From Kaistella soli (GTDB taxonomy: Bacteria > Bacteroidota > Bacteroidia > Flavobacteriales > Weeksellaceae): a stretch of 64,000 bases of DNA. The position numbers were made by a program, and so were the translations under genes. Under the pieces are notes generated by a model that was not told the DNA's origin, searched no databases, and saw only the letters and a list, made by a program, of their open reading frames with translations. Shown in pieces: positions 1 through 64,000 of this stretch (positions within the stretch are counted from its first letter, which is position 1; each line of letters starts with the position of its first letter). The stretch covers positions 372,001-436,000 of the forward strand of contig NZ_JAHOPF010000002.1 in the NCBI RefSeq assembly GCF_019038595.1, read 5' to 3'.

Positions 1-2
1 GG

Positions 3-737
3 GCCGGTCAGATTAAAGTGACTCAAAAAATCACTCCCGAATTATCTTTCAGCGCGGTTGCTTACAAAGACCGTGAATTTCAAACTGCCAATGCAACCGG
101 CGCTTCTCCCAATTCAGCCACATTCAATTCTTATCTGCCCACATTTCATGGTCAACTTCAGTACAGAAACAAATTTATAACTGCCGGTGCAGGTGCAGAA
201 TACCAGTCGCTGAAACCTGTTATCGAATCCGGAGGTTTATCTTCCGACGAAAAAGTAAATTCGGAAATGTTTTTTGGATATTTTAAATATTCCAACGAAA
301 AAATTATTGCAAAACTATACGGAATCACCGGCGGAAATCTGCATCACCTGGTAATGATTGGCGGTTTTGCTGGATATGAAAATCCTAACGGACCGGAATC
401 TTACAAACCCACCAAAACCTCTGCTTTTTGGGTAGATATTGCCAGTGCAAATCCTAAAATTGCGCCGGGCGCTTTCTTCGGATACACTAAAAATTCAGGA
501 ACGGATGCAGGTTTTAAAAATCTTTATGCCAGAGGAGTTTCGGGAACGAGAATTCTGGATGATGTGTGGCGTGCTTCTGCAAGAGTAGATTTCAAACAGA
601 ATAAATTCAGTATTTCTCCTGAAATAGAATACACTGCAGCAAAATGGGGAGATTTAACTCCGGAAGCCACTGCAGGACCTAATATTAAGGATGTTGGCAA
701 TTTCCGCGGAATGGTTAGGGTAATGTATTCTTTCTAA
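3..737 (+). CDS. Outer-membrane beta-barrel (porin-like) protein, 3' part
   Basis: The frame is open from the left edge of the window, so the start lies outside and only about the last 245 residues are visible. The protein is rich in alternating polar/aromatic strands (for example FHGQLQYRNKF and WRASARVDFKQNKF) and ends in MVRVMYSF. A C-terminal aromatic residue is the usual mark of an outer-membrane barrel recognised by BamA. No plug domain or enzyme motif is visible in this part. It lies 54 nt upstream of a carboxylate-type MFS transporter, so it could be the outer-membrane channel for the same substrates, which is an inference from position. The exact porin family was not recognised. Confidence 0.6.
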   Translation, partial: AGQIKVTQKITPELSFSAVAYKDREFQTANATGASPNSATFNSYLPTFHGQLQYRNKFITAGAGAEYQSLKPVIESGGLSSDEKVNSEMFFGYFKYSNEKIIAKLYGITGGNLHHLVMIGGFAGYENPNGPESYKPTKTSAFWVDIASANPKIAPGAFFGYTKNSGTDAGFKNLYARGVSGTRILDDVWRASARVDFKQNKFSISPEIEYTAAKWGDLTPEATAGPNIKDVGNFRGMVRVMYSF

Positions 738-791
738 TTTCATTCTGTCAAAGCGATATTTTACATTTTAAACCACAAAACAAATACTAAT

Positions 792-2387
792 ATGAGTAGA
801 AAATTTAAAACTCAGCAGGAGCATGACGCTTATGTTGAAGAAAAGAAAAAAAACAAAACTATTTGGGGCGTTATCATGGCTTCATCTTTGGGAACCCTGA
901 TTGAATGGTACGATTTCTACATCTTCGGAAGTTTAGCTGTCGTACTTGCCACCAAATTTTTTCCGGCAGATAATCCCACTGCAGCATTTCTTTCAACCTT
1001 AGCCACTTTTGCCGCAGGCTTTGTGGTAAGACCTTTCGGAGCATTATTCTTCGGGAGACTTGGTGATATTATCGGGAGAAAATATACCTTTTTAGTGACG
1101 CTGCTGATCATGGGTTTTTCCACTTTCCTGATTGGCTGTGTACCGAGTTTTGAAACCATTGGATATTTTGCGCCGGTTTTGGTATTAATTTTAAGACTAT
1201 TACAGGGACTTGCCCTTGGAGGAGAATATGGCGGCGCTGCAACTTATGTAGCAGAATATTCACAGCCCCACCGCCGCGGTTACTGGACTTCCTGGATTCA
1301 AACAACCGCAACCTCAGGTCTTTTCATTTCTCTAATTGTAATTCTTGTAACCAAAACATCACTTTCCTCCGAAGAATTTGACAGCTGGGGATGGAGAATT
1401 CCTTTCTGGATTTCGATCTTAATGGTTGGGGTTTCGTACGTGATCCGCAGAAATATGAAGGAATCACCCCTATTTGCAAAAGCAAAAAAAGAAGGGAAAA
1501 CATCAACGAATCCGCTTAAAGAAAGTTTCGGGAACAAATTCAACTTCAAATTCGTTTTGCTCGCACTTTTCGGCGCTGTTATGGGACAGGGAGTTATATG
1601 GTACACAGGACAGTTTTACGCAATGAGTTTCATGCAGAAAGTAATGAATATCGATTCTGCGCAGGTAGATTCCATGATGGCACTTGCATTATTCTTGGGA
1701 ACGCCGCTTTTCATCCTTTTCGGTTGGCTTTCTGATAAAGTAGGAAGAAAACCAATTATGATGATCGGGATGCTGCTCGCCATTATTGCGTACCGGCCGA
1801 TCTACAAAACCATGTACACTTCCGTCAATATTGAAAGTAAAACATTGGCAGACAAAGGTCTTACAGAAAAAAGAACCGCAAAAGTACACGGAAAAATCGC
1901 TACGGACAGCCTTGTCACTTTCCATACAGAAAAAGTATTTACCGACGGAACATTGCTGAAAAAGGACAGTACCGTACACTGGGCGGCCGCAGGACCTGTA
2001 ATGCAGAACGGAAAAACAGAAGCTCCGCTCATCAAAGAGAGCATCACAGTAAATCCGGATACCCGATGGTTATTGGTATTAATGGTGTTTATACAGGTCG
2101 TTTTTGTAACGATGGTTTACGGACCTATTGCCGCATTTTTAGTGGAAATGTTCCCCATCCGGATCCGTTATACTTCGATGTCTCTGCCCTATCATATCGG
2201 AAACGGTATTTTCGGAGGATTGCTTCCGGCGGTGGCGACGTATATGGTAACTTCAGGAAAAGAAGCAGGTCATGCAGAGTGGTTTCTTCAGGGACTTTGG
2301 TACCCCATCGTGGTTGCCGGTGTTTGTGTGGTCATCGGGACTATATATCTGAAAACAAAAAACAAAAGTCTTGCAGAAGATGAATAA
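792..2387 (+). CDS. MFS transporter, metabolite:H+ symporter (MHS) type
   Basis: A 531-residue inner-membrane transporter. The N-terminal half has the MHS-type signature (GTLIEWYDFYIFG near residue 35, then RPFGALFFGRLGDIIGRK near 78-95), typical of proline/betaine, citrate, shikimate and dicarboxylate:proton symporters. A second GWLSDKVGRK loop lies near residue 315. Unusually, about 90 hydrophilic residues (roughly 335-425, TMYTSVNIES to TVNPDTRW) are inserted between two membrane segments of the C-terminal half, where a short loop is normal. The gene starts the run leading to the sensor kinase and acyl-CoA synthetases, so short carboxylates are plausible substrates. Substrate identity cannot be read from the sequence. 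Confidence 0.85.
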   Translation: MSRKFKTQQEHDAYVEEKKKNKTIWGVIMASSLGTLIEWYDFYIFGSLAVVLATKFFPADNPTAAFLSTLATFAAGFVVRPFGALFFGRLGDIIGRKYTFLVTLLIMGFSTFLIGCVPSFETIGYFAPVLVLILRLLQGLALGGEYGGAATYVAEYSQPHRRGYWTSWIQTTATSGLFISLIVILVTKTSLSSEEFDSWGWRIPFWISILMVGVSYVIRRNMKESPLFAKAKKEGKTSTNPLKESFGNKFNFKFVLLALFGAVMGQGVIWYTGQFYAMSFMQKVMNIDSAQVDSMMALALFLGTPLFILFGWLSDKVGRKPIMMIGMLLAIIAYRPIYKTMYTSVNIESKTLADKGLTEKRTAKVHGKIATDSLVTFHTEKVFTDGTLLKKDSTVHWAAAGPVMQNGKTEAPLIKESITVNPDTRWLLVLMVFIQVVFVTMVYGPIAAFLVEMFPIRIRYTSMSLPYHIGNGIFGGLLPAVATYMVTSGKEAGHAEWFLQGLWYPIVVAGVCVVIGTIYLKTKNKSLAEDE

Positions 2388-2472
2388 AGCAAATAAATAG
2401 AAATATGATTTACCGCTTTAAACTCTGTAAGTTCTTCTCTATCAAATTTTACTAACTTTAAAAAACAAAAAA

Positions 2473-2700
2473 ATGAATTCAATTAAAAAAATATTAGGGG
2501 TGGTCTGGCTGATTTTGGCAGTCGTTGTAGCCTATCTGGGACTTACCGTCTTCGGGATTCCCAAAATTATATCAGACAAGCAGGAAGACAATGTCTTCGG
2601 ATGGATTATCCTTACTATCCTCATGCCGATTATTGTTGGCGGATTGGGCATGTTCGGATGGTATTCGCTGACCGGTGAATATTCTGACGAAAAACTTTAA
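2473..2700 (+). CDS. Small two-TM membrane protein, DUF6814-like
   Basis: A 75-residue protein with two hydrophobic helices (about residues 7-28 and 43-67) and a short polar loop between them (SDKQEDNVFG). It resembles the small DUF6814-type proteins of flavobacteria that follow MFS carboxylate transporters; this is from memory and unverified. It lies 85 nt after the MHS transporter. A TAACTTTA sequence at 2453-2460 is one base off the TAnnTTTG -7 box, so it may also have its own promoter. It may be an accessory subunit of the transporter, which is inferred. Confidence 0.65.
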   Translation: MNSIKKILGVVWLILAVVVAYLGLTVFGIPKIISDKQEDNVFGWIILTILMPIIVGGLGMFGWYSLTGEYSDEKL

Positions 2701-2780
2701 GATCAATTGATAAGGGTGGCTGAGAGCGAGAGATTTTCAATTTATTTCAGTCACCTTCTTTCCAAAAATATTTAATAAAA

Positions 2781-2975
2781 ATGAAAAAACGGCACAAACA
2801 AAAACTGGTTATTTTAAGCATTATCTTATTGATGATGTTTAATGTGCCGGTTTTGTTTCTGTTTAACGGTTCAGAGAAATTATGGGGCTTACCGGTGATT
2901 TATACTTATATATTTCTGGTTTGGTTTGCTTCGGGTATTGCTTCCTTTTTAATTTTTAAAAAATTCGATGAGTAG
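2781..2975 (+). CDS. 64-residue membrane protein, possible symporter small subunit
   Basis: Two predicted membrane helices follow a basic N-terminus (MKKRHKQK). The helices span about residues 9-28 and 35-58, and the second starts at a WGLPVIYTY segment. Size and topology match the DUF3311/DUF997 class of tiny proteins encoded just before sodium/solute symporters. Its stop overlaps the start of the next gene by 8 nt, so the two are probably translationally coupled. A role as small subunit of the symporter-like sensor kinase is inferred from this coupling. Confidence 0.65.
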   Translation: MKKRHKQKLVILSIILLMMFNVPVLFLFNGSEKLWGLPVIYTYIFLVWFASGIASFLIFKKFDE

Positions 2976-5622
2976 TCCGCTTTTATTTTTACTGGTAATT
3001 CTTTATCTGGGATTGCTGTTCTTTATTGCTTTTCGGGCAGAAAAAAAGAAGAGCAGTTTCTGGGTGAACAATCCGTACATCTACTCTCTTTCATTGGCGG
3101 TGTACTGCTCAGCATGGACCTATTACGGCAGTATCGGCGTTGCATCCAATCAGGGCTTGGAGTATCTCGCGGTGTACATCGGTCCGGTAATCATCATTCC
3201 GGCGTGGATTTATATCAATTCTAAAATTGTGAGGATTTCCCGCGTCAATAAAATAAGCAGCATTGCAGATTTCATTTCGCTTAGATACGGAAACAGCAGG
3301 TTTTTAGGTGCGTTGGTGGCAATTATTTGCATGCTGGCCGTGATTCCTTACATCGGTTTACAGATTAAAGCTATTTCCGAAACTTTTCACCTCCTTACTT
3401 CCACGGAGAATTCAAATAATATTTTTCTGGATACCGCTACTTATGTGGTATTGATTATAGCACTGTTTTCGGCCTATTATGGAACAAAATACGTGGACGC
3501 TTCAGAAAAAAGACTCGGGATTATTTCTGCAGTAGCTTTCGAAAGTTTTCTCAAACTTATCTTTTTCGTGATTCTTGGACTTTTCGTTGTTTACGGCGTT
3601 TTCAACGGTTTTGATGATATTTATGAACAGGCTTCAAAACTCCCGGATTTCGCTCAAAAAAATACATTTAATGGGTTGGAAGGAGGTTTCAACTGGTTTT
3701 TGATGTGTATGCTTTCCATGAGCGCAATATTTCTTTTGCCAAGACAGTTTCACACGACTATTATTGAAAACCGCACCGAAAAACATCTGAAAACCGCGAT
3801 CTGGGTATTTCCGCTGTATCTTTTACTCATCAATTTCTTCGTTTTTCCCATCGCCTGGGGCGGGAAGATTCTTTTTGCCGGCCAGAACGTCGATCCGGAG
3901 TTTTTTTCCATCCTTATTCCTCAGAAATTTGGCAATATTTTTATATCAGCGATGGTATTTTTCGGCGGACTGAGCGCCTGTATTTCGATGATGATCATCT
4001 CAAGTATTTCCCTGTCCGTAATGCTTTCCAATAACATTATTATTCCTTACGGCTGGCTGAATAATTTCAAAACAGAAACCGAAAACTCCAACAGTAAAAC
4101 CATTGTAAACATCAGAAAACTCAGTATTTTCTCCCTCATTATTCTTGGCTTTGTTTTCTATAAATATTTAATCACGGGATCTACATTATTTTCTGTGGGA
4201 CTTATTTCTTTTGTCCTGATTGCGCAGCTGGCGCCGTCATTTTTCGGGGCAGTTTTCTGGCGACGCGGAAGTTTTACAGGTTCAGTCACTGGGATTATCG
4301 TCGGTACTTTCATCTGTTATATCAATTTAATTATTCCTAATTATTTTGAAACCACTTATCAAAACTCAGAGATTTTTAATTTCTTCAAACTCACTTATCT
4401 GTCCCCGGTTGCCAACGTTTTCTTTTGGAGTCTGCTTGTCAACACAGTACTTTTCCTTATTGTCTCTTCCTTCTCTGCCGGACATTACCGGGAAAGAAAT
4501 TTTGCCGAAATATATGTAGATATCGATGATTATATCCAAAATCATGAAAACGCTTATATCTGGAAAGGAACGGCCAATATTTCTGATATCCAGAAAATTT
4601 TAACCAGATTTTTAGGAGAAAAGAAAACAAAACAGGCGCTGAAAATTTTCAATCTTAAATACAATATTACGGATGAAAATAATTCCGCAGATTCCCGTTT
4701 TATTAAATTTTCCGAAAACCTGCTGAGCGGACGAATAGGAACGGCTTCAGCAAAAATCTTAATCGAAGGCGTTACCAAAGAAGATAAAATTACCCTTCCC
4801 GAAGTACTGAAAATCCTTGAGGAATCCAAGGAAAATATTTCGATGAACAAACAGCTTACGGAACATTCGCAACAGCTGAGGAAACTTTCGGAGGAGCTTC
4901 AGAATGCCAACGAAACACTCATTATTAAAGACAGACAGAAAGACGACTTCCTCGATTCGGTCGCGCACGAACTGCGGACACCGATTACTGCGATCCGTGC
5001 AACCAGTGAACTGCTATTGGATGACGAAGAAATGCCGCTTGAAATTAAAAAAGATTTTCTTGGAAACATTATTTCCGAAAGCGACAGGCTGGCGGAGATC
5101 ATCAACGACATTCTTTACCTCGACAAACTGGAAGCCGGGACAACGCTTTTAAATATGGAGAAGAAAAACATTCTCGAGACCTATCACAAGGCTTTGAAAC
5201 CTTTGCTCCAGCTTTTCGGCCAAAAACACCTTCATCATTCTGAAGTGAATTTGCTCCAGACCGAAATTTTTGAATTCGATGAGATGAAAATGATACAGGT
5301 TTTTCAGAATATTCTTGGAAACGCCCTCAAATTCGCCAACGATCAGGGAATGGTTCAGACTAAATTTCAGGACAAAGACGGCGGACTGAAAATATCGGTG
5401 TTCAATACCGGAAAAACGATACCTGAGGAAGACCTGGCGTATGTTTTTGAAAAATTCTATCAGAGTAAAAACCAGAATATCCGAAAACCGCTCGGAAGTG
5501 GTCTGGGATTGGCCATCTGTAAAAAAATAATCAATGCCCATGGCGGAAACATCACTGTAAAAAACAAGGAAATCGGGGTAACATTTGAGATTTCTTTACC
5601 TCACACAAATTTAGAAAAATGA
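2968..5622 (+). CDS. Symporter-linked sensor histidine kinase (CrbS-like)
   Basis: An 884-residue fusion. Residues 1 to about 500 are a sodium/solute symporter (SSF/SLC5) fold with roughly 13 membrane helices. A linker domain at about 505-600 (YIWKGTA, then ILTRFLGEKK) resembles the STAC domain of CrbS/CbrA kinases. A coiled coil at about 620-655 leads to a HisKA domain with phospho-acceptor His667 in SVAHELRTP. The HATPase domain follows at about 765-880 (N box ILGNALKFAN, then GSGLGLAICKK). No PAS domain is visible, unlike many CrbS proteins. CrbS/CrbR-type systems switch on acetyl-CoA synthetase when acetate must be scavenged. Here a response regulator and two acyl-CoA synthetases follow directly. 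The ligand is unknown. Confidence 0.9.
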   Translation: MSSPLLFLLVILYLGLLFFIAFRAEKKKSSFWVNNPYIYSLSLAVYCSAWTYYGSIGVASNQGLEYLAVYIGPVIIIPAWIYINSKIVRISRVNKISSIADFISLRYGNSRFLGALVAIICMLAVIPYIGLQIKAISETFHLLTSTENSNNIFLDTATYVVLIIALFSAYYGTKYVDASEKRLGIISAVAFESFLKLIFFVILGLFVVYGVFNGFDDIYEQASKLPDFAQKNTFNGLEGGFNWFLMCMLSMSAIFLLPRQFHTTIIENRTEKHLKTAIWVFPLYLLLINFFVFPIAWGGKILFAGQNVDPEFFSILIPQKFGNIFISAMVFFGGLSACISMMIISSISLSVMLSNNIIIPYGWLNNFKTETENSNSKTIVNIRKLSIFSLIILGFVFYKYLITGSTLFSVGLISFVLIAQLAPSFFGAVFWRRGSFTGSVTGIIVGTFICYINLIIPNYFETTYQNSEIFNFFKLTYLSPVANVFFWSLLVNTVLFLIVSSFSAGHYRERNFAEIYVDIDDYIQNHENAYIWKGTANISDIQKILTRFLGEKKTKQALKIFNLKYNITDENNSADSRFIKFSENLLSGRIGTASAKILIEGVTKEDKITLPEVLKILEESKENISMNKQLTEHSQQLRKLSEELQNANETLIIKDRQKDDFLDSVAHELRTPITAIRATSELLLDDEEMPLEIKKDFLGNIISESDRLAEIINDILYLDKLEAGTTLLNMEKKNILETYHKALKPLLQLFGQKHLHHSEVNLLQTEIFEFDEMKMIQVFQNILGNALKFANDQGMVQTKFQDKDGGLKISVFNTGKTIPEEDLAYVFEKFYQSKNQNIRKPLGSGLGLAICKKIINAHGGNITVKNKEIGVTFEISLPHTNLEK

Positions 5623-5981
5623 AAAAAATATTAATTGCTGATGACGAGCACAAAATTGTAATGACTCTGGAATATGCATTCCGAAAAGCAGGCTACGAAA
5701 TTTTCATTGCCAGAGACGGTTCTGAAGTTCTTGAGATTTTAAAAACTCAAACTCCGGACATTATCCTGCTCGACATTATGATGCCCAATGTGGACGGCTA
5801 CACTACCCTTTCTGAAATCAGAAAAAACAAAAGTTTAGAGAATGTGAAAGTTATTTTTCTATCGGCAAAAACCGGTGAAAACGACATAAAAAAAGGAATG
5901 GATGCCGGAGCTGATGCTTATGTAACGAAACCGTATTCCATTAAAAAGCTGACGGAAAAAGTAGAAGAACTGCTACAGTAA
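5619..5981 (+). CDS. Receiver-only response regulator
   Basis: A 120-residue CheY-like receiver with no output domain. Acidic pocket D8/D9, phospho-acceptor D52 (ILLDIMMP), S82 and K104 (TKPY) are all present. Its ATG overlaps the kinase stop codon (ATGA), so kinase and regulator are made together. CrbR/ErdR regulators of acetate-switch systems carry a LuxR-type DNA-binding domain, which is missing here. The phosphorylated receiver must therefore act through another protein or a phosphorelay, or bind a target directly. This is an inference from the absent domain. Confidence 0.92.
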   Translation: MKKILIADDEHKIVMTLEYAFRKAGYEIFIARDGSEVLEILKTQTPDIILLDIMMPNVDGYTTLSEIRKNKSLENVKVIFLSAKTGENDIKKGMDAGADAYVTKPYSIKKLTEKVEELLQ

Positions 5982-6027
5982 CATTACCAGAAGCTCATCC
6001 AAAAAAACAAATAAATCAATAACAACA

Positions 6028-7929
6028 ATGAAAGCGCAAGAAATGTTCCGCGAAAGTGTGGAAAACAAAGAACAGTTTTGGGCAAACCAAGCCGAAAATA
6101 TAGAATGGTTAAAAAAACCCACAAAAATTCTTTCCGACGACGGAGAAAATTACCCTACCTGGTTTGCTGACGGCGAACTCAATACCTGTTATCTAGCACT
6201 GGACAAACATATCAAAGACGGGTTTGGCGATCAGGTTGCTATTATTTATGATTCACCGGTAACCGACAGAATTTTGAAATTCACTTATAATGAAGTGAGA
6301 GACCAGGCTGCAAAACTGGCAGGAGGCTTAAAGAAATTAGGCCTGCAGAAAGGCGATACAGCGATCATATATATGCCGATGATTCCACAGTCTGTGTTTG
6401 CGATGCTCGCATGTGCAAGGTTAGGAATTACCCATTCTGTAGTTTTTGGAGGTTTTGCGCCAACGGAACTCGCGATAAGAATTGATGACTGCAGTCCGAA
6501 AGCCATTATCACCGCCAGTTCAGGGATGGAAGTTTCACGCAGAATTCCTTACCTGCCGTTTGTAAGAGAAGCCATCGCGATTGCAGAACATAAACCCGAA
6601 CATATCGTGGCCTATGACAGAAAGCTTTTGGGAAATAAAATAGATTTTGAAAACGAAAAAGATTTAACCGATTTCGAAAAACTGATCACAGAATCGGAGC
6701 CGGCTGACTGTGTTCCCGTAGAATCCACGCATCCGCTGTACATCCTTTACACTTCCGGAACTACGGGAAAACCTAAAGGCGTGGTGCGCGACAACGGCGG
6801 TCACGCGGTAGCAATGAAGTTTGCCATTAAAAACATTTACGGTGCACAGGAAGGTGAAACATTCTGGGCAGCTTCCGATATCGGCTGGGCAGTAGGACAC
6901 AGCTTTACGGTTTACGGACCTTTGATCAACAGAAACACCACCGTCATCTTCGAAGGAAAACCCATCGGAACGCCTGATGCAGGAACTTTCTGGCGGGTTA
7001 TTCAGGATCATAAGGTTTCGGTCATGTTTACGGCTCCTACAGCAATCAGGGCGATAAAGAAAGAAGATCCCAATGGCGAATTCGTCAAGAAATATGATTT
7101 GTCATCCTTAAGGACTCAGTTTCTTGCCGGAGAAAGATGCGATGTGGCAACACTGGACTGGTATGAGGAATTTGTTGGAGTGCCGGCGATTGATCACTGG
7201 TGGCAAACCGAATCAGGCTGGCCAATGCTCGGTTTGATGCCTGGTGTAGAAGACGTAAAAATTAAGAGAGCATCTGCGGGAAAACCCATTCCGGGATATG
7301 ATATTAAAATTTTCAGTGAAGAAGGCTACGAACTTGAAGCGCACCATGAAGGCTACCTTGTGATTAAACTTCCGCTTGCGCCGGGAGCGATGACCGGCAT
7401 TTGGGGCGATCCTGAACGTTTCAAGTTTGGTTATCTTTCAAGGTTTCCAGGTTACTATTTCTCCGGAGACGGGGCCATTAAAGATGAGGACGGTTATGTT
7501 TTTGTCACCGGACGCGTGGATGATGTGATCAATGTTGCAGGGCACCGGCTATCCACTGCAGAAATGGAAGAAGTCGTAGCTGCACATAAAGACGTTGCCG
7601 AATGCTGCGTCGTCGGAATTGATGATGAACTGAAAGGTCAGGTTCCTTTTGCAATCGCGGTGCTGAAATCCGGATCCAAAGCGGATCAGGAACAGCTGGA
7701 AAAAGATATAGTTGCGTTGGTAAGAGAAAAAATCGGAGCCGTCGCCTGTCTGAAAAACGCGATGGTAGTGAACCGTCTTCCCAAAACACGTTCAGGTAAG
7801 ATCTTAAGAAAACTCATCAGAACAATGCTAGACGGAAAGGAATATCAGATGCCTTCTACCATTGATGACGAAAGTATTGTAGAAGAACTGCAGCTGATGA
7901 TGGATGTGTATAAAAAAGAGAAAATTTAA
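6028..7929 (+). CDS. prpE: Acyl-CoA synthetase, propionyl-CoA synthetase-like
   Basis: A 633-residue AMP-forming synthetase (carboxylate + ATP + CoA to acyl-CoA). The adenylation P-loop is ILYTSGTTGKPKGVVRDNGG near residue 240, the WWQTESGWP motif near 390, and the catalytic lysine is K591 in TRSGKILRK. Length and the RDNGG and GWP variants fit the PrpE/ACSS3 branch better than Acs. It starts 46 nt after the receiver gene in the same orientation, so it probably belongs to the sensor operon. The preferred acid (propionate or another short acid) is not certain. A structured RNA-like element lies downstream, before acs. Confidence 0.82.
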   Translation: MKAQEMFRESVENKEQFWANQAENIEWLKKPTKILSDDGENYPTWFADGELNTCYLALDKHIKDGFGDQVAIIYDSPVTDRILKFTYNEVRDQAAKLAGGLKKLGLQKGDTAIIYMPMIPQSVFAMLACARLGITHSVVFGGFAPTELAIRIDDCSPKAIITASSGMEVSRRIPYLPFVREAIAIAEHKPEHIVAYDRKLLGNKIDFENEKDLTDFEKLITESEPADCVPVESTHPLYILYTSGTTGKPKGVVRDNGGHAVAMKFAIKNIYGAQEGETFWAASDIGWAVGHSFTVYGPLINRNTTVIFEGKPIGTPDAGTFWRVIQDHKVSVMFTAPTAIRAIKKEDPNGEFVKKYDLSSLRTQFLAGERCDVATLDWYEEFVGVPAIDHWWQTESGWPMLGLMPGVEDVKIKRASAGKPIPGYDIKIFSEEGYELEAHHEGYLVIKLPLAPGAMTGIWGDPERFKFGYLSRFPGYYFSGDGAIKDEDGYVFVTGRVDDVINVAGHRLSTAEMEEVVAAHKDVAECCVVGIDDELKGQVPFAIAVLKSGSKADQEQLEKDIVALVREKIGAVACLKNAMVVNRLPKTRSGKILRKLIRTMLDGKEYQMPSTIDDESIVEELQLMMDVYKKEKI

Positions 7930-8008
7930 TAACTGTAAAATTTTTAAACAGGGTAATTTTATTTTAAATTTAAACCACCAATTTTCAACGGAAGCCCGAA
8001 ACGTAACT

Positions 8009-8092
8009 AGCCCTGATTGAAGTGGAAATCCCACAGCAAGCGCTGGCAAAAGCCCGGGAGCGAGGAATTGCAACGAAAAGCAGGATTAAGCT
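8009..8092 (+). ncRNA. Structured intergenic element, copy 1
   Basis: The sequence can fold as a closed element. AGC (8009-8011) pairs with GCT (8090-8092) and CCTG (8012-8015) with CAGG (8081-8084). Inside lie hairpin GTGG-AAATC-CCAC (8022-8034) and hairpin CGCTGGC-AAAA-GCC with a bulged CGGG and closing AGCG (8041-8062). A second copy with the same conserved ends lies on the minus strand at 43,293-43,360. The pair T8014-A8082 is replaced there by G-C, a compensatory change. It resembles a dispersed flavobacterial RNA family, possibly Flavo-1, but that identity is from memory and unverified. It ends 34 nt before the acs start codon and could be part of the acs leader or a separate RNA. Confidence 0.55.
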
Positions 8093-8126
8093 CCAAAAAA
8101 AAATTAATAATAAAACTAAAAATATT

Positions 8127-10034
8127 ATGAAGAATTATTTCATTGATGATCTTCCAGATTATTTCAAACAGTATAAAAAATCCATTAAAAACCCGAAAAA
8201 ATTCTGGGATAAAATTGCGGACGAAAATTTTGTCTGGTACCAGAGATGGAGCAAAGTGGTGGATTATGACATGCAGGAAGCCAAAATCAAATGGTTTAAA
8301 AATGCCAAACTCAACATCACCAAAAACTGTATTGACCGGCATCTGAATACCCGCGGCGACAAAACCGCAATTATCTGGGAACCCAACGATCCTAAAGAAG
8401 AGGCGCAACACATCTCCTATTCCGAACTGCGCGACAGGGTCTGTAAAATGGCCAATGTACTCCGTGATTTGGGTATTGAAAAAGGCGATCGTGTCTGTAT
8501 TTATTTACCGATGATTCCTGAACTCGCGGTAACGATGTTGGCGTGTGCAAGACTTGGAGCGGTGCATTCCGTCATTTTTGCAGGTTTTTCGGCTTCTGCG
8601 GTCAGTTCGCGGGTTAACGACTGTGAGGCAAAACTGATTATCTGTTCCGATGGAAGTTACCGCGGTAACAAAGCGATTGATTTAAAAGGAATCATTGATG
8701 AAGCGGTAGAAAAATGCCCAACAGTTGAAAAAGTTTTGGTGGTAAAAAGAACCGGCGGCGAAGTGAAAATGAAGGAAGGCCGCGATTTCTGGCTGGAACC
8801 GCTGTATGAAAAGGCACCGGCAGATTTTATTTCGGTCATTATGGATGCTGAGGATCCGCTCTTTATCCTTTACACTTCAGGCTCCACCGGAAAACCTAAA
8901 GGTATGCTGCATACAACAGCAGGTTATATGGTTTACACGGCCTACACTTTTAAAAATGTATTTAATTACAGAGAAAACGATATTTACTGGTGTACCGCAG
9001 ATATTGGCTGGATCACAGGACATTCCTATATTCTGTACGGTCCGCTGGCAAACGGTGCAACGACGGTTATTTTTGAAGGTGTACCTACTTATCCTGAACC
9101 CGACCGTTTCTGGGAAGTGATTGAAAAACATAAAGTAACCCAGTTTTATACAGCTCCAACAGCGATCCGCTCTTTAGCGAAAGAATCTTATGAATGGGTT
9201 GAAAAGCACGATTTATCGAGTTTGAGAGTCATTGGTTCTGTTGGTGAACCAATTAATGACGAAGCCTGGCACTGGTACAACGACCATGTCGGGAAGAAAA
9301 AATGCCCGATTGTTGATACCTGGTGGCAAACCGAAACCGGTGGAATTATGATTTCCCCAATTCCTTTTGTAACGCCGACAAAACCGACCTATGCAACACT
9401 TCCGCTTCCGGGAATTCAACCCGTTTTGATGGATGACAAACGTAATGAAATTACCGGAAATCAGGTGGACGGAAATTTATGTATCCGTTTTCCGTGGCCG
9501 GGAATTGCCAGAACAATTTGGGGAGATCATCAGCGGTATAAAGAAACCTATTTTACGGCGTTCCCCGGAAAATATTTTACAGGCGACGGTGCGTTGCGTG
9601 ATGAAGTGGGCTATTACAGAATTACCGGCCGTGTAGACGACGTTATTATTGTTTCCGGTCATAATTTAGGAACAGCTCCGATTGAAGACAGCATCAACCA
9701 GCATCCTGCCGTTGCAGAATCTGCGATCGTTGGTTATCCGCATGACATCAAAGGAAGTGCGCTTTACGGGTACGTCATTCTGAAAGACACCGGTGAAAGC
9801 CGCGACCGCGAAAATTTAAGAAAAGAAATCAATCAGGTGATCAGCGATACAGTGGGACCTATCGCCAAACTCGATAAAATTCAGTTTGTGTCTGCACTTC
9901 CGAAAACCCGCTCAGGTAAAATCATGAGAAGGATTTTGAGGAAGATTGCGGAGGGAGATTTCGCGAATTTCGGTGATACTTCTACCCTTTTGAATCCTGA
10001 AATTGTGGAGGAAATTAAGAACGAGAAAATTTAA
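8127..10034 (+). CDS. acs: Acetyl-CoA synthetase
   Basis: A 635-residue AMP-forming acetyl-CoA synthetase that converts acetate, ATP and CoA to acetyl-CoA in the cytoplasm. It has the adenylation motif FILYTSGSTGKPKGMLHTT near residue 255, the WWQTETGG motif near 400, GYYRITGRVDDVI near 500, and catalytic lysine K598 in TRSGKIMRR, whose acetylation inactivates Acs in other bacteria. The ATG at 8127 is preferred: the frame is open to a GTG at 8022, but that lies inside a hairpin of the intergenic element and would add 35 basic, non-conserved residues. Close linkage to the symporter-kinase system suggests acetate-responsive control. Confidence 0.93.
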   Translation: MKNYFIDDLPDYFKQYKKSIKNPKKFWDKIADENFVWYQRWSKVVDYDMQEAKIKWFKNAKLNITKNCIDRHLNTRGDKTAIIWEPNDPKEEAQHISYSELRDRVCKMANVLRDLGIEKGDRVCIYLPMIPELAVTMLACARLGAVHSVIFAGFSASAVSSRVNDCEAKLIICSDGSYRGNKAIDLKGIIDEAVEKCPTVEKVLVVKRTGGEVKMKEGRDFWLEPLYEKAPADFISVIMDAEDPLFILYTSGSTGKPKGMLHTTAGYMVYTAYTFKNVFNYRENDIYWCTADIGWITGHSYILYGPLANGATTVIFEGVPTYPEPDRFWEVIEKHKVTQFYTAPTAIRSLAKESYEWVEKHDLSSLRVIGSVGEPINDEAWHWYNDHVGKKKCPIVDTWWQTETGGIMISPIPFVTPTKPTYATLPLPGIQPVLMDDKRNEITGNQVDGNLCIRFPWPGIARTIWGDHQRYKETYFTAFPGKYFTGDGALRDEVGYYRITGRVDDVIIVSGHNLGTAPIEDSINQHPAVAESAIVGYPHDIKGSALYGYVILKDTGESRDRENLRKEINQVISDTVGPIAKLDKIQFVSALPKTRSGKIMRRILRKIAEGDFANFGDTSTLLNPEIVEEIKNEKI

Positions 10035-10060
10035 TCATCCAAAAGATTTCATCAATAACT

Positions 10061-10088
10061 AAAACCTTACGGAAACGTGAGGTTTTTC
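10061..10088 (+). terminator. Rho-independent terminator after acs
   Basis: AAAACCTTAC (10061-10070) pairs with GTGAGGTTTT (10077-10086), loop GGAAAC, followed by a T-rich stretch. It ends the acetate operon. Confidence 0.8.
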
Positions 10089-10167
10089 TTTTGAAATGGC
10101 AAAAGGTGAATTACATTTTTAACTATTTTATATTGCTGATTTACAGTAATTCACTACATTTATTTCA

Positions 10168-11304
10168 TTGAAAAATCCAGATTTTAATGCGGACGTCATC
10201 ATTATTGGTGGAGGTTTGGCAGGTTTAACAGCAGCGATTCACCTTTCCAAAACAGGGTTTCGCGTCATTGTTATTGAAAAAAACTCCTACCCGAAACATA
10301 AAGTCTGCGGCGAATATATCTCCAATGAAGTACTGCCCTATTTCAAATGGCTGGAACTTCATATTGAAAGTTTAAATCCCACACACATCAATTTCCTGCA
10401 TTTCTCTTCTCAGTCAGGGAAATCTCTGAAAACAAAACTGCCGCTTGGCGGTTTCGGAGTGAGCCGTTTTACTTTGGATCATGCGCTGTATTTAAAAGCT
10501 GTTTCACAAGATTGTATCGTCCTGGAAGATCAGGTGAATGAGGTCGATTTTAATCATGATTTTTTTACTGTTCATCTTTCATCAGGCAAAATACTTACTT
10601 CACCGACGGTTTTGGGTGCATTTGGAAAAAGATCCAACTTAGATCAAAAAATGAATAGAGATTTTTTCCATCAAAAATCACCATGGTTAGCGGTGAAATC
10701 CCATTATAAAGGTGATTTTCCGGATGATGCTGTTGGCTTACATAATTTTAAAGGCGGTTACTGCGGCGTTTCCAAAGTGGAAAACAACGTCCTCAACATT
10801 TGTTATCTCACCAGTTTTGAATCGTTTAAAAAATTCAAAAACATTGAAGATTTTCAGAGAAAAATACTGGAAAGAAATCCTCATCTGAAAAATATTTTAA
10901 AAAATTCAGATTCCATTTTTGAAAAACCTTTAACCATCAGCCAAATTTCTTTTGAAAAGAAAAACAATGTTGAAAACCATATTCTGATGACTGGCGATAC
11001 GGCCGGATTAATTCATCCGCTTTGCGGAAACGGGATGGCAATGGCGATCCACAGTGCAAAACTGGCTTCCGAATGTGTTTCGGATTTTCTGAATCAAAAA
11101 ATTTCCAGAGAAGAAATGGAAAAACAATATCAAACCTTCTGGAATGCAAATTTTAAAAAAAGATTGGTCTACGGCAGGTTTTTGGGCAAAATTTTGGAGC
11201 ATTCCGTTTTATCGGAAATTTTAACCAAAATGATTACTTTTATTCCTTTTATGTTACCTTTAATTATCAGAAAAACGCATGGGAATGAAATTGTGATGAA
11301 ATAA
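10168..11304 (+). CDS. FAD-dependent oxidoreductase of the type III PKS cluster
   Basis: A 378-residue flavoprotein with an N-terminal Rossmann motif GGGLAG (residues 14-19), an ENS-type ribose-binding acid after the second strand (VIEKNSYP), and a second FAD motif GDTAGLIHPLCGNG near 275, as in the geranylgeranyl-reductase/PHBH-like monooxygenase superfamily. The start is TTG at 10168, since no ATG fits before the FAD motif. It is the first gene of a tight operon, 2 nt from the methyltransferase. By analogy with SrsC of the srsABC phenolic-lipid operon of Streptomyces griseus, it may hydroxylate or oxidise the aromatic product of the type III PKS. It could instead reduce a prenyl or polyene chain. 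Confidence 0.75.
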   Translation: MKNPDFNADVIIIGGGLAGLTAAIHLSKTGFRVIVIEKNSYPKHKVCGEYISNEVLPYFKWLELHIESLNPTHINFLHFSSQSGKSLKTKLPLGGFGVSRFTLDHALYLKAVSQDCIVLEDQVNEVDFNHDFFTVHLSSGKILTSPTVLGAFGKRSNLDQKMNRDFFHQKSPWLAVKSHYKGDFPDDAVGLHNFKGGYCGVSKVENNVLNICYLTSFESFKKFKNIEDFQRKILERNPHLKNILKNSDSIFEKPLTISQISFEKKNNVENHILMTGDTAGLIHPLCGNGMAMAIHSAKLASECVSDFLNQKISREEMEKQYQTFWNANFKKRLVYGRFLGKILEHSVLSEILTKMITFIPFMLPLIIRKTHGNEIVMK

Positions 11305-11306
11305 CG

Positions 11307-12017
11307 ATGGCATTAGACACTACTTACAGAACAGATCTGGAGGAATCCATGGATGATTTTTCGTTGGATAACGACGACTTAACAACCGCTCTGGATGATA
11401 TTGCAAAAATCAACCGGTTTCTGGGTGGGAATGCTGTAACTTTAAATGGAGTAAAATATCTTTTGAAAGAACTTCCTGAAAGTTCCGAAATAACCATTAT
11501 GGATTTTGGCTGCGGAAGCGGTGACATGTTGAGAATGCTTTCAAAATATGGTGCTGCAAACAATTTGAAATTTAATTTAATTGGTATTGATGCCAATGAA
11601 GCAACTATTCGGCATGCAGAAAACTGTTCGGCAGATTATAACGACATCATCTATCTGGCGGAAGATATATTTAAATATGATTTCTCCCAGTACAAAATCG
11701 ATATTGCGGTGATGACGCTTACGTTACATCATTTTAAAGACGAGGATATTTTAAAAATCCTTGGAACGGTCAATAATCTGGTAACAAAAGGCACCGTCGT
11801 GAATGATTTACAGAGAAGCAAAGTTGCGTACCGGCTTTTTCAGCTGATTATCTTTATCTTCAGGCTTGACAAAATGACAGCTGATGACGGTTTAATATCT
11901 ATTTTAAGAGGTTTCAAAAAAGCGGATCTCGAAAAATATGCTTCAGCATTAAATTTAAAAAAGTACCGGATTGCCTGGAAATGGGCATTCCGCTACCAGT
12001 GGATTATCGAAAAATAA
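11307..12017 (+). CDS. Class I SAM-dependent methyltransferase
   Basis: A 236-residue methyltransferase with SAM motif I at residues 64-74 (IMDFGCGSGDM), an acidic residue closing strand 2 (GIDANE), and the post-motif TLTLHHFKDEDI. The C-terminal region has a hydrophobic helix (LFQLIIFIFRL), suggesting contact with a lipid-like substrate. It lies between the flavoprotein (2-nt gap) and the type III PKS (43-nt gap). Such trios make O- or C-methylated alkylresorcinols or pyrones in other bacteria (SrsB, BpsB). The actual acceptor is unknown. Confidence 0.8.
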   Translation: MALDTTYRTDLEESMDDFSLDNDDLTTALDDIAKINRFLGGNAVTLNGVKYLLKELPESSEITIMDFGCGSGDMLRMLSKYGAANNLKFNLIGIDANEATIRHAENCSADYNDIIYLAEDIFKYDFSQYKIDIAVMTLTLHHFKDEDILKILGTVNNLVTKGTVVNDLQRSKVAYRLFQLIIFIFRLDKMTADDGLISILRGFKKADLEKYASALNLKKYRIAWKWAFRYQWIIEK

Positions 12018-12060
12018 AATCAAAAAATGAGAGGAAAAGCTTCCTACCTCGCAATGATCT

Positions 12061-13113
12061 ATGAGTGTAAAAATAATTTCGGTTGCTAAGCAACTTCCAA
12101 AATATTCGCGTAAAACGGCAGAAATCTTACCGTTTTTAGATCTGTGGCTTGATGGGCAGGAAAGCCGGTTTGTCAGGAAAGTGAAAAAAATATTTGAAGG
12201 CGCGATGGTGGACGAAAGATACTCCATTATGGATCCGGCTGAAGTTTTCACTGCCACTTCTTTCGAAGATAAAAATGAAATTTATGTCCGCGAAGTCGTC
12301 ATTCTTGGCGAACAGGTTCTACAGAAATCCCTGGAAAAAGCAAACTGGGATCCCAAGACTTTAGATTATATTATCACCGTAAGCTGCACCGGCATTATGA
12401 TTCCTTCCCTCGATGCCTATCTGATTAACAAATTGAATTTGCGCCAGGATATTGTCCGTTTGCCTGTAACAGAAATGGGCTGTGCTGCAGGAGTTTCGGG
12501 AATTATTTATGCGAAAAATTTCCTTCAGGCCAATCCAGGGAAGCGCGCTGCAGTTGTCGCCGTGGAAAGCCCGACCGCTACTTTTCAACTGGATGATTTT
12601 TCGATGGCGAATGTAGTAAGTGCCGCTATTTTCGGTGATGGTGCTGCATGTGTGCTTCTTTCTTCTGATGAAAACGCTGAAGGTCCGGAAATTCTAGCCG
12701 AAGAAATGTATCATTTCTATCATAACGAACACATGATGGGTTTTAAACTCACCAATTCCGGACTGCAGATGATTCTGGATATCGAAGTTCCGGATACCAT
12801 CGCTGAACATTTCCCTAATATTGTTCATCCTTTTTTAGCCAAACAAAATTTAGAAATTAAAGATATCAATCACCTTATTTTTCACCCAGGCGGAAAAAAA
12901 ATTGTGCAGATGGTAGAATCCCTTTTTGCGGATTTGGATAAAAACATTGATGCTACCAAAGAGATTTTGCGCCTTTACGGCAACATGTCGAGTGCAACGG
13001 TGCTTTATGTTCTGGAAGAAATAATGAATCAAAAACCGCAGAAAGGCGAGAAAGGTTTAATGTTGAGTTTCGGTCCCGGATTTTCTGCACAAAGAGTTTT
13101 ACTGCAATGGTGA
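12061..13113 (+). CDS. Type III polyketide synthase (chalcone synthase family)
   Basis: A 350-residue ketosynthase-fold enzyme. The catalytic triad of the chalcone/stilbene synthase family is complete: Cys141 in TEMGCAAGVSG, His275 in LIFHPGGKK and Asn308 in YGNMSSAT, followed by the FGPGFS motif near the C-terminus. These enzymes extend a starter acyl-CoA or acyl-ACP with malonyl units and cyclise it to resorcinols, pyrones or phloroglucinols in the cytoplasm. The downstream ketosynthase, dehydratase, enoyl reductase and ACP suggest a long-chain acyl starter made on site. Its stop overlaps the next gene by 7 nt. The product cannot be predicted from the triad alone. Confidence 0.92.
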   Translation: MSVKIISVAKQLPKYSRKTAEILPFLDLWLDGQESRFVRKVKKIFEGAMVDERYSIMDPAEVFTATSFEDKNEIYVREVVILGEQVLQKSLEKANWDPKTLDYIITVSCTGIMIPSLDAYLINKLNLRQDIVRLPVTEMGCAAGVSGIIYAKNFLQANPGKRAAVVAVESPTATFQLDDFSMANVVSAAIFGDGAACVLLSSDENAEGPEILAEEMYHFYHNEHMMGFKLTNSGLQMILDIEVPDTIAEHFPNIVHPFLAKQNLEIKDINHLIFHPGGKKIVQMVESLFADLDKNIDATKEILRLYGNMSSATVLYVLEEIMNQKPQKGEKGLMLSFGPGFSAQRVLLQW

Positions 13114-13904
13114 GAAGATTTGAAAATAAAAACTACTGGACGCTGATTCTGGGCGGAAGTTCCGGACTTGGCTTGGCGTCTGCAAAAAAATTGGCTTCCG
13201 AAGGCATGAATATCTGTATTATTCACAGAAATTCCCGTGCAGAAATGGAATTAATTAATAATGAATTTTCTTTAATTAAAAATGAAGGCATTCAATTTTT
13301 AAGTCTGAATAAAGATATTTTAAATCCCAATCATCAGCAGGAAATTATCACAGCACTGAAAACTGCTTTAGGATCTGACGGAAAAATTCGCTGTCTTTTG
13401 CACAGCATTGCCAAAGGAAATTTAAAACCGATGACCGGATCTGAAACCGAAAGTCTTTCAGCCGATGATTTCAGTATAACACTCCACGCCATGGCTACCA
13501 GTCTGTACGAATGGACGAAACTTATTTTTAACGCAAAGTTTTTTGCTGAAGATGCCCGGATTCTTGCTTTTACCAGCGAAGGAAGCACCAAACCCATGAC
13601 TCATTACGCTGCCGTTTCTGCTGCGAAAACTGCTTTGGAAGCTATCTCGAGAAATATTGCTCTGGAATTCGCGCAGTTCGGAATACGGTCGAACTGTATT
13701 CAGGCTGGCGTTACTGATACACGATCTTTACAGATGATTCCCGGAAGTGAAAAAATTAAAGAATTTACCTTAAAAAGAAATCCGTTCAAAAGATTAACCC
13801 AAGCGGAAGACGTTGCGAACGTTGTAAGTTTATTATGTCAGGACGAAGCTTCGTGGATTAACGGCTGTGTCATTCCTGTGGATGGCGGCGAACATTTAAA
13901 CTGA
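13107..13904 (+). CDS. SDR enoyl-ACP reductase-like protein (FabL/FabI type)
   Basis: A 265-residue short-chain dehydrogenase with N-terminal cofactor motif GGSSGLGLA (residues 16-24) and HSIAKG at 99-104, as in FabI/FabL. The catalytic pair is Tyr167 and Lys174, spaced Y-x6-K as in enoyl-ACP reductases rather than Y-x3-K of ketoreductases such as FabG. This argues that it reduces an enoyl thioester. It overlaps the type III PKS by 7 nt and the dehydratase gene by 1 nt, so it is clearly part of the cluster. It probably completes a local chain-building cycle together with the dehydratase, ketosynthase and ACP; no ketoreductase is encoded here. Confidence 0.8.
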   Translation: MVRRFENKNYWTLILGGSSGLGLASAKKLASEGMNICIIHRNSRAEMELINNEFSLIKNEGIQFLSLNKDILNPNHQQEIITALKTALGSDGKIRCLLHSIAKGNLKPMTGSETESLSADDFSITLHAMATSLYEWTKLIFNAKFFAEDARILAFTSEGSTKPMTHYAAVSAAKTALEAISRNIALEFAQFGIRSNCIQAGVTDTRSLQMIPGSEKIKEFTLKRNPFKRLTQAEDVANVVSLLCQDEASWINGCVIPVDGGEHLN

Positions 13905-14332
13905 TGAATACCGCAGAAATTTTTTATAAACTCCCCTACAGCACTCCATTTTTATTTGTGGATGAATTGCTCAGCGTTGACGAAAACGGCGTAACGGGAA
14001 CGTTCCGGTTTGATGAAAATTCAGACTTTTATAAAGGTCATTTTAAAAATCATCCAGTCACACCGGGCGTTATTTTAACCGAAACTATGGCCCAGATCGG
14101 CGTGGTCTGCTTAGGTATTTTTTTGTGCGGAAATAAGGTAAATCCTGAAACTCAAATCGGGTTAACATCCACCGAAATTGAATTCTTAAAACCTGTTTTT
14201 CCCAATGAAAAAGTCACCGTGATTTCTGAAAAAATCTACTTCCGCTTCAATAAACTGAAATGCAAAGTGAAGATGCTGAATGAAAGGAAAGAAACGGTTT
14301 GTGAAGGTACGATTGCGGGCATTATTAAATAG
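13904..14332 (+). CDS. FabZ-like 3-hydroxyacyl-ACP dehydratase
   Basis: A 142-residue hotdog-fold protein. Catalytic His46 lies in KGHFKNHPVTPG and Glu60 in ILTETMAQIG, matching FabZ/FabA family active sites. It would dehydrate 3-hydroxyacyl-ACP to enoyl-ACP in the cytoplasm. Its ATG shares one base with the preceding stop (TGATG), a translational-coupling arrangement. In this cluster it most likely acts on acyl chains feeding the type III PKS rather than in housekeeping fatty acid synthesis, which is inferred from position. Confidence 0.85.
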   Translation: MNTAEIFYKLPYSTPFLFVDELLSVDENGVTGTFRFDENSDFYKGHFKNHPVTPGVILTETMAQIGVVCLGIFLCGNKVNPETQIGLTSTEIEFLKPVFPNEKVTVISEKIYFRFNKLKCKVKMLNERKETVCEGTIAGIIK

Positions 14333-14339
14333 ATTAAAA

Positions 14340-15614
14340 ATGGAAAGAAGAGTCGTTATCACCGGATTAGGCGTTGCATCTCCCATCGGAATCGGTCTGG
14401 AAGATTTCAGAACGGCTTTAAAAGAAGGCCGCTCCGGGATCCGTTTTGATCAAAACTTAGCTGATCTGCAGTTTTCCTGTCAGGTCTCAGGAACACCGCC
14501 CATTGTTCCGGAAAAATTAACTCAGTATTTCACAGATTTAGAATTGCGGAATTTCAGTTCCACCGGAATAATGTATGGCGTTATCGCAGGTTTGGATGCC
14601 TGGAAAGACGCGGGGTTATCACCTTCTCAGGATGAAAATCCTGATTGGGAAAGCGGAACCGTTTTTGGAACCGGAACCTCGGGAATTGAAAAATTCAGGG
14701 AAAGTATTTATAAAATTGATGCTTTACAGACCCGAAAATTGGGAAGCACTGCCGTTTCACAGACGATGAACAGCGGAATCAGTGCTTATCTGGGCGGAAA
14801 ATTAGGATTGGGAAATCAGGTTACGACCAATTCTTCTGCATGTACAACGGGCACAGAAAGCCTGCTGATGGCATTTGAAAGAATTAAATCAGGTAAAGCA
14901 AAACGCATGCTTGCGGGAAGTACGAGCGATTCCGGACCTTATATCTGGGCGGGTTTTGATGCGATTAAAGTATGCAATTTTAAATCGAATGAAGAACCTG
15001 AAAAAGCATCGCGACCAATGAGCGCTTCCGCTGCAGGTTTTGTTCCCGGAAGCGGTGCCGGTGCATTCGTGGTCGAAGATTTGGAATCTGCGTTGGCGCG
15101 GAAAGCAAAAATCTACTGCGAAATATTGGGAGGAAATCTGAACAGCGGCGGACAGCGCGGCGGCGGAAGCATGACCGCACCCAATTCTGGGGCAGTTCAG
15201 AAATGCGTTAAAGATGCCCTTTCAGATGCCGGAATTCGTGCAGAAGATATCGACTATATCAGCGGGCATCTCACCGCGACTTCCAAAGACAGCACTGAAA
15301 TTCAAAATCTCGCGGAGGCATTAAACCGGTATGGAAAAGATTTCCCCTACATCAATTCATTAAAAGCATTAACCGGACACTGTCTGTCAGCATCAGGAAG
15401 TATCGAAGCTGTGGCTGCCGTTTTGCAGCTGGCTGAAAATTTTGTGGCTCCCAACATCAATTGTGAAGATCTGAATCCTGAAATCACGGCGGTGATCGAT
15501 CCTGAATGTATTCCGCAGCAGTTGATTACAAAGGAAATCAATATTGCCGCAAAAGTAAGTTTTGGTTTTGGCGACGTGAACGGATGTATTATCTTTAAAA
15601 AATATTCTCAATAA
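14340..15614 (+). CDS. Beta-ketoacyl-ACP synthase (KAS I/II type)
   Basis: A 424-residue condensing enzyme. Catalytic Cys168 lies in SSACTTGTES, His310 in SGHLTATSKDS and His347 in ALTGHCLSASG, giving the C-H-H triad of KAS I/II enzymes. The segment after the first histidine is unusual: most family members have HGTGTxxND, here HLTATSKDS. That suggests a specialised enzyme rather than housekeeping FabF. The ATG at 14340 (MERRVVITGLG) is preferred over an upstream in-frame ATG at 14280 that lies inside the dehydratase gene. It lies 7 nt after the dehydratase and 14 nt before the ACP gene. Confidence 0.88.
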   Translation: MERRVVITGLGVASPIGIGLEDFRTALKEGRSGIRFDQNLADLQFSCQVSGTPPIVPEKLTQYFTDLELRNFSSTGIMYGVIAGLDAWKDAGLSPSQDENPDWESGTVFGTGTSGIEKFRESIYKIDALQTRKLGSTAVSQTMNSGISAYLGGKLGLGNQVTTNSSACTTGTESLLMAFERIKSGKAKRMLAGSTSDSGPYIWAGFDAIKVCNFKSNEEPEKASRPMSASAAGFVPGSGAGAFVVEDLESALARKAKIYCEILGGNLNSGGQRGGGSMTAPNSGAVQKCVKDALSDAGIRAEDIDYISGHLTATSKDSTEIQNLAEALNRYGKDFPYINSLKALTGHCLSASGSIEAVAAVLQLAENFVAPNINCEDLNPEITAVIDPECIPQQLITKEINIAAKVSFGFGDVNGCIIFKKYSQ

Positions 15615-15628
15615 ATTTTATTAAACCC

Positions 15629-15883
15629 ATGAGCAGAGAAGAAAACATTGCCAAACTCAAAGAGATTGTAAAACCCTATGTAAAGGATGCACCGGCACTT
15701 GAAAATCTTACGGAAGACACCGATTTTATTAACGATTTGAATATCAATTCTGCAAATCTTGTGGACGTGATTCTGGATGTAGAAGAAGTTTTTGACATCG
15801 AAATCGACAACGAATCCATGGAAAAAATGCGCGACGTAAAATCTGCTTTAGCGGTAATTGAAGGGAAACTTGCTGAAAATTAA
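15629..15883 (+). CDS. Acyl carrier protein of the type III PKS cluster
   Basis: An 84-residue acidic ACP. The phosphopantetheine serine is Ser41 in DLNINSANLVDVIL; the usual DSL triplet is replaced by NSA, with L44 and D46 conserved nearby. A dedicated carrier protein next to ketosynthase, dehydratase and enoyl reductase implies a separate acyl chain made in the cluster. Last gene of the operon. Confidence 0.88.
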   Translation: MSREENIAKLKEIVKPYVKDAPALENLTEDTDFINDLNINSANLVDVILDVEEVFDIEIDNESMEKMRDVKSALAVIEGKLAEN

Positions 15884-16158
15884 TTTTGATCTGTGTAGAT
15901 TATTTTCACTGGAAAACCTCCCATTGGTCTCTTTAATTTGACCACGTAAAAATAAATCTGAGTTTCTATTTTCACTCACAATCAATATTTTATCAGAATT
16001 TCAGATTATGAGCATTAAGAATCAGTTAAAATTTAATAAAGCCTTACTGAAGTTTCATTTTTTATTAAAAAAAACCGCAGTAAAACTTGCACTGATTACC
16101 TCTTCATTTGCCAATAAAAATGGGTGATAAAACTGTTTTTAAGTAATTATGTTATGCA
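15884..16158. other. Intergenic region after the PKS cluster
   Basis: AT-rich, no convincing gene. A weak inverted repeat TGGTC-N10-GACCA lies at 15,925-15,944 without a T-run, so it is not a clear terminator. The right end carries the promoter of the next gene. Confidence 0.5.
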
Positions 16159-16166
16159 TACATTTG
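16159..16166 (+). promoter_or_regulatory. -7 box TACATTTG for the stress-protein gene
   Basis: Perfect match to the Bacteroidota -7 consensus TAnnTTTG. It lies inside the 5' extension of the longest open frame (ATG 16,149) and therefore supports the ATG at 16,203. Confidence 0.7.
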
Positions 16167-16202
16167 TGTAGGCAAAAGCCGCTAATAATAAATCAGTTTA
16201 CA

Positions 16203-16643
16203 ATGAAAACAACAGTTGTAGGTTTATTCTCAAGTTGTGAGGAGGCGATCAAAGCAGCAAAAAATTTAAAAAACGAAGGTTATAAAATTTTAAAACTTGC
16301 CTGTAAAGATTTGTCCGCCAAAAGAAAAAGCCTATTTGAGGAGTTTTTCGGTTCATTCAGTACTTCATTTGGTTTAAAAACAGAACAGCCAACTGACGAC
16401 AGCTCCGAAAATTTAGTTGCAGGAATTTTCTCAAAAAATGTTGAAAAATTAGAAAATGCAAAACGTATCTTAAATGATTCCGGCGCGATACATGTATTTT
16501 CATTTGAAAATATGTCCAAAGCAGAATCAAAATCAAAAGCTTTCATCATGAAAATGATAGGACTTCGTGCAAAATCTGAAATTCAGCAAACACCTTCAAT
16601 AAAACATCATATTTATCACGAAGGTATGTCAATGATGACTTAA
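16203..16643 (+). CDS. YflT-like general stress protein
   Basis: A 146-residue soluble protein starting MKTTVVGLFSSCEEAIKAAKNLKNEGY, which resembles the N-terminal domain of general stress protein 17M (YflT) family members: a ferredoxin-like fold in which a parameter-like 'VVGLF' strand is followed by an AxxAxxxL helix. A second half-repeat appears at about 66-100 (LVAGIFSKNVEKLENAKRILN, GAIHVFSF). The C-terminus is basic and His/Met-rich (SIKHHIYHEGMSMMT). The start is set by a -7 box at 16,159-16,166. It is monocistronic. Molecular function is unknown. Confidence 0.65.
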   Translation: MKTTVVGLFSSCEEAIKAAKNLKNEGYKILKLACKDLSAKRKSLFEEFFGSFSTSFGLKTEQPTDDSSENLVAGIFSKNVEKLENAKRILNDSGAIHVFSFENMSKAESKSKAFIMKMIGLRAKSEIQQTPSIKHHIYHEGMSMMT

Positions 16644-16670
16644 AAATTCAATCTTTATAACAGTTAAAAA

Positions 16671-16704
16671 AAATACTTTACAGTTTTCTGTAAAGTATTT
16701 TTTT
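16671..16704. terminator. Bidirectional terminator
   Basis: Perfect 13-bp stem AAATACTTTACAG (16,671-16,683) with CTGTAAAGTATTT (16,688-16,700), loop TTTT, with A and T tails on both sides. It separates the stress gene from the convergent T9SS cargo gene. Confidence 0.9.
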
Positions 16705-16713
16705 GCTGAAACT

Positions 16714-17967
16714 TTATTTCCTAATGATTTTGATACTCTGCCTTCCGAGATTGGAATGGACATTCAGGAAATAAGCTCCTGCAGGATATTTAAAAGGCAA
16801 CGTGTAGTTTTTGATGCCTTTGTCTGCAATATCATCTTTCAGGATATACTCTAAAAACTTTCCTGAAGCATCATATAATCCGACTAAAACATGGTCGGAA
16901 TGTTCGAAATATATTTTGAGTTTTAGAAAATCGTTTACAGGATTTGGTACGACTTCTACTTTCAGCTCTTTAACCGACCTGTCGTTACTTTCCACCGTTG
17001 ACAGGCCTGTGGTTGTCATTTTATAAATATTGTTTCCTGAAGCATAAGCAAGTGTTTTACTCAGAAAAAATATTCTGTTCAGCGAACCACCGATTCCAAG
17101 TTCCGTCCAGGTATTACCGCCATCATTGGTTTCATAAAAGCCGGTATGATGACCTCCCATCCAGCCTTTTGTCTGCGAAACAAAACCAACCGCCTGCACA
17201 TCCACATCAGGGAAATTTTTGGTCTCCCAGGTTACACCGCCGTCCGCACTCTTCAGTAATTTGCCGGTATTCGGTGCAACAGATTCGATGGAACAGAACA
17301 TCATATTATCAAGAATCTGCATTTTCCATACATATTCATCGGGTATATTTCCGCCATAAATTTTTGTCCAGGAAATTCCGCCGTTTAAAGTTTTTAAAAT
17401 TACCGCTCCCTGAGAATCGGTTCCGGAAACAAATCCCACATTTTCGTCTACAAATAAAATTTCAACCAATGCTGTTGCATAAGCAGACATGTTGATGTAT
17501 TGCCATGTATTGCCGGAATCGGTAGATTTAATGATATACGCGGGATGAAACCACGCACCGCAGCCATAAACGGTCGATGTTCCTACCGTGTCCAAACCAC
17601 AGATAGCCTGCGGATAGGGAGAAATATTCTGTACCCTCTGCCAGGAGTTTCCACCGTCAACCGTTTTGTAGAAACTGTTATTCAGTGTTCCTAAAAATCC
17701 GACATTTTCATTCAAAAATTCAATATTCCGGTAATACTCATTATTAGGATTTGGCAACGGCATCTGCGCCCAGGATGTTCCGCCGTTTACCGTTTTAAAA
17801 ACCGCTCCGGTTCCGCCTCTGGCAGCCCAGCCCAAATTTTCATTCAGAAAAAAAACATCATCATATCTACCGACAGTTGATGGCGGATAGGAATAAGTGC
17901 TCCAGCTATGCTGCTGAGAAAAGACCAAAGTACTGAGGAAAAGAAAAGCTGATAAAACTTTATGCAT
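16714..17967 (-). CDS. Secreted YCF48/BNR-repeat protein with T9SS type A sorting domain
   Basis: A 417-residue exported protein. Signal peptide MHKVLSAFLFLSTLVFSQQ; residues about 20-320 form a beta-propeller of repeated units with TVNGGTSW, TVDGGNSW, STDSGNTW, TLNGGISW, SADGGVTW and TNDGGNTW turns, as in YCF48-like/sialidase-type propellers. The C-terminal about 80 residues (VVPNPVNDFLKLKI to SIKIIRK) are a type A sorting domain that directs transport through the type IX secretion system to the cell surface. The binding target is unknown. A near-consensus -7 box (CATATTTG on the minus strand, 17,984-17,991) lies 17 nt upstream. Confidence 0.88.
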   Translation of the reverse strand: MHKVLSAFLFLSTLVFSQQHSWSTYSYPPSTVGRYDDVFFLNENLGWAARGGTGAVFKTVNGGTSWAQMPLPNPNNEYYRNIEFLNENVGFLGTLNNSFYKTVDGGNSWQRVQNISPYPQAICGLDTVGTSTVYGCGAWFHPAYIIKSTDSGNTWQYINMSAYATALVEILFVDENVGFVSGTDSQGAVILKTLNGGISWTKIYGGNIPDEYVWKMQILDNMMFCSIESVAPNTGKLLKSADGGVTWETKNFPDVDVQAVGFVSQTKGWMGGHHTGFYETNDGGNTWTELGIGGSLNRIFFLSKTLAYASGNNIYKMTTTGLSTVESNDRSVKELKVEVVPNPVNDFLKLKIYFEHSDHVLVGLYDASGKFLEYILKDDIADKGIKNYTLPFKYPAGAYFLNVHSNLGRQSIKIIRK

Positions 17968-18158
17968 ATTTTTGAATTTGAAGCAAATATGCTACTTTTT
18001 TTGATTATCCTGACAGGTATTTTATCATATTCAGCACATTTCTGAATGAAGTGCTGTTTTTTATTTACAATAAACGAAAACCGCCGCAGCAATTCATGAG
18101 AAAAATCAACCTTATTTTAATAATACATGAATCATTTTCCAATTGATTCTTAAAATAT

Positions 18159-18166
18159 TATCTTTG
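18159..18166 (+). promoter_or_regulatory. -7 box TATCTTTG for fsa
   Basis: Perfect TAnnTTTG match, giving a predicted leader of about 90 nt before the fsa ATG. No clear -33 TTG at the usual spacing. Confidence 0.6.
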
Positions 18167-18260
18167 TGAAATAAAGAAATGCAGGAAACTTACGTGCTTA
18201 AAATAAACCGCAAACCAGTAAAATTTCCTTCTGACAGTAAATAAAATATAAAATATACAC

Positions 18261-18914
18261 ATGAAATTTTTTATCGACACAGCCAATCTTGAGCAGATTA
18301 AAGAAGCACAGGACCTTGGAATTTTAGACGGTGTTACCACCAATCCATCACTGATGGCAAAAGAAGGAATCAGCGGGAAAGAAGCGATCCTGAACCATTA
18401 CAAAACCATCTGTGAAATTGCTGACGGCGATATTTCCGCTGAAGTTTTAAGCACCACTTATGAAGAAATGATTAAGGAAGGTGAAGAACTTGCAGCGATT
18501 CACCCCAACATCGTGGTGAAAATCCCGATGATTAAAGACGGCGTAAAAGCTTTAAAATATTTCTCCAACAAAGGTATCAAAACCAACTGTACTTTGATTT
18601 TCTCTGCAGGACAGGCGTTACTTGCTGCAAAAGCAGGTGCAAACTATGTTTCTCCGTTCCTTGGAAGATTAGATGACATTTCTGTAGACGGAATGAATTT
18701 AATTGAAGAAATCAGAATTATTTTTGACAATTATATATTTGATACTGAGATTCTTGCAGCATCAATCCGTTCGCCTATGCATATTATCAACTGTGCTAAA
18801 ATCGGCGCTGACGTAGTGACTTCACCTTTGGCATCCATCCTTAATTTATTGAAACACCCGCTTACAGACAGCGGTTTGGCCCAATTTGTTGCAGATGCAA
18901 AGAAAATGGATTAA
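18261..18914 (+). CDS. fsa: Fructose-6-phosphate aldolase / small transaldolase
   Basis: A 217-residue TIM-barrel enzyme of the TalC/FSA subfamily. [27 protein letters not shown] and the Schiff-base lysine region [14 protein letters not shown] (Lys near 89) are diagnostic, and [19 protein letters not shown] and SPFLGRLDD follow. Members either cleave fructose-6-phosphate to dihydroxyacetone and glyceraldehyde-3-phosphate or act as the transaldolase of the pentose phosphate pathway; in Bacteroidota the second role is likely. Cytoplasmic, probably decameric. Own promoter and strong terminator, so monocistronic. Confidence 0.9.
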
Positions 18915-18935
18915 TTTTTTAATCTTAAATAAAAG

Positions 18936-18966
18936 AAACCGTCCGGAAATTCCGGACGGTTTTTTT
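18936..18966 (+). terminator. Terminator after fsa
   Basis: AAACCGTCCGGAA pairs with TTCCGGACGGTTT around a one-to-three-base loop, followed by a T-run to 18,966. Confidence 0.9.
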
Positions 18967-19007
18967 GTTCTTAAAAAAGGTCACCCCATTTGTGTCGGTT
19001 TTACTCC

Positions 19008-19034
19008 AAAAAAAAATCCTGCATTTCTGCAGGA
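19008..19034 (-). terminator. Terminator after tRNA-Arg
   Basis: Read on the minus strand: TCCTGCA-GAAA-TGCAGGA (19,034-19,017) followed by a run of at least nine T (19,016-19,008). It ends the barrel gene/tRNA transcript. Confidence 0.85.
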
Positions 19035-19048
19035 ATAGTTTTTTTTAG

Positions 19049-19122
19049 TGACCCGGAAGGGACTCGAACCCCCAACCCTCAGAGCCGAAATCTGATATTC
19101 TATCCAATTGAACTACCGAGCC
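19049..19122 (-). tRNA. tRNA-Arg (anticodon UCG)
   Basis: Cloverleaf on the minus strand: acceptor GGCTCGG (19,122-19,116) with CCGGGTC, D arm GTTC/GAAT, anticodon stem TCAGA/TCTGA with loop TTTCGGC giving anticodon TCG (19,088-19,086), T arm with loop TTCGAGT, discriminator A. CCA is not encoded. It starts 10 nt after the end of the upstream barrel gene and may be processed from the same transcript. Confidence 0.93.
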
Positions 19123-19132
19123 TCACTAAATT

Positions 19133-20911
19133 CTAAAAAGAAATCTTTACTCCTCCCAAAAACTGTGCTCCCAAAACTTTATAACCTTTGAAAGTCTGAT
19201 AGTTCGTGTTCAGTAAATTATTTCCGAGTGCAAAAATACTGAAATTTTTGTGAACTTTGTACTCTGCAGACAGATTTAAATCAGCAAAACCGCCAACTTT
19301 GTCATTCGTGTCTTCTGTAGTTACAAACAGATTAGGCGAAGTACCTGATTCTTCGAAAGAAAAGGAGTTCGTCGTTCTGTCCGAGCTGAAAATCGCTTTC
19401 GCTCCCAAATTCAGTTTTTTACCAAGGAGTGAATATTTTCCGCCCAAACTGGCTTTCACCAATGGCTTGTTATAAATATGATCATTATTATCGAGAAGAT
19501 ATTTTTCAAAATTCAGTTCGCCGTCCAAAACCAGATTGGCTAAAGGAAAGAACTGGATGCTTCCTCTCACTTCACTTTTTGTTCCGTTGTCATAAGCCGC
19601 AGAAAAAGTATTTGCAAAGTCGTAAGGCGCTCTGTCCAGCGTAAAACTGTTGTCAAACAAACTGTTTGCTTTGAAGAAAAGAATATTGTTCATCTTCGCA
19701 AAACCGGCGCTCACATCGTATTTAATACTCTGATCGATATCACCGCGAATCCCGAAATAAACATTATACTTTGTTTCGGTTGGATGGAGTTCCTGATCGG
19801 AAACCAGATACGGATTTTCTTCAAGCAAATTAGCGTAAGAATTCAGTTTCAAACCGCCGTCTACTCCACCATAAAATTTAAATTCGTCTGCTGCAGCGAT
19901 TTGCACTTCTGCTTTCGGGAACCAATAGGTTTTATTATTTTGGTTTTCTTCGGTCAGAAGATTACTGTTGTTTTTAGCATTTAAAAATGAAAAATCCGAA
20001 CCGATCATGATGTAAGATTTCCCCTGAAAGAAAGTCAGCTTAGGTGATAAAGTGGCGTTGAAGAAATTGGAAGAATTCTGATCAAGCAGTGCGAATTCAG
20101 ACTTTAAAGTCTCCAGATTCACGCCCAAATCAGCATTCATCGTTAAATCATTTACCGGAAGTTCCACCGCATGTTTGGAAAGATTGACCAAAATTTCTGC
20201 CTGTGTCTCTTTTGCATTGAAATGATCACTTAAAATTGAAGATTTCAAACGGACATCATTCAGGATTTCGTTGGAATAGAAATCATAATATCCGTTCAGC
20301 TTAAAACGGTTGGTTTTCTGCTGTAAATCCACGTTGGAATCAGGTTTTAGCGCATAAATTCCGTAATAATTATAATCATTCAAACCATAATCAGCGTTGA
20401 TATTGAATTTTCCTTTTTCCCCAAAAGAATTCAGATAAGCGCCAACATTCGCCGAACTTTGTTTTGAATTCCAGTCATATTCCTTTTTCAAACCAGTTGT
20501 TGAAAGGAAATGCACGTCTCCGCCAACTTCCAGCTGGTTTTCAAGTGTGGTTGAAATATTTCCGTCAGCGAGAATCTTGCCGAAATTTCCCATTCCGAGC
20601 TGGAAATAGTTATTCTGATAATCCGCATTGAATTTCGGTGAAATATCTTCCCCCTGAATGGTAGAAGTTTTAAAATCAGAAGCCGCCGGAACATCGGTAA
20701 TATCATATTTGAGATTCAGCGAATCCTGAGTTTTCTTTTCTTTGGGCGGATAATTTTTTTCCGCGGCAACGGATGTTTTTTTCTTTTCTATTTTCTTTAC
20801 TTCGGGTTCGCGTTTGCGGTCCAGGATCAGCTTTTCTTCTTTAATCTGAGAAAATGCGACCTGAGAAAACCCTAAAAACAATATCGATAATACCTGAACT
20901 CTCTTTTTCAT
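19133..20911 (-). CDS. Outer-membrane beta-barrel protein (TonB-receptor-like, no plug)
   Basis: A 592-residue exported protein with signal peptide MKKRVQVLSILFLGFSQVAFSQ, then a highly charged, Lys/Glu-rich linker (about residues 23-62) and roughly 500 residues of amphipathic strands ending LGAQFLGGVKISF, a C-terminal Phe typical of barrels. The last part (AEYKVHKNFSIFALGNNLLNTNYQTF) has the strand pattern of TonB-dependent receptor barrels, but no plug domain or TonB box is evident. It lies 60 nt downstream of a large TPR protein and is probably co-transcribed with it, suggesting a shared envelope complex. The transported substrate is unknown. Confidence 0.75.
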   Translation of the reverse strand: MKKRVQVLSILFLGFSQVAFSQIKEEKLILDRKREPEVKKIEKKKTSVAAEKNYPPKEKKTQDSLNLKYDITDVPAASDFKTSTIQGEDISPKFNADYQNNYFQLGMGNFGKILADGNISTTLENQLEVGGDVHFLSTTGLKKEYDWNSKQSSANVGAYLNSFGEKGKFNINADYGLNDYNYYGIYALKPDSNVDLQQKTNRFKLNGYYDFYSNEILNDVRLKSSILSDHFNAKETQAEILVNLSKHAVELPVNDLTMNADLGVNLETLKSEFALLDQNSSNFFNATLSPKLTFFQGKSYIMIGSDFSFLNAKNNSNLLTEENQNNKTYWFPKAEVQIAAADEFKFYGGVDGGLKLNSYANLLEENPYLVSDQELHPTETKYNVYFGIRGDIDQSIKYDVSAGFAKMNNILFFKANSLFDNSFTLDRAPYDFANTFSAAYDNGTKSEVRGSIQFFPLANLVLDGELNFEKYLLDNNDHIYNKPLVKASLGGKYSLLGKKLNLGAKAIFSSDRTTNSFSFEESGTSPNLFVTTEDTNDKVGGFADLNLSAEYKVHKNFSIFALGNNLLNTNYQTFKGYKVLGAQFLGGVKISF

Positions 20912-20971
20912 AAATTCTTTTATCTAAATTTTGCGACAACGCGTTTCATCATGTTTAATTTGATATTTTTC

Positions 20972-23932
20972 TTATTTAATCAGCTTTTTCACCTCTTTCG
21001 CTTCTGAAACAATTTCCGGGAAATCCTGGTAATTGGCAATTATCTGATCAACCGTATAACTCGCCTGATAATTATCTTTCAGTCCGATATAGTTCCTCGC
21101 CATCAGGACTAAAGCTTTTGCGCCCCAATATTCTTCAGAAGCGTAATTGTTAGCCAGTTTGAAAATGGTTTCATTGGAAGTTTTAAACGCTTTTGCCTTG
21201 TTTTGATAAAATGCTTTTGCATAGAAAGATTCCGCTGCAACTTCGGTATTTGAAGATTTTTCCAAAGCGGCGTAAGCTGCTTTTGCATCAGTATCTTTTC
21301 CTTTGTTCATCAAACTTCTGGCTTTTATTACTTTGGCCTGTTCAATGACGGACGCTGAGTTTTTAGCATTTTTCAATACCAAATCTGCATAATTTTCAGC
21401 CTGACTGAAATTCTTCTCTTCCGCATAGATTTTCATCAGTTCCAGATTCGCGAAGTTTTTTACATTCACATTCGCTGAATTGGCTAGCGGTTCCAGATAT
21501 TTTTTAGCTTCGTTTGTATTGTTCTGATCCAGATAAATCTGCGCGACTCTGGTTTGAGCGTCTTCCTGATAATCATTCTGGACATTCGCAACTTCCTGTA
21601 AAACCAACAACGATTTTGCAGAATTTTTGGTTTGGTAATAACTTTCCCCCAGTTCATACTGAGCCTGATAAAGTCCGTCGCCTGTTGGATTTTGCGTTAA
21701 ATATTTTTCGTAAAGCGGAATTGCTTTGCTGTAATCTTTCGCTGCGTAATAGTTTTTCGCAGCATTCAGGTTGATTTCATCAAGTTCTGAAGCATCAATT
21801 TTCACTCCTAAACTTTGCGCAAAACTCTGGTAACCCGCAATATCATTATTTTTGATAAAAGCAGGTCTGGAAGCCTGAACGATTTTACTCGCATAAGCCG
21901 TATTTCTGTATTGGTTTCCAAGCGACTTGAATTCCGAAAGCGCCTTGTCATTCTGGTTCAGATCAATATAATTCTGCGCACGGTAAATCTGTGCATTGGC
22001 AACCAAATCTTTATCTGAACTGTTTCTGATGACCTGACCAAAGTAATCATTTGAGTTGCTGAAATCGTCGTTCGCTGCGTAAGCTGTGGCAATTTCATAC
22101 TGCGCATCATCAACATATTCTGAATTTCTGTACTGTGTGATCAGCTTTTTCAAAGTTGAAATTTTCGCTTCAGTATCTCCTTTGAAACCGAGCGCCATTC
22201 CTTTCTGAAACAAGGTATAATCGTCAGCATTTTCAGCTTTGTCATAGATCGCGATGGCTTCATTTAACTGATTGTCGGCATAATAAGTATCTGCCAAACG
22301 GAGTTCTGCGTCATTCTTAAACTCAGCTTTAGGATTTTTTAAATATTCAGAAAAATACTGCTTTGCTTTGTCAAATTTTTTTGATTTGAAATAAGCATAA
22401 CCCAAATCGTAAGGCAACTGCTGCTTTTCAGGGAAGTTTTCGCCGGTCAGTTTTTCATAACGTACAATCGCTGAAGGGTAATTTCCTTTCTGATAATAGG
22501 TTTGAGCCAACCAATAAGTCGCTCTGGTATTGAACTCTTTATTGATATTAAATTCCAGACTTCTCAGAAAATATTTCTCAGCGGTATCAAAATTTCCTTT
22601 ATTAAATTCTTCTGTTCCCAATAAAAATGAAACTTCCTGATCGATTTTATTCAGTTCCGGAGTCGAATTGGGCATTTTATCAATCGCGCTCAATGTTCCT
22701 TTATAATCACCTGAATACAGATAAGATTTCACCAACAGTGATTTCATTTCTGCTGTTTCCGCGCTTTTCGGATATTTGCTGATATAACTCTGAATCACGA
22801 CAGGCGCCGATTCGAAAGGATTTCCGATGTCGTAACTTAGTTTTGCATACTGCAAATGTGCCAATCTCTGCACTTTCGCATCATAACTCATTTGGTACGC
22901 AGATCTGAATGCTGAAAGCGCCTCCTGCTTTTTGCCCACCGCTAAATAGGCGTTCCCCAATTGGTAATACGCATTTTGGGAAGTCGCAGAATTGCTGTTG
23001 ATCAGCTGGTTATAATAAGAAACGGCTTCATCATATTTTTTAAGCTGTGCAGAGACAAAACCCATCTCATACAAATCGCTTTCAGAAGGAGTGCTTTTAC
23101 TTTCCAGATAATTTTTAAGATGAGGATAAGCGGAAGCGTAATCGCCTTTCATGAAATAACTTTCACCAATAATTTTGTGAACCTCAGCTTTATATTCGGA
23201 AGAAATAGGTTCAGCCAGCAAAGAATTTCCTTCGGTAATGGCTTTGTCGTAATTTTTCTGATTGAAATACATCTGCACATAATACGGTTTTACCAGATGT
23301 GCGTACTTTTCGTTGTCTTTAATCTGGTCGAAAAAAGAAAAAGCTTTGTCATTCTGACCGTCGGCATAATATAAATGTCCCAACATATAAGCAATGTCGT
23401 TTTTATCGGTATCGCCTGCATTTTTATATGCTTCTTCCAATGCTTCAATCGCCCCGGCAGAATCTCCGGTCATGAATTTTGCATATCCCAGTTTCGTGAT
23501 GTACTGCGTGTTTTCTTCTTTGGAAAGCTGGTACTGATTTACGTTTTTCAATGTTTCCAGTGCTTTTTCGAAATCTTTCTGAGCTAAATAATAATCAGCC
23601 AGCGGAAGATTCGCCTGTGCAAAATATGCCGAGTTGGGATATTCTTTAATAAAAGCTTCCAAACCCTGTTCCGCATGGTTTTTCCTTAAGATAACGCCAA
23701 TTACATTATCAAAAAACTGTGAGGCTTCTTTGCGGGAATTGGACAGCGATCCGTTGTAGAAATACTGTCTTGCATATTCAAACTGGGAAGCATTGTAAAT
23801 TTTGTTTTGATAAAGGTTTTCAGCGAGACTGAACCGGTAGTTTTCGCGGTCGCTGAAGTATTGGGATTGTTGAGCTTCGGAAAGTCCGTAATAGAAAATT
23901 GCGGTTGCAATGATGATTTTTTTTGAATTCAT
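20972..23932 (-). CDS. Large exported tetratricopeptide-repeat protein
   Basis: A 986-residue protein with an N-terminal signal-like segment (KKIIIATAIFYYGLSEAQ) and then almost continuous TPR units, visible as repeated A-x2-Y-x8-A patterns such as YYNQLINSNSATSQNAYYQLGNAYLAVGK and KAIPLYEKYLTQNP. TPR solenoids are scaffolds for protein contacts; location is likely periplasmic. It is first of a two-gene unit with the barrel protein at 19,133. This pairing suggests that the TPR protein serves the barrel, for example in assembly or in linking it to partners, which is inferred. Confidence 0.85.
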   Translation of the reverse strand: MNSKKIIIATAIFYYGLSEAQQSQYFSDRENYRFSLAENLYQNKIYNASQFEYARQYFYNGSLSNSRKEASQFFDNVIGVILRKNHAEQGLEAFIKEYPNSAYFAQANLPLADYYLAQKDFEKALETLKNVNQYQLSKEENTQYITKLGYAKFMTGDSAGAIEALEEAYKNAGDTDKNDIAYMLGHLYYADGQNDKAFSFFDQIKDNEKYAHLVKPYYVQMYFNQKNYDKAITEGNSLLAEPISSEYKAEVHKIIGESYFMKGDYASAYPHLKNYLESKSTPSESDLYEMGFVSAQLKKYDEAVSYYNQLINSNSATSQNAYYQLGNAYLAVGKKQEALSAFRSAYQMSYDAKVQRLAHLQYAKLSYDIGNPFESAPVVIQSYISKYPKSAETAEMKSLLVKSYLYSGDYKGTLSAIDKMPNSTPELNKIDQEVSFLLGTEEFNKGNFDTAEKYFLRSLEFNINKEFNTRATYWLAQTYYQKGNYPSAIVRYEKLTGENFPEKQQLPYDLGYAYFKSKKFDKAKQYFSEYLKNPKAEFKNDAELRLADTYYADNQLNEAIAIYDKAENADDYTLFQKGMALGFKGDTEAKISTLKKLITQYRNSEYVDDAQYEIATAYAANDDFSNSNDYFGQVIRNSSDKDLVANAQIYRAQNYIDLNQNDKALSEFKSLGNQYRNTAYASKIVQASRPAFIKNNDIAGYQSFAQSLGVKIDASELDEINLNAAKNYYAAKDYSKAIPLYEKYLTQNPTGDGLYQAQYELGESYYQTKNSAKSLLVLQEVANVQNDYQEDAQTRVAQIYLDQNNTNEAKKYLEPLANSANVNVKNFANLELMKIYAEEKNFSQAENYADLVLKNAKNSASVIEQAKVIKARSLMNKGKDTDAKAAYAALEKSSNTEVAAESFYAKAFYQNKAKAFKTSNETIFKLANNYASEEYWGAKALVLMARNYIGLKDNYQASYTVDQIIANYQDFPEIVSEAKEVKKLIK

Positions 23933-24132
23933 TTAATCCTGTTTTTCAGAAATGTTTTGAACTGAATTAGAACGTTTTTTATGGCTTTAAGCCGCAAAAA
24001 AGCTTTCCACATTTATTCAACGAAAATAAAGAAAACTTATTGTCTGTACAAGTTAATTGAGATATTGTGGAAATGTTAATAAGTCTGGTTTTAAACTTTA
24101 ATCCAGTCAGTGATAAAGTGTTATACCGACAT

Positions 24133-27100
24133 TTAATTTCTGTTTTTAAGCATAATCCAGCCCTGGCGCTGTTCGTTCTTTTTTGTTACGGGATCAAACC
24201 ATGAAGCCGTGTACCAGTACGATGCCGTTGACAGTGGATGTCCGCCGGAAGTTCCGTCCCAGGAAACCTTGTTTTTATCCTGAGTTTCGAAGACTTTATT
24301 TCCGTAACGGTCCACGATCATTACAGAAATATTTTCCATTTTATCCAAATTTTCAATGCTCCAGAAATCATTAATTCCGTCTGAATTGGGCGTAAATGCA
24401 TTGTTGATTTTAATAAAATAAATGGTTTTCGGCTCGCCAAAACAGCCCGTCGCAGATTCAACCTGAATGGTGTAGGATGCTGCTGTCGGATTCATTAAAA
24501 CATTTGAAGACTGCGCCACACCATTGAAATAATAGCGATAAGGTTTCACCCCGCCGTTCGCAATCACTTCAATAGAATTGTTGGTTTGGTTCACTACCTC
24601 AATTTTAGGCTGGTTTTCGTCGGAAACAATAAACTGATGCGTGTAGGTACATCCAAACGAATTGGTAAGTTCTACCGAATAATTGCCTTCTTTACTTATG
24701 TTGACGGTTGGTGAAGTTTCACCTGTACTCCATTTTCGGGAAACGTTTTCCGGTCCCGCATCGATATTTAAAGTCTCTCCGTAGCAGATGAAGTATTTAT
24801 CTAAAAGTGTTGAGGATTTAGTCGGTGAATTTGCCTTCAGGTTGATTTTAGCCAGCGCCGGGCAGAAACCGGGACGCGTAATTTTTAAATATACTGTCTG
24901 TGCAAAAGCCGTTTCATTGGTATAAACCGCAGGAATAGTCTGAGTAAGAGCCTGATCTTTAAAATATTCAAAAAGGGCAGCAGGATCGTTGGTGAAATCT
25001 GTTTTTCTGGAATTTAAATCAAACGAAGTTTTGCCGTCAAAATCTGAATCACAAAGAGTATAATAAGTTTCATTGGCCAATAATACAGAAGCTGCGCCTT
25101 TAGTAAAAGTAACCGTTTCAACATTTGAAACGCATCCAGTCGATTTATCTTTCATCAGAAACTGCACCGTTTTCGGCAATACCGATACATCGAAATCAGC
25201 AGGAAGCGGATTTCCGGACACATCAGAAAAGATATACTGTGATGAATTGCTGATTACCGCATTCTGGAAATTCTGTAATGAATATGTTACTTCGTTACAG
25301 ATCAGGATTTGGGAAATCTGTGATGCCGGTTTTGGATTGAACTGCAGATCAAAATTTATCACATCATCACAGGTAGAATTGTAGGTGATTTTAATATAAG
25401 GTCTGGTCCCTAAAACGGATGAATCATAATTGGCCACCTGAGCCGTTGTAAGCAGTGTTCCGTTCTGGGAATAATACTGTATAGAAGGGACAACCGGCGG
25501 CTGAGCATCGGTAAGATTTGAAACCGTCTGCGTTAAATTGAACACGCTGTTTCCCACGCAATTCTTAAGAATAATCGGATTGGGAGAAACGATGCGGGGT
25601 TTTAGATAGACCACAAGCGTGACTGTAGGAAAGTTCTGGGCTGCACAACCGGTCGCGTTATCCACCACTCTGATGTATAAAACCGTGTTTCCAAGTCCGC
25701 TTCTGAACGCGGAGGAATTCGGCACGGAATTATCACCAGCCTGTGCTCCTGCCGGTGTTGTGTGGTAAGTAACCGTTACATTTCCGGGATTTACCTCATT
25801 ATCGAACAGCGCATGCAGATTATAGGTCTGGGTAGAACTGGCGCACTGCACCAGATCTGGATTATTAGGATTGGGTGTATTTGCAGTGACCTGAGAATAA
25901 GTGGTAAAGTCTACCCTTCCTGTGGTTTCGCAGGTAAAATTCGGATGTTGGATTTTTACGTACACCGGATTATTAACTGATGGATTTACTTCATTTAAAT
26001 TATAATTAATACCGTCAGTGGAGAACAAAATATTAACATTCAGTGAAGGGACAAATTTGATTTTAAAATCAGCAGCCTTGTAACTGGTAAGCACCGTACA
26101 GGTTTTATCAGGAGAATACAATGTTCCGTTAACCGGCAGGGAAGCAAAGACAATATCGAAAGAATCATTAAAGGTACAGGTACCTGCAGTATTCTGGGCG
26201 GTGACGGTTATAGTTCTGGTGGTATTGGCCGAAATCGGGAAACTGGTGTAATTTGGGATATTTACTCCGTTCTCCTGAAACACCAAACTGTACTGTGAGG
26301 GGTTTGCAGGATAATAATCGTAGAGATTTACGGTTGCAGAAGTACTTCCGTCGGTTTTACAGATGTATTTCGGGCTGTTGTTAAACGGCGGGAAGCTGTT
26401 GGTGAAATTTACTGATATGGGTCCAGAATCTTTAAAACAAGCTACATTGCTGGTATGCCTCATCCTTACAAAATAAGAACCGGTAACCGACACAGCTGCC
26501 TGATTTGTGGTAGAAATAACCGCCGGATTACCGACCTGAAACCATTCATAGGTCATATCAGACACTAAGGGAGTTTCCAATACTGACTGAGAGCAGGCTG
26601 CGCTTTTTATAGAAACTGAAGGAGTTGGGAGTTCAGAAAATTTAATCTGATCTGAAACAGCCGCTCCTATCTGCGCTCCTGAAGGATCGTGGTAAGTTAC
26701 CTCCACTTTCAGAACGTCGCCGTCATTAGGTGAAAAACCTAAGAGGGTGTCGGCAGTCGCTCCTGTAATTAATGTTCCGTTGCGATACCATTTGAAATGT
26801 GGGGTAAGATTTTGGTTTGGAGTGAAAACCCATGCTACGCCTTCACTTTTCCATTTTCCGTTATTATAGTTATTTGCTGTATTACTGTGAACCGGCACTT
26901 TAAATTTCGACCCGTCATCATTCTGAATCCCCAGAATTGCATTATAGGAGTCCTCAGTCTTATTGTTTACGTAGGTAATAATCCTTCCGTCTTCAAATAA
27001 AATAATATTGCTGTAATAAGTAGTGCTCGAAATACCTCCAGTTCCGTTTGATCTGATCTGATTCTGAAAGGAAACCAGCAGTCCATTTACTCCACCAAAG

Positions 27101-27684
27101 GTTATATTTTTGTACAGATATGTCACACTGGAATTCTGTGAACGCGGAACTAAATCGGTATAACCAAAAAATATCTGTGCAAGATTAAGTTCCTGACTCG
27201 GATTATTTTTATATACTTTGTTATAATCTGCGGAAGGCAGTATTGAATAGGTATTATAGCCCGGAATGCCGCTGTAAGTCCTATCAGTATACGTGTTGGT
27301 ATCTTTTAAATTGTCAAGCTCAGGATCATTGGTGAAGACAAGTCTTCCGTTGCTTCCCATCACTGCTTTGGTGTAATTTTTTCCGTAAAAACTGAATGTA
27401 AAACCAATCGGAAAAGACTCACTGAATTTATTGGCTCCGGTTGCCGAAAAATTAATCGGTATAGAACCTGCCGATAGCGGGTAATTGGAAGGCAGATCTT
27501 TTGTCATGGCATAATCTCCGGTAGAAGTTGCCACTGCATCTACTTTCAGATTAAAACTGTTCCCTGCACAAAAATACTGCTGCGCCGGATAACTCATATT
27601 GGTTGCCGGATTGTAAAGGTTTACCGTTTGGGTAAAGCCTGAAATAAAAGAAAAAATAAACAGTAAAAAATAAATCTTCCGCAT
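24133..27684 (-). CDS. Giant secreted protein with T9SS type B sorting domain
   Basis: An 1183-residue exported protein. Signal peptide MRKIYFLLFIFSFISGFTQ. An N-terminal globular region (about 30-300) has DGRIITYVNNKTEDSYNAILGIQ-like strands, followed by several Ig/PKD-like units with paired cysteines, and a C-terminal gliding-motility-type (type B) sorting domain starting INNAFTPNSDGINDFW and ending GWIMLKNRN. Such proteins are exported by the type IX system and sit on the surface or form adhesin-like material. The start is the ATG at 27,684, one codon after an in-frame TTG; a -7 box at 27,701-27,708 fits. Monocistronic. Confidence 0.88.
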   Translation of the reverse strand: MRKIYFLLFIFSFISGFTQTVNLYNPATNMSYPAQQYFCAGNSFNLKVDAVATSTGDYAMTKDLPSNYPLSAGSIPINFSATGANKFSESFPIGFTFSFYGKNYTKAVMGSNGRLVFTNDPELDNLKDTNTYTDRTYSGIPGYNTYSILPSADYNKVYKNNPSQELNLAQIFFGYTDLVPRSQNSSVTYLYKNITFGGVNGLLVSFQNQIRSNGTGGISSTTYYSNIILFEDGRIITYVNNKTEDSYNAILGIQNDDGSKFKVPVHSNTANNYNNGKWKSEGVAWVFTPNQNLTPHFKWYRNGTLITGATADTLLGFSPNDGDVLKVEVTYHDPSGAQIGAAVSDQIKFSELPTPSVSIKSAACSQSVLETPLVSDMTYEWFQVGNPAVISTTNQAAVSVTGSYFVRMRHTSNVACFKDSGPISVNFTNSFPPFNNSPKYICKTDGSTSATVNLYDYYPANPSQYSLVFQENGVNIPNYTSFPISANTTRTITVTAQNTAGTCTFNDSFDIVFASLPVNGTLYSPDKTCTVLTSYKAADFKIKFVPSLNVNILFSTDGINYNLNEVNPSVNNPVYVKIQHPNFTCETTGRVDFTTYSQVTANTPNPNNPDLVQCASSTQTYNLHALFDNEVNPGNVTVTYHTTPAGAQAGDNSVPNSSAFRSGLGNTVLYIRVVDNATGCAAQNFPTVTLVVYLKPRIVSPNPIILKNCVGNSVFNLTQTVSNLTDAQPPVVPSIQYYSQNGTLLTTAQVANYDSSVLGTRPYIKITYNSTCDDVINFDLQFNPKPASQISQILICNEVTYSLQNFQNAVISNSSQYIFSDVSGNPLPADFDVSVLPKTVQFLMKDKSTGCVSNVETVTFTKGAASVLLANETYYTLCDSDFDGKTSFDLNSRKTDFTNDPAALFEYFKDQALTQTIPAVYTNETAFAQTVYLKITRPGFCPALAKINLKANSPTKSSTLLDKYFICYGETLNIDAGPENVSRKWSTGETSPTVNISKEGNYSVELTNSFGCTYTHQFIVSDENQPKIEVVNQTNNSIEVIANGGVKPYRYYFNGVAQSSNVLMNPTAASYTIQVESATGCFGEPKTIYFIKINNAFTPNSDGINDFWSIENLDKMENISVMIVDRYGNKVFETQDKNKVSWDGTSGGHPLSTASYWYTASWFDPVTKKNEQRQGWIMLKNRN

Positions 27685-27700
27685 CAAATATGTGTTTGGT

Positions 27701-27708
27701 CAAAAATA
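27701..27708 (-). promoter_or_regulatory. -7 box TATTTTTG for the type B cargo gene
   Basis: Perfect TAnnTTTG on the minus strand, 16 nt upstream of the ATG at 27,684. Confidence 0.65.
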
Positions 27709-27884
27709 CGATTTTATCTTAAAACTGAAATCCAGCAGTATTTAGTATCCGGTTTCAAAAAGAAATAAGGTTCTTTTTAAGAAAAATCAGCTTAACTTCA
27801 ATTCTTTTTTTGGATGATCCCAAGACCTCTTTATTACGCTGCTGTAAATTCTTTGTTAAGCCTTCCAATTTCGGGACTTGCTTA

Positions 27885-28076
27885 TCATTTTAAGAAAAAA
27901 ATGAAATGTGCAAAAGTTGTGCTAACTTTACACTGACTAAATAAAAAATCCTGAACAGACGCTATCGGATTTTCATTCAGAACAGCTGCACGGGCGCAGA
28001 AGGAATCAAAAATCCAAAGTTGGTCGGGCTTAATGTAAACCGTTTGATTCATTTTAACACTTCGCCCGAAACTCAT
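27885..28076 (-). pseudogene. Unrecognised 63-codon frame, possible gene remnant
   Basis: The minus-strand frame reads MSFGRSVKMNQTVYIKPDQL and ends FAHFIFFLK. An internal ATG (MNQTVYIKPD) is at residue 9. The first 45 residues look protein-like and compositionally balanced; the end drifts into low complexity before the stop, as in a truncated gene. I do not recognise the family. The 11-bp repeats lie just upstream of it. It may equally be a chance frame. Confidence 0.2.
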
Positions 28077-28100
28077 ACTAAAACCATTATTTATCCAATG

Positions 28101-28144
28101 TTTTATTAGACTTATAATGGACTTTTATTGGAGTTTTATTGGAC
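28101..28144. repeat. Four 11-bp tandem repeats
   Basis: Units TTTTATTAGAC, TTATAATGGAC, TTTTATTGGAG and TTTTATTGGAC run head to tail with a strict 11-bp period (28,101-28,144), followed by a diverged CTATTCCGAAG. One unit per helical turn puts each TGGA step on the same DNA face. Confidence 0.6.
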
Positions 28145-28617
28145 CTATTCCGAAGATGACGCGGGGATGATTGGGAGATGGCTGGGATTGAAGTGCAAGC
28201 TGCCCCGCCCTGAAATAGCCTTACAGGTTAATAAAATCTCTTTCTACTTGCCTCAGAGGTTTCCCAGACGATTGGGTTCATTAATGAGATGAAAAAAGCT
28301 AATATTAAAAGTTAACCCAATATCTGCTTCCAAATTTCATTTTACTGGAAACTCGCCTGCATCAGTATGCTTCCTAATTTACATTCACCATTGAAATTCA
28401 ACCGTTTACAAATATTAAGTTTACATTTTTCAAAAAGGATTTATTTTATATTTTTCACAATAAACGTATTTTAACATGTAAAAAAATTGTAACTTCGTAA
28501 AAGTTTTCTTTAAAAAAATAATCCAAGTTTAAAATAAATAAGAAATTATTTTCAGGCGAAACACCAAGTTCCGTTTGAATTTAAATAATATCATCTATTA
28601 ACTAAAAACATGAAAAA

Positions 28618-29163
28618 ATGAAAACTCTAAAAAGCCTGACTTTATCCGGTACGATGCTTTTGTCGTCAGTGTTATTTTCCACTAATGTTTCTGCACAGGA
28701 ACAAAAAACGCCTCAGCTTACTGATCCGGAAATTGCCTCCGTAGCGGTAACAGCCAATAAAATTGACATAGGTTATGCTGAAATCGCACTGAAAAAGTCC
28801 CATCATAAAGACATTAAAAATTTTGCAACAACCATGAAAAAAGACCATACTGCTGTGATTAAAATGGCCGTAGATCTGGTTACAAAATTAAAAGTAACTC
28901 CAAAAACAAATGCCGTTACCAAATCTTTATTAGATGCTGCAACTAAAGAAAAAGCCGTCTTGAATGCAAAAAAAGGGAAAGCTTTTGATAAAGCATATGT
29001 GGATAATGAGGTTGCTTATCACGAATCCACTATCAAAGCAGTGGAAACGATCCTGATCCCACAATCGAAAAATGCAGAACTGAAAGCTTTACTTGAAAAA
29101 GCACTTCCAATTTTTAAAACGCACCTTGAGCATGCAAAAATGATCCAGAAAGAATTCAAATAA
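28618..29163 (+). CDS. Exported DUF4142 domain protein
   Basis: A 181-residue protein with signal peptide MKTLKSLTLSGTMLLSSVLFSTNVSAQ. The mature part is a four-helix ferritin-like DUF4142 fold: DPEIASVAVTANKIDIGYAEIALKKS, then KNFATTMKKDHTAVIKMAVDL, KAYVDNEVAYHESTIKAVE and LPIFKTHLEHAKMIQ, with the spaced His residues typical of the family. Likely periplasmic or outer-membrane associated; function not established. It lies 7 nt upstream of the cupredoxin lipoprotein and forms an operon with it. A TAACTTCG box (28,490-28,497) is one base off the -7 consensus. Confidence 0.85.
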   Translation: MKTLKSLTLSGTMLLSSVLFSTNVSAQEQKTPQLTDPEIASVAVTANKIDIGYAEIALKKSHHKDIKNFATTMKKDHTAVIKMAVDLVTKLKVTPKTNAVTKSLLDAATKEKAVLNAKKGKAFDKAYVDNEVAYHESTIKAVETILIPQSKNAELKALLEKALPIFKTHLEHAKMIQKEFK

Positions 29164-29170
29164 CAGAAAA

Positions 29171-29629
29171 ATGATTCCGCTTAAGGCCTTTTTAAAGACA
29201 GGATGCTCTGCTGCTGCAATCGCGGGTCTGTGCAGCATAACAAGTTGTAATTCGGGATCCAAGGACACAGTACCCGTTCTGAATGACAATTCCATGAGCA
29301 CCGAAAAAAGTGTAAGCCCATCTTCAAAACCTGCAACGTCTCCAAAAATTGATTCTGCAGCAGGCAATACAAACACTAATAAAACCACAGCGCAGATTGT
29401 AACCATAGAAAACATGAAATTTAATCCGGCAACAATTACCGTTAAAAAAGGAGATCAGGTAACATTTATTAATAAAGATATCGTAGCACACAATGCAACA
29501 GAAGTACATAATGCATGGGCATCTACCCTGTTACAGACAGGCCAGTCCTGGACTTTTACTCCCGAAAAGACTTCAGAGTATTACTGCACTGTGCATCAGG
29601 TGATGAAAGGTGAGATTATTGTAAAATGA
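29171..29629 (+). CDS. Cupredoxin-domain lipoprotein
   Basis: A 152-residue lipoprotein with lipobox SITSC (Cys26), a Ser/Thr/Asn-rich linker (about 27-72), and a plastocyanin/azurin-like domain. The type 1 copper ligands are visible: His107 (VAHN), Cys139 (EYYCTVH), His142 and Met145 (HQVMKG). It would hold a redox-active copper at the outer surface of a membrane in the periplasm, as an electron carrier or copper-handling protein. Co-transcription with the DUF4142 gene suggests a joint envelope-stress role, which is inferred. Confidence 0.88.
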   Translation: MIPLKAFLKTGCSAAAIAGLCSITSCNSGSKDTVPVLNDNSMSTEKSVSPSSKPATSPKIDSAAGNTNTNKTTAQIVTIENMKFNPATITVKKGDQVTFINKDIVAHNATEVHNAWASTLLQTGQSWTFTPEKTSEYYCTVHQVMKGEIIVK

Positions 29630-29873
29630 GGGTTCTATATTTATAACCTTTGACCGGAATTAGCCGGTCCTGCAACACTTCTGGAATCTCCGAATTTTTT
29701 AAATATATCATTTTTGTATTTTGTAATAAAAACGAACTTTACTTGAGTTGGTTTTTAATTTACTCTAAAAGGACCTTCTTTTCTGTGCCTTTTTATTCCC
29801 CAGAAAACTAAGTTAACAGGTAAAAAACATCACCTACCACAGACAAAAAAACCACATATTTCAAATTTTCTTT
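29630..29873. other. Intergenic region before the permease gene
   Basis: No gene seen. A small hairpin GACCGG-N6-CCGGTC (29,652-29,669) follows the cupredoxin gene but has no T-run, so it is only a weak terminator candidate. Confidence 0.4.
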
Positions 29874-29881
29874 TACATTTG
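29874..29881 (+). promoter_or_regulatory. -7 box TACATTTG for the permease gene
   Basis: Perfect TAnnTTTG that overlaps the GTG which would begin the longest frame, so translation must start later, at ATG 29,899. Confidence 0.65.
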
Positions 29882-29898
29882 TGGAAATTAAACTATTT

Positions 29899-31587
29899 AT
29901 GAACCAGCTTTTCAGAAGAAAACTATACAGCGAAAAGGATGCTCCTTCGGGCTTACTGCGTGTTTTAGGAGTGTGGGATATTGTTTTTTTCGGTATTGCC
30001 GCTATTATAGGCGCCGGAAGTTTCAGCAGTTTGGGTGAAGCAGTTTTCCGCGGCGGCCCCGGTGTTATCGTTCTTTATGTGATCTGTGGTTTTGCCTGTG
30101 GTTTTACGGCGCTTTGTTACGCTGAATTTGCTAGCCGGATTCCGACTGCAGGTTCCGCATACACTTACGCTTACGCGAGTTTTGGGGAACTGATCGCCTG
30201 GGTGATCGGTTGGGCACTCATTATGGAGTATTCTTTCGGAAATATCTATGTCGCATTTTCCTGGAGTGATTATTTCACCAGTTTTATGGGACGGATCGGC
30301 ATTCATATCCCAGATTATCTTACCTGCAGCTACACCGAAGCAAAGAAAGCCTTCTTTGGCGCTTCGGAAAACAAGGAATTAATTAACGCCTGGAAAAGCG
30401 CGCCACTGATAGGAAACTTAAAATTCATCGTTGACATTCCTGCGTTAGTGATCAACGGACTTATTACCTGGTTATGTTACGTTGGCGTAAAGGAATCAAA
30501 AAACTTCAACAACCTTTTTGTTATTTTAAAACTTTTTATCATCCTGCTCGTTATTGCAGTTGGAATAGCTTATATCAATACTGACAACTGGTTTCCGGTA
30601 AGTACAGAAACAGGTGTACAGTCTTTTATGCCTAACGGTTTTACCGGCGTAATGAGCGCGGTTTCGGGAGTTTTCTTTGCCTATATCGGTTTTGATGCAT
30701 TAAGTGTACTTTCTGAGGAAACCAAAAATCCACAGAAAAATCTGCCACGGGGAATGATTATTTCGCTCGTGCTTTGTACTGCCATTTATATTGTTTTGAC
30801 CTTAGTTCTAACCGGGATGGTAGATTACAGAAAATTTGACGGTGTAGGCGATCCGCTGGCGTTTATTTTCGAAAAGTCCAATGCCAATATTGCCTGGATG
30901 GAGTTTGTGGTTTCTCTGGGTGCCATTATCGCGATTACTACTGTTTTACTGGTTTTCCAAATGGGGCAGCCGAGAATCTGGTACGCCATGAGCCGTGACG
31001 GTCTGATGCCGAAAAAATTCATGACCATTCATCCAAAACATAAAACTCCTTCCTACGCCACCATTGTCACAGGAATTGTGGTCGGAATACCTATTCTGTT
31101 TACGGATAAATCGTTTATTCTTGATTTTACAAGCATCGGAACGATATTCGCGTTCGTGCTGGTGTGTGGCGGAGTATTGCTGCTTCCTGCGAAAGAGAAA
31201 CTGAAAGGCAGATTTCACTTGCCTTATATTAATGCCCGATTTATCTTCCCTGTAATTTTCCTTGGAGGATTAGCATTTTTTTACTTCTGGCAGCCGGAAT
31301 TTTTCCATAATCTAAACGACTGGCACGATCCGCTGGAAGGTGAATTCAGAATTTCGATTATTGTATTTATTATTGTGAATCTTGTACTCTGCGTTTTGGC
31401 ATTTGTAAGGAATCTGTCATTAATTCCGCTTATAGGGCTAAGCTCGTGTCTTTATCTTCTGACGGGAATGAGCCATAACAACTGGTTCTGGTTTCTGCTT
31501 TGGTTTGCCATTGGCATGATTATTTATTTCTCGTACGGATACAAAAACAGTAAGCTGAATAATGATCTGAATGGTGATCTAAACTAA
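29899..31587 (+). CDS. APC-family amino acid permease
   Basis: A 562-residue inner-membrane transporter of the amino acid/polyamine/organocation superfamily, cationic amino acid transporter-like. Helix 1 carries FFGIAAIIGAGSFSSLG, the substrate-binding glycine motif, and helix 6 FFAYIGFDALSVLSEETKNP, matching CAT-type transporters. Fourteen membrane spans are likely, with two extra at the C-terminus. The -7 box at 29,874-29,881 sets the ATG at 29,899 with a leader of about ten bases. A DUF962 gene follows after 5 nt. Substrate is not determined. Confidence 0.88.
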   Translation: MNQLFRRKLYSEKDAPSGLLRVLGVWDIVFFGIAAIIGAGSFSSLGEAVFRGGPGVIVLYVICGFACGFTALCYAEFASRIPTAGSAYTYAYASFGELIAWVIGWALIMEYSFGNIYVAFSWSDYFTSFMGRIGIHIPDYLTCSYTEAKKAFFGASENKELINAWKSAPLIGNLKFIVDIPALVINGLITWLCYVGVKESKNFNNLFVILKLFIILLVIAVGIAYINTDNWFPVSTETGVQSFMPNGFTGVMSAVSGVFFAYIGFDALSVLSEETKNPQKNLPRGMIISLVLCTAIYIVLTLVLTGMVDYRKFDGVGDPLAFIFEKSNANIAWMEFVVSLGAIIAITTVLLVFQMGQPRIWYAMSRDGLMPKKFMTIHPKHKTPSYATIVTGIVVGIPILFTDKSFILDFTSIGTIFAFVLVCGGVLLLPAKEKLKGRFHLPYINARFIFPVIFLGGLAFFYFWQPEFFHNLNDWHDPLEGEFRISIIVFIIVNLVLCVLAFVRNLSLIPLIGLSSCLYLLTGMSHNNWFWFLLWFAIGMIIYFSYGYKNSKLNNDLNGDLN

Positions 31588-31592
31588 AAATA

Positions 31593-31904
31593 ATGTCCGA
31601 CCGAATAAAAACATTCAATGAATTCTACGCGTTCTATTTAACAGAACACCGCACAACCTGGACAAGAGTTTTCCATTTCGCTGGGACTCTTCTTGTTTTT
31701 GCTGTTTTATTTTATGTAATACAGTCCGGGAAAGAAAGATTTCTTTGGTATGTGCCGATTTTCGGATACGGATTTGCGTGGTTCAGCCATGCGGTTTTTG
31801 AGAAAAATAAACCTGCGACATTTAAATATCCTTTGTGGAGTCTGCTTTCTGATTTCAAATTGTTTTTTGAGCTGCTGACCGGCAAACAAAAATTTAAAGC
31901 ATAA
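31593..31904 (+). CDS. DUF962/Mpo1-like membrane protein
   Basis: A 103-residue protein of the DUF962 (yeast Mpo1) family. FNEFYAFYLTEHRTTWTRVFHFAGTL and WFSHAVFEKNKPATFKYPLWSLLSDF contain the conserved His residues that bind iron in Mpo1, an alpha-oxidation dioxygenase of 2-hydroxy fatty acids. Two membrane helices are visible (about 27-45 and 50-66). Five nt after the permease, so co-transcribed. Enzyme activity in bacteria is not established. Confidence 0.88.
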   Translation: MSDRIKTFNEFYAFYLTEHRTTWTRVFHFAGTLLVFAVLFYVIQSGKERFLWYVPIFGYGFAWFSHAVFEKNKPATFKYPLWSLLSDFKLFFELLTGKQKFKA

Positions 31905-31933
31905 AAAAACTCCCGTTTATTCGGGAGTTTTTT
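31905..31933. terminator. Bidirectional terminator
   Basis: AAAAACTCCCG (31,905-31,915) pairs with CGGGAGTTTTT (31,922-31,932), loop TTTATT. It serves the permease operon and the convergent gene at 31,938. Confidence 0.9.
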
Positions 31934-31937
31934 ATAA

Positions 31938-32558
31938 CTAAGCGCTTTTGATTAAAGCCAGATTCTTCGCTTCTATTTCACCTTCGTCCAGTTTAGCATC
32001 GCCTTTTCCTTTTTCTAAATCAAGTACTACACTCGGATGATTTACCTGCATGAAGGTCTTAAATTCCTCCATATTTCTAAAAAGATTGAAAGACTCTTTT
32101 TCCTCTTCATAAATAACCCCTTTGGTTCTTCTAGCGGCCGCTGCAGCAATTATTCCTCCCCATATTGCAGCACTGTTACTGGTAAAATAATCTCTTACAA
32201 AAAGATAACCTCCTTTGTTTTCAGCTTTCAGATAATAAATTCCGCCATCATATCCCTGCCCTTTATCTTCGGAATTGAATTTTTTAATAAGATTTACCAC
32301 ATGCAGATACACATTTTCCCCATCAGAAATGGCAAATGCTTTTTTCAGTTTTTTCCCCTTATCATCCAGGTTATTAAACCTATAAGCAATTTGGTCTTCA
32401 GTCATCGCTGCAGAGAGACTTGGATTTGAAGTTGGAGTTTTAGTCCGAAAATCTTCATAAGTTTCATAAACTCCTTTGGGATACTGATTTGGAGTAAAGT
32501 TTTGAGAAAATCCCACCGCAAAAGCTGCCAGGGATAACAAAGTAATTATTTTTTTCAT
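31938..32558 (-). CDS. Exported protein of unknown function
   Basis: A 206-residue protein with signal peptide MKKIITLLSLAAFAVGFSQ. The mature part starts with a YPKGVYETYEDFRTKTP segment, seen in various flavobacterial secreted proteins, and has a small hydrophobic, Ala-rich stretch (AAIWGGIIAAAAARR, near 132-146) that may be a membrane hairpin or a glycine-zipper-like segment. No enzyme motif was recognised. It is divergent from the lipoprotein gene at 32,627. Confidence 0.7.
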   Translation of the reverse strand: MKKIITLLSLAAFAVGFSQNFTPNQYPKGVYETYEDFRTKTPTSNPSLSAAMTEDQIAYRFNNLDDKGKKLKKAFAISDGENVYLHVVNLIKKFNSEDKGQGYDGGIYYLKAENKGGYLFVRDYFTSNSAAIWGGIIAAAAARRTKGVIYEEEKESFNLFRNMEEFKTFMQVNHPSVVLDLEKGKGDAKLDEGEIEAKNLALIKSA

Positions 32559-32626
32559 ATGGAAAATATTTTTTCTAAATATATAAATTTCTGAGAAAAT
32601 AGAGTATTTTTAGAGAAAGAAAATTT

Positions 32627-33253
32627 ATGAAGAAAATATTATTCATTTTAATTGCCGCTACAACAATCCTGCAAAGCTGTGAACCCGTATATAAAGCGAA
32701 AAACTTTCAGGAGACAGCTAATTCTCATCGTGTAATTGCTGTATTACCGCCCAAAGTAATTATTGAAATTAAATCTGCTAAAGAAGCCGAAGCCATCAGG
32801 AAACAGGAAAAAGTTGAAAGCGAAAGATTTCAAAATGCCCTTGTTTCATATCTCAATGAGCACCACAGCAAAAACAACGTTTTCATAAAAGCTCAGAACA
32901 CGGAGGAAACCAATAAAATTCTTTCCGATAACAATATCAGCAGCCTGGCAGGACGGAGCTATCAGGATCTTGCAACTCTATTGGGAGTTGATGCAGTAGT
33001 AAGTTCAAGGGTATCCCTCGCCAAGCCGCTCACCAACGGAGAAGCATTTTTCACCAGTTTACTGACGGGGTATGCTGCACCCTCCAAAATAACCACAGTC
33101 GATTTATCCATCACCGATAAAACAACGGGGAAAATGTTCTGGAACTACAACTGGCAAACCGGAGGTACATTTATCTCCACAGAAAAACTTACCAATTCTT
33201 TGATGAAGTCAGCTGCATATAAGTTTCCCTACAAGACAAAAGATTTAAAATAA
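32627..33253 (+). CDS. Lipoprotein, GNA1162/DUF799-like
   Basis: A 208-residue lipoprotein with lipobox LQSC (Cys near 18). The mature part has HRVIAVLPPKVIIEIK, a central helix with a QEKVESERFQNALVSYL pattern, and DLATLLGVDAVVSSRVSL followed by TTVDLSITDKTTGKMFWNY. This is the layout of small periplasmic lipoproteins of the GNA1162/DUF799 kind, which have a TolB-N-like fold. Likely attached to the outer membrane, facing the periplasm. Function unknown. Confidence 0.65.
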   Translation: MKKILFILIAATTILQSCEPVYKAKNFQETANSHRVIAVLPPKVIIEIKSAKEAEAIRKQEKVESERFQNALVSYLNEHHSKNNVFIKAQNTEETNKILSDNNISSLAGRSYQDLATLLGVDAVVSSRVSLAKPLTNGEAFFTSLLTGYAAPSKITTVDLSITDKTTGKMFWNYNWQTGGTFISTEKLTNSLMKSAAYKFPYKTKDLK

Positions 33254-33256
33254 AAA

Positions 33257-33282
33257 AAACTACCGTTCATTCGGGAGTTTAA
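33257..33282 (+). terminator. Imperfect terminator
   Basis: AAACTACCG pairs with CGGGAGTTT with one mismatch, shortly after the lipoprotein stop. It shares the right half and loop (TTyATTCGGGAGTTT) with the terminator at 31,905. Confidence 0.4.
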
Positions 33283-33317
33283 TCTTAGTTACTTTTTCCA
33301 GCTGTCCTGTTTCACAT

Positions 33318-33356
33318 AAAAAAGACTGCCACAACATCAGTATAGCAGTCTTTTTA
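33318..33356. terminator. Bidirectional terminator
   Basis: AAAAGACTGC (33,320-33,329) pairs with GCAGTCTTTT (33,345-33,354) around a 15-nt loop; T-rich on both strands. It separates the lipoprotein gene and the convergent SPFH gene. Confidence 0.75.
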
Positions 33357-33394
33357 TTTAATATTTGATTTCGCTGAAATCTGCTCAATAAAAA

Positions 33395-34327
33395 TTAATG
33401 AGAGTGTTTTCCCGGTGCCGGAGGATAAATTCCGCCCTGAACTTCATCCATCTTCTGCGTGGCTGCCATTGAAATCACCAGATCATTCAGCATGGAACTT
33501 GCAGAACTTGGGGAATTCGGCAACAAGACTAAATTACTTCTGTTGTTAGCTCCGATGGAATGGAGCGTATCATAATGCTGGGTGACCACAATCAGCGCAG
33601 AAGCTTCCTGGGCATTGATACCCGCATCGTTCAGCATCTTAACGGATTCTTCCAGCCCTTTTGCAATTTCTCTTCTCTGGTCAGCAATACCCTGTCCCTG
33701 CAGTTTTTTAGATTCGGCTTCTGCTTTTGCAACCGCCACGATTCTGATTTTCTGAGCTTCAGATTCATATTCTGCGGCAGTTTTTTCTCTTTCAGCAGCG
33801 TTGATTCTGTTCATTGCATGTTTTACCTGTTCATCCGGATCAATATCGGTAACCAATGCTTTAATGATATCATATCCGTAACTCTGCATAGCTTCCTGAA
33901 GCTCACCTTTCACGGCGATCGCCACATCATCCTTTTTCACGAAAACATCATCCAGTTTAAGTTTAGGAACTTCTGCACGCACCACATCGAAAACGTAGGA
34001 AGTAATCTGATTTTCCGGATTTTCCAAACGGTAGTACGCATCACCAACTTGGGTGCGGATTACCTGATACTGAACAGATACTTTCATTCTGATAAATACG
34101 TTATCGAGTGTTTTGGTATCAATAATTACATCCAGCTGCTGAATACGGAGATTGAGACGTTTTGCCACCTGATCGATGAAAGGAATTTTCAGGTGAAGAC
34201 CCGACTGTCTCACGGTAAGAAATTTCCCGAAACGTTCCACAATCGCTGCAGTTTCCTGCGTGACCGTAAAAAATGAGGCGAAAAGGACTATAAGTCCAAA
34301 AAAAATAAGAATTCCTAAAAAAGCCAT
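33395..34327 (-). CDS. SPFH/stomatin-like membrane protein
   Basis: A 310-residue band-7 protein. One N-terminal membrane helix (about residues 3-22), an SPFH domain with TAAIVERFGKFL and GLHLKIPFIDQVAKRLNLRIQQLDV, then an alanine/glutamate-rich coiled coil (about 180-240, INAAEREKTAAEYESEAQKIR) and a C-terminal segment ending in a His-rich tail. It is closest to the stomatin/QmcA class that forms oligomeric rings and microdomains and often controls FtsH-type proteases. No NfeD partner gene is adjacent. Preceded by about 160 nt with no clear promoter. Confidence 0.9.
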   Translation of the reverse strand: MAFLGILIFFGLIVLFASFFTVTQETAAIVERFGKFLTVRQSGLHLKIPFIDQVAKRLNLRIQQLDVIIDTKTLDNVFIRMKVSVQYQVIRTQVGDAYYRLENPENQITSYVFDVVRAEVPKLKLDDVFVKKDDVAIAVKGELQEAMQSYGYDIIKALVTDIDPDEQVKHAMNRINAAEREKTAAEYESEAQKIRIVAVAKAEAESKKLQGQGIADQRREIAKGLEESVKMLNDAGINAQEASALIVVTQHYDTLHSIGANNRSNLVLLPNSPSSASSMLNDLVISMAATQKMDEVQGGIYPPAPGKHSH

Positions 34328-34493
34328 TGTTTAATTTTTTATTAATAGTTAATAATATGTCAGCACCTTTTTGCTGATTTTATAAAGATAGTGAAAAATA
34401 TTTGCAAATCCAAGCTACAGCACCACCCGACAGCGTTTTCAGGAGATTTTGTTAAGAATTGACCAATTTCTATGAACCGGTTTTATTTTTTAA

Positions 34494-35849
34494 TTACACC
34501 GTCATTCCTATTTCGATTCCCTTGATTTTCCGGTACAGATCTGTGGCAAAATTATCGGTCATTCCAGAAACAAAATCGATCACGCCCAGCACTTTCTGAT
34601 AATCGGTGCCGTCTTCGTATAAAAACTGTTTCGGCAGAAGCTTCAGGGCCATTTTATCATATGATTTTCTTTCAGATTTTTCCTTTAAAATAGGCGGAAT
34701 AAAATGATTCAGCAGTTCGTACATTACGTTATAACCGGCATTTTCAATCTCGATCACGTTTTTGTGATTGTAAATCTTATCAATGGAAAAACTCTCTATC
34801 TCCTGCAGCGATCTGTTATCTGACTTGTACATATCAAGAAGCGCGCTGTCCAAATTTCCATCTAAAATAGCAGAAAAATTGGTCTGGTAAAGTTCAATGG
34901 ATTTATTGATCAATGCATTGATCACTTTCGCTCTTAAATAAGAAATTCTTTCGTTGGCGTTGGTAAGAATCGAGAGCTTCTCCTCTACCCTTTTTGTATT
35001 TTGATTTTCTGATTTAATCAAATCAAAAAACAGATTTTCGCAGTCGGAAGTCGAAACAATTCCTAAACGGTGCGCATCTTCCATATCGATGATATTGTAG
35101 CAGATATCGTCTGCAGCTTCCACAAGCCACACGAAAGGATGGCGTTTAAAAATGGTAGGATCTTCACTTTCCTGAACAAGATCCACCGATTTTGCAATCT
35201 CCAGAAACGTCTCTTTTTCATTCTGGAAAAACCCGAATTTTTTGCGGTGAATAACTCCTTTTTTCTTTGCAACTGCTTCACACGGATATTTGGCAATACT
35301 CGCTAACGTAGTGAGTGTAAGCTGCGTTCCGCCTTCATCTTTTCCGTTCTGCTGGTGTGTTAAAACCCGTATTGCATTAGCATTTCCCTCAAAATTTACA
35401 AGATCTGCCCATTCTTTTTCAGTGAATTTCGGTTTTAAACCGTTTTCGTTTTTCTCGAAATAACTCGCAATAGCATCTTCCCCGGAGTGCCCGAAAGCGG
35501 GATTTCCAACGTCGTGACAGAGACATGCCGCCGCAATCACATTATGAAGATTATGAAGGTAAAAATTCTGTGCATTTTCATCCAGATCATTTTTAAAATT
35601 TTTAAAAATAAACTCACCTACCGCGCTTCCCAAACTCCGGCCTACAGACGAAACTTCGAGTGAATGGGTTAAACGGTTATGGACGAAAACACTTCCCGGC
35701 AGCGGAAAAACCTGAGTCTTATTCTGCAGTCTCCGAAAAGCGGCTGAAAAAATAATACGGTCAAAATCTCTTTGGAAATCTGTTCTGGAAGCTGCGGTTA
35801 CTGCATTCTGTCCGGTCCGCTGGCTGGTGAAAATCTTGTTTAAATCCAT
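34494..35849 (-). CDS. dgt: dGTP triphosphohydrolase
   Basis: A 451-residue HD-domain phosphohydrolase that converts dGTP to deoxyguanosine and triphosphate, lowering the dNTP pool. AAFRRLQNKTQVFP and NRLTHSLEVSSVGRSLG give the first His, CLCHDVGNPAFGHSGE the HD metal pair, and VEAADDICYNIIDMEDA the last Asp. Length fits the bacterial dGTPase family. On the minus strand the -7 box TATTTTTG (35,854-35,861) ends four bases before the ATG, so the mRNA is probably leaderless. Divergent from the glycosylase gene. Confidence 0.92.
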   Translation of the reverse strand: MDLNKIFTSQRTGQNAVTAASRTDFQRDFDRIIFSAAFRRLQNKTQVFPLPGSVFVHNRLTHSLEVSSVGRSLGSAVGEFIFKNFKNDLDENAQNFYLHNLHNVIAAACLCHDVGNPAFGHSGEDAIASYFEKNENGLKPKFTEKEWADLVNFEGNANAIRVLTHQQNGKDEGGTQLTLTTLASIAKYPCEAVAKKKGVIHRKKFGFFQNEKETFLEIAKSVDLVQESEDPTIFKRHPFVWLVEAADDICYNIIDMEDAHRLGIVSTSDCENLFFDLIKSENQNTKRVEEKLSILTNANERISYLRAKVINALINKSIELYQTNFSAILDGNLDSALLDMYKSDNRSLQEIESFSIDKIYNHKNVIEIENAGYNVMYELLNHFIPPILKEKSERKSYDKMALKLLPKQFLYEDGTDYQKVLGVIDFVSGMTDNFATDLYRKIKGIEIGMTV

Positions 35850-35853
35850 CTTT

Positions 35854-35861
35854 CAAAAATA
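35854..35861 (-). promoter_or_regulatory. -7 box TATTTTTG abutting the dgt start
   Basis: Perfect TAnnTTTG; only 4 nt separate it from the ATG at 35,849, so the transcript probably begins at the start codon. Confidence 0.65.
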
Positions 35862-35926
35862 CGTTTTTTATTGAATTTTAAGGAATGGTTTGACTTTTGA
35901 TTTTTGTAAGGAAAATCCAACAAGTC

Positions 35927-36673
35927 ATGCCCGAAGGTCCCTCCATATTGATTCTCAAAGAATTGACTCAGAAATTTATCGGAAAGCAAATCATTGCTGC
36001 AAATGGCAATGCAAAAATTGAAATGGAAAAGCTTCCCAGTCTTATTTTTGAGGAATACAAGACCTTTGGCAAACAGTCCTATCTGGTCTGTAAGCCTTTT
36101 ACGATACGCATTCATCTGCTGATGTTCGGCAGTTATTCGGTCGATGAGCAGACAAAGCCTGACAGGCAGCTCCGTTTGCATCTGAAGTTCGATAATGGTG
36201 ATCTGTATTTTTACAGCTGCTCCGTAAAACTTCTGGATGTAACAGTGCTCAAAGAAATCGACTGGAATGCCGATGTACTAAGCGACGAATGGAAACCTTT
36301 AAAAGCAAGAAAAAAGCTGAAAGCACATCCGGAAATGATGGTTTGTGATGCTCTTCTTGACCAGAACATTTTCTCCGGAGTAGGTAACATCATTAAAAAC
36401 GAGGTGCTTTTCAGAATTGGCGTACATCCCGAAAGCCTCGTCGGAAATCTTCCGTCCAAAAAACTGTCCGCGCTCATCTTTGAAGCCAGAAATTACAGTT
36501 TTGATTTCCTGAGATGGAAAAAAGAATACGTCCTGAAGAAAAACTGGCTGGTCCACACCAAAAAAACCTGCCCGAAATGCGGTGAAATTCTCACCAAGAA
36601 ACATCTTGGTTTAACTCACCGAAGAAGTTTTTACTGTGAAAAAGACCAGGTCCTTTACACTGAAAAGAAATAA
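35927..36673 (+). CDS. nei: Fpg/Nei-family DNA glycosylase
   Basis: A 248-residue base-excision repair enzyme. The mature N-terminus is Pro2-Glu3 (MPEGPS), the catalytic pair of Fpg/Nei enzymes, which sets the ATG at 35,927 rather than an upstream ATG. The helix-2-turn-helix is near DQNIFSGVGNIIKNEVL. The C-terminal zinc finger starts CPKC and ends with RRSFYCEKDQ: the expected fourth Cys (CEKC) is Asp here, so the finger is C-C-C-D at best. Closest to endonuclease VIII-type proteins of Bacteroidota. Active on oxidised bases, substrate not predictable. Confidence 0.87.
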   Translation: MPEGPSILILKELTQKFIGKQIIAANGNAKIEMEKLPSLIFEEYKTFGKQSYLVCKPFTIRIHLLMFGSYSVDEQTKPDRQLRLHLKFDNGDLYFYSCSVKLLDVTVLKEIDWNADVLSDEWKPLKARKKLKAHPEMMVCDALLDQNIFSGVGNIIKNEVLFRIGVHPESLVGNLPSKKLSALIFEARNYSFDFLRWKKEYVLKKNWLVHTKKTCPKCGEILTKKHLGLTHRRSFYCEKDQVLYTEKK

Positions 36674-36791
36674 TTTAATTTTCAGTGATTCACATTTTTA
36701 CCACAAAAACCCTTCTCTATAAGCAATTTTTCTTTTATATCACAGTTGGATATCCACCTTTGTTGCGTTATTATTGCAAAAAAAATTATTT

Positions 36792-37709
36792 ATGAAGAAT
36801 TTATATTTTCTCGCTGCAGCTTTATTTTGCAACACCCTTTCTGCCCAAAACCAAATTTCATTTGAAAATGCTGAAGGTTACCAGTTAGGCAGCATACAGG
36901 GACAGAATGCCTGGCAGATTACCGATGATGGTGAAGGTAATTTTGTTCAAAACCAGATGGTTACAGATGAGAAATCCAGTAACGGTACTTTCTCCTTTAA
37001 AAATGGCTATACCGATGAATATGGAGGTCAGTTCTTTCCTATTATCGGCGCTCAGAAGGATTTTGATCAGCCACTGGATTATAACGACGCTACTGTTTCA
37101 TTCGATGTTTTAGTGACTGAAACCGAAGGTTCCAATTTTGAGATGGCAGCGTACGGAATCAGCACCACTCAGGAGTATTACCCTGTTTTTGATTTGGCTT
37201 TCGATTGGGAAGGAACCCTGAAAGTAGTAAGCAACATCGATTATGATATGGAAGATACAGGATTTGCATGGGAAGCGAACAGATGGTACGCTATAAAAGT
37301 GAAGGTTTCTGCAACAGAAATTAAATATTTCGTTGATGGAGCGTTAATTTACACTACGCCGAACTTCACCCAGATTGATCTGTTAGGGATGAACTTCCTC
37401 CATGATAACTTTGCCGGTGATGCTTATATTGACAACATTAAAATCAATGAAGTAAATATGGCGGTAAGCAACGTGAAAAAAGGAAATGTTGCCGTATACC
37501 CAAATCCTGTAAAAAACAACCTGAACCTGAATCTTCCGAACGGGGAAAAAGTTTCACAAATTCAGATTTACAATATGGCAGGACAAAACGTTTTGACCAA
37601 TAACGGATCCACCTCTCTTAATCTTGAGAATTTAAAAGCCGGCACTTATATAATCACGGTTACCAATACCAAAGGAGCTTCTTATTCATCAAAATTCATT
37701 AAAGAATAA
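36792..37709 (+). CDS. Secreted protein with LamG-like domain and T9SS type A signal
   Basis: A 305-residue exported protein with signal peptide MKNLYFLAAALFCNTLSAQ. The central 200 residues (ISFENAEGYQLGSIQGQNAW to YIDNIKINE) form a beta-sandwich of the concanavalin/LamG type, a common sugar- or protein-binding fold. A type A sorting domain (VAVYPNPVKNNLNLNL to SSKFIKE) follows at about 230-305, for type IX secretion and surface attachment. The ATG at 36,792 is used because an upstream TTG (36,774) lies between signal peptide and promoter. Likely a surface adhesin or polysaccharide-binding protein; inferred. Confidence 0.85.
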   Translation: MKNLYFLAAALFCNTLSAQNQISFENAEGYQLGSIQGQNAWQITDDGEGNFVQNQMVTDEKSSNGTFSFKNGYTDEYGGQFFPIIGAQKDFDQPLDYNDATVSFDVLVTETEGSNFEMAAYGISTTQEYYPVFDLAFDWEGTLKVVSNIDYDMEDTGFAWEANRWYAIKVKVSATEIKYFVDGALIYTTPNFTQIDLLGMNFLHDNFAGDAYIDNIKINEVNMAVSNVKKGNVAVYPNPVKNNLNLNLPNGEKVSQIQIYNMAGQNVLTNNGSTSLNLENLKAGTYIITVTNTKGASYSSKFIKE

Positions 37710-37739
37710 ATTAAACATTCCTTTATTTAAAGAATAAAA

Positions 37740-37770
37740 AAATTCCCGAACGGATGTTCGGGAATTTTTT
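37740..37770. terminator. Bidirectional terminator
   Basis: AAATTCCCGAAC (37,740-37,751) pairs with GTTCGGGAATTT (37,756-37,767), loop GGAT. Serves the cargo gene and convergent gcvP. Confidence 0.9.
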
Positions 37771-37805
37771 TATTGATGTGATACGCAATCGCGTCTCTGT
37801 AAAAT

Positions 37806-40664
37806 TTACATGTACGATTCAATCGGTGCGCAGGTACACACTAAATTTCTGTCACCATACGCTTCATCAACACGGGAAACCGTTGCGAAGAATTTGTGAT
37901 CTCTCACCCAATCTAAAGGATAAGCAGCTTTTTCACGGCTGTAAGGCTTGTCCCAAGAATCGGAAATGACGATCTGTTCAGTATGAGGCGCATTTTTCAA
38001 AACGTTGTTTGCTGCATCAGCAGTTCCTTCTGCAATTTCTTCGATTTCTTTTTTAATGGAAATCAGGGCTTCCGCAAAACGGTCAAGCTCTCTTTTGCTT
38101 TCTGATTCTGTCGGCTCAATCATTAAAGTTCCTGCAACCGGGAAACTCACTGTTGGTGCATGGAAACCATAATCCATCAGACGTTTTGCCACATCAGCAA
38201 CTTCAATTCCCAGCGGTTTAAACTGTCGGAAATCTACGATACATTCGTGTGCAACTCTTCCTTCAGCGTTCGCATACAAAATAGGGAAATGTTCCGCCAA
38301 TACCGCTTTCAGATAGTTTGCATTTAAAATAGCGTGTTCCGTAGATCTTTTCAGACCTTCAGTTCCCAACATTTTGATGTAGGCATAAGAAATATTGAGG
38401 ACCAAACTGGAACCGTAAGGAGCGGCAGAGATTGCTTCGATCGATTCTTTAGCACCAATCTTAATATTCGGGTTGGAAGGTAAAAACTTCACCAAATGTT
38501 CTGCAACACAGATCGGACCAACACCAGGACCTCCGCCTCCGTGAGGAATTGCGAAGGTCTTGTGAAGATTCAGGTGGCAAACATCTGCGCCGATATTTCC
38601 GGGAGAAGTGAACCCAACCTGGGCATTCATATTGGCACCGTCCATATAAACCTGTCCGCCGTTGTCGTGAATCAGTTTGGTGATTTCCTTGATGTTGTCA
38701 TCGAAAAATCCATAAGTTGAAGGATAAGTAATCATCGCTGCGGAAAGATTTGCACTGTGTTCCTCAGCTTTAGCTTTCAGATCAGCAAAATCGATTTCAC
38801 CACTTTCAAGATTTTTCACCACCACTACTTTCATTCCGGCAATTACCGCTGAAGCAGGGTTTGTTCCGTGTGCGGACTGCGGAATAAGAACGATATTTCT
38901 GTGGCTTTCTCCTCGTGATTTATGATATTCTCGGATGACCATCAATCCTGCATATTCTCCCTGAGCACCGGAGTTCGGCTGAAGTGAAGTTCCTGCAAAA
39001 CCGGTAATTTCTGCTAAATCTTTTTCCAACTGATCAATTAAAATCTGATAGCCACCTGCCTGATCAACCGGTACAAACGGATGAACATTTCCCCATTCCG
39101 GCCACGAAATCGGCAACATCTGGGTAGCAGCATTAAGTTTCATCGTACAAGAACCGAGTGAAATCATCGAATGGGTTAACGAAAGATCTTTTCGCTCCAA
39201 ACGTTTGATATAACGCATTAATTCTGTTTCCGTATGGTATTTATTGAAAACTTCTTCCTGTAAAATTTTATCTGTTCTTAAAGATTCAGCCGGAATTTGA
39301 ACTTCTTCCTTGATTACTAATTTGAAACTCTGTTTGTCTTTAAACTGAGCAAAAGCATCAAACAGAAACTGAAGTTTTTCGTCGGTCGTTGTTTCATTGA
39401 TAGCGATACTGACGATGTTTTCCGAATAATAATTAAGATTGATTTTATGATCAAGCATTAAAAACATCAATGCTTTTTTATCTTCTTCATTCAATCTGAA
39501 TTTTACGGTATCGAAAATAGGATCTTCCACAATGTCGTATCCTAGCGCTTTCAGTCCGTTATGAAGTGCGTTTGCTTTAAAGTGAATCTGTTCGGCAATA
39601 AAATTCAAACCTTTCGGTCCATGATAAACGGCATACATCCCTGCCATTACCGCAAGAAGAACCTGCGCGGTACAGATATTGGAAGTTGCTTTTTCTCTTT
39701 TAATATGCTGCTCTCTGGTTTGCAAAGCCATTCTCAGGGCACGTTTACCGTAAGCATCCTGGGAAACCCCGATAATTCTTCCCGGGATATCTCTTTTATA
39801 ATCGTCTTTACATGCGAAAAACGCTGCGTGAGGACCGCCATACCCCATCGGAATTCCGAATCTCTGTGTAGTTCCAACAGCACAGTCAGCGCCCATATCT
39901 GCCGGAGATTTCAGTTTTACCAAAGCCATCGGATCACAGGCAACAGCTACCTGAAGACTGAAGGTTTTATACGATTTGATATTCTCGGTATAGTCAAAAA
40001 CTACCCCATTTTTTCCGGGATACTGAAGCAACACTCCAAAATACGACTCATCAAGCTGATGATTCTGATGGCTGCCTTCAACGATTTCAATTCCTAAACC
40101 TTCCGCTTTTGTTTTCAAAACAGCAACAGTTTGCGGAAGTACCAGATCTGAAACAAAAAACTTATTTGCTCCGGACTTTTTCTGGTCTTTTGTTCTGCTT
40201 TCAAAAAACATATGCATCGCCTCAGCAGCTGCTGTAGATTCATCTAACAACGAGGCATTCGCCAGTTTAAAGCCTGTCAAATCACAAACTACCGTCTGGA
40301 AATTCAGCAGCGCCTCCAGTCTTCCCTGCGCAATTTCAGCCTGATAAGGAGTATATGCCGTGTACCAAGACGGATTTTCTAAAATATTTCTCTGAATCGC
40401 ACTCGGTAAAATGGTGTTGTGATAACCGAAACCGATGTAATTGTCAAACAATAAGTTTTTTGAAACCAAATCCTTCGAATGCGCCAGCATTTCATATTCC
40501 GAAAGAGCATCAGCGATGTTTAAATCTTTTTCTAAGCGGATTGAATTTGGGATAGTCTGGGCAATTAATTCGTCAATACCCGCAACGCCAATCTTCTGTA
40601 ACATGGCCTTTTTGTCGGCTTCGTTTAAAGAAATGTGACGGTTTACAAACTGTGTTGTGTTCAT
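37806..40664 (-). CDS. gcvP: Glycine decarboxylase, P protein
   Basis: A 952-residue PLP enzyme of the glycine cleavage system that decarboxylates glycine and passes the aminomethyl group to the H-protein lipoate. It is the single-chain form: the N-terminal half (RHISLNEADKKAMLQKIG, GGPHAAFFACKD) and the C-terminal half (DKTFAIPHGGGGPG-type site with Lys702 in NLHKTF) are fused, as in E. coli. The gene stands alone; gcvT and gcvH are not in the window. Cytoplasmic. Confidence 0.95.
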   Translation of the reverse strand: MNTTQFVNRHISLNEADKKAMLQKIGVAGIDELIAQTIPNSIRLEKDLNIADALSEYEMLAHSKDLVSKNLLFDNYIGFGYHNTILPSAIQRNILENPSWYTAYTPYQAEIAQGRLEALLNFQTVVCDLTGFKLANASLLDESTAAAEAMHMFFESRTKDQKKSGANKFFVSDLVLPQTVAVLKTKAEGLGIEIVEGSHQNHQLDESYFGVLLQYPGKNGVVFDYTENIKSYKTFSLQVAVACDPMALVKLKSPADMGADCAVGTTQRFGIPMGYGGPHAAFFACKDDYKRDIPGRIIGVSQDAYGKRALRMALQTREQHIKREKATSNICTAQVLLAVMAGMYAVYHGPKGLNFIAEQIHFKANALHNGLKALGYDIVEDPIFDTVKFRLNEEDKKALMFLMLDHKINLNYYSENIVSIAINETTTDEKLQFLFDAFAQFKDKQSFKLVIKEEVQIPAESLRTDKILQEEVFNKYHTETELMRYIKRLERKDLSLTHSMISLGSCTMKLNAATQMLPISWPEWGNVHPFVPVDQAGGYQILIDQLEKDLAEITGFAGTSLQPNSGAQGEYAGLMVIREYHKSRGESHRNIVLIPQSAHGTNPASAVIAGMKVVVVKNLESGEIDFADLKAKAEEHSANLSAAMITYPSTYGFFDDNIKEITKLIHDNGGQVYMDGANMNAQVGFTSPGNIGADVCHLNLHKTFAIPHGGGGPGVGPICVAEHLVKFLPSNPNIKIGAKESIEAISAAPYGSSLVLNISYAYIKMLGTEGLKRSTEHAILNANYLKAVLAEHFPILYANAEGRVAHECIVDFRQFKPLGIEVADVAKRLMDYGFHAPTVSFPVAGTLMIEPTESESKRELDRFAEALISIKKEIEEIAEGTADAANNVLKNAPHTEQIVISDSWDKPYSREKAAYPLDWVRDHKFFATVSRVDEAYGDRNLVCTCAPIESYM

Positions 40665-40774
40665 ATAATTTTACTAGATTTATTTAGAAATAAAGGTTCG
40701 TAAAAATACAAATTTTTAAGCAACAGTACAATTGATACTTCTCAGGTTCTGCAACAAAAAGCTATTTTATTATT

Positions 40775-40803
40775 TTGATTTATTCTAAATTAGCTTATAT
40801 TTG
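40775..40803 (+). promoter_or_regulatory. Promoter of the Cys-rich peptide gene
   Basis: TTG (40,775-40,777), an 18-nt spacer, then TATATTTG (40,796-40,803), a perfect match to the -33 TTG / -7 TAnnTTTG Bacteroidota promoter. The ATG follows 4 nt later. Confidence 0.75.
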
Positions 40804-40807
40804 CAGC

Positions 40808-40960
40808 ATGAATTCACCAATCATCCCTTTTAAAATTGCGCCATTAACGCCATTCTACAGACCAACAGAGGAAATGTTATGCGATAAAAAGAAGTGCTGC
40901 AAAAAATTCAAGAAAGGAAAACGCTGCAAAAAATGCCCGGGAAGGCTGAAAATGGCGTAG
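40808..40960 (+). CDS. 50-residue cationic Cys-rich protein
   Basis: Starts MNSPIIPFKIAPLTPFYRP and continues into a Lys/Cys cluster (CDKKKCCKKF, then RCKKCPGRL) with five Cys residues in the last 27. The spacing CxxxxCC-x8-CxxC could form a small zinc knuckle. The net charge is strongly positive. A perfect promoter ends four bases before the ATG, so the mRNA is probably leaderless; the in-frame TTG at 40,775 is the -33 box, not a start. Short proteins of this look occur in other flavobacteria as far as I recall. Nucleic-acid binding is a guess. Confidence 0.7.
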   Translation: MNSPIIPFKIAPLTPFYRPTEEMLCDKKKCCKKFKKGKRCKKCPGRLKMA

Positions 40961-41005
40961 TGTAAAAGCTGTTTTTTTTAATCCTCAATCTTCGGCTGGA
41001 ATTTT

Positions 41006-41656
41006 TCAGTGCGAAAAACTCTTCACCAAAAGAAGTACCGCAATCACAAGAAAAAGAACCGCCAGAACTATTCTTAAAAATTTTGGCTGACCGCCAGGAT
41101 TTAATCTGGAAGGTTTCTGTGGTTTAAAGAGTTCCTCCACTTCACTTCGGAATTTTTCTTTGTCATTTTCAAAAACCTCAGTGATGGTAATGCCCCGAAC
41201 TACAGTTTTATTCAGCAAAGAATTGGTGGCGTGCAGCAGCAGCTGAAACTTTCCGTCTTTAAATTCAGTAATCCTGAAAGCTCTTTCCCCGTAACTTTTT
41301 TCGAGACCGAAAGGCAAAACTTTCACAATATCCGCCTGATTGGTTTGCCAGGTAATAATCACTTCTTCGCCTTTTACCGCGTGAATTTTACTGGCCGTGA
41401 AGGTTTTAATGGAAGGCGGCAAAGTAGACCGTGAAGACCTCTGCTGATGTCCTAAATTTTCATCATAAATCCTGCGCTTCTCTTTGTCATTCAGCACTTC
41501 GTATGCCTCCTGAATTTCCCGGAAACGGTGGGCAAAAAACTCATCATTATCGTTTTTATCCGGATGATATTTCAGCGACAGTTTCCTGTAGGCTTTCTTG
41601 ATGTCTTCTTCAGAAGCATTTTCCTGCAGGCTGAGAAAGTAATAGTAGTTTTTCAT
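41006..41656 (-). CDS. Membrane-anchored J-domain protein
   Basis: A 216-residue protein. Residues 1-70 are a J domain with His31-Pro32-Asp33 in KYHPDKND and the [16 protein letters not shown] helix, so it recruits and stimulates DnaK. A beta-rich middle region (about 85-170) is followed by a Pro-rich linker and a C-terminal membrane helix ([18 protein letters not shown]). The zinc finger and substrate-binding domains of DnaJ are absent, so this is a class III J protein acting on the inner face of the membrane. The -7 box TACTTTTG (41,691-41,698) lies 34 nt upstream. Confidence 0.9.
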
Positions 41657-41690
41657 TCTTGGAGATTCCGGATTCGAACTTTTAGGGTAA

Positions 41691-41698
41691 CAAAAGTA
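41691..41698 (-). promoter_or_regulatory. -7 box TACTTTTG for the J-protein gene
   Basis: Perfect TAnnTTTG on the minus strand, giving a leader of about 30 nt. Confidence 0.6.
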
Positions 41699-41747
41699 AT
41701 GATTTTTAAATTTTACATTCAGTCAAAACTTTTCAATTACTTAAAAT

Positions 41748-41782
41748 AAAAAAAACGGAAAGAATAGATCCTTTCCGTTTTG
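41748..41782 (-). terminator. Terminator after the 86-residue gene
   Basis: On the minus strand, AAAACGGAAAG pairs with CTTTCCGTTTT (41,781-41,752) and is followed by a T-run. Confidence 0.85.
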
Positions 41783-41810
41783 AACAATAATTTAGTTGAG
41801 TTGAATTTTC

Positions 41811-42071
41811 TTAAGCATTCTCCTTTCTACAACTGTTGTGACAGCATTTTGAGGCGAATTTTTCTTTCATTTTGTTTTTAAGTTCTGCATACTTCTCATC
41901 ATCCATTTCTCTGATTTTATCTGCAAAGCCGAAAGGTGTTCTTTCTTTGATGTCGTATTCTTCGAAAATTCCTTTCATGAATTTTCTCTTTTCGGAAATC
42001 TTTCTTGCTGCCAAAGCAACTCCTACTACTGCAAGTGCACCCAATGCACCTTTTAAACCTGAATTTTTCAT
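41811..42071 (-). CDS. Small membrane-anchored protein, possible ECF target
   Basis: An 86-residue protein with one N-terminal hydrophobic segment (LKGALGALAVVGVALAARKI), then a charged helical part (FADKIREMDDEKYAELKNKMKEKF) and a Cys-rich end (SKCCHNSCRKENA) that could bind metal. The family was not recognised. An ECF-like promoter (AAAGTAAAA-N12-CGTC, 42,120-42,144) shared with the neighbouring sigma gene lies about 40 nt upstream of the ATG, suggesting membership in the sigma regulon. Confidence 0.7.
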   Translation of the reverse strand: MKNSGLKGALGALAVVGVALAARKISEKRKFMKGIFEEYDIKERTPFGFADKIREMDDEKYAELKNKMKEKFASKCCHNSCRKENA

Positions 42072-42115
42072 TTTTTAAATTTTTAAATTTTACTTTGAAC
42101 CAACGTTCTTTTTAT

Positions 42116-42147
42116 GGTAGACGAAGCAGCGTTAGTTTTACTTTAAA
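42116..42147 (-). promoter_or_regulatory. ECF-like promoter of the 86-residue gene
   Basis: On the minus strand: TTTAAAGTAAAA (42,147-42,136), 12-nt spacer, CGTCTACC (42,123-42,116). The same arrangement precedes the sigma gene at 43,216-43,247. Predicted leader about 40 nt. Confidence 0.6.
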
Positions 42148-42202
42148 AAAGAAAAAGATTTAGCTGAAAAATAATACCCCAAAATAAACTTTTTGAAAAT
42201 TC

Positions 42203-42228
42203 AAAAAAAAAACGGGCTAAAGCCCGCT
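42203..42228 (-). terminator. Terminator after the sigma operon
   Basis: CGGGC-TTTA-GCCCG (42,226-42,213) followed on the minus strand by about ten T residues (42,212-42,203). Confidence 0.85.
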
Positions 42229-42252
42229 CCTTTCATTTTTACCGTTGTTTCA

Positions 42253-42582
42253 TTAACATTTGTCCCTGAAAAAACCGCGTTCACAGCGCTGTTTCCAAAT
42301 TTCTTTAAATCTCTCTTTTTCCTCGGGTGACATTGCGCTCATTCTTTCTTCCTTCAGTCTTCTGAATTTATCTTTATGGAAACCCTTTCCTCCAAAACCT
42401 CCGAACAGTATTTTGCTCAACACCAAAATTCCCATTGCCTGCCAGAATGTGATGGCTTTCACGCCGATAATTTCGGGCAGAAGACAGTTCCAGAGCCACA
42501 TTACAATACCGGAAACTGCAAAAACCATGGCGATCCCCGCCAACGCAAAAAGTGCAATTTTCCCTTTCAATTTATTTCTCAT
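42253..42582 (-). CDS. Two-TM protein in the sigma operon
   Basis: A 109-residue protein with two hydrophobic segments (KIALFALAGIAMVFAVSGIVMWLW, and ITFWQAMGILVLSKILFGGF) followed by a Lys/Arg/Glu-rich helical tail with three Met (RRLKEERMSAMSPEEKERFKEIWKQRC). The tail weakly recalls the last helices of Spy/CpxP-type proteins, but it would be cytoplasmic in a two-TM hairpin. It is 52 nt downstream of the ECF sigma gene and ends with a terminator, so it is co-transcribed. It may be an anti-sigma or stress-sensing partner, which is unproven. Confidence 0.7.
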   Translation of the reverse strand: MRNKLKGKIALFALAGIAMVFAVSGIVMWLWNCLLPEIIGVKAITFWQAMGILVLSKILFGGFGGKGFHKDKFRRLKEERMSAMSPEEKERFKEIWKQRCERGFFRDKC

Positions 42583-42634
42583 AACTTTTATTACTTTTAA
42601 TTCCCGTTTTCACAGGATTTTCTTTGATCTGCGG

Positions 42635-43189
42635 TTAACTTTTTAAATCCAGATATAAGCCGTTCATTCTTTTCCTTAAATGTTTCACCGCATAATTTTT
42701 CCGGCTGATAATGGTTTTTATGTTTTCGCCCTGTGCGTCAGCAATTTCCTGCAGTTTCTTTCCTTCAATTTCGTTTTCTACAAATGCAGACCGCTGTTTC
42801 TCCGGCAATTCTTCCAAAGCTGCAAACAGCTCCTTCCAAACTTCCTCCCGGAAAGCCAGCAGCTCAGGATTTTCAGAATCGTCCAAAAGCAAAATATCTT
42901 TTACCGAAAAACTGCCGTCCTCATCTTCGTATACGAAATCTTCCAGATTTTCAGTCTTCTTTTTCCGGTAACTGTCGGTGATTTTGTTTCGCGAGACCTG
43001 ATAAAGCCAGGCGCCCACATTCAGGATCTCCGAAATATTGGTCAGGTTGGTGAACTGATACCACACTTCCTGCAGAATATCTTCCGCATCTTCCGTATTA
43101 TTCACTTTCGGCCGGATAAAAGACAGCAGCTTTCCTCCGTAATTCTTTACGGTTTGCGCAATCAGGCTGTCTTTTTCGGTTTGAGACAT
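42635..43189 (-). CDS. ECF-type RNA polymerase sigma factor
   Basis: A 184-residue sigma-70 family protein from MSQTEKDSLI. Region 2 spans about residues 14-85 (FIRPKVNNTEDAEDILQEVWYQF, then GAWLYQVSRNKITDSYR) and region 4 about 130-180 (LEELPEKQRSAFVENEIEGKKLQEIADAQGENIKTIISRKNYAVKHLRKRM). Longest frame starts at 43,210, but the CGTC promoter core at 43,220-43,223 would place transcription start beside that codon, so the ATG at 43,189 is preferred. It directs transcription of an extracytoplasmic-type regulon. No classical FecR-type anti-sigma gene is adjacent. Probably autoregulated through the shared promoter. Confidence 0.88.
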   Translation of the reverse strand: MSQTEKDSLIAQTVKNYGGKLLSFIRPKVNNTEDAEDILQEVWYQFTNLTNISEILNVGAWLYQVSRNKITDSYRKKKTENLEDFVYEDEDGSFSVKDILLLDDSENPELLAFREEVWKELFAALEELPEKQRSAFVENEIEGKKLQEIADAQGENIKTIISRKNYAVKHLRKRMNGLYLDLKS

Positions 43190-43215
43190 CGGTATTATTT
43201 CCAGCTCCATACAAA

Positions 43216-43247
43216 GGATGACGTTTGGAGCTTCATTTTACTTTAAA
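43216..43247 (-). promoter_or_regulatory. ECF-like promoter of the sigma gene
   Basis: On the minus strand: TTTAAAGTAAAA (43,247-43,236), a 12-nt spacer, CGTCATCC (43,223-43,216). Matches the promoter of the 86-residue gene in both blocks and in spacing, which suggests autoregulation. Confidence 0.65.
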
Positions 43248-43292
43248 TTTTTTATTTTTTTTAGGAGCAACATCAGTCTGTTTGTCTTCCCA

Positions 43293-43360
43293 CTTGCAGG
43301 CCGGCTTTCCGTTGCAATCTGCCATTTTGCAATGGCAGGATTTACACTGCAATCCGGGCT
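43293..43360 (-). ncRNA. Structured intergenic element, copy 2
   Basis: On the minus strand it begins AGCCCGGATTGCAGTGTAAA (from 43,360) and ends with ATTGCAACGGAAAGCCGG (to about 43,299). CCGG pairs with CCGG as closing stem, and the interior is a perfect hairpin CTGCCATT-GCAA-AATGGCAG (43,338-43,319). The conserved ends match copy 1 (8009-8092) at 20 of 23 and 16 of 18 positions, while the interior hairpins differ. It lies upstream of the sigma promoter and so is not in the sigma mRNA made from that promoter. Confidence 0.55.
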
Positions 43361-43407
43361 ATAATTTAAGTATCTATATTCTTCGCCGGCACCTCTCACT
43401 GAAATAA

Positions 43408-43433
43408 AAAAACGGAAATAGTTTCCGTTTTTT
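43408..43433 (-). terminator. Terminator of the ligand-binding operon
   Basis: AAAACGGAAA (43,409-43,418) pairs with TTTCCGTTTT (43,422-43,431) around TAG, followed on the minus strand by T residues. Confidence 0.85.
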
Positions 43434-43454
43434 CATTGTAAGCTTTGACAGGAT

Positions 43455-43895
43455 TTATTCTTCAGCCAATTTTTTCAGAAGTGCAAAGCCTTTGTGAAAG
43501 CCGTTATTCATCATTTCCGAATAATCTTTCATCGTATGAACTACCGCACGGAGCTCCGTTGTATTTTCGTCTACAGCTCTTAAAAAGTAGGATTCTTCAC
43601 TGCCGCTCCATTCCTCCACATCTTTACCTTTGATATTTTCAACTCCGTCTTTTAAGAATCCCAAATGACTGAAAACCACCTCATTTGGTTCCTGCAGACT
43701 CTTAATGGTAGAAACCATTCCTTCGCCGCTTGCATCAAAGAAATAGGTTTTGCCGTTAACTTTCCAGTCGGTTTTAAGCTGTGAACCCGGGCTGAAAAAC
43801 TGTGTCCATTGCCCATAAGTCTCGTCACTCCAAAGCAGATCCCATACTTTCTGAATGGGCGCGTTGATCATTACTTCGTAATCTAATGTTTCCAT
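43455..43895 (-). CDS. SRPBCC (AHSA1-type) protein
   Basis: A 146-residue START-like protein. METLDYEVMINAPIQKVWDLLWSDETYGQW opens the helix-grip fold; the C-terminal long helix is MNNGFHKGFALLKKLAEE. The fold encloses a hydrophobic pocket that binds a small ligand or client protein. Twenty nt after a related gene in a seven-gene operon ending here. Ligand unknown. Confidence 0.85.
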   Translation of the reverse strand: METLDYEVMINAPIQKVWDLLWSDETYGQWTQFFSPGSQLKTDWKVNGKTYFFDASGEGMVSTIKSLQEPNEVVFSHLGFLKDGVENIKGKDVEEWSGSEESYFLRAVDENTTELRAVVHTMKDYSEMMNNGFHKGFALLKKLAEE

Positions 43896-43914
43896 GGTTA
43901 GTAGAATTTAAATG

Positions 43915-44340
43915 TTATTCAGATTCCGAGAGTTTTTTGATGTTCTCGAAATTCTGAGGATATTTGGTGTTAAAGAAATCAACAAATTCGTCTAAGGAAT
44001 TCACCTGCGCAGTCAGAAGTGTACCGTTTTCGTTTGGTTCAAGCAGGTAATGTACTGTAGAATCTTCCCATCCCTGCGGGCTGAGTTCACCATCTAAAAT
44101 CCAACCTAAATGTTTCATTTTTAAAACCTTATTGGGAATATTTTCTTCTACCAAATTGTACATTCCGTTATTTTTAGGATCCAGAAACCGCATAATGCTT
44201 CCCTGTTCCCAATTTCCTTCGAAGTAAGTTCCTTCGTTCATTGCAGATGACCATTTTCTATAACCATCCTGAGTAAAAAGGACTTCCCATACTTTCTCAG
44301 GCGCTGCGTTAATCTGCTTTGTAAATTCTAATAATTTCAT
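43915..44340 (-). CDS. SRPBCC (AHSA1-type) protein
   Basis: A 141-residue helix-grip protein (LLEFTKQINAAPEKVWEVLFTQDGYRKW at the start; YPQNFENIKKLSESE helix at the end). It is a close relative of the next gene in the operon and probably arose by duplication. Sixteen nt from the VOC gene upstream. Ligand unknown. Confidence 0.85.
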   Translation of the reverse strand: MKLLEFTKQINAAPEKVWEVLFTQDGYRKWSSAMNEGTYFEGNWEQGSIMRFLDPKNNGMYNLVEENIPNKVLKMKHLGWILDGELSPQGWEDSTVHYLLEPNENGTLLTAQVNSLDEFVDFFNTKYPQNFENIKKLSESE

Positions 44341-44355
44341 AAGTGTTTGTTTTTT

Positions 44356-45219
44356 TTAATCATAATAAGCTTTCTCAAGATCTGCGATGACAATTTTCTG
44401 CATTTTCATCATGGCTTCCATTACTTTCTGTGCCTTTTCCGGGTCAGAATCATTCATTAGTTCAATAAGTCTTTTGGGAACAATCTGCCAACTGAATCCA
44501 AACCTGTCTTTCAGCCAGCCGCACATACTTTCCCTGCCGCCATTTGCCGTCAACGAATTCCATAAATGATCTGTTTCTTCCTGATTATCGGTCATCACCA
44601 CCATTGAAATTCCTTCGCTGAAATCAAACTGATGGTCATAAGAATTATCCATGCAGAAAAAAGTGTATCCATCAAGCTCGAACTGCGCGTGCTGCACATT
44701 TTCGGGAACTTCATGGGTTTCATTTCCTACGCCGTCACCGTATTTCATCACGCCGCCAATTTTGGAGTTCGGGAAAATTCCGGTGTACAGCTCCATTGCT
44801 TCCTTAGCTTTGCCATTATTTCCGTGGATGTACATCAAGGTCGGAACAATTTTCTGGTCGCCCTGCCTTTCTCCAAGATAAAGCTGCCAAGTCACCCCAA
44901 AACGGTCGCGAACCCAGCCGTATTTTTTACTCCACGGATATTCTCCGAGTTCCATTAAAACAATTCCGCCTTCCGACAGTGTTTTCCAGTATTTTTCTAC
45001 CTCTTCTTCGGTTTCGCATAAAACCATAAAAGAAACAGATGCATTTTTTTCAAACTGAGGACCGGCATTAAGAATCATTAATTTCTGGCCAAACAGTTCA
45101 AAATTGATGACCACCGGAGTGTCTACCGTAATTTTCCCACCGAAAGTATCGGTGTAAAACTTAGCAGCCTCTGTACCGTCGCCGTTGAACCAAAGGCAGG
45201 GGAAAATATCGTTATTCAT
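44356..45219 (-). CDS. VOC-family (PhnB-like) double-domain protein
   Basis: A 287-residue protein made of two similar VOC/glyoxalase-fold halves, about residues 1-125 (CLWFNGDGTEAAKFYTDTFGG, WQLYLGE) and 127-265 (PTLMYIHGNNGKAKEAMELYTGIF, WQIVP). Each half has the GWVRDRFGVTWQ / GWLKDRFGFSWQ pattern of the PhnB/YjdN-like subfamily (3-demethylubiquinone-like VOC). Two half-sites normally form one metal- or ligand-binding pocket. No enzymatic activity is assigned. In the same operon as three SRPBCC proteins. Confidence 0.85.
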   Translation of the reverse strand: MNNDIFPCLWFNGDGTEAAKFYTDTFGGKITVDTPVVINFELFGQKLMILNAGPQFEKNASVSFMVLCETEEEVEKYWKTLSEGGIVLMELGEYPWSKKYGWVRDRFGVTWQLYLGERQGDQKIVPTLMYIHGNNGKAKEAMELYTGIFPNSKIGGVMKYGDGVGNETHEVPENVQHAQFELDGYTFFCMDNSYDHQFDFSEGISMVVMTDNQEETDHLWNSLTANGGRESMCGWLKDRFGFSWQIVPKRLIELMNDSDPEKAQKVMEAMMKMQKIVIADLEKAYYD

Positions 45220-45262
45220 ATTTTTAGTTTTAAAATTTAAGTAAAAGTAGCTGAATTTAATT

Positions 45263-45604
45263 TTAAATGAAACTGCTTTCTTTCCGGAATTTCACGATTT
45301 CCGCAATCAAATCATACGGAATCTCTTTATCCAAAGGAAACTGTACCGAACCTTTACCCTGTTTATAAACAGAAAGTTTTTCTGCAAATTGCTCATGTCC
45401 GTTTGGAGTTGCATAAAAACCGATATGATTTTTATATCCGGCAAAATAAACTAAAGGTTTCTTATTCAGAAAATAACCCGGCATCCCGTAACTGATTTTC
45501 TCTTCTGCATCGGGAACTTCGCTCAGAATCACAGTTCTGATCTTCAGCATGATGTGCTGAACATTTTCGGGGAACTGTTCAATATATTGTTCTACCGCAT
45601 TCAT
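45263..45604 (-). CDS. DUF1801 (YdhG-like) protein
   Basis: A 113-residue protein of the DUF1801/YdhG family: MNAVEQYIEQFPENVQHIMLKIRTVI, then EEKISYGMPGYFLNKKPLVYFAGYKNHIGFY and a C-terminal RKESSFI end. The bacterial fold is related to frataxin-like iron chaperones (YdhG), but iron binding here is only suggested. 43 nt from its neighbour in the ligand-binding operon. Confidence 0.88.
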   Translation of the reverse strand: MNAVEQYIEQFPENVQHIMLKIRTVILSEVPDAEEKISYGMPGYFLNKKPLVYFAGYKNHIGFYATPNGHEQFAEKLSVYKQGKGSVQFPLDKEIPYDLIAEIVKFRKESSFI

Positions 45605-45658
45605 TTTAAAATAATTAAAAATTGCGACCCTTTATTTCAGAATGACTGCTAAAACAGA

Positions 45659-46081
45659 CTAATTATTTTCAACGTACTTATGAAAACGGTCTAAAATCGC
45701 GTACCAGCCCACCCGCTGCATTTCTACGGAATTCTGAACTTCGGGCTCGAAAACTTCAACTACCTCTGTGGTGTTTTCGTCAATTTTATTAAAGAAAACT
45801 TCGATCTTTCTTCCGTCATCCAGATGGCTTTTCACCGATTCCAAAAGCTTGATCTCGTCAATATAACCGGCAAAATCATAACCAAAACTCTTGTCTTTAT
45901 ATTCCAGGCGGTAATTAAACCTTCCTCCTTCCCGGAAATCACTTTGCGCTTTTGGGCAGTGCCAATTGGTGGTAGGAAAATTCCACTTTACGATATGTTT
46001 CGGATTATAAAAACAGTCCCAGACTTTGTTGATAGGCTTTAGAATGGTAATTTTGATGGTTAAAGGATCTTTCATTTTCAT
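45659..46081 (-). CDS. SRPBCC (AHSA1-type) protein
   Basis: A 140-residue helix-grip protein (DPLTIKITILKPINKVWDCFYNPKHIVKWNF, GGRFNYRLEYKDKSFGYDFAGYIDEI) ending in a basic helix. Third SRPBCC member of the operon and the most diverged of the three. Ligand unknown. Confidence 0.85.
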   Translation of the reverse strand: MKMKDPLTIKITILKPINKVWDCFYNPKHIVKWNFPTTNWHCPKAQSDFREGGRFNYRLEYKDKSFGYDFAGYIDEIKLLESVKSHLDDGRKIEVFFNKIDENTTEVVEVFEPEVQNSVEMQRVGWYAILDRFHKYVENN

Positions 46082-46137
46082 TTTTTTTTAAATTTAATGA
46101 AAAAGAACGGATTTTAAAAATCCGCCCGCTGCTAATA

Positions 46138-46497
46138 CTACTTTTCCTTTGATTTATCAAAAACCATATAGCTGCTGAGAGATCCAATCTTGCCCTCTTT
46201 TATTTTGTAAACATCTGCAAAATGGGAGGTTTCTTCCTTCCCATCTTTTTCGGTAATGATCCTTCCGTCCGCGATTACCGTATCTCCTTCTTCTATAAGG
46301 TTGTGGATGTTCAGATTTAACACCCGGTCCGGTCCGCCTTCATCAAGAAATTTGCGCAGACTTTCTTTTCCTACAATGTCATCCATCCCGAAACCCGGCC
46401 AGTTTACCCTTATATCGTCAGCCAAAACTTCGTAAGCTTTGTCATTATCTACAAACAGATTTTCGAAAAACTGTTTTGCCAATTGTTTGTTATCCAT
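46138..46497 (-). CDS. NTF2-like (SnoaL-type) protein
   Basis: A 119-residue cone-fold protein: MDNKQLAKQFFENLFVDNDKAYEVLADDI, then VLNLNIHNLIEEGDTVIADGRIITEKDGKEE and a FADVYKIKEGKIGSLSSYMVF strand. The hydrophobic pocket of this fold binds small molecules or catalyses isomerisation or hydration in some members; no catalytic residue can be assigned here. Part of the same operon. Confidence 0.82.
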   Translation of the reverse strand: MDNKQLAKQFFENLFVDNDKAYEVLADDIRVNWPGFGMDDIVGKESLRKFLDEGGPDRVLNLNIHNLIEEGDTVIADGRIITEKDGKEETSHFADVYKIKEGKIGSLSSYMVFDKSKEK

Positions 46498-46541
46498 GGT
46501 AATTTTGGTTTTTTAGAAGTTTCACTTTCACCGGAAGTTCA

Positions 46542-47066
46542 TTAATATTGTAAATTTCCATCCAGTTCATAACTCATTCCCTTTAAACCAAGAATTTTCC
46601 GCATCAAACCGATCTGTCCCAAAAGATAGTCTTCACGGCCAATACACATCCCAATCATATTTAGGACATTTTCTTTAACGAAAGGAATATTCATTCCAAA
46701 AGAAATGGGTTCTTCCAATTGTTGATCGGTAGCATCCAAAAGTTTTTGGTATACTTTGGGGGAAATCTGTGCAAAATTTTTCTTCAGCGTTTCAAGCGAG
46801 GGATAATTGAGATTTTGGTCCAGTGCTTTACCTTCTTTAAAAAGTTCTTCGTGCGGATCTTTATCTTCAATTCCGAGCAAACCTCCAATCCAGTACCGGC
46901 AGTTTACTATATTACCTGCCATCCAAATCACATGGTTGGTGTTGTTGTCAATTCTTTTCAGCGCGTCAGCTTCTGAAATTCCGTCCAAAGCGTTTTTAAA
47001 ACTTTGGGAATGCATCCTGTAGGCAGGAATGACGATTTCGAGTTTTTGAGATTTTGAATTATCCAT
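46542..47066 (-). CDS. DinB-like four-helix bundle protein
   Basis: A 174-residue protein with the DinB-like/DUF1572 helix pattern: helix 1 KNALDGISEADALKR, helix 2 NTNHVIWMAGNIVNCRYWIGGLLG with an H-W pair, and C-terminal helix ENVLNMIGMCIGREDYLLGQIGLMRKILG. DinB bundles hold a metal with three His; only some His are obvious here. First gene of the seven-gene operon, with a perfect -7 box TAACTTTG at 47,093-47,100. Confidence 0.8.
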   Translation of the reverse strand: MDNSKSQKLEIVIPAYRMHSQSFKNALDGISEADALKRIDNNTNHVIWMAGNIVNCRYWIGGLLGIEDKDPHEELFKEGKALDQNLNYPSLETLKKNFAQISPKVYQKLLDATDQQLEEPISFGMNIPFVKENVLNMIGMCIGREDYLLGQIGLMRKILGLKGMSYELDGNLQY

Positions 47067-47092
47067 AACGTTTTATATTTGAGACAGTTATC

Positions 47093-47100
47093 CAAAGTTA
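47093..47100 (-). promoter_or_regulatory. -7 box TAACTTTG of the ligand-binding operon
   Basis: Perfect TAnnTTTG on the minus strand, 26 nt upstream of the DinB gene start. Confidence 0.65.
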
Positions 47101-47185
47101 AGGCAAAAATATGAAGTAAATCTTTTCTAAGATCGTATATTGTTTTACTGAAATTTCTTGCAGTATCCGGCTTGAATATATTCAA

Positions 47186-47216
47186 AAAAAAACGCAAATT
47201 GCTTTGCGTTTTTTTT
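47186..47216 (-). terminator. Terminator after tpx
   Basis: AAAACGCAAA (47,189-47,198) pairs with TTTGCGTTTT (47,203-47,212), loop TTGC; T-run on both strands. Confidence 0.88.
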
Positions 47217-47223
47217 TCAAGAG

Positions 47224-47721
47224 TTATTTTAAAGCGTTTAAAGCTTTGTCATAATCCGGTTCCTGAACAATTTCCGGTACCTGTTCTGTATAGATTACTT
47301 TACCGTGTTCATCAGTCACAATCACCGCTCTGCTCAGCAGCCCTTTCATTGGGGAATCTACTAAAGTCACTCCATAATCATCGCCAAAAGAACCACGGAA
47401 ATCTGATAAAGATTCCACATGATCCAACCCTTCTGCTGCGCAGAACCTGCCCAATGCAAACGGCAAATCTTTGGACACATTGATCACGACTGTATTCTCG
47501 AGGTTACCCGCTTCCCAGTTGAATTTTCTGGCAGACGCTGCACAGATACCGGTATCAATACTAGGGAAAATATTGAAAATCTTTTTTTTGCCCTCATAAT
47601 CTGAAAGCGTTTTTACTTCAAGCTTATCATTCACAAGAGCGAAATCCTTTACTGTTAAACCAATTTCAGGTAAGTGACCTATGGAATGAATTTCATTTCC
47701 TTTCAGTGTAATATCTGCCAT
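47224..47721 (-). CDS. tpx: Thiol peroxidase (Tpx, atypical 2-Cys peroxiredoxin)
   Basis: A 165-residue peroxiredoxin that reduces hydrogen and lipid peroxides with thioredoxin as donor. Peroxidatic Cys60 lies in FPSIDTGICAASARKFN and resolving Cys94 in ALGRFCAAEGL, the spacing of E. coli Tpx (61/95). Probably cytoplasmic here, as there is no signal peptide. The -7 box TATTTTTG (47,741-47,748) lies about 19 nt upstream of the ATG, and a terminator follows, so it is monocistronic. Confidence 0.95.
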   Translation of the reverse strand: MADITLKGNEIHSIGHLPEIGLTVKDFALVNDKLEVKTLSDYEGKKKIFNIFPSIDTGICAASARKFNWEAGNLENTVVINVSKDLPFALGRFCAAEGLDHVESLSDFRGSFGDDYGVTLVDSPMKGLLSRAVIVTDEHGKVIYTEQVPEIVQEPDYDKALNALK

Positions 47722-47740
47722 AATTTATTTTTTAGTTTCT

Positions 47741-47748
47741 CAAAAATA
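47741..47748 (-). promoter_or_regulatory. -7 box TATTTTTG for tpx
   Basis: Perfect TAnnTTTG on the minus strand; short leader of about 15 nt. Confidence 0.65.
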
Positions 47749-47837
47749 GCGATTAAAAGCTGAATTTCATTTTAAATAAAGGTTAAATTAATCTTAAAGT
47801 TAGCCGCTGCGCTCTTTCATACTCCTATTAAATTCCT

Positions 47838-50099
<2,262 letters not shown>

Positions 50100-50142
50100 T
50101 ATTTAAGTTTTTTAATTTTCAAATAAGAAACTTATATTCATA

Positions 50143-50178
50143 AAAACTTCCCGGAAATCTTCGGGAAGTTTTTTTTTG
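50143..50178 (+). terminator. Terminator after icd
   Basis: AAAACTTCCCG (50,143-50,153) pairs with CGGGAAGTTTT (50,162-50,172), loop GAAATCTT, then a T-run. Confidence 0.9.
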
Positions 50179-50257
50179 CTTTGAACTCTTAACTATTTCA
50201 ACAGTTTTAACAAAATATTTCAAATTCATTAACCTATCAAATTCGTATTTTTACAGA

Positions 50258-51094
50258 ATGGAAAACAAAAATTTTTCAGTCCTTCAAAAGTTAAACAGCG
50301 ATTTTGAAAAGGTGTTCAGTGACGCTTTTTATCATATTTTCCTGTTCGATGGTGAAGGAAAAATTCAGGTCGATTTTGTAGAATATGAGTTCAAGGGCAA
50401 AACCGTTTTCTTTACTTCACCTTTTCAGAATATCCAGATTCTTAGCAAAAACACGATTGACATCCAAATGCTGAGTTTCCACGGCGATTTTTACTGCATT
50501 GAATTTCATAAAAAAGAAGTGGCCTGCAACGGTTTGCTGTTCAACAATATTTATCTTTTCCCGCATTTTTCTTTAGCTGAAAGTACTTATGACGAAATCG
50601 CGGAATATTTTAGAAAGATCAAAAGCATCAATCTTTCAGAAGATTTCTCAGTCGCAGTTTTACGTTCTTACCTGCAATTGATTCTGGCGATCAGCAGTAA
50701 GGTAAAAAGTAAATTTCTTCCTGAAAAAGGACTGATAGAGAAAGATTTTACGGGACTAAAAGATTTTCAGAATCTTGTGGAGCAGCACTTTCTTGAGGAA
50801 AAAAGTCCGGCTTTTTATGCTGATTTACTTCACATTTCGCCCAATACTTTAAGCAAGAAAATTAAAACCGAATTCTCGAAAACACCTTCGCAAATCATTC
50901 AGGAAAGGGTGATTCTGGAAGCCAAGAAACAGATTCATCTGACGAGGAAAACGATGAAAGAAATCGCTGCAGAACTCCATTTTGAAGACGAGTATTATTT
51001 CAGCAAATATTTTAAAAAGCACACCGGAATTTCCCCGACCCAGTTCCGTGAAGAGGCCGGAATTTCAATTGTGGCAGATCTGTACAAGCAATAG
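50258..51094 (+). CDS. AraC-family transcriptional regulator
   Basis: A 278-residue DNA-binding protein. The N-terminal about 150 residues are a cupin-like sensing part (FYCIEFHKKEVACNGLLFNN), and the C-terminal about 100 residues carry two helix-turn-helix units: FYADLLHISPNTLSKKIKTEFSKTP and KEIAAELHFEDEYYFSKYFKKHTGISPTQFR, the AraC signature. It likely controls the DUF417 gene that follows in the same direction 62 nt later, as AraC regulators often do with their neighbour. The effector is unknown. Confidence 0.9.
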   Translation: MENKNFSVLQKLNSDFEKVFSDAFYHIFLFDGEGKIQVDFVEYEFKGKTVFFTSPFQNIQILSKNTIDIQMLSFHGDFYCIEFHKKEVACNGLLFNNIYLFPHFSLAESTYDEIAEYFRKIKSINLSEDFSVAVLRSYLQLILAISSKVKSKFLPEKGLIEKDFTGLKDFQNLVEQHFLEEKSPAFYADLLHISPNTLSKKIKTEFSKTPSQIIQERVILEAKKQIHLTRKTMKEIAAELHFEDEYYFSKYFKKHTGISPTQFREEAGISIVADLYKQ

Positions 51095-51130
51095 CCGGAA
51101 ATTTCCATTTCACCAACTTTCTTTCTGACT

Positions 51131-51138
51131 TAAATTTG
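51131..51138 (+). promoter_or_regulatory. -7 box TAAATTTG for the DUF417 gene
   Basis: Perfect TAnnTTTG located within an in-frame TTG-initiated extension, so the ATG at 51,157 is the start. Confidence 0.65.
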
Positions 51139-51156
51139 CCTGTAAATCAAATATTT

Positions 51157-51723
51157 ATGTTAGAATTTTTAGCGAACTCACAAAGGAAGTTCATTCACCT
51201 TCTCAGAATCAGTATTTTTATTGTAATGGCCTGGATCGGCGGTTTAAAAGCTTTCCAGTATGAAGCGGACGGAATTATTCCTTTTGTGGCAAATTCGCCC
51301 TTTATGAGTTTTTTATTAAAGCATGACGTTTCGGATGCCGACAACTATAAACTTCACAAAAACAAAGAAGGAGAAGTGGTTCCCGAAAACATCAAATGGC
51401 ATGAATCGAACGGAACTTATGTGTTTTCTTACGGTTTGGGAACCGTGATCTTCACCATTGGAATGCTGGTATTGCTTGGAATTTGGTTTCCCAAAATTGG
51501 CCTTGCCGGAGGAATTCTAACGTTCGGAATGTCTATCGTCACTTTAAGTTTTCTGGTCACAACACCCGAAACGTGGGTACCTAATCTCGGCGGACCTGAT
51601 TTCGGATTTCCATTTCTTTCTGCTGCCGGAAGACTCGTTGTAAAAGATGTTATCATGCTTGCAGGCGGTTTGGTTATCGCTTCAGACTCAGCCAAACGGC
51701 TTCTTACGCTTAAAAATAAATAG
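51157..51723 (+). CDS. DUF417 (YkgB-like) membrane protein
   Basis: A 188-residue inner-membrane protein of the DUF417/YkgB family: LLRISIFIVMAWIGGLKAFQYEADGIIPFVANSPFMSFL opens it, with four helices (about 11-30, 90-110, 118-138 and 160-180) and a central loop after residue 55 that carries two His residues (KLHKNKEGE, KWHESNGT). YkgB-type proteins are linked in E. coli to reactive chlorine defence in the RclABC system, where the regulator RclR is AraC-like. The adjacent AraC gene here echoes that pairing. RclA/RclB homologues are not in view. Confidence 0.87.
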   Translation: MLEFLANSQRKFIHLLRISIFIVMAWIGGLKAFQYEADGIIPFVANSPFMSFLLKHDVSDADNYKLHKNKEGEVVPENIKWHESNGTYVFSYGLGTVIFTIGMLVLLGIWFPKIGLAGGILTFGMSIVTLSFLVTTPETWVPNLGGPDFGFPFLSAAGRLVVKDVIMLAGGLVIASDSAKRLLTLKNK

Positions 51724-51754
51724 TTTTCATAGTTTGTGTTTTTTATGTTTAAAG

Positions 51755-51790
51755 AAACTTCCCAAAGTGAATCACTTTGGGAAGTTTTGA
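51755..51790 (+). terminator. Terminator after the DUF417 gene
   Basis: AAACTTCCCAAAGTGA (51,755-51,770) pairs with TCACTTTGGGAAGTTT (51,772-51,787). It lies between convergent genes; the T-run is short. Confidence 0.8.
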
Positions 51791-51811
51791 TTTTTCTGTA
51801 TAAAAATGTTA

Positions 51812-52927
51812 TTACATCATTTTAAGGTTGTTCACCTCTAACTCGGTAAGGATTCTCCAGTGTCCGCGTTTGATGTTTTTCTTTGTTAAACCTGCAAACA
51901 TAACCCGGTCCAGAGCTTCCACTTCATAACCCAATCTCTGGAAAATTCTGCGCACTACCCTGTTCCATCCGATATGGATTTCAATACCAACTTCATTTTT
52001 AGGTTTTCCTTCGATGTAGGAGATGCTGTCCACCTCTGCAACACCTTCTTCAAGACGGATTCCTTCAGCGATAGCGTTTAGATCTGCCCTGTCAAGTTTT
52101 CTATCTAAAGTTACATGATATATTTTCTTCATGTTGAAAGATGGATGCGTAAGTTTTTTTGTCATGTGACCGTCATTGGTCAACAAAATAACACCTGTTG
52201 TGGAACGGTCCAATCTTCCTACAGGGAAAACTCTGTACGGAGAAGCGTTTGCCACCAGATCCATTACGGTTTTTCTTGCTTTTTCATCTTTTGTTGTGGA
52301 GATATACCCTTTAGGTTTATTTAAAAGAACGTAAACCGGTTTTTCCGGGGTAATTCCCTGACCGTCGAAGATTACTCTGTCGGTTTTCTGCACCTGATAC
52401 CCCATTTCGGTCACCACTTTTCCGTTTACTTCTACCAAACCCTGAGTAATCAGTTCGTCCGCTTCTCTTCGGGAACAGATTCCGGAATTGGCGATATATT
52501 TATTCAAACGGATGGTTTCTTTCGGAACTTCTTTGGACAGCTTTTCCAATCTTCTTTTCTGAACATAAGAACGTGTCTTTTCACCGTCATCCTGCGGTCT
52601 TTCATAATTTTTGAAAAGCTTTGTAGGACGCGAACTACCGCCACCTTTCACAAACTTAGCGCTTTTATCAAAGGATTTTCCGGTTCTTTTTCCTGCAGGT
52701 TTTCTTGAAGCGGGTCTGTCGAAAGTTTTCTCGTAAGATTTCGCTTCAGACTGTGACATTAATCTTGGCTCTCTTGGTGCTTTCGGTTCTTTGGGAGCTT
52801 TTTTCTCGGAATTTTCAGGTTTTGGAGCGCGTGCACGGGAAGGAGCAGGTCTTGAACTTCCGGAGTTGGAAATTTTTGAAATTCGTACTTTTTTAGGTTT
52901 GTCGTTGCTGTTTCTGTCTCGGCTCAT
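51812..52927 (-). CDS. rRNA pseudouridine synthase, RluB/RsuA family
   Basis: A 371-residue protein. A basic, Ser/Pro/Lys-rich, disordered extension (about residues 1-125) precedes an S4 RNA-binding domain (IRLNKYIANSGICSRREADELI) and a RsuA/RluB catalytic domain with VYVLLNKPKGYISTT and catalytic Asp in VGRLDRSTTG. It makes a pseudouridine in large- or small-subunit rRNA. A -7 box TATCTTTG (52,945-52,952, minus strand) lies inside the TTG-initiated longer frame, so the ATG at 52,927 is the start. Long disordered N-terminal tails are common in flavobacterial members. Confidence 0.9.
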   Translation of the reverse strand: MSRDRNSNDKPKKVRISKISNSGSSRPAPSRARAPKPENSEKKAPKEPKAPREPRLMSQSEAKSYEKTFDRPASRKPAGKRTGKSFDKSAKFVKGGGSSRPTKLFKNYERPQDDGEKTRSYVQKRRLEKLSKEVPKETIRLNKYIANSGICSRREADELITQGLVEVNGKVVTEMGYQVQKTDRVIFDGQGITPEKPVYVLLNKPKGYISTTKDEKARKTVMDLVANASPYRVFPVGRLDRSTTGVILLTNDGHMTKKLTHPSFNMKKIYHVTLDRKLDRADLNAIAEGIRLEEGVAEVDSISYIEGKPKNEVGIEIHIGWNRVVRRIFQRLGYEVEALDRVMFAGLTKKNIKRGHWRILTELEVNNLKMM

Positions 52928-52944
52928 TGTCTGAAAAATTTTTG

Positions 52945-52952
52945 CAAAGATA
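52945..52952 (-). promoter_or_regulatory. -7 box TATCTTTG for the pseudouridine synthase gene
   Basis: Perfect TAnnTTTG on the minus strand; decides the start at 52,927. Confidence 0.65.
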
Positions 52953-53047
52953 AAACTAATTCGCTGATATATCGACAATTCTTTTCAAACCGCCATTTTT
53001 CGAACTTAATTATGTATTTTATCGGTGAGGAAAAGTTTCGTGATTTA

Positions 53048-53938
53048 TTAAAATCTTTTAATAATTCCGTCGAGTAGCATCGCCAATATTCCTATAAAAA
53101 CCCAGACCCTTAAAATATTCAGAACGAAAAAATTCGATTTTTTCAGAGTGCTTAGAATTAAATAGACGGAAAGTATGATCACAAATAATCCGCCAGCAAA
53201 ATAGAGATTCAGGATGCTGTGAATTCCGGTTTTATTTACGATCAGCATTGAAACAATCAGTAAAAGTATAGAGAGAAAAACGATAACAAATTTAGAAATA
53301 GCAGTTCCGAAAAAATTCGGGATCGTGACGTAACCGAAAATTTTATCAGCGTTTTTGGTCAGGAAATCTTTGGTAATATCAATGATTAAAAGGATCACAA
53401 ACAGGAAAACAGCCATCAGAAAAAGACGCACCGAAAAAGTACGGTAATAAACCATCATCCCAAAAAAGGGATACAGCGTTAAACTGACAAAAGTTAAATT
53501 ATTTAAAATGAGAATCTTACTCAGTTTATGACTGTAAAACCACATGGAAAACTGATAAGTGAGAAAAAAAACAAAAACCCGCGGAGAGATCAGAAAAGCA
53601 ATTCCCAAGGAGATTAAGTTTAACGTAAGATACGCGTAAAGAAAATATTTCTGTTTTAAGAAACTCTGGAGTTTTGTGCGGAAAGGCTTTGTAAGCTGAT
53701 CTTTTTCGCGGTCGTAAAACTGATTGATAATTCCGCCGGCAAAAATGCTTAAAACCGTACAGAAAATAATGCCGTGTACTTTAAAATCGAAAACAAAATT
53801 TCTTAAACTTTCTTCCTGATTAAACAGAAAAAACGTAGAAACATACAATGCAAATGTGAGCAGTAATCCAACGAAGACGCGCGCTCCCAAAAGGAAACCG
53901 ACAAACTGCGAAATTCTGTAAAGGATGGGATTGTTCAT
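53048..53938 (-). CDS. UbiA-family prenyltransferase
   Basis: A 296-residue inner-membrane protein with eight or nine helices. The first Asp-rich motif is GIINQFYDREKDQLTKP (N-x3-D-x3-D, near 66-80) and the second DITKDFLTKNADKIFG (near 180), both facing the active site, so it transfers a prenyl chain from a diphosphate. Flavobacterial homologues are often named geranylgeranylglycerol-phosphate geranylgeranyltransferase, but the acceptor is unproven. 44 nt downstream of the mevalonate kinase-like gene in a likely operon. Confidence 0.85.
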   Translation of the reverse strand: MNNPILYRISQFVGFLLGARVFVGLLLTFALYVSTFFLFNQEESLRNFVFDFKVHGIIFCTVLSIFAGGIINQFYDREKDQLTKPFRTKLQSFLKQKYFLYAYLTLNLISLGIAFLISPRVFVFFLTYQFSMWFYSHKLSKILILNNLTFVSLTLYPFFGMMVYYRTFSVRLFLMAVFLFVILLIIDITKDFLTKNADKIFGYVTIPNFFGTAISKFVIVFLSILLLIVSMLIVNKTGIHSILNLYFAGGLFVIILSVYLILSTLKKSNFFVLNILRVWVFIGILAMLLDGIIKRF

Positions 53939-53982
53939 AAATTAAGCCGAACTAAAACAGTTTAAATTTCCCGACTTAATTT

Positions 53983-54909
53983 TTAGAATCTGTAAATGAC
54001 TTCTTTGTGAAAGCCTTCAAGCATTTTTTCTGCTTTTTCGTAATCTTTCGTGAAGCCTAAAATATAACCTCCGCCACCGCTGCCACAGAGTTTAAGATAA
54101 TACGCATTGGTATCCAGTCCGTTTTTCCATGCATTGTAGATGCTTTCCGGAATCATCGGTTTGAAATGTTCGTAAGCCCAAACGGAAAGACTTTTAAGAT
54201 TTCTGAAAAAAGGATTCATTTCTTTTTTCAGGAAGGCGTCGATACAGGCGTTGTTGTAACGGATAAATTCCTCTTTAAGCGTTTTGCGGAAACCTTCAGT
54301 CTTCATTTTCTCAAAGAAAATCTGAACCATAGGTCCGGTTTCGCCTGTCATTCCGGAATCAATTAAAAAAATCGCGCCTTTTCCTTCCTCACTTTTAGGG
54401 ATCGAAACCCGGTCAACGTTCTCTTTATTTTCAATGAGAATCGGAAGATTCATGTAGCAGATCAAAGGATCTATGCCTGAACTTTTCCCATGAAAATAAC
54501 TTTCCAACAAGCCGAAAACCTTTTTGAGGTCCTTCAGTTCGTTTCTAGCAATATTTTCCGGAGTATATTTTTTAAGCGAGTATTTTTCGAAAATCGCAGC
54601 CACGAGAGCTCCTGAACTTCCTACTCCATAACCCTGAGGAATGTTAGAATCAAAGAAAAGTCCTCTTTTGATGTCTTTCTGAAAATCAGCAATATTGATT
54701 TTAAAATTTTCCGGCAATTCCAAATCCATTAAATAAGCTGAATATTTTTGAAGCGAAAGATTGGATTTCTTTTCGAAATCGCTCTCCAGATCAGAAAACT
54801 TCAGCGTTCCCTTGTAAAAACTGTAAGGCAAGGTAAGACCCTGTGAATCTTCAATAATGCCGTATTCACCGAACAGAAGGATTTTTGCGTAAAATAATGG
54901 ATTGGTCAT
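53983..54909 (-). CDS. GHMP kinase, mevalonate kinase-like
   Basis: A 308-residue kinase. Motif 1 MTNPLFYAKILLFGEYG holds the substrate-loop lysine, motif 2 PQGYGVGSSGALV (91-103) the ATP-binding loop, and motif 3 LCGSGGGGYILGF (near 277-289) the C-terminal glycines. These are GHMP-kinase signatures and best fit mevalonate kinase, which phosphorylates mevalonate in isoprenoid synthesis; flavobacteria use the mevalonate route. The UbiA gene that follows uses the resulting prenyl units. A complete promoter (TTG-N20-TAACTTTG) lies just upstream. Confidence 0.85.
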   Translation of the reverse strand: MTNPLFYAKILLFGEYGIIEDSQGLTLPYSFYKGTLKFSDLESDFEKKSNLSLQKYSAYLMDLELPENFKINIADFQKDIKRGLFFDSNIPQGYGVGSSGALVAAIFEKYSLKKYTPENIARNELKDLKKVFGLLESYFHGKSSGIDPLICYMNLPILIENKENVDRVSIPKSEEGKGAIFLIDSGMTGETGPMVQIFFEKMKTEGFRKTLKEEFIRYNNACIDAFLKKEMNPFFRNLKSLSVWAYEHFKPMIPESIYNAWKNGLDTNAYYLKLCGSGGGGYILGFTKDYEKAEKMLEGFHKEVIYRF

Positions 54910-54939
54910 AGTTTAATTTAATCCGTTGATTTTCAGTTG

Positions 54940-54970
54940 CAAAGTTATTAAATATTTAACGGACTTACAA
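54940..54970 (-). promoter_or_regulatory. Promoter of the mevalonate kinase/UbiA operon
   Basis: On the minus strand: TTG (54,970-54,968), 20-nt spacer, TAACTTTG (54,947-54,940), matching both boxes of the Bacteroidota promoter. Confidence 0.75.
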
Positions 54971-55025
54971 CCTTTAAGTATTAACAAAATTTAAGCCAGT
55001 TTATTTTGAATTTTTTAATAGCTTT

Positions 55026-56510
55026 TTATGCCTTTTCTTTTCCCATTTTTACTTTCAAAAACCTGATCAATACCAATCCCAGGAAGAAAAACAGCGACAT
55101 TGACAGTGCTGCAAAACGCATATTATGGTATTTCTCTATCATTGTTGCAAAAATAAAAGTTCCTAAAATAATTGCCAGTTTTTCCAAAACATCATAAAAA
55201 CTGAAGAATGTGGTATTATCCATGGAATCTTCCGGTAAAAGTTTGGAATAAGTGGAACGCGACATCGCCTGTAAACCGCCCATTACCAAACCGATAATCC
55301 CTGCTATTCCGTAAAACTGATATTCCACATTCGGGTTTTCCTTGTTGAGATAATATGCGGAAAGACAAGCTACAATCCAAAGCGAAATTGCGATCGAAAT
55401 CACATTTTTATTTCCGATTTTCCTGGACAGCCACGAGAAAAATAATGCCCCAATAATCGCTTCGATCTGAATCAGCAAAAGGGTTAAAATCAATTTGTCC
55501 TGCTGAAGATTGATTTCACTTTTTCCAAACAGCGTTGCCATTAAGAAAATCGTCTGCATTCCGACACTGTAAAAGAAAAAACTCGAAAGAAAGAACTTCA
55601 GATTACGGTCTGCAAAAAGGGTTCTTCCCACTTTGAAAAGTTCGTGGAAACTTTCTTTGGCTATATCGCGGTAAAAGTTAAAATTATCTTTAAAAACCAC
55701 CCAAAATCCGCCTTGATCCTCATGTTTTTTAAAAATATTTTTATAGTTCAGCAAAACCAGGTCTTTCGGTAGCTGCTCTTTTACGTTCCCGAACTGAGGC
55801 AAATGTTTGAAGGTATACTGAGAAAACCCAAACCACCACGCACCTGTGAGTAAGAAAGAAATTCTGGTATATAATTTAGCTTCCTCGGGAGTCTGCGCGA
55901 ATACCTGAATCAGCACAAGACAAATGACCACCAATACTACAGAACCTATATAACCATAAACGTAACCTTTGGCTGAAAGTGCGTCCTGTTTGTCGCGTGT
56001 GGCAATATCGGGTAGAAAGGAGTTATAGAAAACCAAACTGCCCCAAAAACCCACACTCGCTGTAATGCTGAAAAGAAGTCCCAGAAAAACATTCTGCATG
56101 CCTGTAAACATCGCTAACCCCATACATGAAGTAGCTCCCAGATAGCAGAAAAACTGAAGAAACGATTTTTTATTACCGATCGTATCCGCCAAAGATGACA
56201 GAATCGGCGAAAGCAGAACGACAATTAAGAAAGAAATCGTAAGTGAATAACCGTAAATCGCATCGGGCTGATATTCTTTTCCAAAAATGGTGATCATGTG
56301 TCTCACAGGCACTTTGATCCATTGCCCGGTTTCCTCTACATACTCGCTTTTTTCGGAAGCTGTCGTCAGAATAGAATAGTAAATCGGAAAAATAGTGGAA
56401 GTTATAACAAGGGAATATACTGAGTTTGCCCAATCATACAAAGCCCATGCTTTCATGATTTTCGGGTTGTTCTTGATGTTTGGAGTCTGTAAATTTTCGT
56501 TTTCAGGCAT
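55026..56510 (-). CDS. MFS transporter, UMF1/Atg22-like
   Basis: A 494-residue inner-membrane protein with about 12 helices. It opens IMKAWALYDWANSVYSLVITSTIFPIYY, the start motif of the UMF1 (Atg22-like vacuolar effluxer) MFS family, and later has LSPILSSLADTIGNKKSFL and GLVMGGLQAMSRSTYSKLLPE, also typical. Substrate unknown, amino acids possible by analogy with Atg22. The -7 box TATTTTTG at 56,533-56,540 lies 22 nt upstream, so it is a single-gene unit. Confidence 0.87.
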   Translation of the reverse strand: MPENENLQTPNIKNNPKIMKAWALYDWANSVYSLVITSTIFPIYYSILTTASEKSEYVEETGQWIKVPVRHMITIFGKEYQPDAIYGYSLTISFLIVVLLSPILSSLADTIGNKKSFLQFFCYLGATSCMGLAMFTGMQNVFLGLLFSITASVGFWGSLVFYNSFLPDIATRDKQDALSAKGYVYGYIGSVVLVVICLVLIQVFAQTPEEAKLYTRISFLLTGAWWFGFSQYTFKHLPQFGNVKEQLPKDLVLLNYKNIFKKHEDQGGFWVVFKDNFNFYRDIAKESFHELFKVGRTLFADRNLKFFLSSFFFYSVGMQTIFLMATLFGKSEINLQQDKLILTLLLIQIEAIIGALFFSWLSRKIGNKNVISIAISLWIVACLSAYYLNKENPNVEYQFYGIAGIIGLVMGGLQAMSRSTYSKLLPEDSMDNTTFFSFYDVLEKLAIILGTFIFATMIEKYHNMRFAALSMSLFFFLGLVLIRFLKVKMGKEKA

Positions 56511-56532
56511 TTGAAAAATGTAATTAGTGGAA

Positions 56533-56540
56533 CAAAAATA
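56533..56540 (-). promoter_or_regulatory. -7 box TATTTTTG for the UMF1-type transporter
   Basis: Perfect TAnnTTTG on the minus strand. Confidence 0.6.
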
Positions 56541-56612
56541 AAAAAACCATTAAGAATCTGATGAAAAAATTCATTAATAATTCTTAATGGCTGATTTAAA
56601 AGTTATTTGGTT

Positions 56613-57791
56613 TTAAACATTCTCGATCACAATCGCGCTTGCTCCGCCTCCACCGTTACAGATTGCAGCAGCGCCGTACTTTCCGTTGTTCTGTTTAAGG
56701 ATGTTGATCAGACTGACAATAATCCTAGAACCTGAACTTCCAAGCGGATGACCAAGGGCGACTGCACCTCCGTTAACATTCACTTTTCCTGCATCAAGGC
56801 CCAAAATTTTATTGTTCGCTAAACCCACCACCGAAAAAGCTTCATTGAACTCGAAAAAATCAATATCTGAAATTTCAAGACCTGCTTTTTTTAAAGCGAT
56901 TGGCAATGCTTTGGAAGGAGCTGTCGTAAACCATTCCGGTTCCTGTGCCGCATCGGCGTAAGAAACGATTTTTGATAAAGGTTTCAGGCCCAGTTCTTCC
57001 ATTTTTTCTTTAGACATTAAGACCAAAGCTGAAGCGCCGTCGTTCAAGGTGGATGCATTTGCTGCCGTTACTGTTCCGTTTTCTTTCTGGAAAACAGTTG
57101 GTAAAGTACCTATTCTGTCAAAGTTTACCGATTTATATTCTTCATCTTCCGAAAAAATTATTGGGTCACCTTTTCTCTGCGGAATTTCTACCGAAACAAT
57201 TTCTTCATTGAATTTACCTTCGCTCCAGGCTTTCGCAGAACGTTTGTAAGACTCAATGGCAAAGTTATCCTGATCTTCTCTTGTTATTTCATATTTCGCA
57301 GCACATTTTTCTGCGCAAACTCCCATGTGAACTTTATTGTAAACGTCGGTTAATCCGTCAACCAGCATTCCGTCCAACATTTTAACGTCACCTAATTTTG
57401 TAGCGTTTCTGGCGTTAAAATAATGCGGAACAGAAGACATATTTTCCATTCCGCCGGCAACGATGATATCCTGATCGCCAGATTTTATTGACTGGGCTGC
57501 CATCATCACAGCTTTCATTCCGGAAGCACAAACCTTATTGATGGTTGTAGACGGAGTTTCATTTGATAAACCTGCCCCCAATGCTGCCTGACGTGCCGGA
57601 GCCTGGCCTTCACCTGCCTGCAAAACATTTCCCATATAAACTTCCTGAACCAAATTCGGATCAAGACCTATTTTGTCTAAAGCACCTTTGATGGCTGTTG
57701 AACCTAATTTTGTAGCCGGAACCGTGGACAGACTTCCCATAAAGCTTCCCATAGGAGTTCGCGCTGCGGATACGATGAATACTTCTTGCAT
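56613..57791 (-). CDS. Acetyl-CoA C-acetyltransferase (thiolase)
   Basis: A 392-residue thiolase. Nucleophile Cys88 in NKVCASGMK, His348 in LGHPLGSSG and general-base Cys378 in ICNGGGGAS form the complete active site; the FEFNEAFSVVG motif is present. It condenses two acetyl-CoA to acetoacetyl-CoA (entry to the mevalonate pathway) or runs backwards in fatty acid or acetoacetate breakdown. Length and CASGMK fit the biosynthetic/AtoB type. Located between two MFS genes with no neighbouring beta-oxidation gene. Confidence 0.93.
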   Translation of the reverse strand: MQEVFIVSAARTPMGSFMGSLSTVPATKLGSTAIKGALDKIGLDPNLVQEVYMGNVLQAGEGQAPARQAALGAGLSNETPSTTINKVCASGMKAVMMAAQSIKSGDQDIIVAGGMENMSSVPHYFNARNATKLGDVKMLDGMLVDGLTDVYNKVHMGVCAEKCAAKYEITREDQDNFAIESYKRSAKAWSEGKFNEEIVSVEIPQRKGDPIIFSEDEEYKSVNFDRIGTLPTVFQKENGTVTAANASTLNDGASALVLMSKEKMEELGLKPLSKIVSYADAAQEPEWFTTAPSKALPIALKKAGLEISDIDFFEFNEAFSVVGLANNKILGLDAGKVNVNGGAVALGHPLGSSGSRIIVSLINILKQNNGKYGAAAICNGGGGASAIVIENV

Positions 57792-57831
57792 GTTATGTTT
57801 TTAATATTTTTAATACTGCAAATTACAAAAA

Positions 57832-57859
57832 AAAACACAGTTTCGGGGAACTGTGTTTT
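57832..57859 (-). terminator. Terminator after the nucleoside permease gene
   Basis: AAAACACAGTT (57,832-57,842) pairs with AACTGTGTTTT (57,849-57,859), loop TCGGGG, T-rich on the minus strand. Confidence 0.85.
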
Positions 57860-57880
57860 CATTTATTATAAAAGGAATTT

Positions 57881-59140
57881 TTAATGTTTCAAATCGGCAA
57901 CATCTTCCGGATTATGCTTGTGTTTAAACATTATCGCAAACAATACCGCAACAACTAATGCATAAACCGAAAAAACAAGCCATATCTCATGCCACATCTT
58001 GTCTCCGTTTGCATGCGTAAAATATTTCTGAATCATCCAGCCACTTGCCAAACTTCCCATGATAGCGCCGAAACCATTGGTCATCATCATAAATAAGCCC
58101 TGAGCAGAGGAACGGATTTTATAATCTGTAGTGGTCTCAACGAAAAGGGAGCCAGAAATATTAAAGAAATCAAAAGCCATCCCGTACACGATGCATGAAA
58201 GAATGATCATTCCTAAACCAAGACCAACCGGAACTCCGTAGGCAAATAATCCGAAACGCAATACCCAGGCGAACATGGAGATGAGCATCACATTCTTAAT
58301 ACCGTATTTTTTCAAAAAGAACGGAATTGCAAGAATGAAAAGTGTTTCCGAGATCTGCGAAATCGACATGATCAGCGTTGACCTTTTTACGACAAAACTC
58401 TCAGCGTATTCGGGAATTTTACCAAAATCTGAAAGATAAGTATCACCATACATATTGGTTAACTGTAAAGCCGCACCAAGGAAAAGTGAAAACAGAAAGA
58501 AAAGAGCCATTTTATAATCCTTCAAAAGGGAGAAGGCATTGAGACCCAATTTCTCGGATAAGGTTGCATCTTTTGAAATTAAATTCTGAGGCGGGCATTT
58601 TGGTAATGTAAAGGCATAAATCCCTAATATGATGGCAAAAACTGCTGCAATATAAAACTGGTTTCCGGAATCCTTATTTCCTGAAAGATTGGTGATCCAC
58701 ATGGCTGCAATAAAGCCAATTGTTCCCCAAACCCTGATAGGCGGAAATACTTTAACTACGTCAAAATTATTGTTTTTCAGGATGTAATATGCAATGGAAT
58801 TCGAAAGCGAAATGGTAGGCATATAAAACATCATCGCTATGAGCATTACCCAGAAGAAGTTTTCAGGTGTTGTAATTTGAGGAAGAAAAAAGAGTGTAAT
58901 CCCGTAAAGAATATGGAGGATCCCATAAAGCCTTTCTGCATTAATCCACCTGTCTGCAATAATTCCTGTGAGAGCAGGCATGATGATGGAAGCAATTCCT
59001 AACGTGGCAAAAACTTTTCCAAATTCTTCACCGCCCCATTGTTTTGTGCCGAACCAGTAAACACCGATGGTAATCAGCCATGCGCCCCAAACAAAAAACT
59101 GCAGGAAGCTTACAATGGTAAGTCGTAATTTCAAATTCAT
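57881..59140 (-). CDS. Nucleoside:H+ symporter, NupG-like MFS
   Basis: A 419-residue MFS protein with 12 helices. LRLTIVSFLQFFVWGAWLITIGVYWF at the N-terminus and SLSNSIAYYILKNNNFDVVKVFPPIRVWGTIGFIAAMW around residues 105-140 are typical of the NupG/XapB nucleoside:proton symporter family. Takes up nucleosides across the inner membrane. 20 nt downstream of the bifunctional-nuclease gene, so probably co-transcribed from the promoter at 59,760. Confidence 0.88.
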   Translation of the reverse strand: MNLKLRLTIVSFLQFFVWGAWLITIGVYWFGTKQWGGEEFGKVFATLGIASIIMPALTGIIADRWINAERLYGILHILYGITLFFLPQITTPENFFWVMLIAMMFYMPTISLSNSIAYYILKNNNFDVVKVFPPIRVWGTIGFIAAMWITNLSGNKDSGNQFYIAAVFAIILGIYAFTLPKCPPQNLISKDATLSEKLGLNAFSLLKDYKMALFFLFSLFLGAALQLTNMYGDTYLSDFGKIPEYAESFVVKRSTLIMSISQISETLFILAIPFFLKKYGIKNVMLISMFAWVLRFGLFAYGVPVGLGLGMIILSCIVYGMAFDFFNISGSLFVETTTDYKIRSSAQGLFMMMTNGFGAIMGSLASGWMIQKYFTHANGDKMWHEIWLVFSVYALVVAVLFAIMFKHKHNPEDVADLKH

Positions 59141-59160
59141 AATTTATTTATAATAATTTT

Positions 59161-59754
59161 TTATTCTATTTTTTTATTTCGTCTTTTGATTTCCTGTTGC
59201 AGCTCCATCGCGGCATCGAAGTCTTCATCTTTTACGGCATCTTCCAGTAATTTCTGTAAATCTTCCAAAGTCAAAGAAGCCAAATCTCCTTCTGACGCAG
59301 CTTCGAAACTTTCCTCAGCGGTCGCAGGCTCATCAAGTTCAAGAAGGATTCCTGCTTCACTCAGGACCTGAGAAGTGGTATAAATGGGCGCATCAAAACG
59401 TACTGCCATTGCCACAGCATCCGAGGTGCGGGCATCCAGAATAAGTTCTTCGCCGTTTGAATTATTTTTGAAATTGATATTTGAAAAAAACACGCCGTCA
59501 ATGATCTGATAAATGATAACGGATGTAAGGGTGAAGTTTGCAGAAACCACAAATTTTGAAAATAAATCGTGGGTTAACGGTCTGGGCGGATGTATGTCCT
59601 TCTCCAAACCTAAAGAAATTGACTGCGCTTCGAAATTTCCTATTACTACGGGTAATTTTACGTTGGTTTCCTCGTGTTCCAAAAGGAGTGCATAAGCTCC
59701 GGATTGTGTTTGGCTGTACGAAATTCCGCGTATGATTAATCTTTTGTAATCCAT
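59161..59754 (-). CDS. Bifunctional nuclease family protein (BFN) with UVR motif
   Basis: A 197-residue protein. Residues about 5-125 are the DUF151/BFN domain (GAYALLLEHEETNVKLPVVIGNFEAQSI, LDARTSDAVAMAVRFDAPIYT) and about 160-192 a UVR-type helix pair (LEDLQKLLEDAVKDEDFDAAMELQQEIK), as in UvrB/UvrC interaction modules. Plant and archaeal BFN proteins degrade RNA and DNA; the bacterial function is less clear. Likely leaderless: the -7 box ends five bases before the ATG. Confidence 0.9.
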   Translation of the reverse strand: MDYKRLIIRGISYSQTQSGAYALLLEHEETNVKLPVVIGNFEAQSISLGLEKDIHPPRPLTHDLFSKFVVSANFTLTSVIIYQIIDGVFFSNINFKNNSNGEELILDARTSDAVAMAVRFDAPIYTTSQVLSEAGILLELDEPATAEESFEAASEGDLASLTLEDLQKLLEDAVKDEDFDAAMELQQEIKRRNKKIE

Positions 59755-59759
59755 AGCTA

Positions 59760-59767
59760 CAAATATA
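59760..59767 (-). promoter_or_regulatory. -7 box TATATTTG abutting the BFN gene start
   Basis: Perfect TAnnTTTG on the minus strand, 5 nt from the ATG at 59,754, so transcription would start at or next to the start codon. Confidence 0.65.
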
Positions 59768-59841
59768 ATTGATTTTTTAGATTCAACATTTTATTTTTAA
59801 TTATAAATTGAAAATATTTCTCTAAAAACGACAATTATCAT

Positions 59842-61212
59842 CTATGTTTGCGGAATTCGATGGGTATTGATATTAATGTGAAACTGGCAGCCTTTTTCGG
59901 AGCTGCTTTTTTTTAATTCGGCATTCAGATAACGGATCCGGGAATCGACATTGCTTAAGCCAATTCCGTGGTAACTTTTGCCCAGTTCAAAACCTTTTCC
60001 GTTATCTTTAATCATAATACTGATGCAAGGCGCATGGTGTACAATATCAACTTCTGCCTGCGTCGCTTCAGCATGGTTTACCACATTATTTATCAGTTCC
60101 TGTACGATTCTGTAAATATGGGTTTCGGCAGTTTTGCTGAGTTCGATGCTGTCCCCTGAAAATTCGAACTTGATTTTTATTCCATAAAGGTTTTCAACCT
60201 TTAAACACATATTTTTCAGCGCGGTAATGAGGCCGAAATTAGTAATGGAAGAAGGAGAAAGATTATGGGAAATTTCTCTGATCTGGAGGCTCGATTTATC
60301 AATAATTTCGGTTAACTCCTTTAAAATTCCAACATTTTCGGGGTTTCGGTTCTTCAGATTTAAATACGCGAGGTTGAATTTTATTGCAGATAAATCTCCC
60401 GCAATACCGTCGTGAAGTTCTTCAGCTATTCTTTTTCTTTCTTTCTCTTCGCCTTCCAGCAAACCGTGCAGTTTGCCGATCTGCTGTCTGTGTTTATGCT
60501 TGATCACCTGATGTTCTATTCTATTCTTTTCATCGTTAATGAGCTTTATTTTATAGGCTAAACCAAGACTGAAAAAAATGGTTTCAATAATATTTCCGAT
60601 AAAGAAGAATATAATCGGGTTCTTCATATGCAGTGACGGAACAAAACTTCCTACTAATGCAACCAGCGCACATCCCACGAAAGCGAAAACCCCTGTGAGA
60701 AAAAAATATTTGTGCTTACCTGAATGCGTGATGGTTTTTACCACAGACAGAACAAAAACCAAAAGCATTAACGGTACAAAAATATAAAGATACAGCGACA
60801 CAAAAAGATCTGAATTTTTCAGGATATAACTCAAAACTGCGAAAACCAAAAACAGCACAGAAATAAATTTGAGAAACAACATCACCCGGCCGAAGTATTT
60901 CTTTGTACGCCTGTCCAAATCAAGAAAATAAAGTGCAAAAATGGTATAGAAAGTATAGAAAACGATCTGTATTAAGAAATTCACAATCTGTGTGAAAACA
61001 ATAGCGTTGGCGTGCCCTAAAAACCGCATCATGAAGCCTTCAAAACTGTCATAAATACCGTCGCTTCGGCTCAGTACATAAATAATGAGGAAAATATTGT
61101 ACAGCGCGTAATATTTGAAACTGTTGGCTCTCAGGTAGATAAAAATCACACTGCTTATAATAATAAAGAGCAGCTGAAATGAGATTGCCATGTTCCAGAC
61201 GAACATTTCCAT
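59842..61212 (-). CDS. Sensor histidine kinase, 7TM-type with HisKA_3
   Basis: A 456-residue kinase. About seven N-terminal membrane helices (residues 1-225) form a 7TMR-like sensor without an extracellular domain. Next come a coiled coil, a HisKA_3 domain with ELHDGIAGDLSAI (His near 264) and a HATPase_c domain (HIYRIVQELINNVVNHA, KDNGKGFE, GIGLSNVDSRIRYL). This is the NarX/DesK-like class that pairs with LuxR-type regulators. No regulator gene is adjacent in the window, so it is an orphan. Start is ATG 61,212; an in-frame GTG precedes it. Confidence 0.9.
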   Translation of the reverse strand: MEMFVWNMAISFQLLFIIISSVIFIYLRANSFKYYALYNIFLIIYVLSRSDGIYDSFEGFMMRFLGHANAIVFTQIVNFLIQIVFYTFYTIFALYFLDLDRRTKKYFGRVMLFLKFISVLFLVFAVLSYILKNSDLFVSLYLYIFVPLMLLVFVLSVVKTITHSGKHKYFFLTGVFAFVGCALVALVGSFVPSLHMKNPIIFFFIGNIIETIFFSLGLAYKIKLINDEKNRIEHQVIKHKHRQQIGKLHGLLEGEEKERKRIAEELHDGIAGDLSAIKFNLAYLNLKNRNPENVGILKELTEIIDKSSLQIREISHNLSPSSITNFGLITALKNMCLKVENLYGIKIKFEFSGDSIELSKTAETHIYRIVQELINNVVNHAEATQAEVDIVHHAPCISIMIKDNGKGFELGKSYHGIGLSNVDSRIRYLNAELKKSSSEKGCQFHININTHRIPQT

Positions 61213-61310
61213 CACTAAAATTTTAATTCACATTTGGTTTATACTAAATTAGTCTTTTTTTCGATTGATTCGGTTATTATTTTAATTTCCCTAAAAATGA
61301 CTTAAAAAAT

Positions 61311-61337
61311 AAAAAGCCGGAATTAAAAATTCCGGCC
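61311..61337 (-). terminator. Terminator after etfA
   Basis: GCCGGAATT (61,316-61,324) pairs with AATTCCGGC (61,328-61,336); on the minus strand T residues follow. Confidence 0.85.
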
Positions 61338-61365
61338 TTTCAGTTTATTGTAAAAAGATATTAAA

Positions 61366-62313
61366 CTATCCTTTCAGTGCTTTGATTTTCTGAGTCAGTT
61401 CAGGTATAATCTGGAAAGCATCTCCAACTACGCCATAATCGGCAGATTTGAAGAACGGTGCTTCAGGATCACTGTTGATGACCACAATTGTTTTGGAGGA
61501 ATTTACTCCCGCCAAATGCTGTATCGCTCCGGAAATCCCCACTGCGATATACAGATTCGGAGAAATTGCTTTTCCGGTCTGTCCAACGTGTTCTGAGTGC
61601 GGCCTCCAGCCAATATCTGAAACCGGTTTTGAACAGGCTGTTGCCGCGCCCAAAAGACCGGCAAGATCTTCGATCATTCCCCAGTTTTCAGGAGCTTTCA
61701 TTCCACGGCCTGCGGAAACTACAATTTCCGCTTCCTTAAGATCCAGTTTTCCTGAGCTCTGCTCATGAGAAATCACTTTGGTATCCTCATTGGCAACCGA
61801 CAGGTTTTTCACCTCTTCAGTTCCTGCGACCGGATTTTCTTTCACCCCGAAAGCATTTTGAGAAACCGTTATAATTACTCCCTGCGCATCAGCTTTTGCA
61901 TGCATAAATCCTTTTCCGGAAAACGCTCTTCTTTTCACCTGGAAAGGAGAAATACTTTCCGGAGCTTCCAATACATTGGTAATTAATGAATAATTGTTCA
62001 TAATCGCCAGCATTGGAGCAATAGAGGAAGCATCCGTGGTGTGAGGAAAAACAATAATATTTCCGTTTGCCACTTCATTTACCGCCTGTGCATAGGCTTT
62101 TGCACTGAAGTTTTTCAGACCGTCATCTTTAATACTGATTACATTGTCTGCGCCATATTTATACAAAAGATCTGAAGAGTCTGAAGGGTTTACGGTAATA
62201 GCACTCACCTTTTCCCCCATTTTCTCAGCAACTGCTTTTGCATAAGAAACGGCTTCAAAAGCTGCTTTTTTATAAATTCCGTTTATATTTTCTGCGTATA
62301 CGAATACTGCCAT
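61366..62313 (-). CDS. etfA: Electron transfer flavoprotein, alpha subunit
   Basis: A 315-residue FAD-binding subunit. AVFVYAENINGIYKKAAFEAVSYA at the N-terminus; the FAD-binding C-terminal domain has VVSAGRGMKAPENWGMIEDLAGLLGA, GWRPHSEHVGQTGKAISPNLYIAVGISGAIQHLAGVNSS and the closing NSDPEAPFFKSADYGVVGD signature. It takes electrons from acyl-CoA dehydrogenases and passes them to ETF:quinone oxidoreductase. 30 nt downstream of etfB. Confidence 0.95.
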   Translation of the reverse strand: MAVFVYAENINGIYKKAAFEAVSYAKAVAEKMGEKVSAITVNPSDSSDLLYKYGADNVISIKDDGLKNFSAKAYAQAVNEVANGNIIVFPHTTDASSIAPMLAIMNNYSLITNVLEAPESISPFQVKRRAFSGKGFMHAKADAQGVIITVSQNAFGVKENPVAGTEEVKNLSVANEDTKVISHEQSSGKLDLKEAEIVVSAGRGMKAPENWGMIEDLAGLLGAATACSKPVSDIGWRPHSEHVGQTGKAISPNLYIAVGISGAIQHLAGVNSSKTIVVINSDPEAPFFKSADYGVVGDAFQIIPELTQKIKALKG

Positions 62314-62343
62314 TTTTTGAAATTTTAAATGTTGAATTTTAAA

Positions 62344-63090
62344 TTAAATCACTTTTGCTTCTTCATGTAGTAATCTTACCAACTCGTCAAGATTATCAGC
62401 AGCAACCATTTTCACAGCCGCTCTCGCCGGCACAGAATCATAAGAAACTCCTTCTACTCTTACCTCAGAAGACACCGCTTCCTGTATGTGCAGAGGTTTT
62501 GTTCTTGCGGACATAATTCCTCTCATATTCGGAATGATTAAATCTTTTTCATCCACCATTCCTTTCTGTCCCGCAATCACTGCCGGAAGTTTTACAGAAA
62601 TTGTTTCCTTACCGCCTTCGATTTCACGTACTGCAGTCGCCTCAGAACCGTTAACATCCAAGCCTACACACGCATTTACAAAAGGCTGGTTCAGCAGCTG
62701 AGCTACCATTCCCGGAACCGCTCCGCCGTTGTAATCAATCGATTCTTTTCCGCAAAGGATTAAATCGTATCCTCCGGTTTGAGCGATGTTTGCGATTTCT
62801 TTTGCAACAGAAAAACTGTCTTTAGGTTCAGCATTTACTCTTACTGCATCATTTGCTCCGATTGCCAAAGCTTTTCTGATCACAGCTTCAGTGGCAACAT
62901 CTCCAACATTCACCACTGTTACTGTAGCTCCCTGAGATTCCTGTAGTTTAATTGCCTTTGTTAAAGCAAACTCATCCAACGGATTGATTACCCACTGGAT
63001 TCCGTTCTTGTCGAAAGCGGATTTGTCCGCCGTAAAATTAATTTTTGAAGTAGTATCCGGAACACTACTGATACAAACTAATATTTTCAT
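62344..63090 (-). CDS. etfB: Electron transfer flavoprotein, beta subunit
   Basis: A 248-residue AMP-binding partner of EtfA: MKILVCISSVPDTTSKINF and NPLDEFALTKAIKLQE are the family opening, and VNVGDVATEAVIRKALAIGANDAVRV with DLILCGKESIDYNGGAVPGMVA follow. The etfB-etfA order is the usual one. A 12-bp palindrome lies in the promoter region (63,188-63,199). No acyl-CoA dehydrogenase gene is adjacent. Confidence 0.95.
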   Translation of the reverse strand: MKILVCISSVPDTTSKINFTADKSAFDKNGIQWVINPLDEFALTKAIKLQESQGATVTVVNVGDVATEAVIRKALAIGANDAVRVNAEPKDSFSVAKEIANIAQTGGYDLILCGKESIDYNGGAVPGMVAQLLNQPFVNACVGLDVNGSEATAVREIEGGKETISVKLPAVIAGQKGMVDEKDLIIPNMRGIMSARTKPLHIQEAVSSEVRVEGVSYDSVPARAAVKMVAADNLDELVRLLHEEAKVI

Positions 63091-63166
63091 GTTTAATTTA
63101 TTTTTATAATTACATTCACATTCACCCTTTGGTTTGATGTGATAAAATTTGCTGTTTTAATTTTTG

Positions 63167-63174
63167 CTAAGATA
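63167..63174 (-). promoter_or_regulatory. Near-consensus -7 box TATCTTAG for etfBA
   Basis: One base off TAnnTTTG on the minus strand. The predicted transcript start is about 70 nt upstream of etfB. Confidence 0.4.
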
Positions 63175-63187
63175 AAAAATTAAATAT

Positions 63188-63199
63188 TATGCATGCATA
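63188..63199. promoter_or_regulatory. Palindrome in the etfBA promoter, candidate operator
   Basis: TATGCATGCATA is a perfect 12-bp palindrome, 14 nt upstream of the near-consensus -7 box, so it overlaps the -33 region of the etfBA promoter. Confidence 0.45.
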
Positions 63200-63231
63200 G
63201 TATTATTCAGATTTTATATTTTATACATAAT

Positions 63232-63939
63232 TTAACTGTTTGGTTTCGACGGTCTAAGCTCTACTTTGCTCGGAAGCGTCCGTGGATTCATTTTAAAAAG
63301 GTCGATGACCAATTCTCCGATATCTTCCGGCTGAATTTTCCAGGCGTCTTTTTCTGACGGTTCATTTCCATCGAAATTGGTGGAAACTGAGCCCGGCATA
63401 ATGGTGGAAACTTTAATATTGTATTTCCTTAAGTCGATCATTGCGGCCTGGGTAAAGCCTACTACCCCAAATTTTGAAGCATTATAACCCGAACCGTTTT
63501 CAAAGAAATTCGTTCCGGCCAAACTTGAAATGCTGATAAAATATCCTTCAGATTTTTTCAGTTCCTTAACCGACGCTTTTAAAGTATGGAAAACCCCGCT
63601 AAGATTGGTGTCGATCATATCATTCCACTCCTCCAGTTCAAGTTCATCTACCGGTTTGAAAACGCCTAATCCTGCATTGGCAATGACATAATCTAACCTT
63701 CCGAATTTTTTTATTATTTCTGAAACAGCATTTTTTTCATCATCAAAATTCTTAACATCAGAAGCAATTCCGAAAACCTTTGTGTCATCTTCCGATAAAA
63801 TTCTTGCTGCTTCTTCCGCATCTTCCTGTTTTCTTCCTGAAACCGCAACTCTGATTCCGTTTTTCAGTAAAACCTGTGCAACTCCAAAACCAATACCTTT
63901 GGTTCCGCCTGTAATATAAGCTACTTTTAAATCATTCAT
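63232..63939 (-). CDS. Short-chain dehydrogenase/reductase
   Basis: A 235-residue SDR. VAYITGGTKGIGFGVAQ is the cofactor-binding TGxxxGxG, NAGLGVFKP the NAG motif, and SISSLAGTNFFENGSGYNASKFGV carries Ser-Tyr-Lys with the classical Y-x3-K spacing. NADP-dependent reduction or oxidation of a small substrate; family too broad to name one. Start is ATG 63,939; an in-frame GTG lies one codon upstream. It lies upstream of etfB by 141 nt on the same strand but is probably transcribed separately. Confidence 0.85.
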   Translation of the reverse strand: MNDLKVAYITGGTKGIGFGVAQVLLKNGIRVAVSGRKQEDAEEAARILSEDDTKVFGIASDVKNFDDEKNAVSEIIKKFGRLDYVIANAGLGVFKPVDELELEEWNDMIDTNLSGVFHTLKASVKELKKSEGYFISISSLAGTNFFENGSGYNASKFGVVGFTQAAMIDLRKYNIKVSTIMPGSVSTNFDGNEPSEKDAWKIQPEDIGELVIDLFKMNPRTLPSKVELRPSKPNS

Positions 63940-63965
63940 CACTATTTATTTTGCGTATAAAGATA

Positions 63966-63996
63966 AAAAAAAACGCCCTATTTGAGCGTTTTTTTT
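63966..63996. terminator. Terminator at the right edge
   Basis: AAAACGC (63,970-63,976) pairs with GCGTTTT (63,986-63,992), flanked by A and T runs. It probably ends the gene beyond the window edge. Confidence 0.75.
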
Positions 63997-64000
63997 AGAA

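Follow-up and report, generated by a model that had tools for sequence, protein, structure and literature searches.

Seven adjacent genes of Kaistella soli set a type III polyketide synthase (PKS) beside enzymes of the fatty-acid type, which raises the question of whether the latter supply the former with an acyl chain. We analyzed them within a window of 64,000 nt (the whole stretch of DNA studied; assembly GCF_019038595.1, contig NZ_JAHOPF010000002.1, positions 372,001–436,000, forward strand), and coordinates below are those within the window. A sequence-only reading had proposed that the second half of the cluster builds an acyl chain on its carrier protein and feeds it to the PKS.

Gene layout

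All seven ORFs were intact at their listed positions on the + strand. The first three encode a FAD-dependent oxidoreductase (FPO; 10168..11304, 378 aa, TTG start; Pfam FAD families above cut-off), a class I SAM methyltransferase (MT; 11307..12017, 236 aa; Methyltransf_25 48.9 bits, cut-off 27), and the PKS (12061..13113, 350 aa; Chal_sti_synt N and C domains above cut-off). They are followed by a FabL-like SDR, a putative enoyl-ACP reductase (ENR; 13107..13904, 265 aa; adh_short_C2 145 bits), a FabZ-like 3-hydroxyacyl-ACP dehydratase (DH; 13904..14332, 142 aa; FabA-like domain 49 bits, Pfam cut-off 23), a FabF/FabB-like ketoacyl-ACP synthase (KAS; 14340..15614, 424 aa), and an acyl carrier protein (ACP; 15629..15883, 84 aa). 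Mechanically, the KAS ORF opens at 14280, inside the DH gene, but ATG 14340 is the likely start: the full open frame of several relatives has only 423–426 codons, for a match of 422–424 aa. With this start, the gaps from FPO to ACP are 2, 43, −7, −1, 7, and 14 bases.

The Pfam and NCBIfam profiles agreed with the families named in the sequence-only reading, and its view that the co-directional genes act together is supported as one operon-like unit. Its description of them as overlapping or nearly touching holds for five gaps (−7 to 14 bases) but not for the 43 bases 5' of the PKS gene. As it had also stated, no thioesterase or transporter was found among the seven ORFs with these profiles, nor any ketoreductase: the sole SDR resembles an enoyl reductase in both the profiles and an alignment to FabL.

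The polyketide synthase and its tailoring enzymes

The PKS has the hallmarks of a type III enzyme, namely both Chal_sti_synt domains and a Cys-His-Asn triad. The triad (Cys141-His275-Asn308) was invariant in 25 of 25 aligned sequences (the structure alignments took in 25 of 81), and a motif search found the Cys motif in all 96 PKS rows; two other PKS patterns missed 3–4 of the 96. The nearest solved chain was Pks11 of Mycobacterium tuberculosis, with CylI next by fold, although these ranks are soft because the model had a mean pLDDT of 67. From the title of its structure, we take Pks11 to make alkylpyrones, which we counted as a point against the pathway discussed below. Phe228 was likewise invariant (25/25), with Trp in Pks11 and Leu in CylI at the equivalent position of the alignments. 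We did not read a product class from the PKS, since a pyrone synthase (Pks11) and a resorcinol synthase (CylI) are both near and the Phe228 position is not diagnostic. Two named functions were rejected: DpgA, the 3,5-dihydroxyphenylacetyl-CoA synthase, was the best NCBIfam model at 166.3 bits, below its cut-off of 425, and DarB, the dialkylresorcinol ketosynthase, scored 22.9 bits against 550.

In a tree of the window PKS, 6 of 80 named close records (defined below), 9 of 15 distant loci, and the loci of distant PKSs (18 of 20 used, as no PKS ORF in L157 or L158 passed the filter), the enzyme belonged to a subfamily apart from two others. One is found in FPO–MT–PKS triads and the other was sampled as PKS plus ICMT (ICMT neighbors scanned for 6 of its 12 rows); the tree is unrooted and long branches meet in it, so that it does not rank the two groups by nearness. 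Its separation from these groups was also counted against the pathway. Such triads, lacking the fatty-acid-type cassette, occur elsewhere in the phylum (L160 and L165–L167), and those of L160 and L167 carry UbiA, which by analogy fits the tailoring of a phenol or quinone.

The FPO model (pLDDT 83) has a fold common to group A flavin monooxygenases and flavin halogenases, its nearest folds being PltA, FasV, PqsL, PHBH, and 3HB6H. We assigned no function from this fold, as hydroxylases, halogenases, and one GG-reductase-like protein all scored alike (Z about 32–36). On its profile matches, the MT is a class I SAM enzyme resembling PRK06202 (114 bits, below the cut-off of 243).

The fatty-acid-type cassette and its relatives

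A search for relatives matched 424 stretches, the best 80 of which, at 80% identity or more, we refer to as the named records. FPO, MT, PKS, DH, and KAS were together in all 80 and ACP in 79, the remaining contig ending there. Apart from this contig end and the presence of ENR or a phosphopantetheinyl transferase (PPTase), gene order was the same in 80 of these best 80, and the arrangement is therefore far beyond chance. The gene set also stood together and in the same order in all 15 distant loci fetched from 33 PKS-positive genomes, which were those carrying the PKS at 67% identity or more in a sample of 395 Bacteroidota genomes. All 33, plus five others in the sample, had a KAS orthologue (E ≤ 1e-70). 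Within the genus, the PKS (>650 bits) was found in 21 of 36 genomes; KAS (>700 bits) and ENR were found in the same 21, plus G020 (58% and 59% identity, respectively), in which a genome search found no type III PKS above FabH level. The cassette is thus tied to the PKS by co-occurrence. A separate FabF-like KAS of about 30% identity was present in 36/36 genomes of the genus (as two partial hits in G021), and in the genome of the window, AcpP adjoins this FabF and one FabG scored above cut-off.

None of the four cassette proteins reached an NCBIfam equivalog cut-off. FabL was the best NCBIfam model for ENR (132.7 bits, equivalog cut-off 328), fabZ (TIGR01750) gave 62.6 bits against 155.15 for DH, and FabF gave 272.7 against 493.75 for KAS. 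NCBIfam ACP models stayed below cut-off, with Pfam PP-binding at 20.5 against 20.8. These low scores were counted against the pathway, as was the lack of a ketoreductase. The window ENR, aligned to Bacillus subtilis FabL (3oic), has the Tyr-x6-Lys active site. Among 102 rows, the KAS motif NS(S/A)AC was found in 100 (in the other two the pattern picked up another stretch) and GHLT in all. The ACP carries its predicted helix II attachment Ser within the motif INSANL, which 92 of 102 ACP rows share; 98 had some serine motif, which was absent from L170–L172 and from the housekeeping control L175. Other patterns were less suitable across rows: that for DH was too narrow (8 rows matched), K-x-x-TGH of KAS missed 58 of 102, and in some rows the general ENR pattern matched a different stretch.

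Three features had been missed by the sequence-only reading. The first concerns ENR, which was missing from 66 of the 80 best records, a point counted against the pathway; the Flavobacterium clusters seen lack it, that of the L068 strain among them. No other copy above 33% identity was found in 16 PKS-positive genomes of one genus tested (g4), so that ENR is either not essential or replaced. The second is a PPTase gene after ACP in 65 of 80 named records and 10 of 15 distant loci by BLAST, confirmed with Pfam in L136, L138, and L142 among these and in L103. The cluster of the window lacks it, which was also counted against the pathway, and so does the Kaistella group.

The third is that the ENR/DH/KAS/ACP block is also found apart from this PKS. 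Related cassettes stood in six fetched 19-kb loci with no PKS (L103 and L168–L172); five of these genomes carry a distant type III PKS (30–34%) elsewhere, and the sixth, G020, has none above FabH level. In L168 the cassette adjoins DarB and DarH, both above NCBIfam cut-offs, and L169 has the same neighbor genes at 70–75%; KAS of the L168/L169 cassette is 55% identical. In L170 and L172 the cassette lies beside a glycosyltransferase (GT2) and weak GNAT matches, and in L103, a polysaccharide locus, it precedes a hexapeptide transferase. That close relatives stand beside other acyl-using enzymes fits an acyl chain being built on the ACP and then passed on. In a KAS tree of 43 rows (window, 20 of 80 records, 15 distant loci, the six PKS-free loci, and one housekeeping FabF), rows without PKS fell among PKS-linked rows, which did not form one clade (three changes needed, at least two forced by well supported branches), although this non-monophyly is unsure, given unsettled deep forks and adjoining long branches. 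It was counted against the pathway with the same reservation, and for the same reasons we make no claim from this tree on the origin of the cassette.

Proposed pathway and alternatives

The gene set, conserved in flavobacteria, looks like a modified form of an established type of lipid pathway, with a small fatty-acid line of its own. Among the titles and abstract openings found in searches of open-licence PMC papers, none described a product for it. The sequence-only reading had likened FPO, MT, and PKS to the Srs enzymes of Streptomyces. SrsB is another kind of methyltransferase, and because the MT here is a class I SAM enzyme, the hidABC-type operon of planctomycetes and cyanobacteria is a good analogue. 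No ACP/KAS set is known to belong to the Srs or AgqA-type pathways. In the planctomycete operon, methyltransferase, oxidoreductase, and type III PKS are adjacent, as here; six such PKSs, when expressed, are reported to give pentadecyl- and heptadecylresorcinols, and the methyltransferase of G. maris probably C-methylates (PMC10896814). The present cluster, which we liken to it by gene content and not by sequence, differs in its order (oxidoreductase–MT–PKS) and in its four to five added fatty-acid-type genes. Streptomyces SrsABC and the Actinoplanes AgqA type, compared by description only, are said to tailor and oxidize a type III PKS product to quinones or hydroquinones (PMC10896814).

Carrier-protein starters for type III PKSs also have reported precedents. 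In Azotobacter, ArsB and ArsC take chains from ArsA (PMC6274091), a type I multidomain synthase, whereas the window encodes discrete type II proteins. Germicidin synthase and CylI are described as accepting ACP-bound starters (PMC8086630, PMC6274091), and the cyanobacterial cyl clusters include a free-standing ACP, CylB (PMC8086630). CylI is among the nearest folds to the window PKS, but the cyl clusters use type I PKS elongation and halogenation instead of discrete fatty-acid-type enzymes. The darA/darB and flexirubin clusters are matched by the L168/L169 cassette at its DarB and DarH neighbors, but the window PKS is not DarB. The wfpC–G genes of the Flavobacterium psychrophilum O-polysaccharide R1 locus, whose predicted product is a short acyl group passed on to an acyltransferase (PMC6519341), have a dedicated ACP and KAS and by description resemble the PKS-free L103 cassette, but they include a ketoreductase and two KAS. 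Koreenceine, from a type II PKS pathway of Pseudomonas, is a different thing (PMC6498172).

We consider it fairly probable that this is a flavobacterial type III PKS cluster whose own type II cassette hands an acyl-ACP starter directly to the PKS, yielding a methylated, oxidized phenolic lipid or quinone. In the pathway we infer (hand-over, ring type, chain, tailoring order, and biological role alike), KAS, DH, and ENR would build or tailor a chain on the dedicated ACP, which a dedicated PPTase joins in many relatives, with ketoreduction borrowed from housekeeping FabG. The PKS would take the acyl-ACP as starter, add malonyl-CoA units, and cyclize the chain to a pyrone or an aromatic product, of which an alkylresorcinol is the likeliest; MT and the flavin-dependent FPO would then methylate and oxidize it. 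The earlier proposal thus stands in that the second half goes with the PKS and is distinct from FabF, AcpP, and FabG, while the hand-over itself stays conditional. More tentatively, ENR–DH–KAS–ACP–PPTase could be a portable Bacteroidota module for acyl-ACP supply, with flavobacterial type III PKSs, DarB (in other families), and acyl- or glycosyltransferases of surface-polymer loci as partners; the window would then hold a type II line short only of ketoreductase and PPTase and feeding a PKS, and ENR loss in Flavobacterium would alter starter saturation.

Type III PKS clusters are reported as the second commonest class in Flavobacteriaceae after terpenes (9% of clusters in an antiSMASH survey; PMC7440613), and with 424 matched stretches, many genomes should carry this one. 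If the pathway is right, a discrete ACP and enzymes feeding a type III PKS make a genetically simple system, in which carrier-protein hand-over would be open to study and part swapping, and lineages with and without ENR amount to a natural experiment on the cassette's share in shaping the chain.

Among the alternatives, the PKS may use an ordinary acyl-CoA or AcpP-bound acyl group, as in hid-type systems, and the cassette may make a separate part for later attachment, in the way that flexirubin combines a dialkylresorcinol with a polyene. The triads without a cassette, the planctomycete PKSs that gave their resorcinols in C. glutamicum without one (PMC10896814), and the pairing of cassette with DarB and the acyltransferase DarH in L168 all lend this some weight, but no ligase or acyltransferase to join the parts lies among the seven genes, and we regard it as unlikely. 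Lower still we place a reversed order, in which a small starter, aromatic or acyl, comes from the PKS in DpgA-like fashion and is elongated on the ACP by KAS, DH, and ENR to an aryl- or polyene-type lipid. KAS is of the elongating FabF/FabB type and DpgA is the best model of the PKS, but the score is far under cut-off, no DpgB/C/D-like or CoA-ligase gene is among the seven (although an acetyl-CoA synthetase gene lies close by upstream), and related cassettes occur in the six loci with no PKS, five of whose genomes have a distant type III PKS elsewhere. Moreover, release as a resorcinol or pyrone leaves no thioester to elongate.

The sequence-only reading had named as its refuting case a housekeeping function of KAS and ACP in fatty acid synthesis. 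All four proteins do belong to fatty-acid enzyme families, but their presence tracks the PKS and not the organism, and since all 36 genomes of the genus have a separate FabF, adjoined by AcpP in the window's genome, a housekeeping role is very unlikely; that such genes were placed here by chance strikes us as scarcely credible. The data thus contradict this case.

The acetyl-CoA synthetase gene just upstream (acsA; 8127..10034, + strand; TIGR02188 967 bits, above cut-off) is separated from the FPO gene by a terminator-like hairpin (10061..10086, + strand) found by consensus scan only, which is weak because the scan gave 7 sites in the region where chance alone would give 6.1. AcsA at 76% identity or more lay upstream of the cluster in 45 of the 80 named records, within the flank covered, but not in the others. 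Given this and the possible hairpin, we rejected it as a cluster gene; it is a frequent neighbor that probably lies outside the pathway.

Seven genes and their order among relatives

The sequence-only reading had proposed a seven-gene type III polyketide synthase (PKS) cluster, and all seven reading frames at 10168-15883 (+ strand) were indeed intact and co-directional. Their Pfam and NCBIfam families were, in order, FAD-dependent oxidoreductase (FPO), class I SAM methyltransferase (MT), type III PKS, FabL-like SDR (ENR), FabZ-like dehydratase (DH), ketoacyl-ACP synthase (KAS) and ACP; for KAS, the likeliest start is 14340 rather than 14280. The genome containing the window is 3.1 Mb. Among the best 80 of 424 related stretches, the closest named match was a Flavobacteriia MAG (PKS 97% identical), and Kaistella records were also among the closest (83-93%). 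T3PKS clusters of Flavobacteriaceae are already known, as predictions (PMC7440613), and among the titles and abstract openings listed by searches of the open PMC library on this cluster type and neighbouring topics there was no characterised product of this gene set, which does not prove that none exists.

The order FPO-MT-PKS-DH-KAS-ACP-PPTase (phosphopantetheinyl transferase) was found in 65 of these 80 records (Flavobacterium, one [Flexibacter] strain, plus others with just a family- or order-level name), and FPO-MT-PKS-ENR-DH-KAS-ACP in 14 (Kaistella, Halpernia, Frigoriflavimonas, one Chryseobacterium-named strain and one Flavobacteriia MAG); the remaining Flavobacterium record was interrupted by a contig end. 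Among 15 distant loci fetched from the 395-genome Bacteroidota sample, five carried all eight genes, five lacked ENR and five lacked a BLAST-recognisable PPTase. The 16 PKS-positive genomes of genus g4 (presumed Flavobacterium) yielded no ENR match exceeding 33% identity (E <= 1e-15). The simplest history would be an eight-gene ancestor, with ENR lost in some lines and PPTase in others.

Two tandem AMP-forming synthetase genes (6028-7929 and 8127-10034; ~39% mutual identity) lie immediately upstream of the cluster on the same strand, and the second, AcsA, adjoins the cluster in 45 of the best 80 of 424 records, many Flavobacterium among them. A 164-aa ORF 3' of ACP (16149-16643), at the PPTase site of many relatives, had no Pfam or NCBIfam match; it had matches in relative loci L003 (61%), L012 and L021 (both 26%). 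In L012, L016, L021 and L046, an opposite-strand ORF of 360-361 aa lies between ENR and DH; its start presumably recalls old yellow enzymes.

Dedication of the fatty-acid half

PKS was present in 21 of the 36 genomes of the window's genus, and both KAS and ENR orthologues occurred in the same 21 plus genome G020 (58% and 59% identity), whereas a separate FabF-like KAS (~30% identity) was found in all 36, split into two partial hits in G021. Across 395 Bacteroidota genomes, the PKS subfamily (at least 67% identity) was found in 33, the remaining matches listed being at most 37%, and the KAS orthologue in all 33 plus five others. Seven genomes sampled from the family outside the window's own genus all lacked the subfamily, so its distribution is patchy. 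The window's genome also encodes one separate ACP above the Pfam cut-off, adjoining FabF, as well as one FabG above cut-off and a single PPTase, which is of the Pfam ACPS type. The co-occurrence and the separate FabF bear out the earlier proposal that the fatty-acid half is tied to the PKS, and, as far as genomes can tell, this half is dedicated to the cluster.

KAS relatives (48-58% identity) occurred without a PKS in six fetched loci. In L168 and L169, ENR-DH-KAS-ACP-PPTase runs divergently from an operon of DarB, DarH and ABC-transporter genes; at L168, both Dar proteins exceeded NCBIfam cut-offs, and the L169 counterparts were 61-75% identical. These two loci (7776-17566 and 8155-17817) belong to two families of the class. 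L170 and L171 contain DH-KAS-ACP and L172 ENR-DH-KAS-ACP, with GT2 and weak GNAT matches at L170 and L172, the two that were scanned. L103 (7903-11854, in G020) contains ACP-ENR-DH-KAS-PPTase-hexapeptide transferase downstream of glycosyltransferase genes; the set lies inside a polysaccharide locus that encodes glycosyltransferase, PGA_cap and EpsG proteins, and G020 lacks the PKS. Thus ENR accompanies the KAS genes, and the set as a whole occurs alongside various acyl-using partners. A distant type III PKS (30-34%) was encoded elsewhere in five of the six genomes, unlike in G020, where none was found. A described parallel comes from the F. psychrophilum O-antigen: there, a 3,5-dihydroxyhexanoyl group is predicted to reach an acyltransferase on a dedicated ACP (PMC6519341).

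A possible pathway and the front half elsewhere

An acyl group would be built or tailored on the dedicated ACP by KAS, DH, ENR and a borrowed ketoreductase, and the PKS may accept it directly from ACP, as type III PKSs such as germicidin synthase, CylI and ArsB/C do with ACP-bound starters (PMC8086630, PMC6274091). The PKS would then extend this starter with malonyl-CoA and cyclise it before MT and FPO tailor the ring. This mechanism has weak points: Pks11, the closest solved PKS relative, forms pyrones; most of the best 80 of 424 records lack ENR; the window's own cluster lacks PPTase; and triads exist that work without any cassette.

FPO-MT-PKS triads occurred in other families (L160, L165, L166, L167; PKS ~30% and FPO 35-44% identity), accompanied by UbiA at L160 and L167, and a PKS-MT pair at L163 and L164, the latter with a FAD_binding_3 protein and a MatE transporter. 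In a third PKS group of 12 rows, an ICMT-type methyltransferase adjoined the PKS in all six scanned (L148, L150, L153, L154, L155, L159), an arrangement reminiscent of the Bacillus BpsA/BpsB pair. The PKS tree resolved three separate clades, with long-branch warnings: one for the window's subfamily, one for the triad group and one for this third group. MT-oxidoreductase-PKS operons are common in planctomycetes (58 of 96 PKS genes), whose expressed PKSs yielded pentadecyl- and heptadecylresorcinols and whose partner genes gave one observed methylation, probably on carbon (PMC10896814). The modelled flavoprotein of the cluster (pLDDT 83) shares its fold with both aromatic monooxygenases and flavin halogenases.
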